NCBI RefSeq assembly: GCF_009832865.1
Contig: NZ_CP047130.1
Span: forward strand, 2,232,001-2,296,000
Length of the DNA stretch: 64,000 bases
Direction of reading: 5' to 3'
DNA from: Colwellia sp. 20A7
GTDB lineage: Bacteria; Pseudomonadota; Gammaproteobacteria; Enterobacterales; Alteromonadaceae
Shown here: positions 1-64,000 of the stretch, piece by piece
How positions within the stretch are numbered: the stretch's first letter is position 1
How the letters are laid out: each line of letters begins with the position of its first letter
The notes under the pieces: model-generated
What the model was told of the DNA's origin: nothing
What the model saw: the letters and a program-made list of their open reading frames with translations, nothing else
Database searches by the model: none
Position numbers and translations under genes: made by a program

Positions 1-1
1 A

Positions 2-2122
2 TCGCATAAAGCTAAATTACTGGGTGAGAATGTTAGTAATAGCTTTACTTGGCAGCAAGGATTATCACGTTTATTAAGAGGCTTTGCTTTTTCAGATACT
101 GATACTATTTATCAAGAGCAACTTTTACTGGCAGCAGTTGAAGGTGATGATGCCGTATTACTTGGGCAATTAATGTTGTTCATTGAGCAACTACAAAGCT
201 TAGCTCAACAGTTGAATACACCAAGAACGGCTAAAGATTGGCAGACCTTTTTATTAAACCAGTTGGCGTTGTTATTTACCACTAATCGTTATTTTACTAG
301 CGACACGAAATCGAAAAGTGCTTCACAAGCGATAAATGCACAGGTAAATAATCAAATTGAAAACAGCTTAGCGATTATCGAACAGGCAATTAGTGCCCTG
401 GTTGAATATTGCTCTCATGCACATTTTGAAGAAGTGATTGATTTAGCCATTGTCGTTGATTTTCTCAATGACCACTTCAGTCAAGGTGATGCTAGTCGTC
501 AATTTATGGTAGGACAAGTAACATTCTGCTCTATGCTGCCTATGCGTAGCATTCCATTTAAAATTATTGCGGTATTAGGCTTGAACGATGGCGAATTTCC
601 AAGGCAACGCCAACCATTAGGTTTTGATTTAATGGCGACCAGTGCAGCAAGGTTAGGCGATAGATCCCGCCGTGGTGATGATCGATATCTATTTTTAGAA
701 GCAATTATCTCAGCGAGAAGTTCACTGTATTTAAGCTATCAAGGTCGTAATATTAAAAACAATAACGAAAAGCAGCCTTCGCTCGTGCTTAAAGAGTTAA
801 TGGATTATCTTACGCAAGGTTATGGCTGGAACTTCGATAAAGACAATGTAGATGAAAATTCACAGAATCAATTGCAGCAAATGCCTATGCAGCCTTTTAG
901 TGAAGGTAATTACCTGGCCGCGCCAGACTTAACCGCTAAATCGTCAACAACTCATTCTTCAACAGCTAATTCTTCAATAGTAATTACTGCTTCACCAATA
1001 AAGGCGAGTTTTAATGCTAATTGGTTTAAGTTAGCACAAAATAATGGCCAAAAAGTTCAGCAGGATAACACTTCGTTAGTAATAACCGATGAAGAAATTG
1101 ACTTAGAAACAATCACCGCAAACGATTTAATACGATTCTTTCAACACCCAAGCAAGATGTTTGCTCAAAAGGCATTAAACTTATACTTAGATGATAATAG
1201 CGTGCAACTAAATGATGTAGAGCCTTTTAGCGCAGATTATTTAGATCGTTATTTATTAAAACAAGATTTATTAACTGCAAGTTTAACAGCGTTATCTGCT
1301 AATACTACAAAGCCGATAATAAATAGCACTGAGCAAGTATTACATGCGGCTAAATTATCTGGAAAATTCCCTGATGCGCCTAGTACACAAGCTGATTTTG
1401 ATAATTGGTTAGACGAAACTCAACAATTTAGCCAAGAAATTATTGATCAGGGCTGTGATAATCCAGAATTGATTGATTGCCAGATAATCGTAAATCAACA
1501 TAAAACGGCAAATTCTAGTACGGGTCTACACTCAAGCCAGCCTACTATTTTGATAGCAAAAATACCGGTTAAACAGACTCATGATGGTGTTCAGTTAGTC
1601 TTTTATCGTAGTTCTGGTGCTAAAGTTAAAGATTTATTTACGTTATTTTTACATCATTTGATTGTTCAGTTATGGCAACAACAAAATATGGGCACCAAAG
1701 ATTATGCGAGTAATATTCTTAGTCAAGTACAGAGTACCTGTGGTTTCTACTTTAACGCTAAAGCACAAAGTGTCGAACATTATAGTGTTTCTAGTATCGA
1801 AAATGCTGAAGCTGAGCTGAATATGCTATTAAGCACTTATGAGCAGGGCCAAAAACAAGCCTTGTTATTGAATAGTGAATTAGCGGCTCATGTGTTTAAG
1901 CAGGTACGCGGTAAAGCTGTGGAAATGACACAAGATCGTTTTGAGGGTGTTTGGTATGGCGATGATTCTGTTCCAGGGCTTAGTCATGACCCTTATATTA
2001 CTTATTTTTGGCAACAATGTCCTGATATTACTATTTATTTACCGCAATTGAATATTGTTTATCAAAGTTTATTTAAGCATGTAAGCAAGAGTAAAAGTAA
2101 GGCTAAAGGTGAAAAGTCATGA
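2..2122 (+). CDS. recC: Exodeoxyribonuclease V gamma subunit RecC, 3' part (5' end outside window)
   Basis: The reading frame is open from base 2, so this is the C-terminal 706 residues of RecC; the ATG at 173 is internal. RecC is the scaffold and Chi-recognition subunit of the RecBCD helicase-nuclease. The visible part contains the RecC signature around SIPFKIIAVLGLNDGEFPR (bases about 545-605), followed by PLGFDLM, and then the degenerate nuclease-like C-terminal domain. E. coli RecC is about 1120 residues, so roughly 400 residues lie upstream of the window. The stop TGA overlaps the recB start (ATGA), which indicates translational coupling. The middle has long Ser/Thr/Asn-rich stretches (bases about 940-1000), typical of psychrophile-like AT-rich genes. 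The identification is firm; only the 5' end is unseen. Confidence 0.93.
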   Translation, partial: SHKAKLLGENVSNSFTWQQGLSRLLRGFAFSDTDTIYQEQLLLAAVEGDDAVLLGQLMLFIEQLQSLAQQLNTPRTAKDWQTFLLNQLALLFTTNRYFTSDTKSKSASQAINAQVNNQIENSLAIIEQAISALVEYCSHAHFEEVIDLAIVVDFLNDHFSQGDASRQFMVGQVTFCSMLPMRSIPFKIIAVLGLNDGEFPRQRQPLGFDLMATSAARLGDRSRRGDDRYLFLEAIISARSSLYLSYQGRNIKNNNEKQPSLVLKELMDYLTQGYGWNFDKDNVDENSQNQLQQMPMQPFSEGNYLAAPDLTAKSSTTHSSTANSSIVITASPIKASFNANWFKLAQNNGQKVQQDNTSLVITDEEIDLETITANDLIRFFQHPSKMFAQKALNLYLDDNSVQLNDVEPFSADYLDRYLLKQDLLTASLTALSANTTKPIINSTEQVLHAAKLSGKFPDAPSTQADFDNWLDETQQFSQEIIDQGCDNPELIDCQIIVNQHKTANSSTGLHSSQPTILIAKIPVKQTHDGVQLVFYRSSGAKVKDLFTLFLHHLIVQLWQQQNMGTKDYASNILSQVQSTCGFYFNAKAQSVEHYSVSSIENAEAELNMLLSTYEQGQKQALLLNSELAAHVFKQVRGKAVEMTQDRFEGVWYGDDSVPGLSHDPYITYFWQQCPDITIYLPQLNIVYQSLFKHVSKSKSKAKGEKS

Positions 2123-5100
2123 GTCAGTCATCAAAATTTACCTTAACTAATTTAGATTCATCCACCATCCCGTTAACTGGCCGACATTTAATTGAAGCCA
2201 GTGCTGGTACAGGAAAAACTTACAACATAACTCGTATTTATTTACGTTTATTGCTTGAGCGAGAGCTGAAAGTAGAAGAGATTTTACTGATGACGTTCAC
2301 TAAGGACGCGACTCAAGAGCTAAGAGGGCGTATTGATGCCTTTATTCGTGAAGCGCTTAATAACTGGCAAACCTTGTGTAGCCAGGATCCTTATTTTAAA
2401 GCCATTGATAAGCGAGTAAATCCAGATAACGTTAACCCTAATAAAATCGAGTTTTTACTAAAACGTGCATTATTGTTTTTAGATGAAGCGGCCATTTTCA
2501 CTATCCATGGCTTTTGTCAGCGCGCGTTAACGCAACATGCTTTTGCGAGTGGTTTACCTTTTAACGCCAATATGTCGACCAACAGTAGCGAATTAGTACT
2601 AGAAGCAACGCAAGATTGGTATCGTCAATTGGCGAAACAAAGTATTGAAAATTTTGTCTTAGTTGAAGCTTTTTGGGCAACGCCTACTGCCTTTGTTTCA
2701 AGTTTTGCTAAAGCTATTTCACACAGAAGTGAGTTGTCGGTTATTGATGTGCAAAGCTTAGTGGCTAATTTTATCCAATTAGCCAAACAAGCCAGTGTAG
2801 CTTTAAATAACAATACAAGCTTACTTGATGAAGGATTAGTGGCACACAAAAAACCAGAAGAGCAAGAAAAACGCGCTGCAGAGCTTGTTAAATTGAAACA
2901 ATGGTTAGATAACATTGCGCAATGCCAAGACGACAACGCTTTATTGGACGCTGCAGCCTATCCTATGCCAGATTATTTACTTAATGGTAATCGTCACCCT
3001 AAAGCATTTAAAGTGCAATTAGCGCAGGTTTTAGACAGTGCTAAAGAAATTAAAGCGCAAGTGAAAAACTTAGCTAAAAATATCAATAAAGCCCAAGCTT
3101 ATCAAATTGTAAGAGCTGCTATTTATCAAATAAGACAACAAGTAAAGCAAACGAAAGAGCAGCTTAACTGTTTAGATTTTGACGACCTTATTAATACCTT
3201 GGCTGATTGTTTGCAACCAACCCCAGTAAACAATTCACCAAGTGCTAAGCAAAGAAATAATGTTTTAGCGCAAACGCTATTAGCACAATACCCTGTGGCG
3301 TTAGTTGATGAGTTTCAAGATACTGACCCTCAGCAATTTGCTATTTTGCAGGGAATTTATTATCAAAAAGATCAATCGAATGTTAATAGCGATAATACTA
3401 GTAGTACTGAATATAGCAAAAACGCACTCTATTTAATTGGTGATCCTAAACAAGCTATTTATGGTTTTCGGGGAGGGGATATCTTTGCTTATTTAAATGC
3501 ACGTAGTGATTGTGATTATCATTGGTTGATGGATACTAATTGGCGTTCAAGTCCTGACGTTGTCGAAGCGTATAATCAGGTTTTTTCTGGCTCGACTACT
3601 GAGAACAGCGTGCAACAATCAGTTTTTGGCTATGGCATCGACTATCAACCCGTATTAGCGGGTAAGAAAGCGGATAGTGCTGTTGATTCATTAACCAATA
3701 AGGGACGAGCATTAAGGTTTGTACACTTTACTGGTGAAGGCTTTGCTGACAAAGTGCCACAGTCAGTCAGACCGTTAATGGCTACTTGGTGCGCTAATGA
3801 AATTGTCGAGTTACTTAATGATAATGATATTGGCAACGATATTGGCTCTGATTCCGAGAATAATAGTCAGAATAAAAAAACCAAGCCGAAAGATATTGCT
3901 ATATTGGTACGTGATGGACGAGAAGCTAGTGCTATTAAAGAGGCTTTGTTACAAGCTAATTTAGCGAGTGTTTTTCTATCTGATCGTGCTAATTTATTTG
4001 ATAGCGAGCAAGCAGCACAACTGATTAAGTTATTAAAAGGTATATTGGCACCAGAAGACGAACGACTTTATTTAAGCGCGATTACCTGTGGGTTACTTGG
4101 TATTAACGCCACTGCGTTGTATAAACTGCAACAAGATGAGTCGGCATATCAAATATTAAAATTTAACTTTTTCGATTATCGAGAGCAATGGCAGCGTCAA
4201 GGCTTTATCTCCATGGCGATTACTATTATGCACCAACATTTTGATTTCTCGGGTGCTAATGACAGTGGTAATAAATCTCGAGCATTGACCAACCTTTTAC
4301 ATTTGTTTGAGATATTACAATCGGCTAGCCAAAAGTTTTTACAACCACAAGAATTACTCTATTGGTTTGAACAACAATGTAACGATGATGGTGCGCGAGC
4401 AGCAAATGACTTAGAAACAGAGCAACGCCTTGAAAATGATGGCGACCTGATTCGTATAGTTACACAGCATGGCGCTAAGGGGCTTGAATATCCGGTTGTT
4501 TTCATTCCTTTCGCCACTCGTCATAAAGACCCTCTTAAGTTTGGTAATAAATCCGTTAGTTATATTGAATATCATAATGAGCAAGGGCAGTTATGTCTTA
4601 GTTTAGACGGCGACGAACAAGCTAAAATTGCCATGGCAAACGAGGCTTATGCTGAAAGTATTCGCCTTTTGTATGTGGCAATAACACGGGCAGAACGTCG
4701 CTGTTACATTCTAAGTACAGCGTTTGATAAATATGCATTGTCACCTTTAGGCAAAACATTGCAATGGCAACCTGAACAAGATATTGCCCAGAGTCTTAGT
4801 CAGTTAGTTGCTAGTTCACCCAATACCATTAGTTTTCAACATGAATCGTTTGATAGTCTTTCTTTTGATATTGCTAGTAATAGCATTTCGCAAAAACAGC
4901 AGGTTGAACAAACAGCTGAGCTAGAAGTAAGTAAGTTTATTGGCAAAATTGAACGAGACTGGTGGTTAAGTTCATTTTCAGCCTTAAGTAAAAATTTACG
5001 TCACGGCGGGATATCGTCGCCTGATAGAGACTCGATAGACGTTGATGATAATAGTTTAACAAATCGTAAAAATGATAAAGCAGTAATACGCTTTCAATTA

Positions 5101-5907
5101 GCGAAAGGTGCGCATAGTGGTAATTTATTACATGATATTTTAGAGCACAGTAACTTTAAAAGCAGTGATGAAATTGATAATAATATGCTTGAAAGCACCA
5201 AGTGGCCTCTACTTAAATATGGAGAGCTAACAACCGGTTTTACTGACGCTGATTTAGTGAGTTGGCTTGATGAAATTGTGAAAGCCCCAATGACTAATCA
5301 AAGCGATACGCTTGATACTTTTTGTTTAAGTGATATTCCTTTACAGAAAACCTTGCGTGAAAATGAGTTTTATTTTCCAATGAATGAAGCCAATATTACT
5401 GATTTAGAGAAATTGCTAACCGATCATCGAAATGCAGGTTTAACAAAGGCTAACCCAAATACTGTTCGATTACCAAGCTATAAATCTTTAAAAGGTATGA
5501 TGCATGGCTTTATTGATTTAGTGTTTGAGCAAAACGGTAAATATTATGTTTGTGATTATAAATCTAGCCACTTAGGTGATGACTATAACGATTATGATTA
5601 CGATGCATTGCGTGATGATATAGAAAAAAACTACTATGATTTACAGTACCTTATCTACAGTTTAGCGTTACATCGGTATCTTCAACAAAACTTGCCTGAT
5701 TATGATGTAGCTGAACATTTTGGTGGTATTTATTATTTATATTTACGTGGTATGACAAATGATAAAAGCCATCAAGGGCAGGGCGTTTATTACCGAACAA
5801 TTACAGTCAATGAACTAATCCAATTAGATGATCTTTTCTTGGGCAAAAAGTTAGCTAAAGACCTTGGTAAAAAATTAGATAACAAGCTAGCTAAGGAGCA
5901 GCAATAA
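2119..5907 (+). CDS. recB: Exodeoxyribonuclease V beta subunit RecB
   Basis: RecB is the 3'-5' SF1 helicase and the only nuclease of RecBCD. The N-terminal Walker A motif reads EASAGTGKTYNITR (near residues 27-40); the Q-motif and UvrD-like domains follow, with DEFQDTDPQQ (Walker B region) near residue 397 and the helicase motif VTQHGAKGLEYPVVF near residue 785. The C-terminal PD-(D/E)XK nuclease is present: GFIDLVF near residue 1130 and CDYKS near 1145 supply the metal-binding Asp residues and the catalytic Lys. At 1262 residues it is a little longer than E. coli RecB (1180) because of Asn/Ser-rich insertions. It overlaps recC by 4 bases and recD by 1 base. All catalytic motifs look intact. 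Confidence 0.97.
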   Translation: MSQSSKFTLTNLDSSTIPLTGRHLIEASAGTGKTYNITRIYLRLLLERELKVEEILLMTFTKDATQELRGRIDAFIREALNNWQTLCSQDPYFKAIDKRVNPDNVNPNKIEFLLKRALLFLDEAAIFTIHGFCQRALTQHAFASGLPFNANMSTNSSELVLEATQDWYRQLAKQSIENFVLVEAFWATPTAFVSSFAKAISHRSELSVIDVQSLVANFIQLAKQASVALNNNTSLLDEGLVAHKKPEEQEKRAAELVKLKQWLDNIAQCQDDNALLDAAAYPMPDYLLNGNRHPKAFKVQLAQVLDSAKEIKAQVKNLAKNINKAQAYQIVRAAIYQIRQQVKQTKEQLNCLDFDDLINTLADCLQPTPVNNSPSAKQRNNVLAQTLLAQYPVALVDEFQDTDPQQFAILQGIYYQKDQSNVNSDNTSSTEYSKNALYLIGDPKQAIYGFRGGDIFAYLNARSDCDYHWLMDTNWRSSPDVVEAYNQVFSGSTTENSVQQSVFGYGIDYQPVLAGKKADSAVDSLTNKGRALRFVHFTGEGFADKVPQSVRPLMATWCANEIVELLNDNDIGNDIGSDSENNSQNKKTKPKDIAILVRDGREASAIKEALLQANLASVFLSDRANLFDSEQAAQLIKLLKGILAPEDERLYLSAITCGLLGINATALYKLQQDESAYQILKFNFFDYREQWQRQGFISMAITIMHQHFDFSGANDSGNKSRALTNLLHLFEILQSASQKFLQPQELLYWFEQQCNDDGARAANDLETEQRLENDGDLIRIVTQHGAKGLEYPVVFIPFATRHKDPLKFGNKSVSYIEYHNEQGQLCLSLDGDEQAKIAMANEAYAESIRLLYVAITRAERRCYILSTAFDKYALSPLGKTLQWQPEQDIAQSLSQLVASSPNTISFQHESFDSLSFDIASNSISQKQQVEQTAELEVSKFIGKIERDWWLSSFSALSKNLRHGGISSPDRDSIDVDDNSLTNRKNDKAVIRFQLAKGAHSGNLLHDILEHSNFKSSDEIDNNMLESTKWPLLKYGELTTGFTDADLVSWLDEIVKAPMTNQSDTLDTFCLSDIPLQKTLRENEFYFPMNEANITDLEKLLTDHRNAGLTKANPNTVRLPSYKSLKGMMHGFIDLVFEQNGKYYVCDYKSSHLGDDYNDYDYDALRDDIEKNYYDLQYLIYSLALHRYLQQNLPDYDVAEHFGGIYYLYLRGMTNDKSHQGQGVYYRTITVNELIQLDDLFLGKKLAKDLGKKLDNKLAKEQQ

Positions 5908-7859
5908 TGGCTCAAACAATCGTTAATTTTAATCAAACTCAGCAACAAATAGCCAATATAGAGGCGATAGATTATTTTTTTGGGAAAGAATTACTCGCAG
6001 CGTTAACCGTTCAGGCTGATTTGTCTGATGAACCACAACAGATCTTATTCCATTTATTAATAGCGTTAAGTGTCAGTTTACGTGCAGGACATTCATGCTT
6101 ACCAATAACTGAAATTGCTGGGGAGAATTGGGGTGTTGCTTTCGATGAGCTCGGTGAGTGTAGCCATCAAGGTTACCTGTTTCCGAGTATAGATATTTTA
6201 CAAGGACTACTGGCAGCTCTTAATATTTCGGCTGACCAACGACAGCCCGTAGTTTTCAACAATAATAGCATATATATGCGTCGCTATTACCAATTTGAAT
6301 GGGAACTAGCCCGAGGTATTAGGCAACGGTTAACACAAACATCTTCAGTGTCTGAGGATGATATCTGTAGCATTGTTAGTCAACTATTTCCAAAGAATCA
6401 GGAGATCGAACATCCTGATAATAAGGCCTCTAGCATTGAAGAAACGAAGCATAATGAAATTGATTGGCAAAAATTGGCTGTCGCAAACGCAATTGATAAA
6501 AATTTCACTGTTATTGCAGGTGGGCCAGGTACTGGGAAAACCTATACAGTAACCAAGCTACTTGCTGCGTTATTAATGTTACAAGAAAAAAATCATTTAC
6601 AGGGTGATGCTCCCGCATTAGAAATTGCGTTAGTTGCACCAACAGGAAAAGCTGCGCAACGCTTGTCTGAATCTATCATTAAGGCTATTGCAGGCTTTAG
6701 AGGGCTTATTGACGATGATATTTTGGCAGTAATGCCAACACAGGCAAAAACTATTCATCGTTTATTAGGTGTTATTCCTAACAACCATAACTTTAGACAC
6801 AATCAAGATAATTTATTGTCTTGTGATGTACTACTGATAGATGAAGTGTCTATGGTTGATTTACCTATGATGGCACGTATATTTCGTGCCTTAAAACCTG
6901 AAACAAAACTTATATTGTTAGGTGATGCTGATCAGTTACCATCAGTGGCTGTTGGCTGTGTACTCGCAGATATTGCCCCAAGGCCACATTATGGTTACAG
7001 CAAGGAAAACGTAGCTTATTTGGCAAAAATTTGCGAATTAGAACCCGAATTTTTAGCTAGTCAGTTCCATCAAGCTGATTCTGAGTCAGTAACTCATCAT
7101 GATCATTTAAGCTTTTTGATGAAAAGTCGTCGCTTTGACGGTGAAGGCGGTATAGGAATATTAGCTAATTATGTCATTCAAGGTGAGTCAACACTAAGTT
7201 GGCAGTTGTTAGCCAGTTCAACAAGCGAAGGTACGTTAGCTGATAGCAATAACCAGCTGAGCCTTGCAGATAGCAACTTAAGTAGTTGGTTGCCACCTTT
7301 AATTAAAAAGTATTACCATGGCATAGCACAATGTCCTGATGTTACCGATGCTTTTGCATTATTGGCTAAGTTTCGCGTATTGTGCGTTACTCGCCAAGGT
7401 GAATTTGGTGTAGATGCGGTTAATCAGTGGATAAAAGAACAATTGTTTTCTCGTTTTCATACTGAAGCTAACTATCATGGTATGCCAATTATGATCAATG
7501 AAAATGACTATCGATTAGGACTCTATAATGGTGATATTGGGTTACTTTGGCGTACTGACGAAGGTCAGTTAATGGCATACTTCGAAGATACCGAGCACGG
7601 CTATAAACTATTTATGCCATCACGCTTACCTAAATATGACATGGTTTACGCTATGACCATTCATAAAACTCAAGGCAGTGAGTTTGATCATGTTGCTATG
7701 GTGATGCCAAAGCAAACTGAACATCAATTACTATCACGTGAATTACTTTATACAGGGATTACCAGGGCAAAAACAATGCTAACCATTGCAAGTAATAAAG
7801 CCACTTGGCAACACGGTGTAAAAACTGAAATAAAACGTTACTCAGGGCTAATACTTTAA
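5907..7859 (+). CDS. recD: Exodeoxyribonuclease V alpha subunit RecD
   Basis: RecD is the 5'-3' SF1B helicase of RecBCD. The 650-residue product has Walker A AGGPGTGKTYT near residue 205, motif II LLIDEVSMVDLPMM near 308 and the C-terminal UvrD/RecD motif AMTIHKTQGSEFDH near 580. E. coli RecD has 608 residues; the extra length sits around residues 340-450, where Ser/Asn-rich linkers occur. The ATG overlaps the last base of the recB stop (TAATG), so recC, recB and recD form one coupled operon. No terminator is visible between recD and the next gene, 54 bases downstream. Confidence 0.97.
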   Translation: MAQTIVNFNQTQQQIANIEAIDYFFGKELLAALTVQADLSDEPQQILFHLLIALSVSLRAGHSCLPITEIAGENWGVAFDELGECSHQGYLFPSIDILQGLLAALNISADQRQPVVFNNNSIYMRRYYQFEWELARGIRQRLTQTSSVSEDDICSIVSQLFPKNQEIEHPDNKASSIEETKHNEIDWQKLAVANAIDKNFTVIAGGPGTGKTYTVTKLLAALLMLQEKNHLQGDAPALEIALVAPTGKAAQRLSESIIKAIAGFRGLIDDDILAVMPTQAKTIHRLLGVIPNNHNFRHNQDNLLSCDVLLIDEVSMVDLPMMARIFRALKPETKLILLGDADQLPSVAVGCVLADIAPRPHYGYSKENVAYLAKICELEPEFLASQFHQADSESVTHHDHLSFLMKSRRFDGEGGIGILANYVIQGESTLSWQLLASSTSEGTLADSNNQLSLADSNLSSWLPPLIKKYYHGIAQCPDVTDAFALLAKFRVLCVTRQGEFGVDAVNQWIKEQLFSRFHTEANYHGMPIMINENDYRLGLYNGDIGLLWRTDEGQLMAYFEDTEHGYKLFMPSRLPKYDMVYAMTIHKTQGSEFDHVAMVMPKQTEHQLLSRELLYTGITRAKTMLTIASNKATWQHGVKTEIKRYSGLIL

Positions 7860-7913
7860 TTTATAATTCACACCACACAGCATACTTTTATTTTCTAAGG
7901 AAAACTTGTCTTA

Positions 7914-8423
7914 ATGCAGTTAATCAATATAGATAAAAAACGTTATAGAAAAAATTTAAACATTGTTATAGTCGGGTTCATTGGTACTTTATTAATTTTG
8001 TCTTTAATTTTTGGTCAACTGCTTATTGCTAGTTTTGCCCAAGAAGGGGTTAGTAATTTTAGATATAACCTACTCGGTGTTATTCTCTCTTTACTTGCTT
8101 GTGCTGGTATTATGCATACATTAAAGAATTCTGATGCTTTTAAAGAGATTTACTATGTATGGAAAGTAAAACAAATACAAAATTCAATTTATCGAAAATT
8201 GAAAAAAATCAAAGTTGGCGTAAGTAATGATGAGCACAACGCTTTAATTATTTTAGTTTTTTATTATCAGAGTTTAATACAAGTATATAAACTTGACGAT
8301 AATACCTTAACCATTTCTGAAGTAGAAAAAAGATTTAGTGATTTACAAGCGGTTGTTGCTGAGAAAAACCTAACCATAAGTGCCGACCAATTTGAGAAAG
8401 AGTTGCTAGACTTTTACCGTTAA
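7914..8423 (+). CDS. DUF3087-like inner-membrane protein
   Basis: The 169-residue protein has two N-terminal membrane helices (about residues 20-43 and 53-71) and a basic, charged cytoplasmic tail. The start MQLINIDKKRYRKNLN and the two-helix layout match my memory of the DUF3087 family of Shewanella/Vibrio-type bacteria, but no function is known for it. It lies 54 bases after recD on the same strand and is followed by a strong hairpin with A and T tracts at 8447-8482. An AAGGAA sequence precedes the ATG by about 13 bases, which is a long spacing. Confidence 0.7.
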   Translation: MQLINIDKKRYRKNLNIVIVGFIGTLLILSLIFGQLLIASFAQEGVSNFRYNLLGVILSLLACAGIMHTLKNSDAFKEIYYVWKVKQIQNSIYRKLKKIKVGVSNDEHNALIILVFYYQSLIQVYKLDDNTLTISEVEKRFSDLQAVVAEKNLTISADQFEKELLDFYR

Positions 8424-8446
8424 TAGCGCATCGTCTTTATTTTTGA

Positions 8447-8482
8447 CAAAAAAAACCAGTACTTATTAAGTACTGGTTTTTT
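8447..8482. terminator. Bidirectional rho-independent terminator between the DUF3087-like gene and infA
   Basis: A perfect 12-bp stem (AAACCAGTACTT / AAGTACTGGTTT) closes a 3-base loop. It is flanked by an A tract on the left and a T tract on the right, so it can terminate transcription from both convergent genes. Confidence 0.9.
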
Positions 8483-8559
8483 AATTTTTAACATTCGCTA
8501 ATATTATGTAAATCTACAAATTATTAGCCGTATTGTTATATTATCTTTAGCGCAATAAA

Positions 8560-8784
<225 letters not shown>

Positions 8785-8851
8785 CTAAACCTCTATATGT
8801 TGTGCAAACAAGCAATAAGTTCAAACTAAATTGTTATAAATTATTGCCGAT

Positions 8852-8887
8852 AAAAAAAGCTGCGCGAATAATGCCTAATTGTGCAGC
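8852..8887 (-). terminator. Rho-independent terminator downstream of ate
   Basis: Read on the minus strand, AGCTGC...GCAGCT forms a stem extended by a G-T wobble and is followed by seven T residues. It lies 60-100 bases after the ate stop codon and upstream of infA. Confidence 0.7.
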
Positions 8888-8949
8888 TAATGTAAAGCTT
8901 TGTGGCTTTTTATTTATGAGAGATATTAAATAACAGCAGGAAAAATGTA

Positions 8950-9666
8950 TTATTTTTGAACAAGTAACCATTGTTTTTTAGTAAATATTTCATAGGGGAA
9001 ATATCTATTCTTGTAATTCATTTTCTGACAATCATCAATTTGATAACCTAAGTATAAAAACGGTAAATTGAATTTTTTACAAAAATCTATTTGAGTAAGA
9101 ATAGAGAAAACACCTAAACCATTCGTCTTATAATCGGGGTGATAAAAGGTATATACCGCAGATAAGCCGTTACTTAATATGTCTGTTACGGCTAAGCACA
9201 CTAATTTCTTTTCGTTGTTTTCTTCTAACCAGGTTTCAATAAACAATTGTTTGGTTAACTTACTAGCAAGAAAGGTTTGAAATTGCTCATAATTCGCAGG
9301 AAACATGCTGCCGTCTTGATGACAGGTATTAATATAAGTTTCATACAAAGGATAATATTCATCCTTTAATGCTTCAGATGTAGTAATTTTAAAATGTGCA
9401 TTTCGCTTTAATGAACGTTTTTGGCTTTTAGATGGGGTAAATTGATTAACAATAACCCGAACCGAACTACAGGCATTACAGCTGGGACAATGAGGGCGAT
9501 AAGATTGATCGCCGCTGCGACGAAAACCTTCCATCATTAACATACTATAACCACGATTATTCTGTAATCGTTCGTCAATAGCAATCAATAAACGTTCTTC
9601 TTTGTTAGGCAAGTAACTACAAGGAAAGGTTTTTGTTATACCTACTTTAAAAGTATCATCATTCAT
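8950..9666 (-). CDS. bpt: Aspartate/glutamate leucyl- or arginyl-transferase (Bpt/Ate family)
   Basis: The enzyme transfers an aminoacyl group from tRNA to the N-terminal Asp/Glu of proteins, creating an N-degron for ClpS/ClpAP. The 238-residue protein has the N-terminal Cys cluster of the family (CSYLP near residue 16, then [12 protein letters not shown] near 60-71) and the C-terminal GNAT-like half ending in KNRYFPYE. In gammaproteobacteria this group is usually the bacterial leucyl-transferase Bpt rather than the eukaryote-like arginyl-transferase. It lies next to aat, the other N-end-rule transferase, and both are transcribed toward infA. Confidence 0.92.
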
Positions 9667-9806
9667 AGGGCAATTATTACTTATCTGTTGATTTGCGGCT
9701 TAATTAATTTAGGGTAATGCATTTGAGGTTATTTATGATCATTGAGCGATGAACGTTATTTCGTTAACTCCTTTCAACTTATTTTTTCCGTGTTGCTCTT
9801 TCCTAA

Positions 9807-10541
9807 TTACTCACTTAAGTTGACTTCACGAGGATGCCAAAAATCTTTATCGATCGCTATATCTATAGCTTTATTTTTTAAGTTAATAAAATCATCTCGG
9901 GTAACTTCACTTGCGCCCATGTCGGCTAAAAAAGGGTTTAGTAACTGGCAATCAATAAAATCTACGTTAACCGAACTTAATAATTTACTTATTGCTACCA
10001 AGGCAAATTTAGAGGCATTAGGTTTGCTATAAAACATGGATTCACCAGAAAAGAAACCATTAATAGCAATGCCGTATAAGCCACCGACAAGCTCTTCTTT
10101 TGGTGATAATGCGTCATCATTATTTGTTTGCCAAACTTCGATTGAATGAGCAAAGCCAAGTTGATGTAAGTTGATATAAGCTGCTTCCATTTCAGGCAAT
10201 ATCCAGGTTTCATCACTTCGAAAGGGGGCATTAGCGCATTGTTTAATAACTTGTTCAAAAGCTGAATTAACGGTGACTTTATAAGGTGATTTTTTTATTG
10301 CCTTACGTAAGGTACGATTAACGTGTAAATCAGCAAGTTTAATTATTGCTCTAGGATCTGGAGACCACCACATTAATGGGTCGCCTTCACTAAACCAAGG
10401 AAAGATGCCATTACTGTAAGCATTTATTAATCGATTAGGCTGTAAATCACCGCCTAAAGCTAACAAGCCATTAGGTTCAGTCAGGGCAGCGCTAACAGGA
10501 GGAAATGCTACGTTATTATCGTTGAGTTGATATAGGCGCAT
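9807..10541 (-). CDS. aat: Leucyl/phenylalanyl-tRNA-protein transferase
   Basis: Aat attaches Leu or Phe from aminoacyl-tRNA to proteins with N-terminal Lys or Arg, producing substrates for ClpS. The 244-residue protein carries the family hallmarks FPPVSAALTEPNGLLALGGDL near the start, NGIFPWFSEGDPLMWWSPDPR (near 50-70), and GGLYGIAINGFFSGESMF (near 150-170). The length is normal. It is followed 140 bases later by bpt on the same strand and preceded by trxB, so the N-end-rule genes may share transcripts with thioredoxin reductase. Confidence 0.96.
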   Translation of the reverse strand: MRLYQLNDNNVAFPPVSAALTEPNGLLALGGDLQPNRLINAYSNGIFPWFSEGDPLMWWSPDPRAIIKLADLHVNRTLRKAIKKSPYKVTVNSAFEQVIKQCANAPFRSDETWILPEMEAAYINLHQLGFAHSIEVWQTNNDDALSPKEELVGGLYGIAINGFFSGESMFYSKPNASKFALVAISKLLSSVNVDFIDCQLLNPFLADMGASEVTRDDFINLKNKAIDIAIDKDFWHPREVNLSE

Positions 10542-10637
10542 ATTATCCTAAAATTTTATGCTAAGGGAATTGTAAGGCTTATACAGGCATAAGTTTATCA
10601 GAGTAGACTGAACTATATGCCTAAGCTTTTTGGATAA

Positions 10638-11743
<1,106 letters not shown>

Positions 11744-11757
11744 ATCAATTAACGTTT

Positions 11758-11799
11758 TAAAGACTAAAGACTAAAGACTAAACATTAAAGACTAAGTGC
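11758..11799. repeat. Short tandem repeat of a 7-bp unit across the ald stop codon
   Basis: The unit AAAGACT is repeated about six times (three perfect in a row, then AAACATT, AAAGACT and AAGTGCT). It covers the last codons and stop of ald and the first bases downstream. It looks like slipped-strand expansion. Confidence 0.75.
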
Positions 11800-12903
11800 T
11801 GTCTTTGCTTCTACAAATTCATAACCTAAAACATCAGCTACTGGTTTGTAAGTGATTTTTCCTGCAGCAACGTTTAATCCTGCTAATAAATGCTCATCTT
11901 CAAGCAATGCTTGTTTTGCACCTTTGTTGGCGATAGTAACAGCAAAAGGTAATGTTGCATTAGTGAGTGCCATTGTTGATGTTCTTGCTACGCCACCAGG
12001 CATGTTAGCAACACAATAATGTACTACATCATCAACAATATAGGTTGGATCTTGATGAGTCGTTGCTTTAGATGTTTCAAAACAGCCGCCTTGATCAATC
12101 GCAACATCAACAACAACCGCGCCTTTTTTCATTGCTTTAATATGTGCTTTAGTGACTAATTTCGGTGCTTCAGCGCCAGGAATTAATACAGCACCAATCA
12201 CTAAGTCAGCTTCAACAATCAATTGTGCCATTGCATCAGCAGTTGAGTATACTGTTTTCAAGCGTCCATCAAATTCAGTGTCTAACTGACGTAAACGAGG
12301 TAATGAACGATCTAAGATTGTTACGTCTGCACCCATTCCTACAGCCATACGAGCTGCTTGAGTACCTACAACACCACCACCAACAACAAGTACTTTTGCT
12401 GGTGCAACGCCAGGAACACCGCCAAGTAAAGCGCCTAATCCACCTTGTGCTATTTCTAACGCGTGAGCGCCTGCTTGGATAGACATACGACCAGCAACTT
12501 CTGACATAGGGGCTAGTAAAGGTAAACCACCGGTAGGAGATGTAACCGTTTCATAAGCAATACAAGTTGCTCCTGAAGTAATTAATAATTCAGTTTGCTT
12601 AGGATCTGGTGCTAAATGTAAGTAGGTAAATAAAATTTGGCCAGGTCTTAGCATTTTACATTCAATTGCTTGTGGCTCTTTTACTTTAATAATCATATCT
12701 GCAGTAGCAAATATCTCAGCAGCTTCGTCAATTATTTTCGCACCTGCTTCAATATATTGTGCATTGTCAAAACCAATAGCAGCACCGCCATTATTTTCAA
12801 CAATTACTTGATGGCCGTTAACTGCTAATTCTTTAACTCCCGCAGGTGTTAAGCCAATGCGGTATTCGTGGTTTTTAATTTCTTTAGGTACGCCAATAAT
12901 CAT
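11785..12903 (-). CDS. ald: Alanine dehydrogenase
   Basis: Ald catalyses NAD-dependent oxidative deamination of L-alanine to pyruvate and ammonia. The 372-residue protein begins MIIGVPKEIKNHEYRIGLTP, has the family motif KVKEPQ near 75, the Rossmann fold VLVVGGGVVGTQAARMAVG near 170, and GGVARTSTMALTNATLP near 300, all canonical. The gene is divergent from an Lrp-type regulator (13123), a common arrangement in which alanine or leucine controls ald. A 7-bp tandem repeat runs through its stop codon, followed by a terminator. An alanine symporter lies at 22.5 kb. Confidence 0.96.
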   Translation of the reverse strand: MIIGVPKEIKNHEYRIGLTPAGVKELAVNGHQVIVENNGGAAIGFDNAQYIEAGAKIIDEAAEIFATADMIIKVKEPQAIECKMLRPGQILFTYLHLAPDPKQTELLITSGATCIAYETVTSPTGGLPLLAPMSEVAGRMSIQAGAHALEIAQGGLGALLGGVPGVAPAKVLVVGGGVVGTQAARMAVGMGADVTILDRSLPRLRQLDTEFDGRLKTVYSTADAMAQLIVEADLVIGAVLIPGAEAPKLVTKAHIKAMKKGAVVVDVAIDQGGCFETSKATTHQDPTYIVDDVVHYCVANMPGGVARTSTMALTNATLPFAVTIANKGAKQALLEDEHLLAGLNVAAGKITYKPVADVLGYEFVEAKTALSL

Positions 12904-12928
12904 AATTATATCTCTTAAGTTAAATTAT

Positions 12929-12988
12929 GATACCCAAGCTACCTCCAAATACATATTCTATTATGATATTAAAGCTAGCTTGGGTATC
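12929..12988. repeat. Inverted-repeat element in the ald-lrp intergenic region
   Basis: Perfect 13-bp arms (GATACCCAAGCTA / TAGCTTGGGTATC) are separated by 34 bases. The arms lie about 25 bases upstream of the ald start. It may be a small mobile repeat inserted between the genes or an operator for the divergent Lrp regulator. Confidence 0.75.
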
Positions 12989-13122
12989 AGGCAGATTATA
13001 GAAGGAAACTGCCTCGCTAGAATGTATAGTATAAAAGTGTTTTAGTAGAATAACCTGTCGAAATTTATAGTTTTCCATTATATAATACTAAAATAAAATG
13101 AAATTATAGTGATATATACAGT

Positions 13123-13605
13123 ATGCCATTGGTAACAAATAAAGTTATAGATCGTATTGATAAAAATATACTTGTTGAGCTTCAAAAAGATGGCAGGTTA
13201 TCGAATGTAGAGTTATCAAAGCGTATTGGTTTAAGTCCAACAGCTTGTTTAGAGAGGGTTAGGCGACTTGAAAAAGAAAAATATATCACTGGATATCAAG
13301 CAAATTTAAATTCCTCAAAGCTAAACCTTGCTTTATTAGTGTTCGTTGAAATAACCTTGTCTAAAACTAGTCCCGATGTTTTTGATGATTTTGCTAGCGC
13401 AGTACACGAACTAGACGTTATACAAGAGTGCCATTTAGTTTCTGGAAATTTTGATTTTCTTTTAAAAACACGTGTACAAGACATGCTAGCTTACCGACAA
13501 TTATTAGGGGATATATTATTAAGGTTACCTGGCGTAAGTGAAAGTAGAACTTATGTCGTTATGGATGAAATTAAATCCAGTAATATCTTACCAATCAAGC
13601 GATAA
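13123..13605 (+). CDS. lrp: Leucine-responsive regulatory protein, Lrp/AsnC family
   Basis: The 160-residue regulator has an N-terminal winged HTH (IDKNILVELQKDGRLSNVELSKRIGLS...CLERVRRLE, residues about 10-52) and a C-terminal RAM ligand-binding domain ending in TYVVMDEIK. The sequence closely follows gammaproteobacterial global Lrp. It is divergent from ald and upstream of ftsK, the conserved position of lrp in many gammaproteobacteria. The start codon follows an AT-rich leader without a strong Shine-Dalgarno. A second Lrp/AsnC gene with a different partner lies at 51855. Confidence 0.93.
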   Translation: MPLVTNKVIDRIDKNILVELQKDGRLSNVELSKRIGLSPTACLERVRRLEKEKYITGYQANLNSSKLNLALLVFVEITLSKTSPDVFDDFASAVHELDVIQECHLVSGNFDFLLKTRVQDMLAYRQLLGDILLRLPGVSESRTYVVMDEIKSSNILPIKR

Positions 13606-13710
13606 TTTGTTATTTTAACCGTACCATTGCTTCTTCAAAATGCCTATACGTCTATTTTGAGTTAACATGGCTACAAATAATACTCATCTTCTTTTATCAT
13701 GGAATTTTAA

Positions 13711-16275
13711 TTGTCTTCAGAACTCGTAAAAAATACTGACGAAACTAGTCAAAAATCTGTTAATACTCCAACTGACGAGCTAACAACACAATTGAGCGGC
13801 GTACAACGCTTATTAGAAACAGGCTTACTGTTTTTTAGTGTTTTTGCCATGTTTTTAATGTTGGCATTATTTAGCTTTGATCAAGCCGATCCCGGTTGGG
13901 CGCAAACAGGGTATCAAACTCAAATTAGAAACCTTGGTGGCGCAGTAGGCGCTTATCTTTCTGATTTATTATTAAATCTTTTTGGTTACATCGCTTATAC
14001 CTTACCTTTTGTTGTTGCTTTGATTGGTTGGCTACTGTTTCAAAAATTTCATCAATTAATGCAATTAGATTATTTAACGATTGGCTTGAAGCTTATTGGC
14101 TTTATTCTGTTTTATTTAGGCGTCACTTCATTAGCGAGTATGAATTTTGATGATATATACTATTTTTCGGCTGGTGGAATTTTAGGTAATGTATTAAGTA
14201 ATACTTTCCTGCCTTACTTTTCATTTGTTGGAAGTACACTCATCTTCTTAATGTTTACTTGCTCAGGCTTTGTCTTGTTAACCGGTTTTTCGTGGCTAAA
14301 CTTTATAGATGATGTAGGGCGTTACTGTATTTCTTTCTTTATGCTGCTAAAGGGTCTTCCACAAATAATAAAAAATCAGTTTGGTACCGGCGATGCTAAT
14401 ACGCATGAAAAAATTGACAATACGTTAGAAAAAGATCCAAGAGATAAAGAAGCAATAGAAGAAGTAACAAACACTGTTGAACCAGAAGTTGAAGAACCGG
14501 TTAAGAAAAAAATATCAATGCCGTTTTTCAATAAAAAACCAATTCCTGAGACACCTGAAAAAGCTGAAACTCAAGAGCCATTTGTTGATATCGATGATTT
14601 AATGGATGGTCCTTTTACTATCAATGTGCAAGAGCATGTTGATGATTCAGAAATTACGGCCGCTTTTAGCGCTGTTGAAAAAATTAATGTCGCCGATGAC
14701 CAACAACCGCGTGGTAAATTATCGGCTAGCTCTGATACTAGCCAAGTTAATTTAGTACCCAGTGTTGAAGAAAAGTTTGAAGGCATGCCTTCTATAGATT
14801 TACTGGATAGAGCAGACAAAGCTAAAAATCCAATTAACCAAGAAGAATTAGAGCAGGTTAGTCGTTTAGTAGAAGCTAAGTTACTTGACTTTAAAGTAGT
14901 GGCACAAGTGGTTGCTGTTTACCCAGGACCTGTTATTACCCGTTTCGAATTAGATTTAGCTCCTGGTATGAAAGTGAGCAAGATCAGCTCATTATCTAAA
15001 GATTTAGCGCGTGCCTTGTCAGCTATAAGTGTACGTGTGGTTGAAGTCATTCCAGGTAAGTCTGTGATTGGTTTAGAATTACCAAATAAACACAGAGAAA
15101 TTGTTCGATTAAGTGAAGTTATTTCGTGTAAAGAATTTGAAGAATCAAGTTCATCATTAACTATGGTACTTGGCAAAGATATTGCGGGTGAACCAGTTGT
15201 AGTTGATTTAGCGAAAATGCCGCATTTATTAGTGGCTGGTACCACGGGCTCTGGTAAGTCTGTTGGTGTTAATACAATGATTGTGAGTCTATTGTATAAA
15301 TCAACGCCTGAAGATGTTCGTTTGATTATGATTGACCCTAAAATGCTTGAGTTAAGTGTATATGAAGGGATTCCACATCTATTATCTGAAGTTGTAACTG
15401 ACATGAAAGATGCCGCTAACGCTCTTCGTTGGTGTGTTGCTGAAATGGAACGACGTTATAAACTTATGTCAGCACTAGGTGTTCGAAACTTAAAGGGATA
15501 TAACAAAAAAGTCTTGAACGCAATTAAAGAAGGCGAGCCTATTATTGATCCAATATGGCAGCCAAGTGATGGTTTAGATCAAACTCCACCACAATTAGAA
15601 AAGCTGCCTAGTATTGTTGTTATTGTTGATGAATTTGCTGACATGATGATGATTGTTGGTAAGAAAGTAGAAGAATTAATAGCGCGAATTGCTCAAAAAG
15701 CTCGTGCCGCAGGCATTCATTTAATACTAGCAACTCAACGTCCTTCAGTTGATGTTATTACCGGATTAATCAAAGCTAATATTCCTACACGTATGGCATT
15801 TCAGGTTTCGTCAGGTTTAAACTCTCGAACTATTTTAGATCAGCAAGGAGCAGAGCAGTTGCTAGGTATGGGTGATATGCTTTATTTACCCCCTGGAACC
15901 GGTGTTCCTACTCGTGTTCATGGTGCCTTTATTGATGATCATGAAGTGCATGCCGTAGTGAAAGATTGGAAACTACGCGGTGAGCCAAATTATGTTGAAG
16001 AAATCTTAGCCGGTGGCAGTGATCCTGATATGTTACTACCCGGTGAGCAGCCTGAAGGCAGTGAAGATGAAGAATTAGATACACTTTATGATGAAGCCGT
16101 TCATTTTGTTACTGAAAAACGTCGCGTTTCTATCTCGAGTGTACAAAGACAATTTAGAATTGGTTATAACCGTTCAGCAAGAATTGTTGAGCAAATGGAA
16201 ATTCAAGGGATAGTGTCTACTGCTGGCAATAACGGTGCTCGAGAAGTACTCGCACCACCACCAATTAGAGATTAA
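13711..16275 (+). CDS. ftsK: DNA translocase FtsK
   Basis: FtsK anchors at the septum and pumps chromosomal DNA to the dif/XerCD site. The 854-residue protein has four N-terminal membrane helices (about residues 35-190), a linker, and the motor domain with Walker [13 protein letters not shown] near 510 and Walker [13 protein letters not shown] near 640. The C-terminal gamma winged-helix domain that reads KOPS follows ([22 protein letters not shown] region, about 790-850). The linker is short compared with E. coli FtsK (1329 residues). The start is TTG, supported by GGA just upstream and by alignment; no ATG fits. lolA follows 12 bases after the stop. Confidence 0.95.
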
Positions 16276-16287
16276 ATTCGGATAAAA

Positions 16288-17070
16288 ATGAATATGAATT
16301 ATGTAAAAATTATTACCTTAGCGCTAACACTTAATGCTGTTATAAATAACACCGTGGAAGCAAATGAACTTGTCGAGAAAACGACTACATTAGCAAGTAA
16401 AGAAAGCGCAGGAAAAACTGATATAGTCACTGATGAATCAGCTATAACAGCGTTAACTACACCAAGTTTAGCCATCAAAAAGCTAACTACAGAAAAAGCA
16501 TCAGCCGCTAAAATCGAATTAATGGCTAAACTGGCTAATTTAAATCATTTTAGTGCTAAGTTTGAGCAAGAAGTACAGAGCGAATCAGGCGATATTCTTG
16601 AACAAAGCTCAGGAGAATTAGCTATTAGTAAACCAAATTTAGCTAATTGGCATACGGCTGAACCAGACGAGCTATTGATTGTGTCTGATGGTGAAAATGT
16701 TTGGTTTTATAATCCATGGATTGAGCAGGTGAGTGTGTATTCTTTATCAGCTGCTATTGCACAAACACCTATTTTATTGCTAACCAGTCAAGATGAGGCG
16801 ATGTGGCAAGAATATAGCGTTATAAATAATGAAGATAATAGCTTTGTTATCACAGCAAAAGATGTAAACAGTCAAATTAAGAGTTTAACGTTGCTTTTTG
16901 ATACAAACAAAGCAGGGGGTAAATTGAAACAATTTTCCTTCTTAGACGCTACTGGCCAATTAAGCCACATTAAGTTAAGCAATTTTAACGATCGCACTAT
17001 ACCTGACGAAAGTTTATTTAACTTTGTTGTACCAGAAGGTGTGCAAATAGATGATCAACGCACTAATTAA
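16288..17070 (+). CDS. lolA: Outer-membrane lipoprotein carrier protein LolA
   Basis: LolA is the periplasmic chaperone that carries lipoproteins from LolCDE to LolB. A signal peptide (residues 1-27, cleavage near VEA-NEL) is followed by an unusual 45-residue Thr/Ala/Lys-rich segment. The LolA fold then begins at about residue 75 ([20 protein letters not shown]) and continues through [15 protein letters not shown] near 145. At 260 residues it is longer than E. coli LolA (203) because of that segment. It sits between ftsK and rarA, the conserved order, and is probably co-transcribed with both (12- and 17-base gaps). Confidence 0.93.
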
Positions 17071-17087
17071 CTTATAACAGGAAATGT

Positions 17088-18536
17088 GTGAACATTGTGG
17101 AAGACAATCAACAAACTAATTTATTTGGCTTAGCACTAGAAACTTCTGAACATGAGTCAGTTGAAGATGCTGTTGCGGGTTCAACGGTGTCTTCTAACGC
17201 ACCGCTTGCTGCAAAAATGCGCCCGCAGAGCTTAGTGGATTATGTCGGACAACAACACATTCTTGGTGATGACTCCCCGTTAAGACAAGCGATTATGCAA
17301 GGTCATTGTCATTCGCTTATTTTTTGGGGGCCACCAGGCAGTGGAAAAACGACCCTAGCAGAAATTATTGCCACCCATGCTAATGCTAAAGTAGTTAGAT
17401 TATCTGCGGTAACATCAGGCATTAAAGATATTCGTCTTGCTATTGAACAAGCCAAAATTAGAGCCACTAATCATTCAAGCAAAGAAAGTAAAACGGTACT
17501 CTTTGTTGATGAAGTACACCGTTTTAATAAATCTCAGCAAGATGCTTTTTTACCTTTTATTGAAGATGGCACTATTATTTTTATTGGTGCAACAACTGAA
17601 AACCCAGCATTTGAACTAAATCAGGCTATTTTGTCTCGTGCGCGCGTGTATACGTTAAAAAAACTGAACACCGAAGAATTATCTCAGGTATTAACGAGAG
17701 CAATCAACTTGGTATCGCAGGAGCAGAACGTTAGCATAGCGATGGATAAAGATGCTAAGCAGAGTTTATTAAACCGTAGTGATGGTGATGCAAGAAGACT
17801 GCTTAACTTGTTAGAAAACTGCCTTGATAGCCAAACAGCTTTTTTATCGGGGGAAGATCAGAAAATAACAATATCCGTTGAACTCATAGCACAAGTAGCA
17901 GGCAGTAAAATAGCGCTTTATGATAAAGGTGGTGATGCCTTTTATGACTTAATTAGCGCCTTTCACAAATCTGTCAGAGGCTCAGATCCTAATGCCGCAC
18001 TTTATTGGTATGCTAGAATTTTGACCGGCGGTGGTGATGCACTTTATGTGGCAAGGCGTTTATTAGCGGTAGCGAGTGAAGATATAGGAAATGCCGATCC
18101 ACGGGCGATGCAATTAGCGATTAATGCCTGGGACACGTTTCATCGAGTAGGACCTAGTGAAGGCGAACGAGCCATTGCTCAAGCTGCTGTATATATGGCT
18201 TTAGCGCCGAAAAGTAATGCTGTTTATATGGCATTTAATCAAGCTAAGGCTCTAGCTGAACAAACATCAGGTTTAGACGTGCCCGATCATTTAAAAAATT
18301 CAACCAGTGAAATTACCAAGAATTTAGGTCATGGTGTTGATTATCGTTATGCTCATAATGAAATTAATGCTTTTGCTGCAGGAGAAAATTATTTTCCCGA
18401 AGCGTTAGCGAAAGCAAATGGTTATAATACCGATCTTTATCAACCGAGTGATAGAGGTTTAGAAAAGCAATTAAAAGAAAAACTCGATTATTTAAACCAG
18501 CTAAACCAAAACAGTAGTGAGCAGCGTTATGAATAA
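17088..18536 (+). CDS. rarA: Replication-associated recombination AAA ATPase RarA (MgsA)
   Basis: RarA is a clamp-loader-like AAA+ ATPase acting at stalled replication forks. The 482-residue protein has Walker [14 protein letters not shown] near residue 82, Walker [20 protein letters not shown] near 140, sensor 1 GATTENPAF near 168, and the C-terminal tetramerisation domain (from about 265). The start is GTG at 17088, with AGGAAA upstream. The gene overlaps crcB by 8 bases. E. coli RarA is 447 residues; the N-terminal 35 residues are a non-conserved extension. Confidence 0.95.
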
Positions 18537-18930
18537 TGCGATTAGTAACCTAACTTTATATGCTTTTGTTGCTTTAGGCGGGGCTTGTGGTGCTAGTTTG
18601 CGTTTTTATATTTCGCAATTAGTGTTAAATTGGCTAGGAAAGGGGTTTCCTTTTGCAACATTGATGGTTAATATCACCGGCTCATTTATTATGGGTTTAT
18701 TATATCAATTAATAGAACATGAAATTTTAGATATAAATGTTCATAGAACCTTAATAGGTATTGGATTTTTAGGTGCTTTTACCACCTTTTCAACATTTTC
18801 CTTAGACTCCTTGTTATTAATTCAACAAGGAGACTTACTAAAAGCTGGCATTAATATTTTATTAAATGTGTCGCTTTGTATCGCTGCTGCTGGTTTAGGA
18901 CTTTATTTAGTCTCAGCAATAGCCAAATAA
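18529..18930 (+). CDS. crcB: Fluoride ion channel Fluc/CrcB
   Basis: Fluc channels export fluoride as antiparallel homodimers. The 133-residue protein (ATG at 18529; an in-frame GTG at 18517 is less likely) has four membrane helices and the hallmarks [14 protein letters not shown] near residue 15, the central N of [12 protein letters not shown] near 45, and [15 protein letters not shown] (the Phe box) near 80. The start lies within the end of rarA, which suggests coupling. No fluoride riboswitch is visible; the gene is embedded in the ftsK-serS run. Confidence 0.94.
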
Positions 18931-18985
18931 TATAACTTTTGTAGATTTATTTTTTAATCTTAATTTTAAACTAGAAATAACGTGA

Positions 18986-20286
<1,301 letters not shown>

Positions 20287-20314
20287 CATAAATTACCGTT
20301 AGTCATTACTTTAC

Positions 20315-20403
20315 GTCGTCATTCCGTAGTTCACTTAATACGGAATCTCACGCAGTTAGTCGTATAAAAAGAGAGATCCTGAATCAAGTTCAGGATGACG
20401 ACA
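20315..20403 (-). repeat. Bipartite REP-like palindromic element, copy A
   Basis: Two imperfect hairpins are joined by about 20 bases: one built on ATTCCGTA...TACGGAAT, the other on ATCCTGAA...TTCAGGAT, each bordered by GTCAT/ATGAC. Copy A has the opposite orientation to copies B1 and B2 near 40.9 kb. It lies in the 373-base gap after serS; the rest of that gap holds no gene I can recognise. Confidence 0.85.
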
Positions 20404-20525
20404 AGTAGTTGTTCAGATTGACGATAAACAGTTATTTAGGTTAACGGTAAATAACTGTTCAGGGTGGTGTTAAATAGTTGTTTAGAATAATAGTGGAACG
20501 ACATTCATACTACCGATAATATTGA

Positions 20526-20564
20526 GAAAAGAGCTATTAACATTTTGTTATTAGCTCTTTTTTA
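20526..20564 (+). terminator. Rho-independent terminator downstream of serS
   Basis: A 12-bp stem with one mismatch (AGAGCTATTAAC / GTTATTAGCTCT) and an ATTTT loop is followed by a T6 tract. It is about 255 bases after serS, with the REP-like element between. Confidence 0.8.
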
Positions 20565-20645
20565 TTATCTATTAAAATATTTCTGTAATAAATTACCACT
20601 TATCGGGTCTACTCCTTGTAACCTAAAATTTAAAGGAATATTCAC

Positions 20646-21152
20646 TTGCTTACTACACTCCGTAATTTTTTAATTCAAGCCATAATCGTCGTCGTTGTTT
20701 TTCAAAGCGTATCTTACCTGCGCGAAACGACTATGCTTTCTTCTGATACCAAAATAACACCAACGAGTGCATTGTCATTTACGCAAGTGCCAACACTGTT
20801 AGGAGATACGGTTTCATTAAATTCACAAGGCAAAAAAACGATTATTTATTTTTTTGCACCTTGGTGTAAAGTTTGTGATATTAGTATTAGTAACTTACAA
20901 ACTTTGTATGAAAAAAATAGTAATATTGATGTAGTTGCTGTTGCATTAGACTATAGAAAACTCAGTGAGATATCAGATTTCTCGCAAGACAAGAAATTAA
21001 CGTTCCCTATTGCGTTAGGAAATGAAGAAATTAAAAATGCTTTTTTAATTACTGCTTACCCTAGTTACTACGTTATCAACGAAGAAAATACAGTTATTGG
21101 TAAATCTTTAGGGTATTCTTCTGAACTTGGGCTTTATTTAAGATCTCTATAG
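20646..21152 (+). CDS. TlpA/ResA-like membrane-anchored thioredoxin
   Basis: The 168-residue protein has one N-terminal membrane anchor (about residues 8-24) and a thioredoxin fold facing the periplasm, with the redox motif FFAPWCKVCDISI (Cys-X-X-Cys near residues 78-81) and a cis-Pro in TAYPSYYV near 140. This is the TlpA-like layout used for periplasmic disulphide reduction. The specific partner is unknown. The start is TTG with AAAGGAAT upstream; no ATG in the right place exists. It stands alone between a terminator and the M14 carboxypeptidase gene. Confidence 0.85.
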   Translation: MLTTLRNFLIQAIIVVVVFQSVSYLRETTMLSSDTKITPTSALSFTQVPTLLGDTVSLNSQGKKTIIYFFAPWCKVCDISISNLQTLYEKNSNIDVVAVALDYRKLSEISDFSQDKKLTFPIALGNEEIKNAFLITAYPSYYVINEENTVIGKSLGYSSELGLYLRSL

Positions 21153-21247
21153 TGATCTTATTTATGTTTGTGTACACTGTTTCCTTACTCTTTAGTCCAT
21201 ACCGAACAACAGATTAGTCGGTATGAAAGAAAAAGGCTTTCTACTTT

Positions 21248-22390
21248 ATGCAAATATCTGACAACTTTGATAGCGGTAATATCCGTGTAATTGATGCAAG
21301 TAATACCAACAATATTCAATTAGAAATAAAACACGATAATCAATCTGAATTTTACCAGTGGTTTCATTTTAAGTTACAGACGGATGCTAGTCCTAGTAAT
21401 GCTCGTCAAGAACATGTTCTTAATATTATTAATGCAGGAAAATCTGCTTATGTTGAGGGCTGGAAAGGTTATCAAGCGGTAGCATCCTATGATCGTGATC
21501 ATTGGTTTCGTGTACCTACTACATTCGACGGTGACAAACTGACGATAACGATGACCCCAGAATACGATTCTGTTTATTTCGCTTACTTCTCTCCTTATAG
21601 TTACGAACGTCACCAAGATTTATTGCATAATGCACAAATGGATCTTGAATGTCAGCTACAGGTTTTAGGTCAAACACTTGATGGTCGAGATGTTAGCTTA
21701 TTGAAAGTTGGTGAAGAAGGTGAGGGCAAGCGTGTTATTTGGTTAACTGCACGTCAACATCCAGGTGAAACCATGGCTGAATGGTTTATTGAAGGTTTTC
21801 TCGATCGTTTACTTGATGAAGATGATGGTGTTGCGCGTGCCTTATTAAATAAAGCTGTATTTTACATTGTGCCTAATATGAACCCTGATGGTAGTGTTCG
21901 TGGACATCTTCGTACTAACGCTGTTGGTACAAATTTAAATCGTGAATGGTTAGAGCCTTTGATGGAACGAAGCCCTGAAGTTTACTTAGTACGCGAAAAA
22001 ATGCTTGAAACAGGCATTGATATGTTTTTAGATGTTCATGGTGACGAAGCATTACCTGTTAACTTTTTAGCGGGTTGTGAAGGTGTGGTTAATTACGATG
22101 AACGCCATAAAGCACTTGAAGACAAATTTAAAAATATTTTATTGTCGTTAACTCCTGAATTTCAAGATGAGCGTGGCTACGACAAAGATGAACCTGGTCA
22201 AGCTAACCCTACGGTTGGTACAAATTGGGTCGGCAATCAATTTAAATGCTTAGCTTATACTATTGAAATGCCTTTTAAAGATAATGACTTACTACCTGAT
22301 TACAGCGTGGGATGGTCTGATGTTCGTAGCAGTTTGCTAGGACGTGATTTCTTAACCGGCATTTATCACATGGTAGATGATTTAAGATAG
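21248..22390 (+). CDS. M14-family zinc carboxypeptidase (cytosolic carboxypeptidase-like)
   Basis: The 380-residue protein has an N-terminal beta domain (about residues 1-125) followed by a zinc peptidase domain. The zinc ligands are visible in ARQHPGETMAEWF (His and Glu near 175-178) and DVHGDEALP (His near 268), and the catalytic Glu lies in YTIEMPF near 340. The N-terminal domain plus this catalytic core is the arrangement of bacterial proteins related to cytosolic carboxypeptidases, which in eukaryotes remove glutamates. There is no signal peptide, so it acts in the cytoplasm. The bacterial substrate is unknown. Confidence 0.9.
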   Translation: MQISDNFDSGNIRVIDASNTNNIQLEIKHDNQSEFYQWFHFKLQTDASPSNARQEHVLNIINAGKSAYVEGWKGYQAVASYDRDHWFRVPTTFDGDKLTITMTPEYDSVYFAYFSPYSYERHQDLLHNAQMDLECQLQVLGQTLDGRDVSLLKVGEEGEGKRVIWLTARQHPGETMAEWFIEGFLDRLLDEDDGVARALLNKAVFYIVPNMNPDGSVRGHLRTNAVGTNLNREWLEPLMERSPEVYLVREKMLETGIDMFLDVHGDEALPVNFLAGCEGVVNYDERHKALEDKFKNILLSLTPEFQDERGYDKDEPGQANPTVGTNWVGNQFKCLAYTIEMPFKDNDLLPDYSVGWSDVRSSLLGRDFLTGIYHMVDDLR

Positions 22391-22407
22391 TTTTAATCTT
22401 TACTGTA

Positions 22408-22448
22408 TTCGTCAATGTAAGTGTCATAAGAACACATTAATTGACGAA
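22408..22448. terminator. Stem-loop after the M14 carboxypeptidase gene
   Basis: Nine-base arms TTCGTCAAT / ATTGACGAA enclose a second small stem GTGT/ACAC. There is no clear T tract, so termination is only a possibility. Confidence 0.4.
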
Positions 22449-22513
22449 TGCATTTTCAAACCAAACACTATTTAATAAGTGTATAAAATAATAAAAATAA
22501 AGAGGAAGTTTAC

Positions 22514-24022
22514 GTGCAAGATTTAGTCAATACTATTAACGGTTATATTTGGAGTAGTGCTCTGATTTACCTGTGCCTAGGTGCAGGTTTGTTTTTTACT
22601 GTGTTAACACGTTTTGTCCAAGTTCGACAATTTTCAGAAATGTGGCGTTTGTTAATGTCAGGTAAAAGTTCAGAAAAGGGTATCTCCTCTTTTCAAGCTT
22701 TAGCCGTATCTTTATCTGGTCGCGTTGGTGCTGGTAACATAGCAGGTGTAGCTGCTGCGATAGGTTTTGGTGGGCCTGGTGCTGTTTTTTGGATGTGGGT
22801 TGTCGCGTTTTTTGGTGCTGCTACAGCTTATATCGAGTCAGCGAATGCACAAATCTATAAAGAAGAGCATGATGGTAAATATTATGGTGGTCCCGCTTAT
22901 TATATTGAAAAAGCGATGGGTCAAAAATGGTATGCATGGATCTTTGCTATAGCTACAATTCTTGCTACGGGTGTGTTGTTACCGACAGTACAATCTAATA
23001 CTATTGGTACAGCCATAGAACAAGTTTTTTCTAACAGTGGTAGTATTGCTACAGGTATTGGTGTTATTAGTTATGCCAAACTTTATACTGCGACCGGTAT
23101 AGTATTGCTACTTGGTTTTATCATTTTTGGTGGGATCAAACGAATCGCCAACTTCACACAAGTTGTTGTGCCATTTATGGCATTAGCCTATATTTTAATT
23201 TCATTAATTATCATTGCTTTAAATATCACTGAATTACCTAGAGCATTTATGATGATTATTAGTGATGCCTTTACGCCAATGGCTGGTTTTGGTGCTGCTA
23301 TAGGTTGGGGTGTTAAACGTGGTGTTTACTCTAATGAAGCAGGTCAAGGTACTGGCCCGCATGCTGCAGCCGCTGCTGAAGTTGAACATCCTGCCCAGCA
23401 AGGGTTAGTACAATCATTCTCAGTATATATCGATACGCTGTTTATTTGTTCTGCGACAGCATTTATGATTATTATTACCGGCGCTTATAATGTACACGGT
23501 GTAGGTGATGGATTTATCGTGCAGAATATCGGAAGTAATATTGCCGCGAATGGTCCTGAGTTTACGCAAATTGCGGTAGAAAGTGTTTTTACTGGTGTAG
23601 GTAAACCGTTTGTTGCTTTAGCATTATTTTTCTTCGCCTTTACTACAATATTGGCGTATTACTTTATTGCTGAAAATAATATTTATTACATCAAGCGAAC
23701 GTTTAAACTTCCTGGTGCGGTATTCATACTTAAAGCCGTCATTATGACCGCTACTTTCTATGGAACGGTAAAAGCCGCTAATGTTGCATGGGGGTTAGGC
23801 GATATTGGTGTAGGCCTAATGGCTTGGTTAAATATTGTTGGTATTATTATCATCTTCTTTATGTCTAAACCGGCGATAAAAGCGTTAAAAGACTATGAAG
23901 AACAGCAAAAAGCTAATGTTGATAAATATACTTTTGACCCGATAAAATTAGGGATCAAAAATGCAACATTCTGGGAAAACCGTATAGCCAAAGCTAAGAG
24001 TGACAAGATTAACGAGTATTAA
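22514..24022 (+). CDS. Alanine/glycine:cation symporter (AGCS family)
   Basis: The 502-residue integral membrane protein takes up alanine or glycine with Na+ or H+. Family motifs include LSGRVGAGNIAGVAAAIGFG near residue 70, GGPAYYIEKAMG near 125 and GWGVKRGVYSNEAGQGTGPH near 270, with about ten to eleven membrane helices. The start is GTG, with AGAGGAAG eight bases upstream. A strong terminator follows. Together with alanine dehydrogenase (11.8 kb) it suggests use of alanine as carbon and nitrogen source, although the two are not in one operon. Confidence 0.95.
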   Translation: MQDLVNTINGYIWSSALIYLCLGAGLFFTVLTRFVQVRQFSEMWRLLMSGKSSEKGISSFQALAVSLSGRVGAGNIAGVAAAIGFGGPGAVFWMWVVAFFGAATAYIESANAQIYKEEHDGKYYGGPAYYIEKAMGQKWYAWIFAIATILATGVLLPTVQSNTIGTAIEQVFSNSGSIATGIGVISYAKLYTATGIVLLLGFIIFGGIKRIANFTQVVVPFMALAYILISLIIIALNITELPRAFMMIISDAFTPMAGFGAAIGWGVKRGVYSNEAGQGTGPHAAAAAEVEHPAQQGLVQSFSVYIDTLFICSATAFMIIITGAYNVHGVGDGFIVQNIGSNIAANGPEFTQIAVESVFTGVGKPFVALALFFFAFTTILAYYFIAENNIYYIKRTFKLPGAVFILKAVIMTATFYGTVKAANVAWGLGDIGVGLMAWLNIVGIIIIFFMSKPAIKALKDYEEQQKANVDKYTFDPIKLGIKNATFWENRIAKAKSDKINEY

Positions 24023-24042
24023 CGCTATATCAATAGAAATAA

Positions 24043-24074
24043 TAAAAAAAACGTCTTTAAGGACGTTTTTTTTT
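24043..24074. terminator. Rho-independent terminator after the AGCS symporter
   Basis: AAAACGTC-TTTAAG-GACGTTTT forms an 8-bp stem followed by T9; an A tract on the other side would also serve the minus strand. Confidence 0.9.
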
Positions 24075-24128
24075 GCCTGAAAAAGGGTAGAATATTAGTA
24101 AGATAATGTGTAACAAAGGTTAACCAAA

Positions 24129-24455
24129 ATGGCAGTAATTAATTGCCCTAATTGCAAAAAAAAAATATCGGATAAAGCAAAAGAATGTAGCCACTGTGGA
24201 TTAGCATTACAAGCATTAGACAGTGATAAAATCGCTAGTTTAAATCGCGTCAATAGAATTAATAAAGCTCAAAGATTAATGAATTATTCTTTTGTCTCCA
24301 TGTTAATGTTTTGCGGCGGTTTTTTGTTTATGTTTTGGGATAATGTTGAGAAAGGTTCTTGGCAGCATACGTTAGCTATGATTTGTACCATTATTGGTTT
24401 TATTATGTATTTAGTTATTCGAGTAAAATTACTTCTCTTTAAACGAAAAAAATAA
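24129..24455 (+). CDS. Zinc-ribbon membrane protein
   Basis: The 108-residue protein opens with a zinc ribbon (CPNCKKKISDKAKECSHCG, residues 6-24) and ends with two membrane helices (about 55-72 and 82-100). The function is unknown; such small zinc-ribbon membrane proteins are common in Alteromonadales. It lies 12 bases upstream of the YeaC-like gene, so the two are probably co-transcribed. Confidence 0.75.
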   Translation: MAVINCPNCKKKISDKAKECSHCGLALQALDSDKIASLNRVNRINKAQRLMNYSFVSMLMFCGGFLFMFWDNVEKGSWQHTLAMICTIIGFIMYLVIRVKLLLFKRKK

Positions 24456-24467
24456 CCTGAGTCTCTT

Positions 24468-24806
24468 ATGAATTTACAAGATACAATTGAACATATGCCA
24501 GAGGCAATGTATTTACGTCTAAAATGCGCAGCTGAAACTGGCAAATGGCCAGAAGGTACTTTGGTAGACCAAGCACAACGCGATACAGCGTTACAATTAA
24601 TTATGGCCTATCAAGCGCGTCACTTAAATAGTGATGAAATGTTAACGATTGGCAGTGACGGTCAAATGGTACATAAAAATAAGCGTCAATTAAAAGAGCA
24701 GTTTTCTTCCGTTGCTAAAGAAGAAACTATTACGTCAAGTACTACCGTAAACCCAGAAAATGAAAATTCAACTAAGAGCGATATCGCTCATTTTACCAAC
24801 CTATAA
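24468..24806 (+). CDS. YeaC-like protein (DUF1315)
   Basis: The 112-residue cytoplasmic protein contains the DUF1315 core (HMPEAMYLRLKCAAETGKWP near residues 8-27, then QRDTALQLIMAYQARHL near 40-56), as in E. coli YeaC (90 residues). The C-terminal 35 residues are a Ser/Thr/Glu-rich tail. The function is unknown. Confidence 0.85.
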   Translation: MNLQDTIEHMPEAMYLRLKCAAETGKWPEGTLVDQAQRDTALQLIMAYQARHLNSDEMLTIGSDGQMVHKNKRQLKEQFSSVAKEETITSSTTVNPENENSTKSDIAHFTNL

Positions 24807-24881
24807 TAATCAAAAGTATATTTTCTAATTCATTTTCTTAGAAGTATTGCATGTTTATTTATCATCAAAATGTGATTTCCC

Positions 24882-27827
24882 ATGATTTTCAATCTGTTTA
24901 AAAGTAAAAACAACTGGCAACATAAAGATAGTAATGTTCGTATTGCCGCTATAAATGATGAATTAACTAATAATAGTGAGGATAAAACAGTACTATTATC
25001 ACTACTACATAACGATGATAGTGAGTTAGTCCGTCGTGCGGTATTATTAAAGCTAAATAGTTTTGATCATTATTTAACTGAGAGCTCAGTTAATAATAAT
25101 AACAGTGTACGAGATTTTGCTAAATCTCAAGTACAAGACATTCTCTCTGGTAAGCATAATATTGTTTTATCTCCTAAGCAAAAGCAGGATTTTCTATCAC
25201 AGATAATTGATTTAACAAAGACAAGCAAAGAACAAATCATTGACAGTGCTTTATTAAACCATTGGTTTGATCTTGAAAGTGAACCTAGTTTGGTTCTCAG
25301 CTTATTTGAAGTACTTGTGCAAAACAAAAATTCAGCCCAATTCTTATTGCAAACGTTCACTAAGAAACAATCTAACCAAATTCAGAAACATTTATTATCG
25401 CTTGAATATAACGAACTCAAAGATGCGTCATTATTAACAAAATTGAGTAAAAAAGCGGTTGATGATGAAGTCTCTCAAATAATAAATACCCGTTTAACAC
25501 AATTGATTGAAGAAAAAGAAAAACCGAAAAAATTGTTAAAACAAAAACAATTAGTGCTAGCGAAATTATTAGCACTTAAAGATCAATCAGATTATGCATA
25601 TTACCTAACAAATAAATCAGCTTTAGAAGGTGAGTGGCAGCAAGATCTTGCTGAGATATCTTGTTTGACAGAAGAAGATCAAGAAACACTATTAAATAAA
25701 TTTACTAAAATAACGGGACAACTTACCCAAATTTTTGCGCCGAAAGAAGAAGCGTATCAGCAAGCTAAAATTGCAGAAAAGTTACTTAATGAAAAAAATA
25801 CAGCAAAAGAAAGCTTTAATCTAATTATTGCAGAATTAAATAAAAAAATAACCACAGCTGTATTTGATGGAAGCTTAGAAGGAAATGATACAGGGAATGT
25901 TGTTGGCAATAATACTGAAGAAGAATTTTTAAGTACATTAAATAAACTTAACGATGATATCAATGCAAGTGTGCTCAATAAAAAAGAACAAAATGAGTTT
26001 TTACAAAAATGTTCGCAACTAAGAATACGATTAACGCAATTACCTGAAATTGCTCAATCAGTGAGTGAAGCGACTTACCTTATATCTAATATTTCACAGT
26101 TAGCTTTACCTGAATCGCTGAGTGAATTAAATGAACGTCAAGAAACATATAATGATTGGTTAAGTAATTATAAGTCTGTCAATAAAAAAGCGTGCGGTGT
26201 GTTACCACAGTCGATTACTGAAGCTTATAAAGAGATTACACAAAATTGGCAAAATGGTTTAAGACCTTTGCAACAAGAACAAAAAAAATTATTTGAGCAA
26301 ACGAAGAAAAAATTAATTGATCTAAAACGTTTATTAGTTGGCGGCAAATATAAAGTTTGTTTTGGTTTATTCAAAGGGGTTAATCAAGCCATTGTTTTAT
26401 TATCGATTCAACAACAGCTACAATTACAACGTGACCTTGAAATCGTCAGTAAAAAAATGGCTGAAATCAGTGATTGGGAACATTACATTGCAACGCCACG
26501 TAAACAAGAGTTATTAGTTGAAATTAATACTTTAGTGACAACACCATTAGACGATCCAAATGCACAGGCAAATAAAGTAAAGCAATACAGAAAAACGTGG
26601 AATTCATTAGGTCACGCAGATGAAGACGTAGATAAAGAATTGAATGAACAGTTTAACTTAGCGTGTGAACAAGCATTTGCCCCATGTCGTTTGTTTTATG
26701 CCGAGCAAGAAAAAATGCGCGAACTTCATTTAGTCACACGTAATGAAATTTTAGTACAAGCGCAAACCTTAGCAGAAATGATACAACCTGAAAATACTGA
26801 TAGTGCCGCAGTAGACTTTAAAGCACTTGATGGTAAATTAAATAAATTACAACAACGCTGGCAGCAAGCAGGTGAGGTTGATAGAGAACAATATCAAAAA
26901 TTATTTAAACAATTTAAAAATATCATTCCGCCTATTAAAAATGCAATTAAAGGTTTTCATGATGCTAACGGTGTTAAAAAGCATGCATTAATTGTTGAAG
27001 CTGAACAGCAACTTGCTAATGAAGATACTTATCAAGCAATCGAAAATGTTAAGAAACTACAATCGCAATGGCGTGATATTAGTTTTGCCGGTGCTCATCA
27101 AGAGTCTAAACTTTGGCAAAAATTTAGAGCGATTAACGATCAAGTTTTCGCAAAACGAGATCAAGCTAAGTCCGAACAAAAATCAGAATTAGCTCAGTTG
27201 GCCGAAACATTTAGTCAAACACTTAGTAATATTAAAGTAAGTGTTAACAACATAGCAGATGCTAGTACAGATAAAAGTATAGAAAAAAATAATATTCTTA
27301 GTGCCAAAAAACAAGCTGAAGAATTATTATCACAAGTGATTGCTAACAAGCCTGTTATTAAATCAGTTGCTAGTGATATTGAATTGTTTATAAAACAACT
27401 CAATAAAAAAATCGTACAAATAACCGTTGATGAAGAAAAGAAAAGTTGGGAAGGTTTATTTAATATTCTTGAGCGAATGGCGCAGTCTGACATTATTGCT
27501 GAAGAAAATATTGTAAGTTTAAATGAATATCAAAACCTAACGAGTTTTTGGCAAAAACGATTATCAGATCTTTGCTCAATAACCACTCAGGCTAATTCAA
27601 GCGAACGTGAAGATAAAACACTAGAACTTGAAATCTTGGCTCAAGTAGAATCACCAAAAGAGTTAGCGTCACAACGAATGATGGTACAAGTAAAGTTAAT
27701 GCAAGAACAAATGCAATCATCAGGTATTATTGATTTAAATAAACGTTTAATTGATTGGTTAGCATTAGGAAAATTAAATGCGTCAGATGTTGAATTATTG
27801 ATTCGATTAAAGAAAGTATTTGTTTAA
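24882..27827 (+). CDS. Large DUF349-repeat protein
   Basis: The 981-residue, highly charged, mostly helical cytoplasmic protein begins with HEAT-like helices (residues 1-90, including AINDELTNNSEDKTVLLSLLH). Several DUF349 repeats follow, recognisable by the spaced pattern of W and LGHADE-type turns, for example KTWNSLGHADEDVDKELN near 570, QQRWQQAGEVDREQYQKLF near 655 and QSQWRDISFAGAHQESKLW near 728. Long coiled-coil stretches lie between. The family is widespread in gammaproteobacteria but has no firm function. There is no neighbour on the same strand close enough to form an operon downstream. Confidence 0.85.
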   Translation: MIFNLFKSKNNWQHKDSNVRIAAINDELTNNSEDKTVLLSLLHNDDSELVRRAVLLKLNSFDHYLTESSVNNNNSVRDFAKSQVQDILSGKHNIVLSPKQKQDFLSQIIDLTKTSKEQIIDSALLNHWFDLESEPSLVLSLFEVLVQNKNSAQFLLQTFTKKQSNQIQKHLLSLEYNELKDASLLTKLSKKAVDDEVSQIINTRLTQLIEEKEKPKKLLKQKQLVLAKLLALKDQSDYAYYLTNKSALEGEWQQDLAEISCLTEEDQETLLNKFTKITGQLTQIFAPKEEAYQQAKIAEKLLNEKNTAKESFNLIIAELNKKITTAVFDGSLEGNDTGNVVGNNTEEEFLSTLNKLNDDINASVLNKKEQNEFLQKCSQLRIRLTQLPEIAQSVSEATYLISNISQLALPESLSELNERQETYNDWLSNYKSVNKKACGVLPQSITEAYKEITQNWQNGLRPLQQEQKKLFEQTKKKLIDLKRLLVGGKYKVCFGLFKGVNQAIVLLSIQQQLQLQRDLEIVSKKMAEISDWEHYIATPRKQELLVEINTLVTTPLDDPNAQANKVKQYRKTWNSLGHADEDVDKELNEQFNLACEQAFAPCRLFYAEQEKMRELHLVTRNEILVQAQTLAEMIQPENTDSAAVDFKALDGKLNKLQQRWQQAGEVDREQYQKLFKQFKNIIPPIKNAIKGFHDANGVKKHALIVEAEQQLANEDTYQAIENVKKLQSQWRDISFAGAHQESKLWQKFRAINDQVFAKRDQAKSEQKSELAQLAETFSQTLSNIKVSVNNIADASTDKSIEKNNILSAKKQAEELLSQVIANKPVIKSVASDIELFIKQLNKKIVQITVDEEKKSWEGLFNILERMAQSDIIAEENIVSLNEYQNLTSFWQKRLSDLCSITTQANSSEREDKTLELEILAQVESPKELASQRMMVQVKLMQEQMQSSGIIDLNKRLIDWLALGKLNASDVELLIRLKKVFV

Positions 27828-27866
27828 TAATAACCTAAATAAGCATGGCTGCTCTTTTAAAACTGA

Positions 27867-27897
27867 TAATGCTGTTCACCGATAGTGAACGGCATTA
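27867..27897. terminator. Stem-loop downstream of the DUF349 gene
   Basis: A 13-bp stem with one G-T pair (TAATGCTGTTCAC / GTGAACGGCATTA) has a 5-base loop. It lies 40 bases after the stop. No T tract follows, so it may be an RNA-stabilising hairpin rather than a classical terminator. Confidence 0.5.
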
Positions 27898-28021
27898 CTA
27901 ATTAAAAGCCTTTATATTGTTTTATTTAAATGAATTGTTTTTTAATCAACAACATAACTAATTCCATTTTGAGTTCTTTCTACCCATACTTATATTCGGA
28001 ATAGTAGATAATAAGTATAAT

Positions 28022-28250
28022 TTAACTTCCTAAAATTATAGAAATCAAAATTAATCCTATACCTACTAGCCACATAAAAAATGGAATTTTAGCTTCCTGC
28101 CAATATATGTATAAGAATATAATTGCAATCGGCGGGAAAAATAAGCAGCCCAACCCCCACAAGATACTTTGTATAAACGCTGTAGCTACAAATATAATGA
28201 CACCTGCAAGCGTAACCTATATTTACCAAATATAATAAAATATCCAACAT
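28022..28250 (-). pseudogene. Small membrane protein broken by a one-base frameshift
   Basis: An ATG at 28250 with a good AAGGA Shine-Dalgarno starts MLDILLYLVNIG. One extra base then shifts the frame (about 28216-28220), and the rest continues in the next frame as VTLAGVIIFVATAFIQSI, LWGLGCLFFPPIAIIFLYIY, WQEAKIPFFMWLVGIG and LILISIILGS, stop at 28022. The total of 229 bases is 76 codons plus one. The conceptual 75-residue protein has two membrane helices around LWGLGCLFFPP, a pattern I recognise from small uncharacterised bacterial membrane proteins (E-[SA]-xLWGLG-type). An in-frame TAG just upstream of the second part rules out independent translation. The rest of the 27828-28429 gap shows nothing. 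Confidence 0.7.
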
Positions 28251-28429
28251 AGTGTTCCTTGTTATTTCAGTTAATCATCCTTTTTAACCTTGCTATGGTT
28301 ATGAAAAAATACTTATGCTCTTTTCATCATACATGTACTAATTTCACAAATACAAATTCAAAATTTTTATATAATAATTGTTTTTTGCTTGCTGTTTATT
28401 TATCTAAATATAAAAAACTTGGTAGGGGG

Positions 28430-29452
28430 CTAACTTGTTAATTCGCCTCGTAAATTCACTTCCATCAAACGACACGTTTCCGCATAACTTAAATTTTGAC
28501 TAAGCAAATAATGAAGCTTGGTTAATGTTGCTTCTAATGTCATATCATGGCCACTAATAACACCTGCTTGATTCAGGGCATTGCCTGTTGCATAGCCTGA
28601 CATATTAACCATACCTTTAATGCATTGACTACAATTAATCACCACAATTTCTTGCTCTTTCGCTTTAGTTAAACAAGCGAGCAGGGCGGGATCTTGTGGC
28701 GCATTGCCAACGCCATAACTTCTGATTATTAGAGCTTTTACTGGTTGCCTAATAACATTCTCTATAACATCGCTACTAATGCCTGGGTACAAATGCACAA
28801 CACCAATGGGTTGAGGTGTAATATCTCGAACAATTACGGGAGGTGCATATACACATTGATCTGAAATTTTACCCGCGATCACGTTAATATTAATACCCGC
28901 TTCAATTAATGGCGGCATATTCGGTGAATCAAAGGCATTAAAACCATCGGCATAAGCTTTTATTGAGCGGTTGCCGCGGTAAAGCTTATTATTAAAAAAT
29001 AAACCCACTTCATTAATAGGGTAATTAGCTGCTATATACAGGGAGTTTAGTACATTAACCTGGCCATCAGAACGCAATTGACTAAGCGGTATTTGAGAGC
29101 CGGTGACAATAATGGGTTTGTTTAAATTTTCAAACATAAATGACAAGGCTGAACTAGTGTAAGCCATAGTATCCGTGCCATGTAATACAACAAAGCCATC
29201 ATAATCATCATAATGTTTTTTTATATCATCAGCGATACGTTGCCAATCACTTGGTGTCATATTGGATGAATCAATTAACGGATGATATTCGTTAATGGTA
29301 AACTCTGGCATTTCTTCGCGGTAAAACTCAGGTAATGCATTAATAGAGTCTGTTAAGTGACCTTTAACAGGAATATATCCTTGATCACTTTTTTTCATTC
29401 CAATTGTGCCGCCAGTGTAGGCAACGTAAATGTTTTTCTTTTTAAGCATCAT
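28430..29452 (-). CDS. ansA: Type I (cytoplasmic) L-asparaginase
   Basis: The 340-residue enzyme hydrolyses asparagine to aspartate and ammonia. The two threonine motifs are present: VAYTGGTIGMKK near residue 10-21 and VVLHGTDTMAYTSSALSF near 88-105. There is no signal peptide, so it is the cytoplasmic AnsA type (338 residues in E. coli). The ATG overlaps the sppA stop by one base (TAATG), the usual sppA-ansA pairing. Because sppA upstream is interrupted, transcription still reaches ansA but translation coupling only comes from the sppA 3' part. Confidence 0.95.
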   Translation of the reverse strand: MMLKKKNIYVAYTGGTIGMKKSDQGYIPVKGHLTDSINALPEFYREEMPEFTINEYHPLIDSSNMTPSDWQRIADDIKKHYDDYDGFVVLHGTDTMAYTSSALSFMFENLNKPIIVTGSQIPLSQLRSDGQVNVLNSLYIAANYPINEVGLFFNNKLYRGNRSIKAYADGFNAFDSPNMPPLIEAGININVIAGKISDQCVYAPPVIVRDITPQPIGVVHLYPGISSDVIENVIRQPVKALIIRSYGVGNAPQDPALLACLTKAKEQEIVVINCSQCIKGMVNMSGYATGNALNQAGVISGHDMTLEATLTKLHYLLSQNLSYAETCRLMEVNLRGELTS

Positions 29453-31359
29453 TATTGAACGTTACACGCTAAACATAAAGTATACATACCTTGTGGATCA
29501 TTAAATTGATTCATCTTGGTTATTTCATTTTGCATTTGTTCAATAAATTGTGTCATTGGTTTTGCATTAACACTTTGTGGAGCGGATAAGTCGCTATCAA
29601 GCGGTAATAAAGTGTCGGCAAACATAAATGATTGCGCTTCACCCATCATTTTTTGAAGAAACTTATCACGTTCAGATACTTCTTTTTCAATTAATAACGT
29701 ATCGTATTGTTCAATATTTGCTAAGTTAGCAGCAGCAATAATGGCATCGTTTAAATTACCTAATTCATCAACTAAGCCTAATTCTTTCGCTTTTGCACCT
29801 GACCAAACACGACCTTGAGCAATAGAATCTACTTGCGCTAATGTCATGTCTCTATTTTCTGCTACTAAGGTAATAAAGTCTTGGTAACCTTTATTGATAG
29901 AAAGTTGAAATAGCTGTGCCATACCTTCAGTTAATGGTCGAGTTGGACCAAAGCCCGCGATATCTGTTGTTCCGACACCATCAGTATAAACACCTATCTT
30001 ACTGAGTGAGTCTTCAAAGGTCATCATCATACCAAAAATACCGATAGAGCCAGTAATAGTAGCGGGAGAAGCATAAATTTTATTTGCAGGAGCTGATATC
30101 CAGTAACCACCTGAAGCGGCATAAGTACCCATTGAAGCAACAACAGGCTTACCAGCAAGTTTTAATAATTCGACTTCTTGACGAATTATTTCAGAAGCAA
30201 AAGCACTACCGCCAGGGCTATCAACACGCAGTACAACGGCTTTAACATTGTCATTTTCTCGTGCTTTACGTAATAAGGCTGCTGTTGAATCACCACCAAT
30301 AGTACCTGGTTTTTGTACGCCATTTAAAATAGTACCTTTAGCGACGATTACAGCAACTTTATCTAATTGGGAAAGCGTGGTACTTTGATCAAACGTTTTA
30401 TTAAGGTTGATAATAGATAAGTAATCTTTAAAGCCAATATGACTATAGCTATCACCTTTTTTATTTTTACCAACAAGCTCAATTAATGCATCACGCATTT
30501 GAGTACGGGTTTTCAATTGATCAACCCAGTGATTGTTCAGGGCATAATCAGCAAAACTGCCGTTGGCTTGGTCTATTTTTTTGACTAAATCTTCAATATT
30601 TTCATCAAAGTTTTCAATATCAAAGTCTCTTTGTTGTGCAACATCACTTTTATATTGAGTCCATAAATCATTAAGCCAAAGTTCATTTGCTTCTTTTGCC
30701 GCGTCAGACATGTCGTCACGTAAAAAAGGCTCTACTGCTGATTTAAAAGTTCCAACACGAAAAATATGTTGGTTTATTGATAGCTTTTCTAACGCTGATT
30801 TAAAATACATGCCATATCTACCGTAACCTTCAAGTAACATATAGCCTTCGGTATTTAACCAAATATCATCAGCATAACTGGCAAGGTAATATTGATCTTG
30901 TGTATATTGATCACCTAGCGCAATAACTTTTTTACCTGAGCTTTTAAAGTCAACTAGTGCAGCACCAACATCTTGTAGTTTTGCTAAACCGGCTGAGCCA
31001 AGTCCTTGTAACTGTAATACTTATATTTGCACCCGATCATCATTTTTAGCTTTGGTGATAACCTCGAGTAAATCTGAAAGTAAAACTTCAGGATTACCTT
31101 CTTTTTCGCCTAGAGCTTCGACTAATAGAGTATCTAAAGGATTAACCTCTTTTTTTTGTTCTACTAAATCACCGGTCAAATTCAATACAAGCGCGGTATT
31201 ATTCGGTACAGTGACACTCTTAGAGTCTGTGTTTAACATGGCTATTAGGCCGATAAAAAATACAATAAAAATAATATTAAGGACTACTGAGCGGGTAATC
31301 GTGAATACTCGCCAGAGGCTAGTGAAAATGGTTTTAAAAAAGTTAACTAAAGCGTTCAT
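29452..31359 (-). pseudogene. sppA: Signal peptide peptidase SppA (protease IV) interrupted by an in-frame TAA
   Basis: One continuous frame of 635 codons encodes SppA, except for a TAA at 31021-31023 (codon 113). Upstream are the membrane anchor (residues 24-42) and the start of the first S49 domain, ending DDRVQI. Directly downstream and in the same frame comes VLQLQGLGSAGLAKLQDVGA, continuing to the catalytic Lys in VGTFKSAVEPFLRDDMS and the catalytic Ser in GTYAASGGYWISAP. The stop replaces a position that is hydrophobic in E. coli SppA, so a TTA (Leu) to TAA change is the simplest origin. A restart at the ATG at 30840 would give 462 residues with both catalytic residues but without the membrane anchor. 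Length otherwise matches E. coli (618). Confidence 0.88.
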
Positions 31360-31598
31360 AAAAAATTATTCAAATAAAATTTAATAGGTAGCTATATATT
31401 ACCTTAATCAAATAGCAAATAGACGATTAAGTGATAAATATATTAATATTTAACATGTACTTGATCTTGTTTAGACATATGAAGTGCTATGTATACAACG
31501 CTTGAATATATTTTATGGTTAATAAAATTAACGTTTGTCAGGGATATTCGAAAGAGGGGAGTGAATAAGACTTAACTCTGTTAGTAATTGTTTAGCGT
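31360..31598. other. Intergenic region upstream of sppA
   Basis: AT-rich DNA that must hold the sppA promoter (minus strand). I see no repeat, hairpin or reading frame that I can support. Confidence 0.5.
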
Positions 31599-31751
31599 TT
31601 AGTTACGTAAATGACGTCTTGAACGATAGTGGTACATGAAAAAAGTATAAGTACATAAAGGAACTATAATCGCGGCGGCAAAACTAAAAAATAAACAAGT
31701 AATAGCTTTCGTAAATATTTTTTTAATCGTTATTAATAACATAAATTCCAT
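31599..31751 (-). CDS. Possible 50-residue membrane protein
   Basis: A short open frame encodes a product with one hydrophobic helix (ITCLFFSFAAAIIVPLCTY, residues about 17-35) and a basic tail (HYRSRRHLRN). Two ATGs are possible, 31751 and 31742; GGAA precedes the second. The positive-inside pattern looks protein-like, but there is no family I recognise and the Shine-Dalgarno is weak. It lies between sppA and the lipoprotein terminator on the same strand. Confidence 0.35.
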   Translation of the reverse strand: MEFMLLITIKKIFTKAITCLFFSFAAAIIVPLCTYTFFMYHYRSRRHLRN

Positions 31752-31812
31752 TCTTATTTTTACGATAAAATAGGGGGCTTGGATAAATCATGCGCTGATG
31801 TAGTCATTTAGT

Positions 31813-31841
31813 AAAAAAGGCTAGTTATTACACTAGCCTTT
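31813..31841 (-). terminator. Rho-independent terminator of the small lipoprotein gene
   Basis: AAAGGCTAG / CTAGCCTTT (9 bp, 8-base loop) is followed on the minus strand by a T tract. It lies about 100 bases after the lipoprotein stop. Confidence 0.85.
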
Positions 31842-31937
31842 CTGAATCAGGCTATAATTTCTAAACCATATTCTTAAAGCTTTTAACTACGTCATTAGTA
31901 TTTCAGTAGTTATTAACTTTAATCTATAGTTACAAAA

Positions 31938-32186
31938 TTAACAGTCGGTATCTTCAGTATCCATTTTCTCTTTTGCGTCTTCACAAGCATCTTCGATAGC
32001 ATTACCTGTATCAGTGACTGCTTTTTGAATTTTGTCACCTGTATTCTTGGCAGCATCTTTGGTACTAGAAATCATATCATCAACTGTTTCGCCAGCTTCT
32101 TCTGCTTTATCATCGCTACAGGCAGCTAAACTTAGTACTGCTGCAAATGAGATCGCCATTATTGAAAGTCTTTTATTGTTATTCAT
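31938..32186 (-). CDS. Small lipoprotein, putative target of the sigma54 regulator
   Basis: The 82-residue protein has a lipoprotein signal peptide with lipobox LAAC (Cys at residue 23) followed by an acidic, helical, Lys/Asp/Glu-rich region (DDMISSTKDAAKNTGDKIQK) and ends in DTDC. Position +2 after the lipobox Cys is Ser, so outer-membrane sorting is expected. A strong AAGGAG precedes the ATG. A sigma54-type promoter and dyads lie upstream (32352-32464), with a small reading frame between. The composition resembles small stress-related lipoproteins and CsbD/LEA-like helices, but no function can be assigned. Confidence 0.82.
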   Translation of the reverse strand: MNNNKRLSIMAISFAAVLSLAACSDDKAEEAGETVDDMISSTKDAAKNTGDKIQKAVTDTGNAIEDACEDAKEKMDTEDTDC

Positions 32187-32251
32187 TTTGTACTCCTTAA
32201 AATTTTAAAATAATTAAACTTGGGAATTTTTATTTTGTAATGCCAATATTA

Positions 32252-32308
32252 TTAATCAGATAACAAGTAATACGACATAGATACAAAAGTTAATGCACAA
32301 TCTAACAT
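32252..32308 (-). CDS. Possible 18-residue leader peptide in the lipoprotein mRNA
   Basis: An AAGGAG Shine-Dalgarno seven bases before an ATG opens an 18-codon frame (MLDCALTFVSMSYYLLSD). It lies between the sigma54 promoter and the lipoprotein gene, 65 bases before its ATG. The ribosome-binding site is as good as that of the lipoprotein itself. The peptide is hydrophobic. Whether it is translated is unknown. Confidence 0.4.
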   Translation of the reverse strand: MLDCALTFVSMSYYLLSD

Positions 32309-32351
32309 ATTATAGTTCTCCTTAACTTAACGCTTAGAGATACCTAGACTA

Positions 32352-32367
32352 TGCTATTGTTGTGCCA
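32352..32367 (-). promoter_or_regulatory. Sigma54 (RpoN) promoter for the lipoprotein
   Basis: On the minus strand the sequence reads TGGCACAACAATAGCA. The -24 TGGCAC is perfect and the GC core of the -12 element falls exactly 12 bases after the GG. Transcription would start near 32341, giving a leader of about 155 bases that contains the 18-codon frame. Confidence 0.75.
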
Positions 32368-32432
32368 GGTGTTAACTTGTTGTATTTTATGTGGTTTGTT
32401 TTGGTGTTTTTATCTGTGCTAGCGAGGAGTAG

Positions 32433-32464
32433 GTAAATATTACAGGGTGCTTTGCAGTATTTGC
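32433..32464 (-). promoter_or_regulatory. Paired dyads upstream of the lipoprotein sigma54 promoter (putative activator site)
   Basis: The proximal dyad GTAAATATTAC (32433-32443) fits GTAA-N3-TTAC and is centred 72 bp upstream of the -24 GG. A second, degenerate dyad GCAGTATTTGC (32454-32464) is centred 21 bp further upstream. The same arrangement occurs at the BON gene (38360-38391). Confidence 0.55.
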
Positions 32465-32511
32465 ACAGTGTTAGTACTTTTGTTATCTATAAAAGTTGCG
32501 TATAGCGACAA

Positions 32512-34506
32512 TTAAGCTTTATTAAAAAGCTGTTGTAACATAGTTAAATTAACGGGCTTGAGAAGAGAGCTATTTGCGCCATTTTCGGTTAATTCTTGTT
32601 TGGATACTTCATAACCACTAACAATAGTAATAGTAGTATTAGGCATATATGTTTTTAATGATGAACTTAATTCAAGCCCGTTACCATCAGGTAAGTTCAT
32701 ATCGACTAAAACGTGCTGCCAATCTATATCGGCTTTAACAATATTTTTAGCTTGTTCAGCATTGTTTGCTATTTGTACGTGCTTACCAATAGTACTCAGT
32801 AATAACGCAGTTATTTCAGCGGCATCAATATCATCTTCAATTAGTAACACGCGTTGATTAGGTTTTTTTTCTTTATCATCTTGTGATGTTGACTCTGATG
32901 ATGTTACTGACATTTTCTGGTTAGGAGCAGAAATATGATGGCTTAATTGTTGTTGTATTTTTTTGTGTAATTCATATTTATCAATAGGTTTCGCTACTAC
33001 ATCATTGAAGCCCAACCCCTTGAGTTCTTTACGTACACCTTTCATTGTTGCTGCAGTGATTGCGATTATTGGCGTATCTACGTGCATTTCTCTTAATTGT
33101 TTTATTGCGCGCTTACCATCTAAAACCGGCATATGAATATCCATTAAGACGAGATCATATTCCGTATTTTCTTTTTCTGCTGACACTATTTTAGTGATGG
33201 CTTGTTGGCCATTATTAGCATAACTTACTTCTAATCCAAAAGATCGACACACATAGCCAAGTAATCGTCTAATATCGTCAATATCATCAACAATCAGTAT
33301 TTTACCTGAAATTTTATTGATAACTTCAGTAGACGATTTATAGTCACTACGTTTAAAAGTTAAATTTTTACGTTCTGTATCGGCTATTTGTCCTGGATCG
33401 ATACAAACCACGAACTTACTACCAACACCAACGTTAGATTCTACTGAAATATTACCGCCCATATACTTTAGCAATTCACTGCAAATGGACAAGCCAAGCC
33501 CGGTACCTTCTTCGTTTCGTGACACAATGTCTTGTACTTGTTCAAAAGGTTTAAAGATTGTCGCTAATAAATTATCAGGAATACCCATCCCAGTATCGGT
33601 TATAGCAAAATATAAACGGGGTTGATCGCGTAACTCATCTAACCACACGTCAATATTCACTGTTCCTTGATTAGTAAACTTTATCGCATTATGAATAATA
33701 TTGATCAATACTTGGCGTAATCTAAGCGAATCAGCGCTAATTTCAATGGGTAAGGCTGATTTAGCTGATAAGGTTAAATTGATTCCTTTATCTTGGGCTG
33801 CCATCGACATTAAGGTATATACGTCTGCGATAAAGCTTTCGAGGGAGATAGTTGTAGCATTCAGCTCAAACTTTCCGGCAGCAATTTTAGAAAGATCGAG
33901 TACATTATTGAGTAATCCTAATAAGTGATTACCGTTATCTAATATAGTGGTTAACTCGGGTTGTATGCTTTTGTTACTATCATCGCTGAGTAATAATTCG
34001 GTGTACCCAAGTATTGAGGTAAGCGGTGTGCGTAATTCATGGCTCAAATGCGCTAAAAACTTATCTTTAGAGCGACTTCTTGCTTCAGCTTTTATTCGTT
34101 CAACCCGTTCATTTTCAATATCTTTTCTTGCTAAAGCGTAACGTATTGCTCTGTTAAATCTAGCACTATTAAGTTCAGATTTTACTAAGTAGTCAACGGC
34201 ACCTGCATCCAGTGCATTATTATCTAATTCAGTATCTGTTTGTCCGGTAAGCATAATAATTGGTACTGTGCAGCCATCACCAGTGGTTTGTTTAAGCACA
34301 GATAAACCGTTGACTCCGCCTAATTGATAGTCAAGTAAGCAAATGTCGTGATTATTTTCTTTGAGCAACGCCAATGCTTCAATGGAGTTGTCGACCCAAT
34401 CAACTTCAAAATGATGGTTTGGCATTTGTTGAAGATAATCAAGGGTGAGAATATAATCATCTTCATCATCTTCAACTAGCAGTATATGTTTAGTTAGCTT
34501 TTGCAT
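32512..34506 (-). CDS. Hybrid histidine kinase, REC-HisKA-HATPase-REC-REC
   Basis: The 664-residue cytoplasmic protein has an N-terminal receiver (residues 5-120, LLVEDDEDDY; phospho-Asp in ICLLDYQLGG), a HisKA domain with FLAHLSHELRTPLTSILGY near 150-170, and a HATPase domain with ITDTGMGIPDNLL near 300 and GTGLGLSIC near 337. Two further receivers follow (KILIVDDIDDIRR near 398, phospho-Asp in LVLMDIHMP; and RVLLIEDDIDAAEI near 548, phospho-Asp in VLVDMNLPDG). It has no membrane segment, so it receives its signal through the N-terminal receiver or a partner, most likely the kinase encoded upstream. It is the last gene of a five-gene minus-strand operon, 20 bases after the single-domain receiver gene. 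Confidence 0.93.
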   Translation of the reverse strand: MQKLTKHILLVEDDEDDYILTLDYLQQMPNHHFEVDWVDNSIEALALLKENNHDICLLDYQLGGVNGLSVLKQTTGDGCTVPIIMLTGQTDTELDNNALDAGAVDYLVKSELNSARFNRAIRYALARKDIENERVERIKAEARSRSKDKFLAHLSHELRTPLTSILGYTELLLSDDSNKSIQPELTTILDNGNHLLGLLNNVLDLSKIAAGKFELNATTISLESFIADVYTLMSMAAQDKGINLTLSAKSALPIEISADSLRLRQVLINIIHNAIKFTNQGTVNIDVWLDELRDQPRLYFAITDTGMGIPDNLLATIFKPFEQVQDIVSRNEEGTGLGLSICSELLKYMGGNISVESNVGVGSKFVVCIDPGQIADTERKNLTFKRSDYKSSTEVINKISGKILIVDDIDDIRRLLGYVCRSFGLEVSYANNGQQAITKIVSAEKENTEYDLVLMDIHMPVLDGKRAIKQLREMHVDTPIIAITAATMKGVRKELKGLGFNDVVAKPIDKYELHKKIQQQLSHHISAPNQKMSVTSSESTSQDDKEKKPNQRVLLIEDDIDAAEITALLLSTIGKHVQIANNAEQAKNIVKADIDWQHVLVDMNLPDGNGLELSSSLKTYMPNTTITIVSGYEVSKQELTENGANSSLLKPVNLTMLQQLFNKA

Positions 34507-34526
34507 AGATTAATTATTAATTTAAA

Positions 34527-35009
34527 TTAGTCATTATTTGTTAGTGTGCTATTTGACGTTTTTTCTGATGATGGAAGTTCGACAAATTCCACCCAATACT
34601 TACCTAACGCCTTCATTAAATCAACTAGGCCTTCAAAGTTGACAGGTTTCGTAATATAGGAAGCAGCACCAAGATCATAACCTTTAACCATGTCTTCTTC
34701 CTGTTTTGACGTAGTTAAAATAACGACGGGTATACTTCTAAGATTCGGGTCCGCTTTAATTTCTTTTAATGCTTCCCGCCCATCTTTGCGTGGCATATTC
34801 AAATCTAGCAAGATAAGCCCAGGTCGTGGCGCACTGACTTTATCTTGAAACTTACCGGTATGTGTTAAGTATTCGATAAGCTCAACGCCATCTTCTACAA
34901 AATAAAGCTCATTTAAAACGCGGCTTTCTATCAGTGCATCCTGTGCGAGTAGGCGATCATCGTCGTCATCATCCGCCATTAATATGATAATAGGTGTACT
35001 TTTTTTCAT
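34527..35009 (-). CDS. Single-domain response regulator (Rcp1-like)
   Basis: The 160-residue protein is one receiver domain: acidic cluster MADDDDDDRLLAQDAL near residues 10-25, phospho-Asp in LILLDLNMPRKDG near 68, VVILTTSKQEED near 95 and the switch Lys in YITKPVNF near 120. The extended ED-rich start and DLNMPRKDG motif are typical of Rcp1-type regulators that pair with soluble or CHASE3-type kinases. It has no output domain, so it probably shuttles phosphate or acts by binding. It lies between the CHASE3 kinase and the hybrid kinase, within the operon. Confidence 0.92.
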   Translation of the reverse strand: MKKSTPIIILMADDDDDDRLLAQDALIESRVLNELYFVEDGVELIEYLTHTGKFQDKVSAPRPGLILLDLNMPRKDGREALKEIKADPNLRSIPVVILTTSKQEEDMVKGYDLGAASYITKPVNFEGLVDLMKALGKYWVEFVELPSSEKTSNSTLTNND

Positions 35010-35051
35010 GTAACAATATCCTTTAGCATTTATAAACTTACGTGATTAAAA

Positions 35052-36542
35052 TTAACTGATCACAGTTAAGTTATTAGGAGCAATATAATCTTGTGGAATG
35101 CTGATAGTAAAACAAGTTCCTTTTCCTATTTCACTTTTTACATCGATGGTACCACCATGGCGCTCTACAATACGTCGACAAACGGCTAAACCGATCCCTG
35201 TCCCTTTGTAAGCTGATCTTGCATGTAGGCGCTGAAAGGGGACAAATATTTTATCTTCAAACTCTTGGTCAAAGCCAATACCATTATCGCTTATGGTAAT
35301 GATATTCCATAGAACATCAGTGTTTAGAATTGTATCGAATAATGACTCATGGCTATGGCTGATTTTAATTTGAGGTATTTTATCTTCTTGTCTAAACTTT
35401 ATCGCATTACTGAGTAGGTTTAAAAACAGTTGGTTTAGTTGAGAGATGTCACCATTAATCTCTGGTAAGTCTTGATATTCAATAATTGCCGAGCTTTCTT
35501 CAATAGATACTTCTAAGTCGTCAATAACGTCAGTGATTATCTGTGTGAGTGGTATTGCAACAAATGCTTTACCACGGGTATTAATACGTGAGTATTCTAA
35601 TAAGTCGCTTATTAAATTAGACATTCGTTCAGCGGCATTACGCATACGTTCAATAAAATCTAAACCTCTTTCATCTATCACTTCGTTATAACTTGTGGAT
35701 AATCTATCACCAAATGCTCTAATCTTGCGTAGAGGCTCTTGGAGATCATGCGAGGCAACAAAGGCAAAGTCTTCTAATTCACGGTTACTACGTGCTAGCT
35801 CTTCAGAATAGATGGTTAATTCTTTGGTACGCTGTTTTACTTTTTCGGTCAATTCTTCATTTTTAGCTTCTAATGAAAGTCGATGACGAAGCTCATTTCT
35901 ATTATTGAGTCGTACCAGTGCACCAAGACCTAAAAGTAATAAAAAACTTGTGATTGCTGAAACATTAAAAGTAAATTTAGCTTCTTTTTTAATGGTTTCT
36001 AATTTTTTATATAAGCTATTTCGGTATAACACTTCCCGAGTTTTTACTTCGTTAAACAGCTTTTCCATTTTTTTGTATAAGTCTTTACCACGACCAGTCA
36101 TAACAATAGATACCGCACGTTTTTCTTTGTCGTCTAATGCTAGATCAACAGTCGCACTCAGTTCTATCATTTTCATTTCAACTAAGTTAGTTAACTCTGT
36201 AATTTTATTGGCTTGTATGCCAATATCTGACTTTAACGATTGAACCAACTTTATTTGTTTTAAAACGTGTTCAATCGCGTTTTGGTAAGGTTGTAAAAAA
36301 TCTTCGTTTTCGGTGAGTAAATATCCACGTTGACCTGTTTCGGCAGAAAGCACTAGGTTATGAAGCTTATCTAAACTAAGAATTATTTCACCTGTATTAG
36401 CCATACTTTTTTGAGCAATCGATAAGTCATCAATAGTTTTAATTGATAGCATCACATTGATAACAATAACGATTGCGACAATAGAGAATACTATACTCCA
36501 TGACACTCTTTTGTTTGCTAATAATCTTTCAATGTAGAGCAT
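35052..36542 (-). CDS. CHASE3-domain membrane histidine kinase
   Basis: The 496-residue kinase has an N-terminal membrane helix (about 14-33), a periplasmic CHASE3 sensor (SAETGQRGYLLTENEDFLQPY near 75-95), and a second membrane helix (about 195-212). A short coiled coil leads to HisKA with DFAFVASHDLQEPLRKIRAF near 262 (phospho-His in SHDLQEPLRKI) and a HATPase domain (ISDNGIGFDQEFEDKIF near 420, GTGIGLAVCRRI near 448). The HDLQEPL H-box is the phytochrome-type variant, which commonly works with Rcp1-like receivers, matching the next gene. CHASE3 domains sense unidentified extracytoplasmic signals. It is the third gene of the operon. Confidence 0.93.
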   Translation of the reverse strand: MLYIERLLANKRVSWSIVFSIVAIVIVINVMLSIKTIDDLSIAQKSMANTGEIILSLDKLHNLVLSAETGQRGYLLTENEDFLQPYQNAIEHVLKQIKLVQSLKSDIGIQANKITELTNLVEMKMIELSATVDLALDDKEKRAVSIVMTGRGKDLYKKMEKLFNEVKTREVLYRNSLYKKLETIKKEAKFTFNVSAITSFLLLLGLGALVRLNNRNELRHRLSLEAKNEELTEKVKQRTKELTIYSEELARSNRELEDFAFVASHDLQEPLRKIRAFGDRLSTSYNEVIDERGLDFIERMRNAAERMSNLISDLLEYSRINTRGKAFVAIPLTQIITDVIDDLEVSIEESSAIIEYQDLPEINGDISQLNQLFLNLLSNAIKFRQEDKIPQIKISHSHESLFDTILNTDVLWNIITISDNGIGFDQEFEDKIFVPFQRLHARSAYKGTGIGLAVCRRIVERHGGTIDVKSEIGKGTCFTISIPQDYIAPNNLTVIS

Positions 36543-36556
36543 TGTAAATAACTGCC

Positions 36557-36787
36557 TTAGCTTTTAGCTGCTTTTAATAGTTGTTCAAGTGTTTGACTAC
36601 AGGCTTGGCATGAAACAATTATTTTGTTTGCTGCCTCTAGGGCTTTATCAACGGGCATGTCATTTTCAAGTACTAATTTAATCAGTTCTGCCTGCATTGA
36701 GATTCTATTTAACGGGCCACGGGCGTCATGAACAAGTTGATTTAAATCAGGTTGCTCTGATTGCATATTACTTTCATGATTTTTCAT
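36557..36787 (-). CDS. Stand-alone histidine-kinase dimerisation (DHp-like) protein
   Basis: The 76-residue protein is almost only a helical hairpin resembling a HisKA domain: the H-box-like NQLVHDARGPLNRISMQAEL (residues 17-36) matches the H-[ED]-x-R-x-PL-N-x-I pattern around a phosphorylatable His, followed by a second amphipathic helix ending LEQLLKAAKS. There is no ATPase domain. It could be a histidine phosphotransfer intermediate or a competitor for the DHp of the neighbouring kinases. The start at 36787 has GGAG upstream; an internal ATG at 36766 is an alternative. It lies between the sigma54 regulator (36 bases) and the CHASE3 kinase (14 bases). Confidence 0.75.
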   Translation of the reverse strand: MKNHESNMQSEQPDLNQLVHDARGPLNRISMQAELIKLVLENDMPVDKALEAANKIIVSCQACSQTLEQLLKAAKS

Positions 36788-36823
36788 TGCTAGTTACTCC
36801 AAGCTTTTTTAGTTCAATTGATA

Positions 36824-38170
36824 TTATTCTTCAAACTCTCCGTAGGCATGTAAACGGTTATATAAAGTTTTTGTACTAATGCCTAACATTTTCGCAGCAA
36901 GAGATTTATTACCATCAACATCATCGAGTGTTACTTTAATTAACTCTCGCTCTACATCTTCAATAGTGCGACCTGCACTTAAATTATGCTGTTTTTCTGT
37001 GATAGACGAGAAGGGCGAACGAAAGTCTTTTGGTAAAGCTAAATTACTACTGTCGGGATCAGACATAATAAAAGCACGATGAATCGCGTGTCGCATTTCT
37101 CTAATATTTCCTGGCCAGTCATAATCGGTTAATCGTTGAATTTGTTCAGCACTCCATTCATAGCTCCGGTTATATTCTTCGTTTAATTCTCCTAGAAACA
37201 CTCTGGCTAATAACGGAATATCTTCTTTTCGTTTTCTTAATGGTGGAATGTTAATAGGAAATACAGCCAGTCTAAAATATATATCTTCTCTTAATACTTT
37301 ATTTTGTGCTATTTCTTCAATAGAGCGATTTGTCGCAGAAATAACTCGGCAGTTTACTTCAATTTCTTTTGTACCACCCAAAGGTGTAATCTTATTACTT
37401 TCGAGTACTCGTAATAAGTTGGGTTGCATATCAATGGGCATTTCAGTTATTTCGTCTAGAAATAATGTGCCGTTACCTGCACGCAAGAATACGCCATCTT
37501 TTTTTGTAATTGCGCCAGTAAATGCGCCTTTTTCATGCCCAAATAGTTCACTAGCGATTAAGTCTTTTGCTAATGCGCCACAGTTAGTTGCAACTAACTC
37601 AGTGTCGTTATCTGTTGTTAAATTACTTGCGCTATGAATAGCTTGCGCCACTAACTCTTTACCTACGCCACTTTCACCTAATAACATCACATTCGCCTTT
37701 GTTAGCGCAATACGAGATATCATTGTATACATTTCTTGCATCACGGCTGATTCACCAATAAGGCAATCAAAATGTTTTTTAGGTAGTGTGCTGTTCTGCT
37801 TTGTTTCGCTAGCTGGCTTTGACTGTCGCGTTAATGCTTGCTCTAAATCTTCGCGTTGTAACGGCTTAGCAATATAGTTAACTTTGGGGCCACATAATCC
37901 AGCTAGTAAGCCTTTAACTAAAGGGTGCCCGGTAATTAGTGTAATGTAAGGTGTGTGGTTTGATTTTTTGACGTGATCTATTAGGTGTAAGCCGCTACCA
38001 TCAGGAAGCATGAAATCTAAAAGAATGTGATCAAACGTATTGTTTTCTAGCCATTCATAGGCTTCTTCCAGACAACTAGCTATACTAATATCATGGCCTA
38101 AAAATTCAATTATTTGACAGGCTATTTCAGTAAATTCTGTATCATCATCTACCAATAATACTCTTAACAC
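36824..38170 (-). CDS. Sigma54-dependent response regulator (NtrC family)
   Basis: The 448-residue regulator has a receiver (VLLVDDDTEFTEIAC; phospho-Asp in HILLDFMLPDGSG near 53), a sigma54-interacting AAA+ domain with Walker A LGESGVGKELVAQAIH near 165 and the sigma54-contact loop GHEKGAFTGAITKKDG near 215-230, and a C-terminal Fis-type HTH (GNKSLAAKMLGISTKTLYNRL near 420-440). The GAFTGA motif is intact, so it should activate sigma54 promoters. The start is GTG at 38170 with AAGGAG upstream; an ATG two bases before is out of frame and meets a stop after two codons. It is the first gene of the operon and is divergent from the BON gene. Confidence 0.95.
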   Translation of the reverse strand: MLRVLLVDDDTEFTEIACQIIEFLGHDISIASCLEEAYEWLENNTFDHILLDFMLPDGSGLHLIDHVKKSNHTPYITLITGHPLVKGLLAGLCGPKVNYIAKPLQREDLEQALTRQSKPASETKQNSTLPKKHFDCLIGESAVMQEMYTMISRIALTKANVMLLGESGVGKELVAQAIHSASNLTTDNDTELVATNCGALAKDLIASELFGHEKGAFTGAITKKDGVFLRAGNGTLFLDEITEMPIDMQPNLLRVLESNKITPLGGTKEIEVNCRVISATNRSIEEIAQNKVLREDIYFRLAVFPINIPPLRKRKEDIPLLARVFLGELNEEYNRSYEWSAEQIQRLTDYDWPGNIREMRHAIHRAFIMSDPDSSNLALPKDFRSPFSSITEKQHNLSAGRTIEDVERELIKVTLDDVDGNKSLAAKMLGISTKTLYNRLHAYGEFEE

Positions 38171-38359
38171 ATTAACTCCTTAAATTTATTTAAGACTAGT
38201 ATAAGCTCATTATATTTGTCTTACTCTTTTAATTTCAGAGCTTTATTGTTTATATTCACGTATTTCAAGTGTTTTCACTATTAAATACAAGCATTATTAT
38301 CATTTAGCGTAATATTTCTGCCTGAATCTATCTACTACCTGATTTACCATTCACTAAGT

Positions 38360-38391
38360 GTAACTATTACCAGTTCATAGGTAATAGTTAC
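38360..38391 (+). promoter_or_regulatory. Paired dyads (putative enhancer-binding site) upstream of the BON gene
   Basis: GTAACTATTAC (38360-38370) and GTAATAGTTAC (38381-38391) both fit GTAA-N3-TTAC and are 21 bp apart centre to centre, i.e. two helical turns. Together they are part of a perfect 15-bp inverted repeat (38357-38394, 8-base loop). The proximal dyad is centred about 71 bp upstream of the -24 GG, the usual place for an NtrC-type activator. It lies in the 335-base divergent region between the regulator and the BON gene; the rest of that region shows nothing else. Confidence 0.65.
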
Positions 38392-38455
38392 ACTGTTTTA
38401 TTTGTTTATTCTTTATCCTGTAATTAATTTACTTATATTTCAACAGCCTAAGTGT

Positions 38456-38471
38456 TGGCATTAAACTGGCA
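38456..38471 (+). promoter_or_regulatory. Sigma54 (RpoN) promoter for the BON-domain gene
   Basis: The sequence TGGCATTAAACTGGCA has the -24 GG and the -12 GC exactly 12 bases apart. Transcription would start near 38482, 24 bases before the ATG, leaving space for the AGGAG ribosome-binding site. Confidence 0.7.
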
Positions 38472-38505
38472 TTAATATTAGTGAACTTTTAACAGGAGAA
38501 CAAAT

Positions 38506-39078
38506 ATGAAAAATACAACCCTTTCAATTATTATCGCTACTGCTATTAGTACGGCTTCTTTAAATGTTAGCGCAGAAAATACATGGAAAGATAACGCTAA
38601 AGACGCATGGATTGATGGTAAAGCTGAATCAACACTTCTTTTTAACGGCAATTTAAATTCTTTCGATATTAATACCGACGTTAAAAACGGTACGGTTATT
38701 CTAACAGGTAAAGTTAAAAACTCTGTCGACAAAGCTTTAGCAGAAGAGCTTGTAGCTTCTCTTGAAGGTGTAACCAAAGTAAATAATATGTTGTCTGTTA
38801 TTGATGATGACAATAATTCACAAGGAAAAGATGTTGAGATCATGAAAAATCTCAAGGATTCTAAGGTGGAAACAGTGGTAAAGACAAGATTGTTGTTTGA
38901 GTCACAGATCAGTGGATTAGACATAGAAGTTGAAGTAGAGAACGGAGTTGTGACACTTGAAGGTAACGTAGCGTCTGAATCAGAGCGTGATCTTGCCGTT
39001 GCCATAGCGATGAATACGAATGATGTTACTAATGTCGTCAATAAAATTGTAGTAAAAGACCTAGTAGCAAGTAACTAA
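38506..39078 (+). CDS. Periplasmic double BON-domain protein (OsmY-like)
   Basis: The 190-residue protein has a signal peptide (residues 1-23, cleavage near VSA-ENT) and two BON domains (about 38-105 and 118-185), each with the pattern hydrophobic-V-x-NGxVxLxGxV (VKNGTVILTGKVKNSVDKAL and VENGVVTLEGNVASESERDL). OsmY, with the same layout, is an osmotic and envelope stress protein in E. coli. The gene is divergent from the sigma54 regulator operon and has a sigma54-type promoter with paired dyads, so it is the most likely direct target of that regulator. Confidence 0.9.
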   Translation: MKNTTLSIIIATAISTASLNVSAENTWKDNAKDAWIDGKAESTLLFNGNLNSFDINTDVKNGTVILTGKVKNSVDKALAEELVASLEGVTKVNNMLSVIDDDNNSQGKDVEIMKNLKDSKVETVVKTRLLFESQISGLDIEVEVENGVVTLEGNVASESERDLAVAIAMNTNDVTNVVNKIVVKDLVASN

Positions 39079-39098
39079 ACTCTATTTAACAGTTTAAC

Positions 39099-39122
39099 CC
39101 GCGTCTAAATTGGCGCGGCTTT
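39099..39122 (+). terminator. Weak hairpin between the BON gene and the downstream small gene
   Basis: CCGCG...CGCGG (5 bp, 10-base loop) followed by CTTT lies 20 bases after the BON stop. It could terminate partially, letting some transcripts continue into the 68-residue gene. Confidence 0.45.
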
Positions 39123-39149
39123 AATCAAGTAACCACAAACAGGGACATC

Positions 39150-39356
39150 ATGATTATGAAAATTTCAAATATTAAGTTACCCAAGTTTTTCAGCGCTAGC
39201 AAACCTATTAACGCGAATGTACCTGTCGTTAATCAATTCAACTGGTTTGATCGCGATGAAAACGATATAAATGAACCCCCTGAAGGATCTAGAATAACTT
39301 ATATGTCAGGAATTGATATTAACGCTCCTTTGCCAACTGACCAAAACTTTAAATAA
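39150..39356 (+). CDS. Small hypothetical protein (68 residues)
   Basis: The product is polar and has no membrane segment. It contains NWFDRDENDINEPPEGSRIT near residues 31-50 and ends PLPTDQNFK. I do not recognise a family. Two ATGs are possible (39150 and 39156). It lies 71 bases after the BON gene on the same strand and may share its sigma54-driven transcript. Confidence 0.55.
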   Translation: MIMKISNIKLPKFFSASKPINANVPVVNQFNWFDRDENDINEPPEGSRITYMSGIDINAPLPTDQNFK

Positions 39357-39416
39357 TGGTCACTAGTAAAAGGGGGGTAGTTATAATCAGCTATTTTTAT
39401 TCATTACACGTATTTT

Positions 39417-40340
39417 TTAATCTTGATCAGTTATATTATTTCTCAGTACAAGTTTTTTTTGTTGATATTTAACAACGAAAATCTCACCCCAATGATACAT
39501 AGCCAATCCAGATATAACCAATAGTGCACCAAAAACTAATTGGCTATGAATAACTTCATCATTTAACACCGCGCCTAAACTTAAGGCGATAACGGGTGTA
39601 ATTAACGTAATTAAAGCAACGGTACTTGCCGTTAATCTTTGTAATACAAAAAAGTAAGCAACAAAACCAATTAATGAACCGAATATACCTAAATATAAAG
39701 TTGCCCATATTGATCTTGGCTCCCAGTGGCTAGTATCGAGGCTGCCATCAAGTATTAACCAATTAATAAGAAATAAAGGCATAGATAAAGCTAATGCGCC
39801 AACGGTTGTTGCCATAGGATGAATAGCTAATGACACACTTTTTACTAACACGCTGCTTAAGCTAAATAAAAATACGGCGATTAAAACAAATATAAAACCA
39901 TAAATACTGTCAGAACTTAATGATAGATTGTTGGCGCAGACTAAACCTAATCCGGCAAAAGAAAGGGTCATAGATAACTTTCTTAATATTGATATTTTAG
40001 GTTCAGCGAGTATTCTTCGAGCCAAAATAGCAGAAAAAGCAGGGGCAAGGCCAAAAACTAACGATAAAACCCCAGAAGATAAATACCCAGCAGCAAGGTA
40101 TGAAAATGACATGCCTCCAAATATTCCTAACGCAGAGAAAGTATATAAACGGATCGCTTTTGGGTGCCAAGGAAAGTCTATTTTTCTGGCAACTATAATA
40201 AGGCCACCTAACACTACGGCAATAAGCATACGTAGTAAAACAGCCATAGTTGGGTTAATTGTTTCACTACTCCAAACGATAGCTAATGGTGTAGTAGACC
40301 AGATTAACAAAACTATCATATAGGCAATAGACACTTGCAT
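39417..40340 (-). CDS. EamA-family (DMT) transporter
   Basis: The 307-residue protein has ten membrane helices in two EamA repeats (about 5-140 and 150-290), with the typical IWSTTPLAIVWSSETINP start and FGALLVISGLAMYHWGE end. Such transporters export metabolites or amino acids; the substrate cannot be told from sequence. It converges on the BON/68-residue genes and is preceded by a MITE-like element 35 bases upstream of its start. Confidence 0.88.
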   Translation of the reverse strand: MQVSIAYMIVLLIWSTTPLAIVWSSETINPTMAVLLRMLIAVVLGGLIIVARKIDFPWHPKAIRLYTFSALGIFGGMSFSYLAAGYLSSGVLSLVFGLAPAFSAILARRILAEPKISILRKLSMTLSFAGLGLVCANNLSLSSDSIYGFIFVLIAVFLFSLSSVLVKSVSLAIHPMATTVGALALSMPLFLINWLILDGSLDTSHWEPRSIWATLYLGIFGSLIGFVAYFFVLQRLTASTVALITLITPVIALSLGAVLNDEVIHSQLVFGALLVISGLAMYHWGEIFVVKYQQKKLVLRNNITDQD

Positions 40341-40374
40341 TTTACGCTCCTTTTTATTCTTTATTCTTTATTGT

Positions 40375-40540
40375 TGATACCAATCTCACTAGCTATGTGA
40401 TCATTTCTACTTGCTAAAATCACCAACTACATCGTTATTTATTTAATAATTAGAACAACTAGTTATTGAAATAAATGCCTTATATTTGTCAATTTTTTCT
40501 ACGTATAAAATTGTTCACCTAATTAATGAAACTGGTATGA
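40375..40540. mobile_element. MITE-like element with 35-bp imperfect terminal inverted repeats
   Basis: The left end (TGATACCAATCTCACTAGCT...) and the inverted right end (TCATACCAGTTTCATTAATT...) match at 25 of 35 positions. The 166-base element has no coding capacity. I recall similar ATACCAGTTTCATTAA-type ends between genes of other Alteromonadales, but cannot check this here. It sits upstream of the EamA gene and may contribute promoter sequences. Confidence 0.6.
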
Positions 40541-40591
40541 ATACAGTGTCTCTTACGGAATATTTTATTTTTAACAATAAAAGCTTATGTA

Positions 40592-40624
40592 TAAAAAAGC
40601 CGCAAAAGATAATCTCTGCGGCTT
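40592..40624 (-). terminator. Rho-independent terminator of the degraded gene at 40639
   Basis: AAGCCGCA...TGCGGCTT (8 bp) is followed on the minus strand by a T tract. It is placed 15 bases after the stop codon of a 3' gene remnant. Confidence 0.75.
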
Positions 40625-40638
40625 AATATTATGGTTAA

Positions 40639-40806
40639 CTAATTAAAATATTTTTTGTTAACTTGAACGCTCCGCATAAATTGGCCACAGTCGAATAGCC
40701 TGACTTTGCCAACATCGCGTTAGCAAAATTAAGTTTTGACTGAGCACCAAGGCCTGCTTTGTAAGAAAAACGTTCATTATGGTAATTGCTTATGTAATTT
40801 TAAAAA
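40639..40806 (-). pseudogene. 3' remnant of an unidentified gene
   Basis: On the minus strand a frame reads YISNYHNERFSYKAGLGAQS, KLNFANAMLAKSGYSTVANL, CGAFKLTKNILIS and a TAG stop, directly before a good terminator. The 5' part is missing; the sequence runs into REP-like repeats. The composition is protein-like. Weak resemblances are to the C-terminus of outer-membrane efflux proteins (YKAGL) or of DDE transposases (YHNERF), neither convincing. Confidence 0.4.
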
Positions 40807-40827
40807 TACATTTATTAGGTATTAAAC

Positions 40828-40909
40828 CGTCATTCTTAACTTGATTCAGAATCTCGCTATTACAAAGTGCTTCAATAAGATTCCGTATTAAGTAAGCTAC
40901 GGAATGACG
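40828..40909 (+). repeat. Bipartite REP-like palindromic element, copy B1
   Basis: GTCATTCTTAACTTGATTCAGAAT, a spacer starting CTCGCTATTACAAAG, and GATTCCGTATTAAGTAAGC/TACGGAATGAC form two hairpins. It is the same design as copy A at 20315 (inverted) and copy B2 30 bases downstream. Confidence 0.85.
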
Positions 40910-40937
40910 ACTAGTAAATCGTCATCATGTATTAACA

Positions 40938-41012
40938 CGTCATCCTGAACTTGATTCAGGATCTCACTATTGCAAAGCGCTTCGAATAAAATTAAGTAAA
41001 CTATTAAATGAC
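40938..41012 (+). repeat. Bipartite REP-like palindromic element, copy B2 (right half decayed)
   Basis: The left hairpin ATCCTGAA-CTTGA-TTCAGGAT is perfect and the spacer CTCACTATTGCAAAGCGCTTC matches B1. The right half (ATTAAGTAAACTATTAAATGAC) has lost most of its palindrome. B1 and B2 are in the same orientation, so they look like a tandem duplication or double insertion. Confidence 0.8.
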
Positions 41013-41174
41013 AAATGGCTTAAACTTAATATGTAAATTATAGTGCTGTTGCTTACGTGTTAAGTCAAGGAATAACACAAAGATTAAATGATTTATTATA
41101 TTGAAGAAAGTCGTGCGTAAAAGAAATCATCGTTATACACTTAGCCATCGTTCACCAACTTATATATTCTATTT

Positions 41175-41717
41175 ATGAAAGGCATTGAATTACTTTTACA
41201 GCGTCAATCTAACTCTTTAGTTACTTCACCTGCACCAGACACACAAGCGTTAGAACAGATTTTAGCCGCAGGTATGCGTGTTCCTGATCATGCTTGCTTG
41301 AAACCGTGGCACTTTACGGTAATAACCGATGATGGATTACAGCGTTTAAGCGACTTATTCGTTGCTAGCAGTAACCAGCAAACAGCTAATCTTGAAAAAG
41401 TTGCAAAAATGCCATTTAGAGCGCCAATGATAATTGTCATTAGCTCTGAGTTTACACAACATGAAAAAGTGCCGACTAAAGAGCAATTAATAACTGTGGG
41501 TTGTTGTGCTCATGCAATGCAAATGGCGGCTTATACTTTAGGTTTTGGGGCAATATGGCGTACAGGTGAATTAGCGTCTAATGAACAAGTAAAGCAGGGC
41601 TTAGGTGTTAATAAAGAAGATGAAATTGTAGGGTTTTTATATATTGGAACACCTTGTAAAGAACAAGGACTAAAAGCCAGTAAGAGTTTTGAAGAAAAAG
41701 TAACTTATTGGAAATAA
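41175..41717 (+). CDS. Nitroreductase family protein (YdjA-like)
   Basis: The 180-residue flavoprotein matches the short nitroreductase group of E. coli YdjA (183 residues): MRVPDHACLKPWHFTVI near residue 34-50, CCAHAMQMAAYTLGFGAIWRTG near 115-136 and FLYIGTP near 155. It binds FMN and reduces nitro compounds or quinone-like substrates with NAD(P)H. It stands alone between repeat-rich DNA and a palindromic element and converges on asnS. Confidence 0.9.
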   Translation: MKGIELLLQRQSNSLVTSPAPDTQALEQILAAGMRVPDHACLKPWHFTVITDDGLQRLSDLFVASSNQQTANLEKVAKMPFRAPMIIVISSEFTQHEKVPTKEQLITVGCCAHAMQMAAYTLGFGAIWRTGELASNEQVKQGLGVNKEDEIVGFLYIGTPCKEQGLKASKSFEEKVTYWK

Positions 41718-41801
41718 ATGTAGGTTGTACTTTAATACGACATGACTCTTGTTTAACAAGATGTCGAAATAAATAGTCGGAATAAATTCCAACCTACATT
41801 A
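41716..41801. repeat. Palindromic element between nitroreductase and asnS
   Basis: Perfect 11-bp ends AATGTAGGTTG / CAACCTACATT border 86 bases with further inner inverted repeats (ACGACAT/ATGTCG and CTTG/CAAG). It fills the gap between two convergent genes, so the RNA hairpin could also terminate both. Confidence 0.75.
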
Positions 41802-41811
41802 TAAATAGCTA

Positions 41812-43212
41812 CTAGAACGAAGCGTTATTCGGTGTTCTTGGGAACGGAATAACGTCACGTACGTTTTGCATACCAGTAGCATAAGCAACTAAGCGTTCAA
41901 AACCTAAGCCAAAACCTGAATGTGGTACAGTCCCGTAACGACGAAGATCACGATACCAACTATAATCGGCAATATCTAAGCCCATCTCTTCTAAACGACT
42001 ATCTAATACATCAAGACGTTCTTCACGTTGGCTACCACCAATAATTTCACCAATACCAGGTGCTAAAATATCCATTGCAGCAACTGTTTTACCATCATCA
42101 TTTAAGCGCATGTAGAAAGACTTAATATCTTTCGGGTAGTTTTGTAAAACAACAGGGCCGTTAAAGTGTTCTTCAGCTAAGAAACGTTCATGCTCTGAGT
42201 TTAAATCTACACCCCAAGACACTGGGTTTTCGAATGTTTTCCCACAGTTTTCTAAAATGGTAATAGCATCTGTATAATCTAAACGAACAAAATCTGTTTC
42301 GATAACGGAAGTTAATCTTTCAATAACTGTTTTATCAACACGCTGCTGGAAGAAGGCCATATCATCAGCACGTTCGTCTAATACTGCTTTTAATACATAC
42401 TTAAGCATTTCTTCTGCTAAATCTGCAGCATCTGATAAATTAGCAAACGCAATTTCAGGCTCTACCATCCAAAATTCGGCTAAGTGACGAGAAGTGTTAG
42501 AGTTTTCTGCTCTGAATGTTGGTCCAAAAGTATATACTTTTGATAACGCGTTACAATAAGTCTCAACGTTTAACTGACCAGAAACGGTTAAAAATGTTTC
42601 TTTACCAAAAAAGTCTTTATTGTAATCTACTGTACCAGCTTCGTTGCGTGGTAAGTTTTCCATATCTAAAGTACTAACACGGAACATCTCACCGGCACCT
42701 TCACAATCACTACCGGTAATAAGTGGTGTGCTGATCCAGAAGTAGCCTTTACTGTGTAAAAATCTATGAATAGCTTGCGCTAAACAGTTACGAACACGCG
42801 TTACAGCACCACCAATATTGGTACGTGGGCGTAAATGTGCTTGCTCACGTAAAAACTCAATACTATGGCGTTTAGCGGCCATTGGGTATGTATCTGGGTC
42901 TTCAACAAAACCAAGTACTTCTACTGCAGTAGCTTGAATTTCAAAAGATTGACCTTTGCCCGGTGATTCAACCAGTATACCTGTGACTTTAACAGCACAG
43001 CCCGTAGTTAACTTAAGAACATCATCTTGATAATTATTAAGATCACTTGGTACGATAGCTTGAATTGCATCAAAGCATGATCCGTCATGAACTGCTAAAA
43101 AAGAAATACCTGCTTTGGAATCACGGCGAGTTCTAATCCAACCATGTACGGTGATAGTTTCATCAACAGGATATTTTCCTGCTAATACATCAGTAATTGC
43201 TATAACTGACAT
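41812..43212 (-). CDS. asnS: Asparaginyl-tRNA synthetase
   Basis: The 466-residue class IIb synthetase (same length as E. coli) has the N-terminal OB-fold anticodon domain ([20 protein letters not shown] near residue 20-40) and catalytic motifs [21 protein letters not shown] near 225-245 and the motif 3 [15 protein letters not shown] near 435-449. All motifs are intact. It has its own promoter region toward 43213-43357. Confidence 0.97.
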
Positions 43213-43360
43213 GTAATGACCTCTTATATTTTATCAAATGTACTGAATTTTTTAAGGTGGTTATGTTACCGTGACTATTATGTTTAACAAGTAAAACTTG
43301 CTAAATTAATAAACTATATTTGAAAAAAATAACAATAATGGCCAAAAAAGTAGAAACTTG

Positions 43361-43741
43361 ATGAAAACAGAGCAAAAACGACCAATAAAAAACCGTAGAA
43401 AGTCGACTGACTTTTGGTACTCATTAGCAAGAACATTAACAGCTTGTAGTTGGCTGGCTTTTTTTTTCTCAGTTCTCATTTCTTATTTTGTTGCTCCGGA
43501 AACGGATTATGGCGTTTTACGTTATCATGATATTGAGGTACGACAATTTTGGTTAACCCCCTTAACAGGGTATTTATATCTGGTTATCTGGTCTAGTGCT
43601 GCGGGCATTTATTCCGCTACTTTAATAGATAAATACCGAAGTAGAAGACGTAATGATAACAAAAATTATAGTGCTTATTTACTACTAATTATTAACTTAG
43701 TATGGCTACTGATAATTTTACAGCATGTTTTAAAAGCATAA
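43361..43741 (+). CDS. Small integral membrane protein
   Basis: The 126-residue protein has a basic N-terminus (KTEQKRPIKNRRKS) and three membrane helices (about 27-44, 66-87 and 104-122), with a basic loop YRSRRRNDNKN. I recognise no family. The ATG at 43361 is preceded in frame by TTG (43358). A 7-codon frame (ATG at 43338, MAKKVET) ends with a TGA that overlaps this ATG, which could couple translation. It lies upstream of bioB but 230 bases away. Confidence 0.6.
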   Translation: MKTEQKRPIKNRRKSTDFWYSLARTLTACSWLAFFFSVLISYFVAPETDYGVLRYHDIEVRQFWLTPLTGYLYLVIWSSAAGIYSATLIDKYRSRRRNDNKNYSAYLLLIINLVWLLIILQHVLKA

Positions 43742-43882
43742 AATAGTGCTTTGTGAACCAGGCCAAACTAATTTTGTATGAATATATTCTATTGTTTCAT
43801 GCTATCCCATATACATTGAAATAAATTAGCCTTCCGAAAGTTCTAATTCATACCCGAACACTGCAGGTTGATATTCATTCAC

Positions 43883-43937
43883 ATGTAAACTAAAGCAAGA
43901 TTACCGTATTGACAATAAAGGGCTGCTGATTAAACTA
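43883..43937 (+). promoter_or_regulatory. Candidate BirA operator and promoter of bioB
   Basis: ATGTAAACT and TATTGACAA are separated by 15 bases, matching the BirA operator halves TTGTAAACC and GGTTTACAA at 13 of 18 positions with the usual spacing. The right half overlaps a perfect -35 TTGACA (43909-43914); a possible -10 TAAACT follows after 16 bases. The match is imperfect. Confidence 0.4.
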
Positions 43938-43970
43938 TTCGATAATATAATTAGATGTAGTCGAGTAATC

Positions 43971-45044
43971 ATGACAAAAGTAATTCTTTCTCCTATTTCA
44001 GATAATAATGACAATATTCGTAATAATTGGACCGTAACAGAGGTTCAAGCATTATTTGATTTGCCTTTTAATGATTTAATGTTTCAAGCACAAACTGTTC
44101 ATCGACAAAATTTTAATGCAAACGAAGTACAAGTTAGTACGCTATTATCAATTAAAACCGGTGCTTGCCCTGAAGATTGTAAATATTGTTCACAGAGTGC
44201 ACGTAATAAAACAAACTTAGAAAAAGAACGTTTACTTGAGCTAGAAAAAGTACTAGAAGCAGCAGTAAAAGCGAAAGAAATTGGATCAACGCGTTTTTGT
44301 ATGGGCGCGGCTTGGCGTAACCCTAAAGCTCGAGATATGCCCGTAGTATTAGAGATGATAAAAGGTGTTAAGGCCTTAGGATTAGAATCTTGTATGACTT
44401 TAGGTATGTTAGATGAAGATCAAGCAAAACAACTACAAGATGCGGGATTAGATTATTACAACCACAACCTTGACACATCACCAGAGCATTATAATCAAAT
44501 TATTACCACCCGAACTTATCAAGATAGGTTAGATACATTAGATCATGTTCGTAGTGCTGGTATGAAAGTCTGTAGTGGCGGCATTGTTGGGTTAGGAGAA
44601 AGTGCTACTGATAGGTGTTCATTATTAGTACAACTAGCCAATTTACCCCAGCAACCAGAAAGCGTACCTATTAATATGTTGGTTAAAGTAGAAGGGACGC
44701 CGTTAGCCGATGTTGATGATTTAGATAGCTTTGATTTTATTCGATGTATTGCAGTTGCGCGTATCATGATGCCAAAATCACATGTACGTCTGTCTGCAGG
44801 GCGCTCAGAAATGAATGAGCAAATGCAATCTTTATGTTTTTTAGCAGGTGCTAACTCAATATTTTATGGTTGTAAGTTACTGACCACTCAAAATCCTGAA
44901 ACAGACCAAGATACACTGTTATTTAATAAATTAGGTATCAATACTGAAATTATTGTTGATGAAAGTTCATCGCAAGATCATACCCTTAAAACGTCTTTGG
45001 TTAATGAACAACATAAAGATTTATTTTACAATGCAAGTTATTGA
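43971..45044 (+). CDS. bioB: Biotin synthase
   Basis: BioB is the radical-SAM enzyme inserting sulphur into dethiobiotin. The 357-residue protein has the 4Fe-4S motif [11 protein letters not shown] near residues 66-76, [13 protein letters not shown] near 160-172, and the C-terminal [10 protein letters not shown] with the [2Fe-2S]-ligating Arg. Length and motifs are normal. bioB is normally followed directly by bioF; here 766 bases without a gene follow, then bioC. The C-terminal tail after about 325 is slightly extended. Confidence 0.97.
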
Positions 45045-45810
45045 TTGAGTTCATCAGTGCTTGCTAATTTTCTTAAATTACTAATAAATATAAATGAACA
45101 CAGATCTAATCTTCAAAATAAACTTACTTAAGCGATCCCTTGTTACAAGCTTCGCGTTTGTATACAACGAACAAATGTAAAACACCCACAATATAGAGCC
45201 ACGATATTTATTGATGAAAAAGTTATCTCAATTTTTCTGTCAATAAATCATATCTTATAAGAGAGTGTGGCCAAATTTAGGCTATGCTCAAGTTTAGCTA
45301 CAGGTTTTAATTATACTCGACAAGTATTAGTAAATAATATTTGTCGATAATTTAATCAATACTTTCATAAATAATTTAATAACATCTAAATGATTATTAT
45401 TATCTAGTGGCTTTGCTGTAAATATGTCATGATTTTAAATTCCTGTTCAATATGATTGTTTAAAACTATTGTCCAAAATAATTTTCCAAAGTTATGGGCA
45501 CACGATTAAACAGGTAATTAGTCAAATTTGCTATTAACTAAAAAGGGTATTACTCGTTTTATAGTGATAATTAATAGCTGAATATCACTATCATAATATT
45601 GGTTAATATAATCTAAACGATCCTTCTTTTCAGTTCATGATGAAATAAAGTACGAAATTAGTTAGCCGTTAAAAAACGGATTTAGCTAAAAAAAGTACCT
45701 TAAATAATGATTGATTGAGTAATGAGCTTAGTTACGTGTTACCAGTATTTTTAGTGATAAATCAATTTTATCAATGTGTTATAGTGCAGTCAAAACAGGC
45801 GGTTAAGTAA
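45045..45810. other. 766-base gap between bioB and bioC, position of the missing bioF
   Basis: AT-rich DNA without an open frame I can assign and without recognisable bioF (8-amino-7-oxononanoate synthase) sequence. A small hairpin CCGTT-AAAA-AACGG lies near 45667. The last 60 bases probably hold a separate bioC promoter (TTATAGTG near 45778). I see nothing else. Confidence 0.6.
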
Positions 45811-46608
45811 GTGAGTATAATCATATCAAATCATAAAAATAAGATGAAAATAGCAGAAAGCTTTGGCTCTGCCAGTAAATCTTATGATGTATCAGCTAGA
45901 TTACAACGTTTTTCTGGTAAACATTTGATGCCTTGGTTACCAAAAAAAAATGCACTCACCGTACTTGATTTAGGCTCAGGTACAGGTTTTTTTACTGACG
46001 TATTAGCATCATCTTATGATCAAGTTATAGGACTAGATTTTTCTAAAAAGATGCTAGACTTTGCAAAAAGTTGTCGAAATAAAAATATAGTTTGGCTTGA
46101 AGCTGATGCACATAAAGTTCCCTTACAAAACGAAACTGTCGACTTTATATATTCTAATTTAGTGCTGCAATGGTGTCAGCCGCTTGATATTGCCATTAAA
46201 GAAATGTTACGAGTACTAAAGCCTGGTGGAACAATTGTATTTACTACCCTAGTTGATGGCACATTACACGAGCTAAAATCATCATGGGAGAAAGTTGACG
46301 ATGATCAACATGTCATTGATTTTAAAACAGAGCAGCAACTTGGCGAATATTTTAATACATCACACTCGATCATCGTAGAGCATAAATGCCAAGATGTTAC
46401 GCTTGATTATCAAAATGTTATTCATTTAGCGCGAGAACTCAAAGGGTTAGGTGCCAATCACTTACCCAGAAAGAAAAACCGGGGCTTGTCAGGTAAAGAT
46501 AAATGGTTTGCGATGACCGAACATTACAAACGATTTCTTAAACCTAATGATATATACCCGGCAACTTATCGTTTGTATTCAGGTTTAGTTGTTAAACTAA
46601 GTAGCTAA
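45811..46608 (+). CDS. bioC: Malonyl-ACP O-methyltransferase BioC
   Basis: BioC methylates malonyl-ACP to start pimelate synthesis for biotin. The 265-residue SAM-dependent methyltransferase has motif I VLDLGSGTGFFTDVLAS near residue 50-66, SNLVLQWCQPLDIAIKEMLRVLKPGG near 112-138, and the C-terminal NHLPRKKNRGLSGK region typical of BioC. The start is GTG at 45811 (an ATG at 45844 is possible). In relatives the order is bioB-bioF-bioC-bioD; here bioF is missing before it and bioD is not found after it. Confidence 0.9.
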   Translation: MSIIISNHKNKMKIAESFGSASKSYDVSARLQRFSGKHLMPWLPKKNALTVLDLGSGTGFFTDVLASSYDQVIGLDFSKKMLDFAKSCRNKNIVWLEADAHKVPLQNETVDFIYSNLVLQWCQPLDIAIKEMLRVLKPGGTIVFTTLVDGTLHELKSSWEKVDDDQHVIDFKTEQQLGEYFNTSHSIIVEHKCQDVTLDYQNVIHLARELKGLGANHLPRKKNRGLSGKDKWFAMTEHYKRFLKPNDIYPATYRLYSGLVVKLSS

Positions 46609-46714
46609 TACAACAAAAATCCAATCAATAAAGAAAAAATATTAATAAGTTAGCTGAAAGGGCAGGTGGTCGCTCTCAAATATTAGTTCATTATAATGCC
46701 AAACTCACTAACCA

Positions 46715-47146
46715 TTATTGTTTTCCTAACTCAATTAAACAAGCACTCGCAATAAAACCGGAGCGAGTTTTATAGTGCGAGCTTTTACTTACACGTTCAT
46801 CTATCTGTTTTATCAATAATTCTGGCAAAGTAACATTAATTTTGTGGCTTTTTCCTAGGTAGGCACTGATATCAATATCCACAATAGCCCAAAAAGCTTG
46901 GGAATATGTATGCGGATTATCGATAGCATATTGTTGTCTATGTTTTTCTATCGTTAAAGCTGAAGGAATTTTTTCGCCATATTCAGCAAGAATAGCTAAA
47001 TGGTTTTTAATACTTTGGCTTATTTTTTCTAATCCTAAATCAATAGATTCTACATTAACACTACAACCGGGTAGGTCTGGAACTATAACCTGATATAATA
47101 CCGAATTTTGTAGGTTAGCAAAGACAACAGCATATTTCATATTCAT
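46715..47146 (-). CDS. Orphan HicB-family antitoxin-like protein
   Basis: The 143-residue protein has the N-terminal HicB fold (YAVVFANLQNSVLYQVIVPDLPGCSV, followed by a helix ending HLAILAEYGEKIPSA) and a C-terminal ribbon-helix-helix-like DNA-binding part (INVTLPELLIKQIDERV...TRSGFIASACLIELG). HicB neutralises HicA, a small RNA-cleaving toxin. No hicA-like frame (small basic double-stranded-RNA-binding-like protein) is found on either side. It may be a solitary regulator or the relic of a lost toxin-antitoxin pair. Confidence 0.85.
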   Translation of the reverse strand: MNMKYAVVFANLQNSVLYQVIVPDLPGCSVNVESIDLGLEKISQSIKNHLAILAEYGEKIPSALTIEKHRQQYAIDNPHTYSQAFWAIVDIDISAYLGKSHKINVTLPELLIKQIDERVSKSSHYKTRSGFIASACLIELGKQ

Positions 47147-47169
47147 TCCTTGTTTAATTTTTGATCGTT

Positions 47170-47300
47170 AATCAACCATAACCCTTATAACCCTAAAGGT
47201 CAATAACCATACAACCCCAGTAACTCTATATCGGTATGTCTTGTTAACTCCAGTAACTCTATTTATTTGTTTTTATGTAACTCCGACAACCCTGCAGTAT
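47170..47300. repeat. Degenerate short repeats upstream of hicB
   Basis: The motif TAAC(C/T)C recurs about seven times, and CCAGTAACTCTAT occurs twice 33 bp apart (47217-47229 and 47250-47262). The repeats lie in the hicB promoter region, within the 450-base gap between hicB and the FtsZ-like gene; the rest of that gap shows nothing I can support. Confidence 0.5.
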
Positions 47301-47596
47301 AAAAAGTAAACGTTCACTCTCGTTTTACACGTTTATTGAAGTAAATAAAAAATAACTAATAAATGAATTGAACTCTTAATTTAGTTATTAAATTATTGCC
47401 TAAACTTAATATTGTATATAACGCTAGAGTTACTAAATAGTGTGGCAGATTAGAAAATTGATCCTTATAATGAAGTAACATAGATGAGATTTAACAATCT
47501 TAAATTGAAAAATTTATTGGTTATATTCTACATATAAGCCTAATGTTTTCCCGGCAATAAATTTTAAAAATGACTAAGTATTGATTAGGAAAAGTT

Positions 47597-48718
47597 ATGA
47601 AAGAATTGATTCATGCAAATCCAGATTTATTAATTACCGTTGTTGGCATTGGTGGCTGTGGTTGCAATACCGTTAATATGCTTTATGAAAATAACTTAGC
47701 TAGCAGTGTTAATTTAATTGCCATTAATACGGACTTAGCTGCGCTTAATTCTCTGCAAGTAGAAAACAAAATATTAATTGGTGAAGATCTAACTAAAGGC
47801 TATGGTGCCGGATCGAATCCAGATGTTGCTTTAAAAGCAGCGCAAGAAAGTGAGGGTTTATTACTCAACGCTGTAAAGGGAAGCGATATTATTATCATCA
47901 CCGCTGGATTCGGTGGTGGTACAGGTTCTGGAGCAAGTCCGTTAGTTGCCCGAATAGCACGTGAACTGGATATTAATTGTTTAGCAATTGTTACTCTGCC
48001 TTTTGAATCTGAAGGTGAATTACGAATGGACTTCGCCTTATAAGGTATTGCAGAAATTAAAGCGCCTATTCATGCTTATATCACTTTATCCAATGATCTT
48101 TTGCTAAAAGGGTTAGGAGAAAGTGTGGGTTTATTTTCAGCTTTTAATCAAAGCAATGAAGTACTAAAAAACTTACTCGTCTCGTTAGTGCAAATGTTAA
48201 CTGAAACAGGTTATGTTAATGTTGATAAAAATGACTTTTCCAGTATTCTTTCCTATGAAGGCGAATCAATTTTAGGTGTAGGTAAAGCAGACAGTGAAGA
48301 GCTTGCTTATGAAGCCCTGGATCAGGCTTTAAATAATCCGCTTGTTTCTATCGCGAATATAGACACAGCTAAAGGAATAATTTTTCAGCTATTTTGTAAA
48401 TCTGAGCCTAAGCTCTCGACTTACAATGGCTTAATTGATCACATCAGAGAAAAAATCACCAATAAATCTGTACTGATAGTACCAGGAGTCACTTTAGATC
48501 CTAATCTTTCTTCAGAAATAGAAATTTTAATTGTTGCTTCAGGTATTGACTCTAATGTTGATAAACAAATAAACACTGAAGCATCAACAAGTATAAAAGA
48601 GGATTATCTTGATGAAAGTCTAACTTTTGTTGATTCAAATGAAGAAGTTGATACAGATATACCTGCTATAACACGTAAGTTAATGGCTAATAGAGCTTTA
48701 GACATAAATAATATCTAA
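47597..48718 (+). pseudogene. FtsZ paralogue interrupted by an in-frame TAA
   Basis: One frame of 373 codons encodes a tubulin/FtsZ-like GTPase except for a TAA at 48041-48043 (codon 149). The GTP-binding part is normal (VVGIGGCGCNTVNMLYEN near 17-34, tubulin signature GFGGGTGSGASPLVA near 113-127). The stop sits in MDFAL-stop-GIAEIKAPIHAYITLSND, where FtsZ has Gln (FAEQGI), so CAA to TAA is the simplest cause. Downstream the T7 loop NVDKNDF keeps the Asn and both Asp residues used for GTP hydrolysis, and the C-terminus has TDIPAITRK, close to the FtsZ tail (DIPAFLRK) that binds FtsA and ZipA. It is too divergent to be the cell's main FtsZ. Confidence 0.87.
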
Positions 48719-48777
48719 ATTTAATAGAGTTTACTATTTTAAGCGACATTAAATTCGTAACATTCGTATTTTACATG

Positions 48778-50355
48778 TTATTTTGAATAGCCAATTATGC
48801 TACGAATGCTTCTATATAATGGATTTAATCTAGCATACATCTTTTGGTATACATTACGATAAAGCTCATCATATATTGCTTTATTTGCTGCTATTGGTGT
48901 GAAAACATCACCGCCATGGGTCATTTTATTTACTGCACTTTGATAATTATCAAATAAGCCAATACCCACTGCTGCATTGATTGCTGCTCCTAAGCCGGAT
49001 GTTTCATAAGTATGCGGTCGTTGCGCCGGCATACCAAAAATATCTGCAGTAATCTGCATAGCTTCATCACTTTGTGAGCCGCCACCTGACACCATTAACT
49101 GAGTGATTTTAACCTTTGATCGCTTTTCTGATAATTCTTTGCCTTCACGTAGTGCATAACCTATGCCTTCGATTATTGCTCGATAGATATGGGCCCGAGT
49201 ATGAACATCACTAAAACCAATCATTGCACCTTTTGCTTCAGGGCCTGGCGTTTTAATACCAGGATTCCAATACGGCTGTAAAATGAGCCCCATAGATCCT
49301 GCAGGTACTTGCTTTAGTAGGTCATCAAATAGGCTTTCCACCATAATGCCTTGGTAGTCAGCAATTTGTTGCTCTTTTAAACCAAACTCCCGTTTAAACC
49401 AACTTACCATCCAATATCCGCGCTGGATTATAATTTCAGTATTATAATTATTCGGCATTGCGGCAGGGTAAGCCGGTAAGCGTTTGATTGCTTCAACATA
49501 TTTATTATTTGTGGTGTTATAAGTCGCGGTAGTGCCGTAGCTTAAACTGCCAATATTAGGAGTTAAGCAACCAGAGCCTAAAACTTCACACGCTTTATCT
49601 GAGCCCGCAGAGATGAGTGGTAAACCTTTGGGAATACCGGTATCTATTGCCGCTTGCTCAGAGATTTTACCTAATTCATCGCCACAAGGGATTAGTGTTG
49701 GCAGCATATCTTTAGTAATCGGCAGTGCTTGCCAGCGCCAGTCTAATGAAGCTGACCAACGATGTTTCTTAAAATTAAAAGGGAGGTAACCTACTTGGCT
49801 TGAAACGGAATCAACATAGTTTCCTGTTAATTTAAAACTATGAAAACCTGACAGTAGCATAAACTTATGTGTTTTTTGCCAAATCTCAGGTTGTTGATGC
49901 TTAATCCAGTTGGCTTCAGCCTGACTTCTAAAATAAGTAACGGTATTTTTTTCACCTGCCATAGTAAAAAGGGCTCGCCAGTACCAACTCATTTTATCTA
50001 AGGTGTTTTGTTCTCGTTGATCTAACCAAACAACCGCTGGTCGTAAAGGTAAGCCATTAGCGTCTAGGTTAACCATAGTCGCTCGTTGACACGTGAGTGC
50101 AGCAGCTTTAATTTGTGATTTTTTAATTGCTAATGCATCAAGCTTGGGCCACAGTTCATGACAAGCTTTCGTTAACATTTGCCAATAATAATTAGGCTCT
50201 TGCTCAGCCCAACCAGGTTGCTTTGAAAAGTAAGGTTCAATATCAACCTTACTTTTAGCTACTAGTCCTCCATTGAGATCAAATAACAAAGCACGAATAC
50301 TTTGTGTGCCATTATCAAGGGCTAAAATGTACTTTTCAGTTACATGATTACTCAA
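48778..50355 (-). CDS. FGGY-family carbohydrate kinase
   Basis: The 525-residue kinase has the N-terminal phosphate-binding motif ILALDNGTQSIRALLFD near residues 9-25, WLDQRE near 110, and the C-terminal FGGY motifs (QLMVSGGGSQSDEAMQITADIFG near 425). It phosphorylates a sugar or polyol; the relation is to the glycerol/xylulose kinase group, but the substrate cannot be named. It stands without sugar transport or catabolic genes nearby and is followed, on the same strand, only by intergenic DNA; the esterase gene lies just upstream (21-base gap). Confidence 0.88.
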   Translation of the reverse strand: MSNHVTEKYILALDNGTQSIRALLFDLNGGLVAKSKVDIEPYFSKQPGWAEQEPNYYWQMLTKACHELWPKLDALAIKKSQIKAAALTCQRATMVNLDANGLPLRPAVVWLDQREQNTLDKMSWYWRALFTMAGEKNTVTYFRSQAEANWIKHQQPEIWQKTHKFMLLSGFHSFKLTGNYVDSVSSQVGYLPFNFKKHRWSASLDWRWQALPITKDMLPTLIPCGDELGKISEQAAIDTGIPKGLPLISAGSDKACEVLGSGCLTPNIGSLSYGTTATYNTTNNKYVEAIKRLPAYPAAMPNNYNTEIIIQRGYWMVSWFKREFGLKEQQIADYQGIMVESLFDDLLKQVPAGSMGLILQPYWNPGIKTPGPEAKGAMIGFSDVHTRAHIYRAIIEGIGYALREGKELSEKRSKVKITQLMVSGGGSQSDEAMQITADIFGMPAQRPHTYETSGLGAAINAAVGIGLFDNYQSAVNKMTHGGDVFTPIAANKAIYDELYRNVYQKMYARLNPLYRSIRSIIGYSK

Positions 50356-50376
50356 TAGCTATTACTCAAGAGGTAA

Positions 50377-51057
50377 TTACTTAATAAGCTGTTTAGTTAG
50401 CCAAAGACCAATATCATTTAATTGCTCTGGTACAACACTATGCGGCATTTGATACGTTTTCCATTGCGTATTATAGCCATTATTCTTCATTAATTCGTTT
50501 GCCATTTTACCAGAAGATAACGGAACTACATTATCTTGTTCACCGTGATGTTGTAAAATTGGTGTCGTTTTGTTGGCTGCACTTAATTCACTTGGTAATT
50601 GATCTTTTATTGGTAAATAACATGACAAAGCAAGTATACCCGCTAATTTATGTTCAAACCGTAAGCCGGTAAATAAACTCATCACACCGCCTTGACTAAA
50701 ACCGGCTAAAACAATGTTACTTGCAGCAATACCATTATCTATTTGTTCATTTATCAGTGCACGCACTAGGGCTTCAGATATAAGAACACCAGTCATGTCA
50801 GCTCTATTATGCAAATTGTTATTATTGATATCGTACCAAGAAGGCATAACAAAACCATTATTAATGGTAACGGGTTGCTTTGGTGCGTTAGGAAAAATAA
50901 ATCGTATGCTATGGTCTTTAGGCAGGTTTAATACTGGTACCACAGGTGCAAAACCGGCGCCTGAGTCACCTAGACCATGTAACCAGATAACACATGCTTT
51001 AGCCGGTGTACGAGGTTCAACTGTAATACGATCTAACAAGGTTGGTTGTTTATTCAT
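50377..51057 (-). CDS. Carboxylesterase/phospholipase-like alpha/beta hydrolase
   Basis: The 226-residue protein belongs to the carboxylesterase-2/lysophospholipase group: oxyanion motif VIWLHGLGDSGAGF near 23-36, nucleophile GFSQGGVMSLFTGL near 118-131 (Ser in GFSQG), Asp near HHGEQDNVVPL, and His in MPHSV near 205. Typical length is about 220 residues. No signal peptide is present, so it is cytoplasmic. It is probably co-transcribed with the FGGY kinase. Confidence 0.9.
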   Translation of the reverse strand: MNKQPTLLDRITVEPRTPAKACVIWLHGLGDSGAGFAPVVPVLNLPKDHSIRFIFPNAPKQPVTINNGFVMPSWYDINNNNLHNRADMTGVLISEALVRALINEQIDNGIAASNIVLAGFSQGGVMSLFTGLRFEHKLAGILALSCYLPIKDQLPSELSAANKTTPILQHHGEQDNVVPLSSGKMANELMKNNGYNTQWKTYQMPHSVVPEQLNDIGLWLTKQLIK

Positions 51058-51134
51058 TATTGTCCATTTTGTTTAATACTATGTTTATTATGCCAGCTAA
51101 TATACGCTAATTCTTTTTAGAATAGGAGGTTATA

Positions 51135-51215
51135 ATGAGTAAAAGTGAAGGGGTGTCATGTCGTTTTCATAAAAGAAATGGAAAATTTATTGTAATTCAC
51201 TTAGATACCTACTGA
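51135..51215 (+). CDS. Possible 26-residue protein with a strong ribosome-binding site
   Basis: AGGAGGT lies seven bases before an ATG that opens a 26-codon frame (MSKSEGVSCRFHKRNGKF, then IVIHLDTY, stop TGA). The Shine-Dalgarno is the best in the window. The product is basic and ends in a beta-strand-like segment. I recognise no family. It lies in the 350-base gap before the DUF4242 gene; the rest of the gap shows nothing. Confidence 0.4.
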   Translation: MSKSEGVSCRFHKRNGKFIVIHLDTY

Positions 51216-51407
51216 TGTGAGTAGCAACCTGAAATAAGCCTTAAGCTTTATTATTGTGAAAATAAAATAATCGCGTTAGAGTTGTTTAGTTAGAATTATT
51301 CAACGCAATTATAAACTAATAATACAAGCGCGAATTATTCTATACACTAATGCGTAAAATTAGCGTTAATTTTTATTTTTAATCAATTTATAAATGGGGA
51401 ATATATC

Positions 51408-51680
51408 ATGCCAAAATTTGTAATAGAAAGAGAAATTGAAGGTGCGGGAAAGCTAAGCGGAGATGATCTACAAGGAATTTCTCAAAAGTCTTGTTGTGTA
51501 TTAGAAGAGCTTGGACCTAAAGTTCAATGGTTACATAGTTATGTTACCGACGATAAAATTTATTGTGTATATATTGCGCCTGATGCAGAGTCAGTGAAAA
51601 AGCATGCGGATATGGGAGGATTTCCGGCTAATTCAATTTCACAAGTAAGAACAATAATAGATCCTACAACGTCAGAATAA
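51408..51680 (+). CDS. DUF4242 (nickel-binding-like) small protein
   Basis: The 90-residue protein matches DUF4242: MPKFVIEREIEGAGKLS at the start, WLHSYVTDDKIYCVYIAPD near 48-66, and a His-containing KKHADMGGFPAN near 70-81. The family adopts a ferredoxin-like fold, and one Streptomyces member binds nickel; no role is established here. GGGGAA precedes the ATG. It stands alone. Confidence 0.8.
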   Translation: MPKFVIEREIEGAGKLSGDDLQGISQKSCCVLEELGPKVQWLHSYVTDDKIYCVYIAPDAESVKKHADMGGFPANSISQVRTIIDPTTSE

Positions 51681-51854
51681 TCACGGTCAGATATAACGTT
51701 ATATTAATGATGATAGTTGGTTTGTATTATCTTAACGATTAGCTAACTATTATCTGTTCGTCATTAAATTAAACTAAACTAGATTAAGCCGTTTGTAAAT
51801 TTATGCACAGGCTAATATTTTTTATCTACAAACTTTTTTTCTATAAACATTTAT

Positions 51855-52310
51855 CTATAAAACTGGGTAAGCTCTCTCTGGTACTACATTCTTCATAACA
51901 ATTGTTGAAATTAATCGTTGCACGCCCGGTATAGCAGACAATTTTTCGTCATAAAGCTTTTGGTACTCAGGAAGATCCTCAGAAACCACATGCAGCAAAA
52001 AGTCGGGCTCACCAAACAGTCGTTGAGCTTGTACTATTTGAGGTATACCAATAATAGCCTGTTCAAACGCTGCCACTGCTTTTTTATCTCCTTCTCTAAT
52101 GGTTACAAATACAATAGCAGTAAAACCAAATCCAATCAGTGTTGGGTCTAACTTTGCTGTGTAACCTTTTATTGCGCCAGACTCTTCTAAAGCACGAACT
52201 CGGCGATGACAAGGAGAGACACTTAATCCAACACGTTCCGCTAGCTCTGTAATAGATAATCGGCCATTACCCTGCAATTCAGCAAGAATTTTCTTATCTC
52301 GGTTATCCAT
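51855..52310 (-). CDS. Lrp/AsnC-family regulator divergent from a LysE exporter
   Basis: The 151-residue protein has the winged HTH (DNRDKKILAELQGNGRLSIT...GLSVSPCHRRVRALEESG, residues 2-46) and the RAM domain ending in IVMKNVVPERAYPVL. It is divergent from a LysE-type exporter (52448) with 137 bases between, the classic arrangement of amino-acid-sensing regulators controlling an exporter. It is distinct from the global Lrp at 13123. Confidence 0.92.
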   Translation of the reverse strand: MDNRDKKILAELQGNGRLSITELAERVGLSVSPCHRRVRALEESGAIKGYTAKLDPTLIGFGFTAIVFVTIREGDKKAVAAFEQAIIGIPQIVQAQRLFGEPDFLLHVVSEDLPEYQKLYDEKLSAIPGVQRLISTIVMKNVVPERAYPVL

Positions 52311-52447
52311 TTAGAAGGATCCACCCTTTATTGCAATAAATAAGCACAAATTTGAAAGCACATTCTAATCAAATAAGCATATTATTTCAAAATAAATTAA
52401 GTACTAGCAAACTTTACCTAGTAACACCATAAATCATAGGAAATGTA

Positions 52448-53068
52448 ATGACATTGAGCATTCTTACAGCATTTTGGGCGGTATCCTTTTTATTTGTAAT
52501 AACACCTGGAGTAGATTGGGCTTATGCTATTTCAGCAGGCACCAGGGGGAAAGTTGTAATCCCTGCTGTAGTTGGTTTATTAATCGGTCATTTTATTGCA
52601 ACTTTAATTGTTGCCGCGGGTATTGGTGCCCTTGTAGTAAATAACCCTATGGCCGTAACCGTGATTGTTTTTATTGGGGCTATGTATCTTATCTGGATAG
52701 GAATTAATTTAATTACTAAACCATCAACACCGAGCGCAAGTGAAGGCCAAAATTCTGATTGCTGGCTCACTTGGTTAACAAAAGGAACATGTGTTAGTGG
52801 GTTAAACCCAAAAGTTTTTTTACTTTTTCTTGCGTTATTACCTCAGTTTACCGATCCAGCAGCATCATGGTCGATATCAATTCAAATTATTGCTTTAGGG
52901 TTAATTCATATTTTTAGTTCCGCAATTGTATATTTACTTGTCGGTTTTGGCTCCCAAGCTGTATTACAGTCGAGACCATTGGCGGCTCAAGTTGTTAGTA
53001 AAGTGTCAGGATCATTAATGATAATTATTGCTTTTCTATTATTAAGTGAACAATTTTTTACTGGTTAA
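52448..53068 (+). CDS. LysE/RhtB-family amino-acid exporter
   Basis: The 206-residue protein has six membrane helices and the LysE-type motifs FVITPGVDWAYAISAGTRG near residues 16-34 (canonical PGP.. region), GAMYLIWIGINLI near 75-87 and GLNPKVFLLFLALLPQF near 115-131. It should export an amino acid in exchange for protons. Regulation by the divergent Lrp/AsnC gene is likely. The substrate is unknown. Confidence 0.92.
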   Translation: MTLSILTAFWAVSFLFVITPGVDWAYAISAGTRGKVVIPAVVGLLIGHFIATLIVAAGIGALVVNNPMAVTVIVFIGAMYLIWIGINLITKPSTPSASEGQNSDCWLTWLTKGTCVSGLNPKVFLLFLALLPQFTDPAASWSISIQIIALGLIHIFSSAIVYLLVGFGSQAVLQSRPLAAQVVSKVSGSLMIIIAFLLLSEQFFTG

Positions 53069-53201
53069 CCGGAAGTCATCAGCTATTTTTATACAAAAAT
53101 TAAACTACTAATCTAAAAAAAAATATTTTACTATGAAATTTATTGATATATAACACGCTCTTAGATAGAACTATAAAAATAAATCTAGAAGGAAATATAA
53201 T

Positions 53202-53609
53202 ATGACACAAACTCACACAGGCTCTTGTTTATGTGGCTCGGTTAAATTTGAAATGGAAGGTGAGTTTAAAAAATTCTTTCTATGTCATTGTAGCCTCTGC
53301 CGAAAAACATCGGGTTCAGCACATTGTGCTAATATATTTGCCCCAGGCGCTAAATTAAATTGGTTAAGTGGAAAAGATAACATGAGTTTTTATCGACACG
53401 CAGGCACTAATTTTGCCCGTAATTTTTGCGCTACCTGTAGCTCGTTAATGCCTTTGCACGCAGAAGCTCGTGATCTCGTTATAATGCCCGCTGGTTGTTT
53501 AGATACGGATATAGAAATTACACCTCAAGCACATATCTTTGCCGATAGTAAATGTAATTGGGATGCTGTTTTAAATGACACACCGATCTATGATCAAATG
53601 CCTACCTAG
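53202..53609 (+). CDS. GFA-family zinc protein (glutathione-dependent formaldehyde-activating-like)
   Basis: The 135-residue protein has the GFA/CENP-V zinc cysteines: GSCLCGSVKFEM near residues 7-18, CHCSLCRKTSGSAH near 29-42 and NFCATCSS near 75-82. The family binds zinc; most members have no proven substrate. AGAAGGAA precedes the ATG. A second GFA gene lies at 63378. A hairpin follows at 53666. Confidence 0.9.
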   Translation: MTQTHTGSCLCGSVKFEMEGEFKKFFLCHCSLCRKTSGSAHCANIFAPGAKLNWLSGKDNMSFYRHAGTNFARNFCATCSSLMPLHAEARDLVIMPAGCLDTDIEITPQAHIFADSKCNWDAVLNDTPIYDQMPT

Positions 53610-53665
53610 AGTAAATGGCAAATATAGCATCGAGTAGCCTGTTTAATTTTACTTGAATTAACCTA

Positions 53666-53710
53666 AACCACCTTTTGATAGTCTATATTATTAATAGGTG
53701 GTTATTTACA
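53666..53710 (+). terminator. Stem-loop after the GFA gene
   Basis: AACCACCT / AGGTGGTT (8 bp) with a 22-base loop is followed by ATTTA. It lies 57 bases after the stop; a weak terminator is possible. Confidence 0.4.
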
Positions 53711-53810
53711 GACATACTATTAACTTCCACCAAGCATGTGAGTGTTTAATACAACATAACTACTGCTGTAATTCACATAATTTCATCGTAGAGTTTAAAG
53801 AGAAAATATA

Positions 53811-54224
53811 ATGCATGTTAAACAAATAATGTCTTCTCCCGTTATAACCATAGAGCTCGATGACAATTTAACCGTTGTTGGTGAAAAATTTTTAAATACT
53901 AAGTTTCATCATTTACTCGTTGTTGAAAATAATAAATTATTTGGTGTCGTTTCTGACAGAGATTTATTGAAGGCTATAAGTCCAAAGATAGGTACTGCTG
54001 CTGAGAAAGTGAATGATGTTGCAACGTTAAATAAAAAAGTACATCAAATAATGACGAGAAGGCCTATCTGCATTCAACAAGAGCAAAGTGTTCATGATGC
54101 TATCGCATTATTTTTAGATAATAATATCTCCTGTATACCCGTTGTTGATAGTAGCAATATACCCGTTGGTATTATTAGCTGGCGAGATATTCTTAAAACT
54201 ATCAAAAAACCAACACAAAAATAA
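53811..54224 (+). CDS. Two-CBS-domain protein
   Basis: The 137-residue protein consists of two CBS motifs (residues 3-58, ending LFGVVSDRDLLKAI, and about 76-132, ending PVGIISWRDILKTI). CBS pairs bind adenine nucleotides and regulate partners. It is followed 42 bases later by an NrtS-type transporter gene, so it may gate or sense for that transporter. Confidence 0.92.
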   Translation: MHVKQIMSSPVITIELDDNLTVVGEKFLNTKFHHLLVVENNKLFGVVSDRDLLKAISPKIGTAAEKVNDVATLNKKVHQIMTRRPICIQQEQSVHDAIALFLDNNISCIPVVDSSNIPVGIISWRDILKTIKKPTQK

Positions 54225-54266
54225 AATTAAAACATTAAGGTATTATCTACCTAAATAAGGAGTCTC

Positions 54267-54539
54267 TTGACTGATCAAACGATTACCCCTGCGAATAAAA
54301 ATTTTTTCGCCTTAGCCTGTTCACGTGCTGTTTTTATCAGAGCACTTAAAGTCGCTGTACTTGTTGGCACTATGTTGGCTTTTATCAATCATGGCGAAAA
54401 AATATTGAATATGTCTTTTTCCGGTCAAGATTTGTTTAAAATTCTGCTTACTTATTTAGTTCCTTATGGTGTTTCAACTTGGTCTGCTGTTGGTGCTATA
54501 AAAGCCAATACTGCTAAAGTTGACTCTACTACTGAATAA
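54267..54539 (+). CDS. nrtS: NrtS-type nitrate/nitrite transporter subunit
   Basis: The 90-residue membrane protein has two helices (about 25-45 and 58-80) with the NrtS-like pattern ALKVAVLVGTMLAFINHGEK near 25-44 and LLTYLVPYGVSTWSAVGA near 64-81. Members of this family transport nitrate/nitrite in cyanobacteria. The start is TTG with an AAGGAG Shine-Dalgarno five bases upstream; the only in-frame ATGs lie too far inside. It follows a CBS-domain gene. Confidence 0.75.
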   Translation: MTDQTITPANKNFFALACSRAVFIRALKVAVLVGTMLAFINHGEKILNMSFSGQDLFKILLTYLVPYGVSTWSAVGAIKANTAKVDSTTE

Positions 54540-54569
54540 GGTATTTTATTTTCAATATATGGTTATCAA

Positions 54570-54974
54570 ATGAACGTAATGGTAAAGCAAAAATTTGAAA
54601 GTTATCCTCCTCGTATTAATAAATTACTTCATCAGATACGTGAATTAATATTAACTGTTGCTGAGCAAGAAGGTATTACGAGTATAGAAGAAACATTAAA
54701 GTGGGGTGAGCCTAGTTATGTGTCTAATATCGGTAGTACTATTCGTGTTGATTGGAAAGAAAACCCCCCCGAACAGTACGGCATTTATTTCAACTGTAAA
54801 ACAACATTAGTAGAAACATTTAAAGAAATTTATGGTGATACGTTTAAATATGAAGGTAATCGTGCAATTATTTTAAGAGTGGAAGGTATATTGCCAATTA
54901 AAGAGCTATCTCATTGTATTTCAATGTCATTACGCTACAAAAAAATTAAACACTTAGCTTTACTTGGCCTTTAA
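54570..54974 (+). CDS. DUF1801 domain protein
   Basis: The 134-residue protein matches DUF1801 (YdhG-like): YPPRINKLLHQIRELILTVA near residues 9-28, EETLKWGEPSY near 38-48 and the FKYEGNRAIILR region near 92. The family has a frataxin-like/SHS2-type small fold with no confirmed function. It lies 30 bases after nrtS, possibly in the same transcript. Confidence 0.85.
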   Translation: MNVMVKQKFESYPPRINKLLHQIRELILTVAEQEGITSIEETLKWGEPSYVSNIGSTIRVDWKENPPEQYGIYFNCKTTLVETFKEIYGDTFKYEGNRAIILRVEGILPIKELSHCISMSLRYKKIKHLALLGL

Positions 54975-55074
54975 TTATGTAACACGTAACCAATAAAGGC
55001 TCATTTTTGTCTTTATTTCTTCTTCAAATCATACAGTATTAGCCATATTTTATGGTTATTGTAATGAGCAGTAA

Positions 55075-55524
55075 ATGATAATACGACAATATAAAACTGA
55101 CGACTTTGAACAAATAGCTGATATATATAATGCTGCCCATCCTGAAGAATTTTATCGTGAAAAAGGTCAGTTTTCGTTGGTGCCTTGGGCTGAAGACAAA
55201 CACATATTATCTATATTGGATAGCTCTGATGTTTATGTATATGAAGAAGCTGCTATTCTTGGTTTTTGCGGATTCTTAGATAATAAATTAAATTGGATGT
55301 TTGTTGAACCAACGGCTAGAGGTAAGGGCGTGGCAGCAAAGCTTTTAGAACACGTACTACCCAAATTACCCGACCATTCATTTTTATTTGTTTTGAAGAC
55401 GAATGTACGTGCGATTGCACTTTATGAAAAGTTTGGATTTGTTGTTCAACAAGAGTTTATAGTGAATTTTCAAGGCAGTAATATTGTATTAACTAAAATG
55501 ATCATCAAAAAACGTATACCATGA
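55075..55524 (+). CDS. GNAT-family N-acetyltransferase
   Basis: The 149-residue protein has the acetyl-CoA loop in MFVEPTARGKGVAAKLLEHV near residues 81-100 and the C-terminal ALYEKFGFVVQQEF near 123-136. The substrate is unknown. It begins MIIRQYKTDDFEQIADIYNA, typical of GNATs. It stands alone in the accessory run. Confidence 0.9.
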   Translation: MIIRQYKTDDFEQIADIYNAAHPEEFYREKGQFSLVPWAEDKHILSILDSSDVYVYEEAAILGFCGFLDNKLNWMFVEPTARGKGVAAKLLEHVLPKLPDHSFLFVLKTNVRAIALYEKFGFVVQQEFIVNFQGSNIVLTKMIIKKRIP

Positions 55525-55712
55525 GGTTTATCTTTACAGGAAAACCAACAACTTTATCTCAATTTCTTTGTTTTTTTGTAGTTTACACTGCTCATTTAAT
55601 TACTCTGTTTTGCGCTACGCTACTAGGCTACACTATATAGATAAAGAGTATAGACAAAAAATATAAATAGAAAAACAATTCATCTTAGGCCATTCAAATT
55701 AAGACATATACA

Positions 55713-56587
55713 TTGAAAGAATTAGCACTATCCACCTTTTTACTCTTAACTTCTTTTGGTGTACTTGCTGACGCAGTATCATCAACGCCATTTAATATAC
55801 CGCGAAGCACTGTGGTAAATATTAATGATCCAGCAACAAACTTAATTTATCCTTTATTTATAAAACTTCCTATAAAAAACAAGTCGAGAAGCAATATCCT
55901 GTTATTTATCTAACAGATGCTTATTACGAATTTCAGGTGGTATCAGGCGCAACTCGTTATCCAATGAACATTGATGTTATGGAAGAAGCTATTATTGTTG
56001 GTATTTCTTATGCTAAAGGCAGTAAAGGCTCGTCAAGCAGAATTCGCGACTACACACCATCATTTAATAAAAAGTGGAAAAATAAAACGGGAGAGGCAAA
56101 ACAGCACGCCGCCTTTATTAAAAAGTCAGTCTTTGATTATATCGATACTAATTATCGTACTGACCCAACTAATCGAACCTTTATTGGGAATTCACTTGGT
56201 GGTTTATTTGGCACTTATATCCTATTAAATAAACCAAGTATGTTTAAAAACTATATTTTAGGTAGTCCATCCTATTGGTGGGACAACGAATATATTTTTA
56301 AGCAAGAATTAGAATTTGCTAAGCAAAAAATAGCCATTAATGCTAATGTTTTTATTGCCATTGGTGAACTCGAAACAATTGAGTTCGGGGCAGGTTACAA
56401 TATGGTTGGTGATGCACAAAAGTTTTATAACAGAATGTTAAATTGGCAGCCAGATAACTTAAATGTGAAATTGATGATTATTCCGGAAGCCGATCATGCG
56501 ACCGCATTTCCAACCACGGCGATTCAAGGTTTAAAGTGGGTATTAGGAAAATGCGATAAAGCGACAAACTGCTTAGTAACTAAATAA
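55713..56587 (+). pseudogene. Secreted esterase-D-like alpha/beta hydrolase broken by a frameshift
   Basis: The 5' part (TTG at 55713) encodes a signal peptide (MKELALSTFLLLTSFGVLA) and YPLFIKLP, then runs out of frame to a stop at 55911. The correct continuation lies in another frame from about 55870 as SYKKQVEKQYPVIYLTDAYY, EFQVVSGATRYPMNIDVM and onward, with the nucleophile motif FIGNSLGGLFGTY and a C-terminal His in EADHATAF. A deletion of one (or four) bases near 55866-55870 explains the break. The family (IroE/Fes-like esterases) hydrolyses esters in the periplasm. A restart at 55937 would lack the signal peptide and the first strands. Confidence 0.82.
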
Positions 56588-56818
56588 ACAGCGACAAAAA
56601 ATATTTTATTACAAAAAATAGAAAATAATTCAACTATTAAGGCCATATAATGACTTAATTCAATATGGTTATTTTCGAATAGGTACTTAGTTTAATTTAG
56701 TTCGAGAATAGCTTCTTAATATGAATAGTTACCCAGTTCAATTTTGAATTAAATGGCTTTATTAATTCATCTATTTATAACAACCTAAAGCATTAACCCA
56801 TTTATTAAGTGAGATTTT

Positions 56819-57811
56819 ATGAAAAAGTATTGTTTTATTTTATTTTCTATTTTTGTTGTAATGTCACAGGCATTCGCGACAACTAACGTGAAATACAATA
56901 AAGAGCTAGATGGCTTCGCTTATCCGTTTGAAGTAAAAACGTTTGATTTTAATTCTCAAAATAAACCGTTAAAAATGCGCTATATGGATATTGGTGATAA
57001 AAATGCCAAAAAAACCATTGTATTAATGCACGGTAAAAACTTTGCTGGTTACTACTGGGAAAGCGTTGCAAAGGATTTACTTAAAAACAATTACCGCGTT
57101 ATCATTCCAGATCAAATTGGCTTTGGTAAATCGTCAAAACCTGATTTCTACCAATACAGTTTTGGTCAATTAGCATTAAACACTAAACTGTTACTTGATA
57201 GTTTAAATATTAACAAAGCGGATATTGTCGGTCATTCAATGGGCGGTATGGTAGCCGTAACATATACCGCTAACTATGCAGATAACGTTAATAAGTTAAT
57301 TTTGATTAATCCTATTGGCTTAGAAGCTTATGGTAAATATACCGAATTTAAAGATGTTAACTTTTTTTATAAAAACGAATTGGGTAAAACACTTGAGAAA
57401 GCAAGAAACTATCAGAAGAAAAATTATTATGATGGTAAATGGTCTGACGAATATGAAAAACTATTAATCCCTCTAAAAGGTATGCTTGCAGGCGATGATT
57501 GGCAAACAATTGCTTGGAATAATGCGCTAACTTATGGCCCTATTTTTTCAGAAAATATTGTTGATAGATTTTCTCAAATTAAAAATGACACGGTAATTAT
57601 TATTGGTACGCGAGATACCACAGGTCCTGGTCGAGGTTGGATGAAAGCGGGTGAAACTAGAAAGCTAGGTAACTTTAAACAGTTAGGTATAGATACTCAG
57701 AATCGCATTAAAGGCTCGACACTAATTGAATTAGAAGGGCTAGGGCATATGCCACATTTTGAAGACTATGATGCATTTATCAAAGCGTTTCATCAGGCCC
57801 TTAATAAGTAG
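56819..57811 (+). CDS. Secreted alpha/beta hydrolase
   Basis: The 330-residue protein has a signal peptide (MKKYCFILFSIFVVMSQAFA) and an alpha/beta hydrolase fold: oxyanion VLMHGKNFAGYYWES near 68-82, PDQIGFGKSSKPDFYQYSFG near 98-117, nucleophile VGHSMGGMVAV near 139-149 and catalytic His in EGLGHMPHFED near 310-320. It is probably periplasmic; the substrate is unknown. The broken esterase-like gene upstream is another secreted hydrolase of a different subfamily. A terminator follows at 57838. Confidence 0.9.
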   Translation: MKKYCFILFSIFVVMSQAFATTNVKYNKELDGFAYPFEVKTFDFNSQNKPLKMRYMDIGDKNAKKTIVLMHGKNFAGYYWESVAKDLLKNNYRVIIPDQIGFGKSSKPDFYQYSFGQLALNTKLLLDSLNINKADIVGHSMGGMVAVTYTANYADNVNKLILINPIGLEAYGKYTEFKDVNFFYKNELGKTLEKARNYQKKNYYDGKWSDEYEKLLIPLKGMLAGDDWQTIAWNNALTYGPIFSENIVDRFSQIKNDTVIIIGTRDTTGPGRGWMKAGETRKLGNFKQLGIDTQNRIKGSTLIELEGLGHMPHFEDYDAFIKAFHQALNK

Positions 57812-57837
57812 CCATCTAATTTCATTGATAAATTAAT

Positions 57838-57870
57838 AGGCCATCGTTTATAGAACTATGGCCTTATTTT
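57838..57870 (+). terminator. Rho-independent terminator of the secreted hydrolase gene
   Basis: AGGCCAT / ATGGCCT (7 bp, 13-base loop) is followed by TATTTTAT. It lies 27 bases after the stop. Confidence 0.7.
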
Positions 57871-58007
57871 ATGAAAAATCTATATCTACAATATTTATCT
57901 TCACATAAAACAGTTGAATTTTTTAGATACAAGTGTAACCTTAAGGTTTCTTATAGGGTGGTGTGAGTTACTGTTCTATTTAAATATAACCAATTTAAGG
58001 AAAAAAC

Positions 58008-58445
58008 ATGAAGAACGATGCTTTTTCAATTATCTCTCGATTTCATGTCGCAAGTATATCATTAGCCTTATTTTTAATACTCAGTATTGGAACTAAAACG
58101 CTTTACTCAATTTTGATAATGCATGAAACGATTAATATGCAAGCTTGGATGATGGTTACATGGAGTATTTGTGCAGTATGGTTACTTTTTTTTACTAAAG
58201 ATTGGATTGCTTATTACAAGTTATTTAAAAATTCTAATCATTTAATTAAAGATGAACGTTTTAAATATCATTCAAATAAAGCGACAAAGTTAGCCTTTAT
58301 TGCTTTAGTTATGAGTAATTTTTCTATATTGCTTGTTGATTCTTATATATATTCATTAAGTACAGTTTTTGCCTCCATATTTTCGTTGGTATTTGGTATT
58401 TCGGTCTATTTACTGGTTCATATTATTTTAGAATTACGAGAGTAG
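58008..58445 (+). CDS. DUF2178-like membrane protein
   Basis: The 145-residue protein has four membrane helices (about 15-35, 45-66, 95-112 and 118-140) and the central IKDERFKYHSNKATKLAF loop, which fits the DUF2178 pattern (DER...KA). Such genes typically sit next to a small XRE regulator, as here (8 bases to the next gene). AAGGAAAA precedes the ATG. Confidence 0.75.
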   Translation: MKNDAFSIISRFHVASISLALFLILSIGTKTLYSILIMHETINMQAWMMVTWSICAVWLLFFTKDWIAYYKLFKNSNHLIKDERFKYHSNKATKLAFIALVMSNFSILLVDSYIYSLSTVFASIFSLVFGISVYLLVHIILELRE

Positions 58446-58453
58446 GGATAAAA

Positions 58454-58666
58454 ATGGAACTATTCAATCAATTAAAAATACATCGAGCTATTCATAATTT
58501 AACACAAGCAGAGCTTGCTATAAAAGTAGGGGTAAGTAGAAAAACGATTAATACAGTAGAAAATGGTATATTTGTTCCATCAACCGTTTTAGCATTAAAA
58601 ATAGCTGAAGTATTAAATGTACCTGTAGAATCTATATTTTCACTAAAAATCGGTAGACTATCTTAA
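58454..58666 (+). CDS. Small XRE-family HTH regulator
   Basis: The 70-residue protein is a single HTH domain (LKIHRAIHNLTQAELAIKVG, then VSRKTINTVENGIFVPS, residues 7-43) of the Cro/CI type, close to the YozG-like group paired with DUF2178 membrane proteins. It probably controls its own operon. It is followed by a GST gene with TTG start 10 bases after the stop. Confidence 0.92.
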   Translation: MELFNQLKIHRAIHNLTQAELAIKVGVSRKTINTVENGIFVPSTVLALKIAEVLNVPVESIFSLKIGRLS

Positions 58667-58676
58667 GGAAATCCAA

Positions 58677-59276
58677 TTGAAAATTTATGCAGATAGTCAG
58701 TCAGGTAATTGTTATAAAGTAAAATTACTCACATCGCTTTTAGCTATTGAGCACGAATGGATCAATATCGATATCCTTGCGAACGAAACACTAACAGCGT
58801 CATTTTTAGAAAAGAATCCGAATGGAAAAATTCCATTGCTTGAGTTAGATGATGGTCGATTTTTATCAGAATCTAATGCCATTATCAATTATCTTGCTAC
58901 TGACTCCTTACTTATTCCCAAAAATAACTTTGATATTGCCAAAATACAGCAATGGCAATTTTTTGAACAGTACAGTCATGAGCCCTTTATTGCTGTAGCA
59001 AGGTTTATTGCTAAATACCTTGGTTTACCTGTAGATCGTAAAGCTGATTATGAATCAAAACAAGCGGGTGGTCACAAAGCGCTTAAAGTAATGGAAGCGC
59101 AATTACAAAAAACACCTTATTTGGTAGGTGATAATTTAACAACTGCTGATATCTCTCTTTATGGCTACACTCATGTTGCCCATGAAGGAGGGTTTGATTT
59201 AACTGAATACCCAGCAATTCAACAATGGATAAATAACATTCAAGCGCATCCTAACTATGTAAGCATGGAGTCATAA
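58677..59276 (+). CDS. Glutathione S-transferase family protein
   Basis: The 199-residue protein has the thioredoxin-like N-terminal domain (ADSQSGNCYKVKLLTSLL near 4-21; NPNGKIPLLELDDGRFLSES near 48-67 with the cis-Pro and Glu-Ser glutathione contacts) and the helical C-terminal domain (LTTADISLYGY near 155-165). The start is TTG with AAGGAA upstream. It overlaps the next gene by one base (TAATG), so it is coupled to the HAD gene. Confidence 0.9.
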   Translation: MKIYADSQSGNCYKVKLLTSLLAIEHEWINIDILANETLTASFLEKNPNGKIPLLELDDGRFLSESNAIINYLATDSLLIPKNNFDIAKIQQWQFFEQYSHEPFIAVARFIAKYLGLPVDRKADYESKQAGGHKALKVMEAQLQKTPYLVGDNLTTADISLYGYTHVAHEGGFDLTEYPAIQQWINNIQAHPNYVSMES

Positions 59277-59746
59277 TGATTGAGGTATACCTTTTTGATT
59301 GGGGAGATACTTTAATGGTCGATTTCCCGAGTGTTAGTGGAAAAATGTGTCATTGGGAAAAAGTAGAGGCGGTTTATGGCGCTAGAGAAGCATTAGAAAC
59401 ATTAGCTAAAACGGCACCAATATATATTGCGACAGGCGCAGCTGACTCCACTGAATTAGAAATTAAGTTAGCCTTTGAACGGGTTGGTTTAAGCCAATTT
59501 ATTACCGGCTCTTTTTGTCAAGAAAATGTAGGGTTTTTAAAAGGAAGTCCTGAATTTCTCTCATCTATTTTAAATAAACTCAATACGCCCTTAGCTAATA
59601 TAGCCATGGTTGGTGATAATTTTGAAAAAGATATTAAACCTGCAATAAACGCAGGAATTAAGCCTATTTGGTTTACACAAAAAAATATAGAAAATTCTCA
59701 CGATAATGTTAAAGTAATTAGTAAGTTAAGTGCTTTATACAAGTAA
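59276..59746 (+). CDS. HAD-superfamily hydrolase
   Basis: The 156-residue protein has HAD motif I DWGDTLMVD near residues 8-16 (nucleophile Asp then Asp), motif III Lys in FLKGSPEF near 98, and motif IV MVGDNFEKDIKPAINAG near 120-136. It is a phosphatase-like enzyme of unknown substrate. It overlaps the GST gene by one base. Confidence 0.9.
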   Translation: MIEVYLFDWGDTLMVDFPSVSGKMCHWEKVEAVYGAREALETLAKTAPIYIATGAADSTELEIKLAFERVGLSQFITGSFCQENVGFLKGSPEFLSSILNKLNTPLANIAMVGDNFEKDIKPAINAGIKPIWFTQKNIENSHDNVKVISKLSALYK

Positions 59747-59779
59747 GTATTTACAAGTAAACAACCACTGGGAGGATAA

Positions 59780-60160
59780 GTGAACTTAAATCAAGTTACA
59801 TTACCTGTTAACGATATGGAACTATCGACAAAATTTTATCGAAGTTTAGGTTTTACACAAATTGTTGATACGCCACATTATGCCCGCTTTGAGTGTCCCG
59901 AAGGTGGTGCAAGTTTTTCACTATTATTAGAAAAAGCTAAAATTACCAATAGTGCCGTCATTTATTTTGAACATGAAGCACTTGATAGCTGGGTTAATGA
60001 TTTAAAAGCTCGGGGGGTTAACGTTGACCAAGAGCCTACAGATCAAAGCTATTTATGGCGAGAAGCGATATTACACGATCCTTCAGGTAATAAAATAAAG
60101 CTATACTGGGCTGGAGAAAATCGCCTTCATCCACCTTGGCGTGTAGAAAAACGTAATTAA
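59780..60160 (+). CDS. VOC-family (glyoxalase-like) protein
   Basis: The 126-residue protein follows the VOC fold: LNQVTLPVNDMELSTKFYRS near 2-21, a mid-domain VIYFEHEALDSW and the metal-site-like ILHDPSGNKIKLYWAGE near 102-118. Whether it isomerises, cleaves or only binds a ligand is not known. The start is GTG with GGGAGGAT nine bases upstream. It follows the HAD gene in the same direction. Confidence 0.88.
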   Translation: MNLNQVTLPVNDMELSTKFYRSLGFTQIVDTPHYARFECPEGGASFSLLLEKAKITNSAVIYFEHEALDSWVNDLKARGVNVDQEPTDQSYLWREAILHDPSGNKIKLYWAGENRLHPPWRVEKRN

Positions 60161-60179
60161 CCATACAACAGGTAGTTAA

Positions 60180-60653
60180 ATGAACATTCAAATAGATAAT
60201 CTTGAAAGTACCGAAGTTATAAAGTTACTACAAGAACATCACGAAGATATGTTGCAGCATTCTCCGCCGGAAAGTGTTCATGCATTAGATTTATCTTCAT
60301 TAAAAGCACCAAACGTTACTTTTTTTACTGCTTGGATTAATGATCAATTAGCCGGGTGTGGCGCGTTGAAAAAGCTTGATAATAAGCATGTTGAACTTAA
60401 ATCGATGCGAACATCACCCCATTTTTTGAGAAGAGGCGTTGCCGCTAAGTTATTAACGCACATGTTAGCGATAGCGCAACAGGAATCGTTTACTAAAGTT
60501 AGCTTAGAAACAGGGACGAAAGCAGCATTTCTTCCGGCTCAGCAACTGTATAAAAATTTTGCCTTTAAAGAATGTAAGCCTTTTGCAGATTATCAAGAAG
60601 ATCCTTACAGTATGTTTTTAACAAAAGATCTCTCATCAGTTGTTACTCAGTAG
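60180..60653 (+). CDS. GNAT-family N-acetyltransferase (YsnE-like)
   Basis: The 157-residue protein has MLQHSPPESVHALDLSSLK near 24-42, the acetyl-CoA loop RTSPHFLRRGVAAKLLTHML near 77-96, and LETGTKAAFLPAQQLYKNFAF near 108-128. This layout fits the YsnE/YhhY-like group. It lies 19 bases after the VOC gene, so the two may be co-transcribed. Confidence 0.9.
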   Translation: MNIQIDNLESTEVIKLLQEHHEDMLQHSPPESVHALDLSSLKAPNVTFFTAWINDQLAGCGALKKLDNKHVELKSMRTSPHFLRRGVAAKLLTHMLAIAQQESFTKVSLETGTKAAFLPAQQLYKNFAFKECKPFADYQEDPYSMFLTKDLSSVVTQ

Positions 60654-60755
60654 CAATTGTTCGTGATAAATCATTAACTAAGTATTAGGTGCTCAGTAGT
60701 TTATCTAATCAATATTCATGCCTAAGTAAGGCTTTATACTCATAAGGGAGCGCTC

Positions 60756-61361
60756 GTGTTTCAAAATATTGCGATTTATTCAGGCTTAATTGCAAGTGTC
60801 TGGATTTTAATTGGTGTGTATGTCGCAAGTTGTTTTTATACTGATTACAGCCATTCTAAACAATTTTGTAGTGAACTTGGTGCAACGGGTAGCCCAACTC
60901 AAAAATTATCACCGTTAATTAATAATTACCCTTTAGGCGTTTTATTTTGCTTGTTTGGCTGGTATCTAGTGAGTATTCCAAACGTATCAATATTAATAAA
61001 CATAACAGGATGGCTTGTGATTACTCATGGTATCGGCACCTGGGTTGCAGGATACTTCCCAATGGATGCAGATCCCTTTACTAAGAATCCAACGCTTTAT
61101 TGTAAAATACATTCTTGGGCGGGTTTTATTATGTTACTTTCATTAGTTATAGCGCCAATATTAGTTGTTGTAAGTCCAACCACTGAACTTATCCCTTTGC
61201 ATTTTAAAATTTTTTCCGTTGTTTCTGTATTTGCTGCTGTGTATTATTTATTTGTAATGGCTAGCGCCGTTCGCACTCAAACTAATCCAGGCATTTATCA
61301 ACGTATTTCTTATGGTTTTCAATTGCTTTGGTTAAGTGTATTTTCTTTAGTTTTAGCATAA
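60756..61361 (+). CDS. DUF998-family membrane protein
   Basis: The 201-residue protein has six membrane helices and the DUF998 features CSELGATGSPTQKLSPLINN near 37-56 and GYFPMDADPF near 104-113. The function is unknown; the family may bind heme-like or lipid ligands. The start is GTG with AAGGGAG upstream. Confidence 0.85.
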   Translation: MFQNIAIYSGLIASVWILIGVYVASCFYTDYSHSKQFCSELGATGSPTQKLSPLINNYPLGVLFCLFGWYLVSIPNVSILINITGWLVITHGIGTWVAGYFPMDADPFTKNPTLYCKIHSWAGFIMLLSLVIAPILVVVSPTTELIPLHFKIFSVVSVFAAVYYLFVMASAVRTQTNPGIYQRISYGFQLLWLSVFSLVLA

Positions 61362-61441
61362 ATTTAAATTACAGCGATTTCTTTCGCTAACAGGTATATC
61401 AACCGACATTGAGTCTTATATTTTAATTGGAGAGGATCAAA

Positions 61442-61822
61442 ATGAACAGTAAACGTCATGGCCTATCAATAGGTATGGAAAGAGCCGACAAGGATTTTTT
61501 TCTTTTTATTAAGGCTCAAGGCAAACTAACCCATAAAGATTATGAAATAATCACGCCATTTATTGAATCTATGTTAATTCAAGTAAAAACCCCAACTGTA
61601 AACGTTTTATTTGACGGAACAGAATTAGCGGGTTGGGAGTTAAGAGCTGCTTGGGATGATTTAAAACTTGGTTTAAAACACGGTAATAGTTTTAACAAGG
61701 TGGCTCTTTATGGAAATAAAAAATGGCAAGAATTCTCAGTAAAAGTCGCTGACTGGTTTATTTCAGGTGACATTAAATACTTTGAAAATGAAAACGATGC
61801 CATTACTTGGCTTAATGAATAA
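61442..61822 (+). CDS. SpoIIAA-like/STAS-type protein
   Basis: The 126-residue protein resembles the SpoIIAA-like family: FFLFIKAQGKLTHKDYEIIT near residues 20-39, VLFDGTELAGWELRAAWDDLKLG near 58-80, and KVALYGNKKWQEF near 90. The start is set at the ATG at 61442 because GGAGAGGA lies just upstream; an upstream TTG (61427) would place the Shine-Dalgarno inside the gene. The family is thought to bind lipid-like ligands. It lies 32 bases before the next membrane-protein gene. Confidence 0.85.
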   Translation: MNSKRHGLSIGMERADKDFFLFIKAQGKLTHKDYEIITPFIESMLIQVKTPTVNVLFDGTELAGWELRAAWDDLKLGLKHGNSFNKVALYGNKKWQEFSVKVADWFISGDIKYFENENDAITWLNE

Positions 61823-61854
61823 TATGAATACCACTTTAGTGGTTTGGAATTAAT

Positions 61855-62451
61855 GTGTTTAAAAAAGATCACAATACAATAGCCTTTAACCCTAAACATA
61901 AAACACACGGGGAATCACTGTTAAAATTTCTAGCCTTGATATCCATCATTGTTGCCTACTTTTTGTATATGAGTTGGAAATATGATGCTTCTACTGGTTT
62001 AGGCGTTTCTATATTAACCTGGAGCTTCTTTGTTTTATGTACGCCAGTTGCTGACGGCGGCTTTATTCTCGCTTTCCCCATTCGATTACTTTTTAAAGTT
62101 AAAATGGCATATACGCAAATAGTGCTTTGGTTTATGGCTATTGCTCTTAATATTTTTTATATGGCATCTAGTCCAGACACTTATGATTTAACGTTTATAA
62201 CAAGGTTACTCAACCATATTCTATCAGAGCCATATCCTTATTGGAGTATTCTAATAATCAGTGCATTAGGTACTTTCTTATCAATATACTTTGGCGATGA
62301 AATGATGGATGTTGCTTCTCATGCAGAGCGTAAAAATAACCATCGTCACGGGGCAAAGTATCGAACGTTATTAGTACTAGGACTTGGCATTTTAACCGTA
62401 GTTGCTTATTACTACTTACTCAGTAGTTTAAACGTCGTATTACCTCAATAG
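61855..62451 (+). CDS. Integral membrane protein of unknown function
   Basis: The 198-residue protein has about five membrane helices (about 23-40, 48-72, 82-100, 125-145 and 170-190) and the motif TPVADGGFILAFPIRLLF near 63-80, plus a His-rich loop HAERKNNHRHGAKYR near 157-171. I do not recognise the family. The start is GTG at 61855. It may be co-transcribed with the SpoIIAA-like gene. Confidence 0.75.
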   Translation: MFKKDHNTIAFNPKHKTHGESLLKFLALISIIVAYFLYMSWKYDASTGLGVSILTWSFFVLCTPVADGGFILAFPIRLLFKVKMAYTQIVLWFMAIALNIFYMASSPDTYDLTFITRLLNHILSEPYPYWSILIISALGTFLSIYFGDEMMDVASHAERKNNHRHGAKYRTLLVLGLGILTVVAYYYLLSSLNVVLPQ

Positions 62452-62524
62452 TCACTATGGTTAAAATACGTAAAACATAAATATTATTACTTTGTTATAA
62501 CGCGATATATAGAAGGGTGGTTAA

Positions 62525-63304
62525 TTGGAATTTGCTAATATATCTATAGAATTATTATCACTGTTATTTTTAGTTGCAGTAGTCGCGGGTTTAATTGATA
62601 CCTTAGCTGGCGGGGGCGGACTTATTTCTATACCTGCCCTAATTTTAAGTGGTGTTCCACCATTAACCGCTTTAGGCACTAATAAACTTCAAGGCAGTAT
62701 GGGAACGGCAACCGCAACCTATATGATGATAAAAAATAGAAGAATTAAATGGGAGCATGTTAAACCTTTAATGTTAATGGCTTTTGTTGGTGCTACTTTT
62801 GGCACCATCACAGTACAGTTTATAAATACTGACGTTTTGTCGTTTGTTATTCCTATCGTACTTATCTTTATTGCCATATATTTTCTTTTTTCACCTAACC
62901 CAACTAAACATGATGGTAAATCTTCAGTGTCGTATGGGAAGTACAAAAATATTATTGTGCCTTTAATCGGTTATTATGATGGCATGTTTGGTCCTGGTAC
63001 GGGATCTTTCTTTGCGTTATCGGGTGTTTCATGTCGAGGACATGATTTAATTTCTTCTACGGCTATTGCCAAATCGTTAAATTTTGCGACGAATATTGCC
63101 TCTTTAATCGTATTTCTAATCGCAGGTCATATTGTTTGGGTAATTGGTATAACTATGATGATTGGCCAAATTCTGGGCGCATGGGCAGGCTCTCATTGCC
63201 TATTCAAAATCAATCCTGCTTATCTAAGAGCGATTGTTGTTGTTATGTGCAGTAGTATGCTATTAAAATATGCGGATTCAATGGGTTGGCTGAATTATGG
63301 ATAA
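62525..63304 (+). CDS. TSUP-family (TauE/SafE) transporter
   Basis: The 259-residue protein has about eight membrane helices with the two family motifs AGLIDTLAGGGGLISIPALI near 21-40 and GYYDGMFGPGTGSFFAL near 148-164. Such proteins export sulphite, sulphonates or similar anions. The start is TTG with AAGGGTGG upstream. Neighbours give no substrate hint. Confidence 0.92.
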   Translation: MEFANISIELLSLLFLVAVVAGLIDTLAGGGGLISIPALILSGVPPLTALGTNKLQGSMGTATATYMMIKNRRIKWEHVKPLMLMAFVGATFGTITVQFINTDVLSFVIPIVLIFIAIYFLFSPNPTKHDGKSSVSYGKYKNIIVPLIGYYDGMFGPGTGSFFALSGVSCRGHDLISSTAIAKSLNFATNIASLIVFLIAGHIVWVIGITMMIGQILGAWAGSHCLFKINPAYLRAIVVVMCSSMLLKYADSMGWLNYG

Positions 63305-63377
63305 TGAAATCAATCAAATTATTAACGTTAAGCCATTAAACGTGGTTTATTTTAACTTAAATGATAGAGAGTAAACC

Positions 63378-63794
63378 ATGAACAATATTCAATATCCTAT
63401 TAAAGGCGCTTGCCAATGTGGCGGCGTTACCTATGAACTGCTAGAGCCACCTTTGATGGTCATTGCGTGCCATTGTATCGAATGTCAAAAATTATCGACT
63501 AGTGCATTTAGCATTACTGCTATGGTAAAAACTGACACTGTTATATTTAAGGGAGAAATGAAAGATTGGAGTCGTCTTGCTGATAGTGGGAATGTCAGTG
63601 CAGCTAAATTTTGTGTTACCTGTGGTAATCGAATTTATCATTACGACCCGAAAGATCCAGAGAAATTAAAACTTAAACCCACTAATTTATCTGATACGCG
63701 TATTATAAATCCAACAGCGCATTTATGGGTTAGTGAGAAACAAGATTGGTTCCAAATTCCTGAAGGTGTAAAAACTTTTGAGTATCAAACTTAG
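63378..63794 (+). CDS. GFA-family zinc protein (second copy)
   Basis: The 138-residue protein has the GFA cysteines CQCGGVTYEL near 12-21, CHCIECQKLSTSAFSI near 31-46 and FCVTCGNRIYHY near 79-90. It is only distantly similar to the GFA protein at 53202, so they are not a recent duplication. The substrate is unknown. It converges on a partial gene at the right edge. Confidence 0.9.
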   Translation: MNNIQYPIKGACQCGGVTYELLEPPLMVIACHCIECQKLSTSAFSITAMVKTDTVIFKGEMKDWSRLADSGNVSAAKFCVTCGNRIYHYDPKDPEKLKLKPTNLSDTRIINPTAHLWVSEKQDWFQIPEGVKTFEYQT

Positions 63795-63821
63795 TTGCGC
63801 GAAATTGGTTTGCGATATGAA

Positions 63822-63859
63822 CCGTCTATTTATGCAGTTAACTAGTCATAAATAGACGG
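63822..63859. terminator. Long perfect hairpin between convergent genes
   Basis: Thirteen-base arms (CCGTCTATTTATG / CATAAATAGACGG) close a 12-base loop. It lies between the stops of the GFA gene and the edge gene. No clear T tract, but the position suggests a bidirectional terminator. Confidence 0.55.
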
Positions 63860-63881
63860 GGATTGTTGGAGAGTTATACGC

Positions 63882-64000
63882 TTATTGACGATTTAATATT
63901 TCAGAAAATAACGAGAATACTTTATTTGGGTTTGTTTTCTTACAAACCTTTATCGCAGGATATTCAGATGTTTTCACTAACTTACCAGCCCATTGTGCAT
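63882..64000 (-). CDS. C-terminal end of an unidentified gene (runs off the window)
   Basis: On the minus strand a frame is open from the right edge to a TAA at 63882, encoding AQWAGKLVKTSEYPAIKVCK followed by KTNPNKVFSLFSEILNRQ. The composition is protein-like and the stop is followed by a hairpin, as for a true gene end. Thirty-eight residues are too few to name a family. Confidence 0.5.
   Translation of the reverse strand, partial: AQWAGKLVKTSEYPAIKVCKKTNPNKVFSLFSEILNRQ

Follow-up and report, generated by a model that had tools for sequence, protein, structure and literature searches.

The stretch of Colwellia sp. 20A7 DNA analysed here (the window, 64,000 nucleotides) probably encodes the activator and two of the targets of a sigma54-dependent regulon for envelope or osmotic stress, in which an NtrC-type response regulator, RegA, is fed by a phosphorelay; we consider this the best explanation of the locus. 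RegA, with its phosphorylation pocket intact, would bind two GTAA-N3-TTAC dyads that lie 71 and about 92 bp upstream of the -24 GG, on the same face of the helix. Its targets would be an OsmY-like BON protein, a small lipoprotein and, at another locus of the genome, a DUF1328 membrane protein together with a further lipoprotein. The phosphate would most likely pass from a CHASE3 kinase, a hybrid kinase or both to a single-domain receiver, from there to His20 of a DHp-only protein, and finally to RegA. Some relatives have a second, related activator with a degenerate receiver, RegB, which would act on this cis-element with no relay of that type. At the sequence level, the explanation is supported by promoter geometry, conservation, gene content and conservation of the operon, and further by invariant phospho-residues, a common recognition helix and co-occurrence; from these we infer binding, activation, the direction of phosphate flow and an inducing signal in the form of envelope or osmotic stress.

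Table 1. Features of the proposed regulon in the window
Feature	Position	Strand	Remarks
-24/-12 sigma54 element of BON gene, TGGCATTAAACTGGCA	38456..38471	+	pattern scan
-24/-12 sigma54 element of lipoprotein transcript, TGGCACAACAATAGCA	32352..32367	-	pattern scan
Proximal BON dyad, GTAATAGTTAC	38381..38391	.	centre 71 bp upstream of -24 GG; position conserved
Distal BON dyad, GTAACTATTAC	38360..38370	.	centre 92 bp upstream of -24 GG; position conserved
Proximal lipoprotein dyad, GTAATATTTAC on - strand	32433..32443	.	centre 72 bp upstream of -24 GG
Degenerate distal lipoprotein dyad, GCAAATACTGC on - strand	32454..32464	.	5/8, 21 bp further out
RegA, NtrC-type response regulator, GTG start	36824..38170	-	receiver, sigma54 AAA+ (GAFTGA), Fis HTH
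DHp-only protein, 76 residues, invariant His20; proposed phosphotransferase	36557..36787	-	
CHASE3 histidine kinase	35052..36542	-	
Single-domain receiver	34527..35009	-	
Hybrid histidine kinase	32512..34506	-	three receiver stretches, HisKA, HATPase
Two-BON-domain protein, OsmY-like; predicted target	38506..39078	+	PF04972 x2; signal peptide by eye
Small lipoprotein; predicted target	31938..32186	-	LAAC lipobox by eye
18-codon ORF, probable DUF1328 remnant	32252..32308	-	first in lipoprotein transcript

The initial annotation described two -24/-12 elements with matched upstream dyads, and this description is borne out. The GG and GC starts are 12 bases apart in each element, the distance from dyad centre to GG is 71 bp for BON and 72 bp for the lipoprotein, and a second dyad, perfect in the first case and degenerate (5/8) in the second, is found 21 bp further out. 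The proximal lipoprotein dyad and the two BON dyads are the only three matches to GTAA-N3-TTAC in the 64 kb. The likely targets thereby have what a bEBP is expected to use, namely paired dyads upstream of a -24/-12 promoter. For the operon itself, no -24/-12 element was identified.

This arrangement is confirmed as real and beyond chance and, judged by the genome sequence, is wider than first thought. The perfect dyad pair occurs once in the 4.58 Mb genome. When three mismatches are allowed, the number that the degenerate lipoprotein pair has, the forward scan gives 88 pairs and the reversed-pattern control 98. From this it follows that the three-mismatch scan is useless for finding targets, and that the lipoprotein site is convincing by its position and not by its sequence alone. 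Sites of the form TGGCAY-N7-GCAT number 13 in the genome (control 6); three of them have a perfect dyad, each at 71-72 bp, and none of the remaining 10 has a dyad of 7/8 or better. Two other sigma54 patterns give 52 further sites (29 against 7 in the control, and 23 against 11), with no perfect dyad and two at 7/8. Over all three patterns in this genome, then, the perfect dyad is found at 3 of 65 sigma54-like sites, always 71-72 bp upstream. These three precede the BON gene, the lipoprotein gene and, elsewhere in the genome, a DUF1328 gene together with a lipoprotein paralogue; the geometry is the same in this third case. A genome search for the same promoter architecture had been proposed, and it is this search, run in the strain's own genome, that brought out the further gene pair; the number of targets is at least three, instead of the two named at the outset.

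At the third target the distal site is degenerate (6/8, at 93 bp), with similar ones in near relatives, and neither there nor at the lipoprotein is a second perfect dyad present; both promoters have a degenerate second dyad. The two sites at 7/8 are possible weak extra targets: L347, at 70 bp, stands before a gene for a 291-residue protein, and L351, at 68 bp, has no ORF of at least 45 aa that starts within 250 bp. A further candidate, TGGCACATTTTTAACATTA (L176), fails as a -12 element because its second core is AC instead of GC, and its ORF list contains nothing regulon-like. The genome has one rpoN match.

Recurrence at orthologous loci had been suggested as a check, and both the -24/-12 elements and the dyads do recur, the latter about 71 and 92 bp out at BON. 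In 71 of 83 cases the element at a BON promoter lies 40-75 nt before the start of the match. Among 70 dereplicated BON promoters, dyads of at least 7/8 number 13 at 70-75 bp and 23 at 91-96 bp; 200 block shuffles give means of 0.41 and 0.39, respectively, and never more than 3 in either range. Relatives share ancestry, and counts over them are not independent observations. The best-score site picker chose the wrong site in some BON regions, e.g. L244, where the same genome has a better-placed element, and the dyad counts are therefore weakened rather than inflated. Downstream of the hybrid kinase an element of score at least 17 is present at only 28 of 54 loci, and 26 such promoters have 9 dyads at 70-75 bp and 6 at 91-96 bp (0.14 in shuffles for each). 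A dyad of at least 7/8 is absent from 16 of the 62 BON promoters in RegA-positive genomes, where the best reach 5-6/8. Since some BON promoters have a sigma54 element but no dyads, sigma54 control of BON can do without the dyad site.

The conservation also bears on the nature of the inverted repeat at 38357-38394, upstream of BON, which might be read as an intrinsic terminator or RNA hairpin instead of protein sites. It does score as terminator-like, with 15 pairs, 5 of them G-C, and a T-rich tail, where shuffles expect 0.1. However, it sits between two divergent genes, on the upstream side of the BON promoter, and of the 83 BON promoters only that of the window and those of three relatives have a stem with at least 13 of 15 pairs; stem pairing in nearly all the others is within the range of one shuffle each. 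The individual dyads, in contrast, retain position and sequence across BON promoters, and the other two targets have no second perfect dyad with which to pair. We reject this reading as highly improbable.

RegA is missing (at E<=1e-90) from 143 of 196 genomes of the family and is rare outside it. BON (E<=1e-40) occurs in 49 of the 53 RegA-positive genomes against 22 of the 143 RegA-negative ones, and 18 of these 22 contain RegB, a related regulator with a degenerate receiver in which the phospho-Asp is most often replaced by Glu. RegA and RegB each form a clade within one supported larger clade, and most rows of both have the recognition helix LGIS[TV]KTLYN[RK]L. A side group, 'M', consists of class-level homologues at 41-43% (L328-L330) and L041, with no DHp neighbour in the stretches examined.

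It could be that the sigma54 promoters are real while a different regulator recognises the dyads and RegA has other targets. Dyads do occur without RegA, in 12 of the 17 RegB-only BON promoters that have a sigma54 element; the other five have none of at least 7/8, and three more RegB-only regions have no sigma54 element. Yet RegB has the same recognition helix, and of the 18 RegA-negative genomes that encode it, 12 have it no more than 4 kb from BON; the four BON promoters whose genomes lack both RegA and any recognised RegB have no good dyads (at most 5/8 at 45-115 bp). One of these four has a 6/8 match at 116 bp. We regard a separate reader of the dyads as unlikely; the cis-element is apparently common to RegA and the degenerate-receiver regulator RegB.

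The operon's first gene is, as annotated, an NtrC-type regulator with GAFTGA intact. RegA has the composition of a bEBP, with PF00158 (AAA+), PF02954 (Fis-type HTH) and, in the receiver, the phosphorylation residues D9, D10, D52, T80 and K102. The aspartates, Thr/Ser and Lys are kept in all aligned RegA rows (L142, with a stop in its frame, left aside), and the five-gene operon is complete at 53 of 55 RegA loci. A contig search with RegA returned mostly bEBPs of 31-39% identity (one 43% over part), and orthologues from Paraglaciecola (67%) and Gilvimarinus (54%).

The DHp-only protein is present at 55 of 55 loci with its His invariant in an H-box context, and its model is a two-helix hairpin of mean pLDDT 87.2. 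The HisKA match of the window protein is under the Pfam cut-off, and a search of PDB sequences with the DHp alignment found none under E 0.07, the EnvZ chains coming at E 0.32 to 0.91. Its nearest named relatives are in Thalassotalea, and Pseudoalteromonas has one too. By sequence and model the arrangement is that expected of a Spo0B/PhyT-type relay, a putative DHp His protein without ATPase domain, encoded in one operon with a single-domain receiver and an output regulator. A rather unlikely alternative, though the least remote of those weighed here, is that the protein acts as inhibitor, phosphatase or scaffold, with RegA phosphorylated directly by a kinase and the targets of RegA as proposed. 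The operon does code for full kinases, and DHp-fold proteins may be phosphatases as well; the His that is invariant at all loci, the conservation of the single-domain receiver and a DHp gene that adjoins RegA fit a transfer step instead.

The gene content, OsmY-like BON, DUF1328 and lipoprotein, suggests an envelope stress response. The BON protein scores under the cut-off of the OsmY model, and the small lipoprotein has no Pfam family above cut-off. The element said to precede the lipoprotein gene is present, but not directly before it; the 18-codon ORF comes first. This ORF is probably the remnant of a DUF1328 gene that is intact in relatives and at the third target: it occupies the position of the intact genes in relatives, and 6 of its first 8 residues agree with MLNWALTF. 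Additional genes of this kind in relatives are DUF883-like, CsbD, hemerythrin and Dps-like. Taken together, these results support the regulon interpretation of the initial annotation.

A wider reading, to which we give even chances, is that many Alteromonadales-type bacteria run an RpoS-like programme on sigma54, with one cis-element and two interchangeable related activators. The programme would comprise OsmY-like BON, DUF1328, small lipoproteins, DUF883-like, CsbD, hemerythrin, Dps-like and lipid-kinase genes, and the cis-element would be GTAA-N3-TTAC pairs in helical phase. In the relay that would drive RegA, the phosphotransferase would be a minimal protein of only the DHp domain, about 65-85 residues long; the RegB receiver is degenerate, and RegB would therefore be controlled otherwise. 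Stress proteins of the OsmY, DUF1328, DUF883 and CsbD types occur widely; their function is poorly understood, and they are mostly treated as targets of RpoS or ECF sigma factors. A sigma54 regulon that is conserved and has a defined candidate binding site provides a handle on the timing of their production, and the apparent exchange of one regulator for another on similar cis-elements amounts to a natural rewiring experiment. If the proposal is true, the 76-residue protein is a very small kinase-derived relay phosphotransferase.

A literature search found no description of this sigma54 regulon. In E. coli, OsmY, YtjA and ElaB/YqjD belong to the same or similar small stress families and are controlled by RpoS, in contrast to the sigma54 control predicted here. 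ZraR, GlrR and PspF are envelope-linked sigma54 activators with bEBP domains, whose targets and cis-element differ from those of RegA, and RegA scores far under their NCBIfam equivalog cut-offs (278.3/760, 251.7/763 and 238.8/443.55 bits, respectively). The NorR consensus, GTCA-N3-TGAC, has a dyad spacing similar to that of GTAA-N3-TTAC; a literature search on it gave nothing. In Spo0F-Spo0B-Spo0A, a single-domain receiver passes phosphate to a dimeric DHp phosphotransferase and this to a DNA-binding response regulator. The proposed order of steps is alike, but the output domain is another, sporulation is not involved, and the DHp-only protein, unlike Spo0B, has no C-terminal domain.

The SdrG-PhyT-PhyR system of the alphaproteobacterial general stress response in Sphingomonas melonis also has kinases and a single-domain receiver, and its histidine phosphotransferase, thought to be kinase-derived, leads to stress-gene output (PMC5898713). 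The output there is PhyR/NepR/EcfG, whereas here it would be an NtrC-type sigma54 activator, and in PhyT-type proteins an ATPase domain persists in degenerate form, whereas the 76-residue protein has none (PMC5898713). No PhyR-type sigma-like output is found here; the output domains are sigma54 AAA+ and HTH_8. In Desulfovibrio vulgaris, DVU1419 and DVU3381 are two-component sigma54 activators listed under envelope stress response, in a paper whose main text does not contain the words BON, OsmY, CsbD, lipoprotein or hemerythrin (PMC4641369). NmpRSTU of Myxococcus xanthus is likewise a multi-component phosphorelay; it ends in an NtrC-like regulator that uses paired dyads and sigma54, and its regulon includes a hemerythrin gene, as in relatives here; it differs in its GCGCA-N5-TGCGC site, in NmpS, a hybrid kinase with receiver, and in its regulon for oxygen use (PMC11841059).

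Both -24/-12 elements and the three perfect GTAA-N3-TTAC dyads described by the initial annotation for the BON and lipoprotein genes, the window's two predicted sigma54 targets, were confirmed in position and spacing, and the 64 kb contain no other perfect dyad. The perfect dyad pair with 21 bp spacing occurs once in the 4.58 Mb genome. When up to three mismatches are allowed, which brings in the lipoprotein pair, the forward genome scan gives no more pairs than a reversed-pattern control (88 against 98), and the lipoprotein site is therefore convincing through its position, not through its sequence alone. The BON promoter of the window has a 15-pair hairpin between its two dyads, but since at least 13 pairs are found in just 4 of 83 BON promoters, the conserved feature is the dyads and not the hairpin. 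Immediately 3' of BON lies a 66-residue ORF with no Pfam match at E ≤ 1, and the sigma54 promoter may drive it along with BON.

That dyads and -24/-12 elements should recur at orthologous loci was borne out, at the sequence level, for the BON promoters. When 86 BON upstream regions are considered (two sets, of 30 and 56, the window included, and L276 as a weaker match), a -24/-12 match scoring at least 17 in our own weighting is the best in the 340 nt searched in 83 of them, and 71 of these 83 elements are situated 40-75 nt before the start of the BON match. Dyads of at least 7/8, with distances measured from dyad centre to -24 GG, occur 13 times at 70-75 bp and 23 times at 91-96 bp in 70 dereplicated BON promoters, when 0.41 and 0.39 are expected from 200 shuffles within 30-base blocks. 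Further dyads in the same lists lie at 59-60, 82, 101-106 and 112-115 bp, and the distances suggest helical phasing.

The strict pattern TGGCAY-N7-GCAT has 13 matches in the genome (control 6). Three of these have a perfect dyad, at 71 bp (BON), 71 bp (a third site) and 72 bp (lipoprotein), and the remaining ten have no dyad of at least 7/8. The third site is upstream of an intact DUF1328 gene (PF07043, 53 bits; cut-off 27), which together with a second small lipoprotein gene makes up the third target. Two more sigma54 patterns matched at 29 sites (control 7) and at 23 (control 11), presumably including the glnA and flagellin promoters, whose names we recognised from sequence; no perfect dyad accompanies any of these sites, and a 7/8 dyad accompanies two. 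Perfect dyads thus accompany 3 of 65 sigma54-like sites, i.e., matches of three patterns that do not exhaust the sigma54 promoters of the genome, each before the same kind of gene. The chance that three randomly spread perfect dyads land on exactly these three of the 65 sites is 2.3e-5, an estimate for which two of the three were already known beforehand. Upstream of the third target there is also an imperfect repeat array, the unit of which includes, by eye, a string resembling a tRNA 3' end; ARAGORN found no tRNA in this stretch (L177).

Close downstream of the hybrid kinase, the last gene listed for the RegA operon, a -24/-12 element scoring at least 17 is present at only 28 of 54 loci, which slightly lowers our overall confidence in a sigma54 stress regulon; at the other 26 loci the best match is weak or farther from the hybrid kinase. 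The gene behind the element varies by clade: DUF1328 plus lipoprotein, hemerythrin-like, DUF883-like or BON. The hemerythrin and DUF1328 names are Pfam-confirmed on other members; the DUF883 label is our own and was not returned by Pfam for the one protein tested. In 26 dereplicated promoters on this side, 9 dyads of at least 7/8 lie at 70-75 bp and 6 at 91-96 bp (shuffles 0.14 each). The window's first ORF downstream of the hybrid kinase is an 18-codon remnant.

The operon encodes RegA (receiver, sigma54 AAA+ and HTH_8 domains), a 76-residue HisKA-like protein, a CHASE3 kinase, a single-domain receiver and the hybrid kinase, which has three receiver stretches. RegA (E ≤ 1e-90) was found in 53 of 196 genomes sampled in the family, 5 of 369 in the class and 23 of 394 in the order, draws that overlap and include the window's genome. 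We inspected 55 loci, of which 52 belong to the family and the others are those of Paraglaciecola marina, Gilvimarinus agarilyticus and the window. All five genes are present at 53 of them; L170 is without kinase and receiver matches, and L174 also without the hybrid kinase. The RegA orthologue of genome G004 (L028 / L142) has a TAG in frame, and a strong BON match is also missing there.

BON (E ≤ 1e-40) is present in 49 of 53 RegA-positive against 22 of 143 RegA-negative genomes (Fisher p 4e-24, uncorrected for kinship). For 18 of these 22, the best homologue is the paralogue RegB, 39-47% identical, the match of which starts only around residue 100-130 in 15 of the 18; its gene is at most 4 kb from BON in 12 genomes and elsewhere in 6. 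No Response_reg match was obtained in the N-terminal part of the one RegB protein tested. When 20 RegB proteins are aligned (the 18, and two from genomes also carrying RegA), the complete acidic pair and the conserved Lys of the receiver are each found in 0 of 20, and the phospho-Asp column has Glu in 13, Gln in 4 and Asp in 3 (L279, L285, L300). Where this residue is Glu, as in most RegB proteins, it might act as a mimic of phosphorylation. The recognition helix LGIS[TV]KTLYN[RK]L is common to most RegA and RegB members. In the tree, RegA forms one clade (100/100) and RegB another (100/99), and with a small side group they make up a clade (99/95) apart from the rest of the bEBPs in the sample, without a supported branching order among the three.

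Of 53 intergenic sigma54-like sites in the neighbourhoods of the 18 RegB genes, 21 carry a dyad of 7/8 or better. The nearest yardstick for this count is the shuffling of the 70 BON promoters, which yielded about 5 chance matches over a span that was somewhat longer. The genes behind these sites are BON, DUF1328, DUF883-like, CsbD, Dps-like and others (Dps and DUF883 labels are ours). The other four of the 22 RegA-negative genomes with BON, from two genera and not in the tree, have neither RegA nor a recognised RegB homologue; their BON promoters keep the sigma54 element with a dyad of at most 5/8 at 45-115 bp, and one has a 6/8 dyad at 116 bp. Against an association of the dyad with RegA and RegB count the BON promoters without a 7/8 dyad (16 of 62 in RegA genomes, 5 of 17 RegB-only) and three RegB-only BON regions from which the sigma54 element is missing. 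An antiporter and a lipid-kinase fusion near RegB hint at membrane or pH/osmotic stress; similar starts are seen by eye in L311, L313 and L317.

Coordinates of individual features
Feature	Sequence	Position	Strand	Remark
66-residue ORF	window	39156-39356	+	3' of BON
-24/-12 site of third target	genome	1892715-1892731	-	before DUF1328 gene
98-150 bp repeat array, imperfect (TRF)	L177, own genome	2028-2841		
Second RegA of G009	L137	4533-6073		48-50% identical, own DHp-like gene, ~5 kb from first
NhaA-type Na+/H+ antiporter	L312	9090-10451		RegB neighbourhood
Dual-specificity-phosphatase plus lipid-kinase fusion (PRK12361)	L319	3081-4700		RegB neighbourhood

bEBPs, once phosphorylated, are expected to assemble into oligomers at their dyads and to remodel the sigma54 polymerase of the promoter next to them. 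Phospho-RegA would accordingly oligomerise at the two dyads, so that sigma54 polymerase would be remodelled at the neighbouring promoter; an rpoN match is present in the genome. We regard a sigma54 stress regulon under RegA, taken as a whole, as quite probable, with the putative stress role read from gene content only.

The components of the regulon are of known kinds, and sigma54 activators with a link to envelope stress have been described, e.g., in Desulfovibrio vulgaris (PMC4641369). In the titles and abstract starts that searches of open-licence papers returned, those of PMC8262913, PMC11841059, PMC4641369 and PMC5898713 included, we found no description of the regulon or of the 76-residue, DHp-only protein, and one could exist elsewhere.

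The DHp-only protein is present at 55 of 55 loci with its His invariant, and a wider protein search returned 211 relatives (best 120 listed). His20 is kept in 33 of 33 aligned proteins (32 relatives among the matches listed and the window's own), and HisKA is matched at E ≤ 0.01 by 31 of the 33, with the window's protein falling below the Pfam cut-off. AlphaFold2 models it as a hairpin of two helices, spanning residues 15-41 and 46-75, and places His20 in the first of them. Several sources label the protein 'histidine kinase', even though an ATPase domain would not fit into it. With an invariant His, and encoded beside a single-domain receiver, this candidate phosphotransferase is most like Spo0B or PhyT in their transfer step. 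In S. melonis, PhyT relays phosphate from SdrG, a single-domain receiver, to PhyR, by which the general stress response is turned on (PMC5898713).
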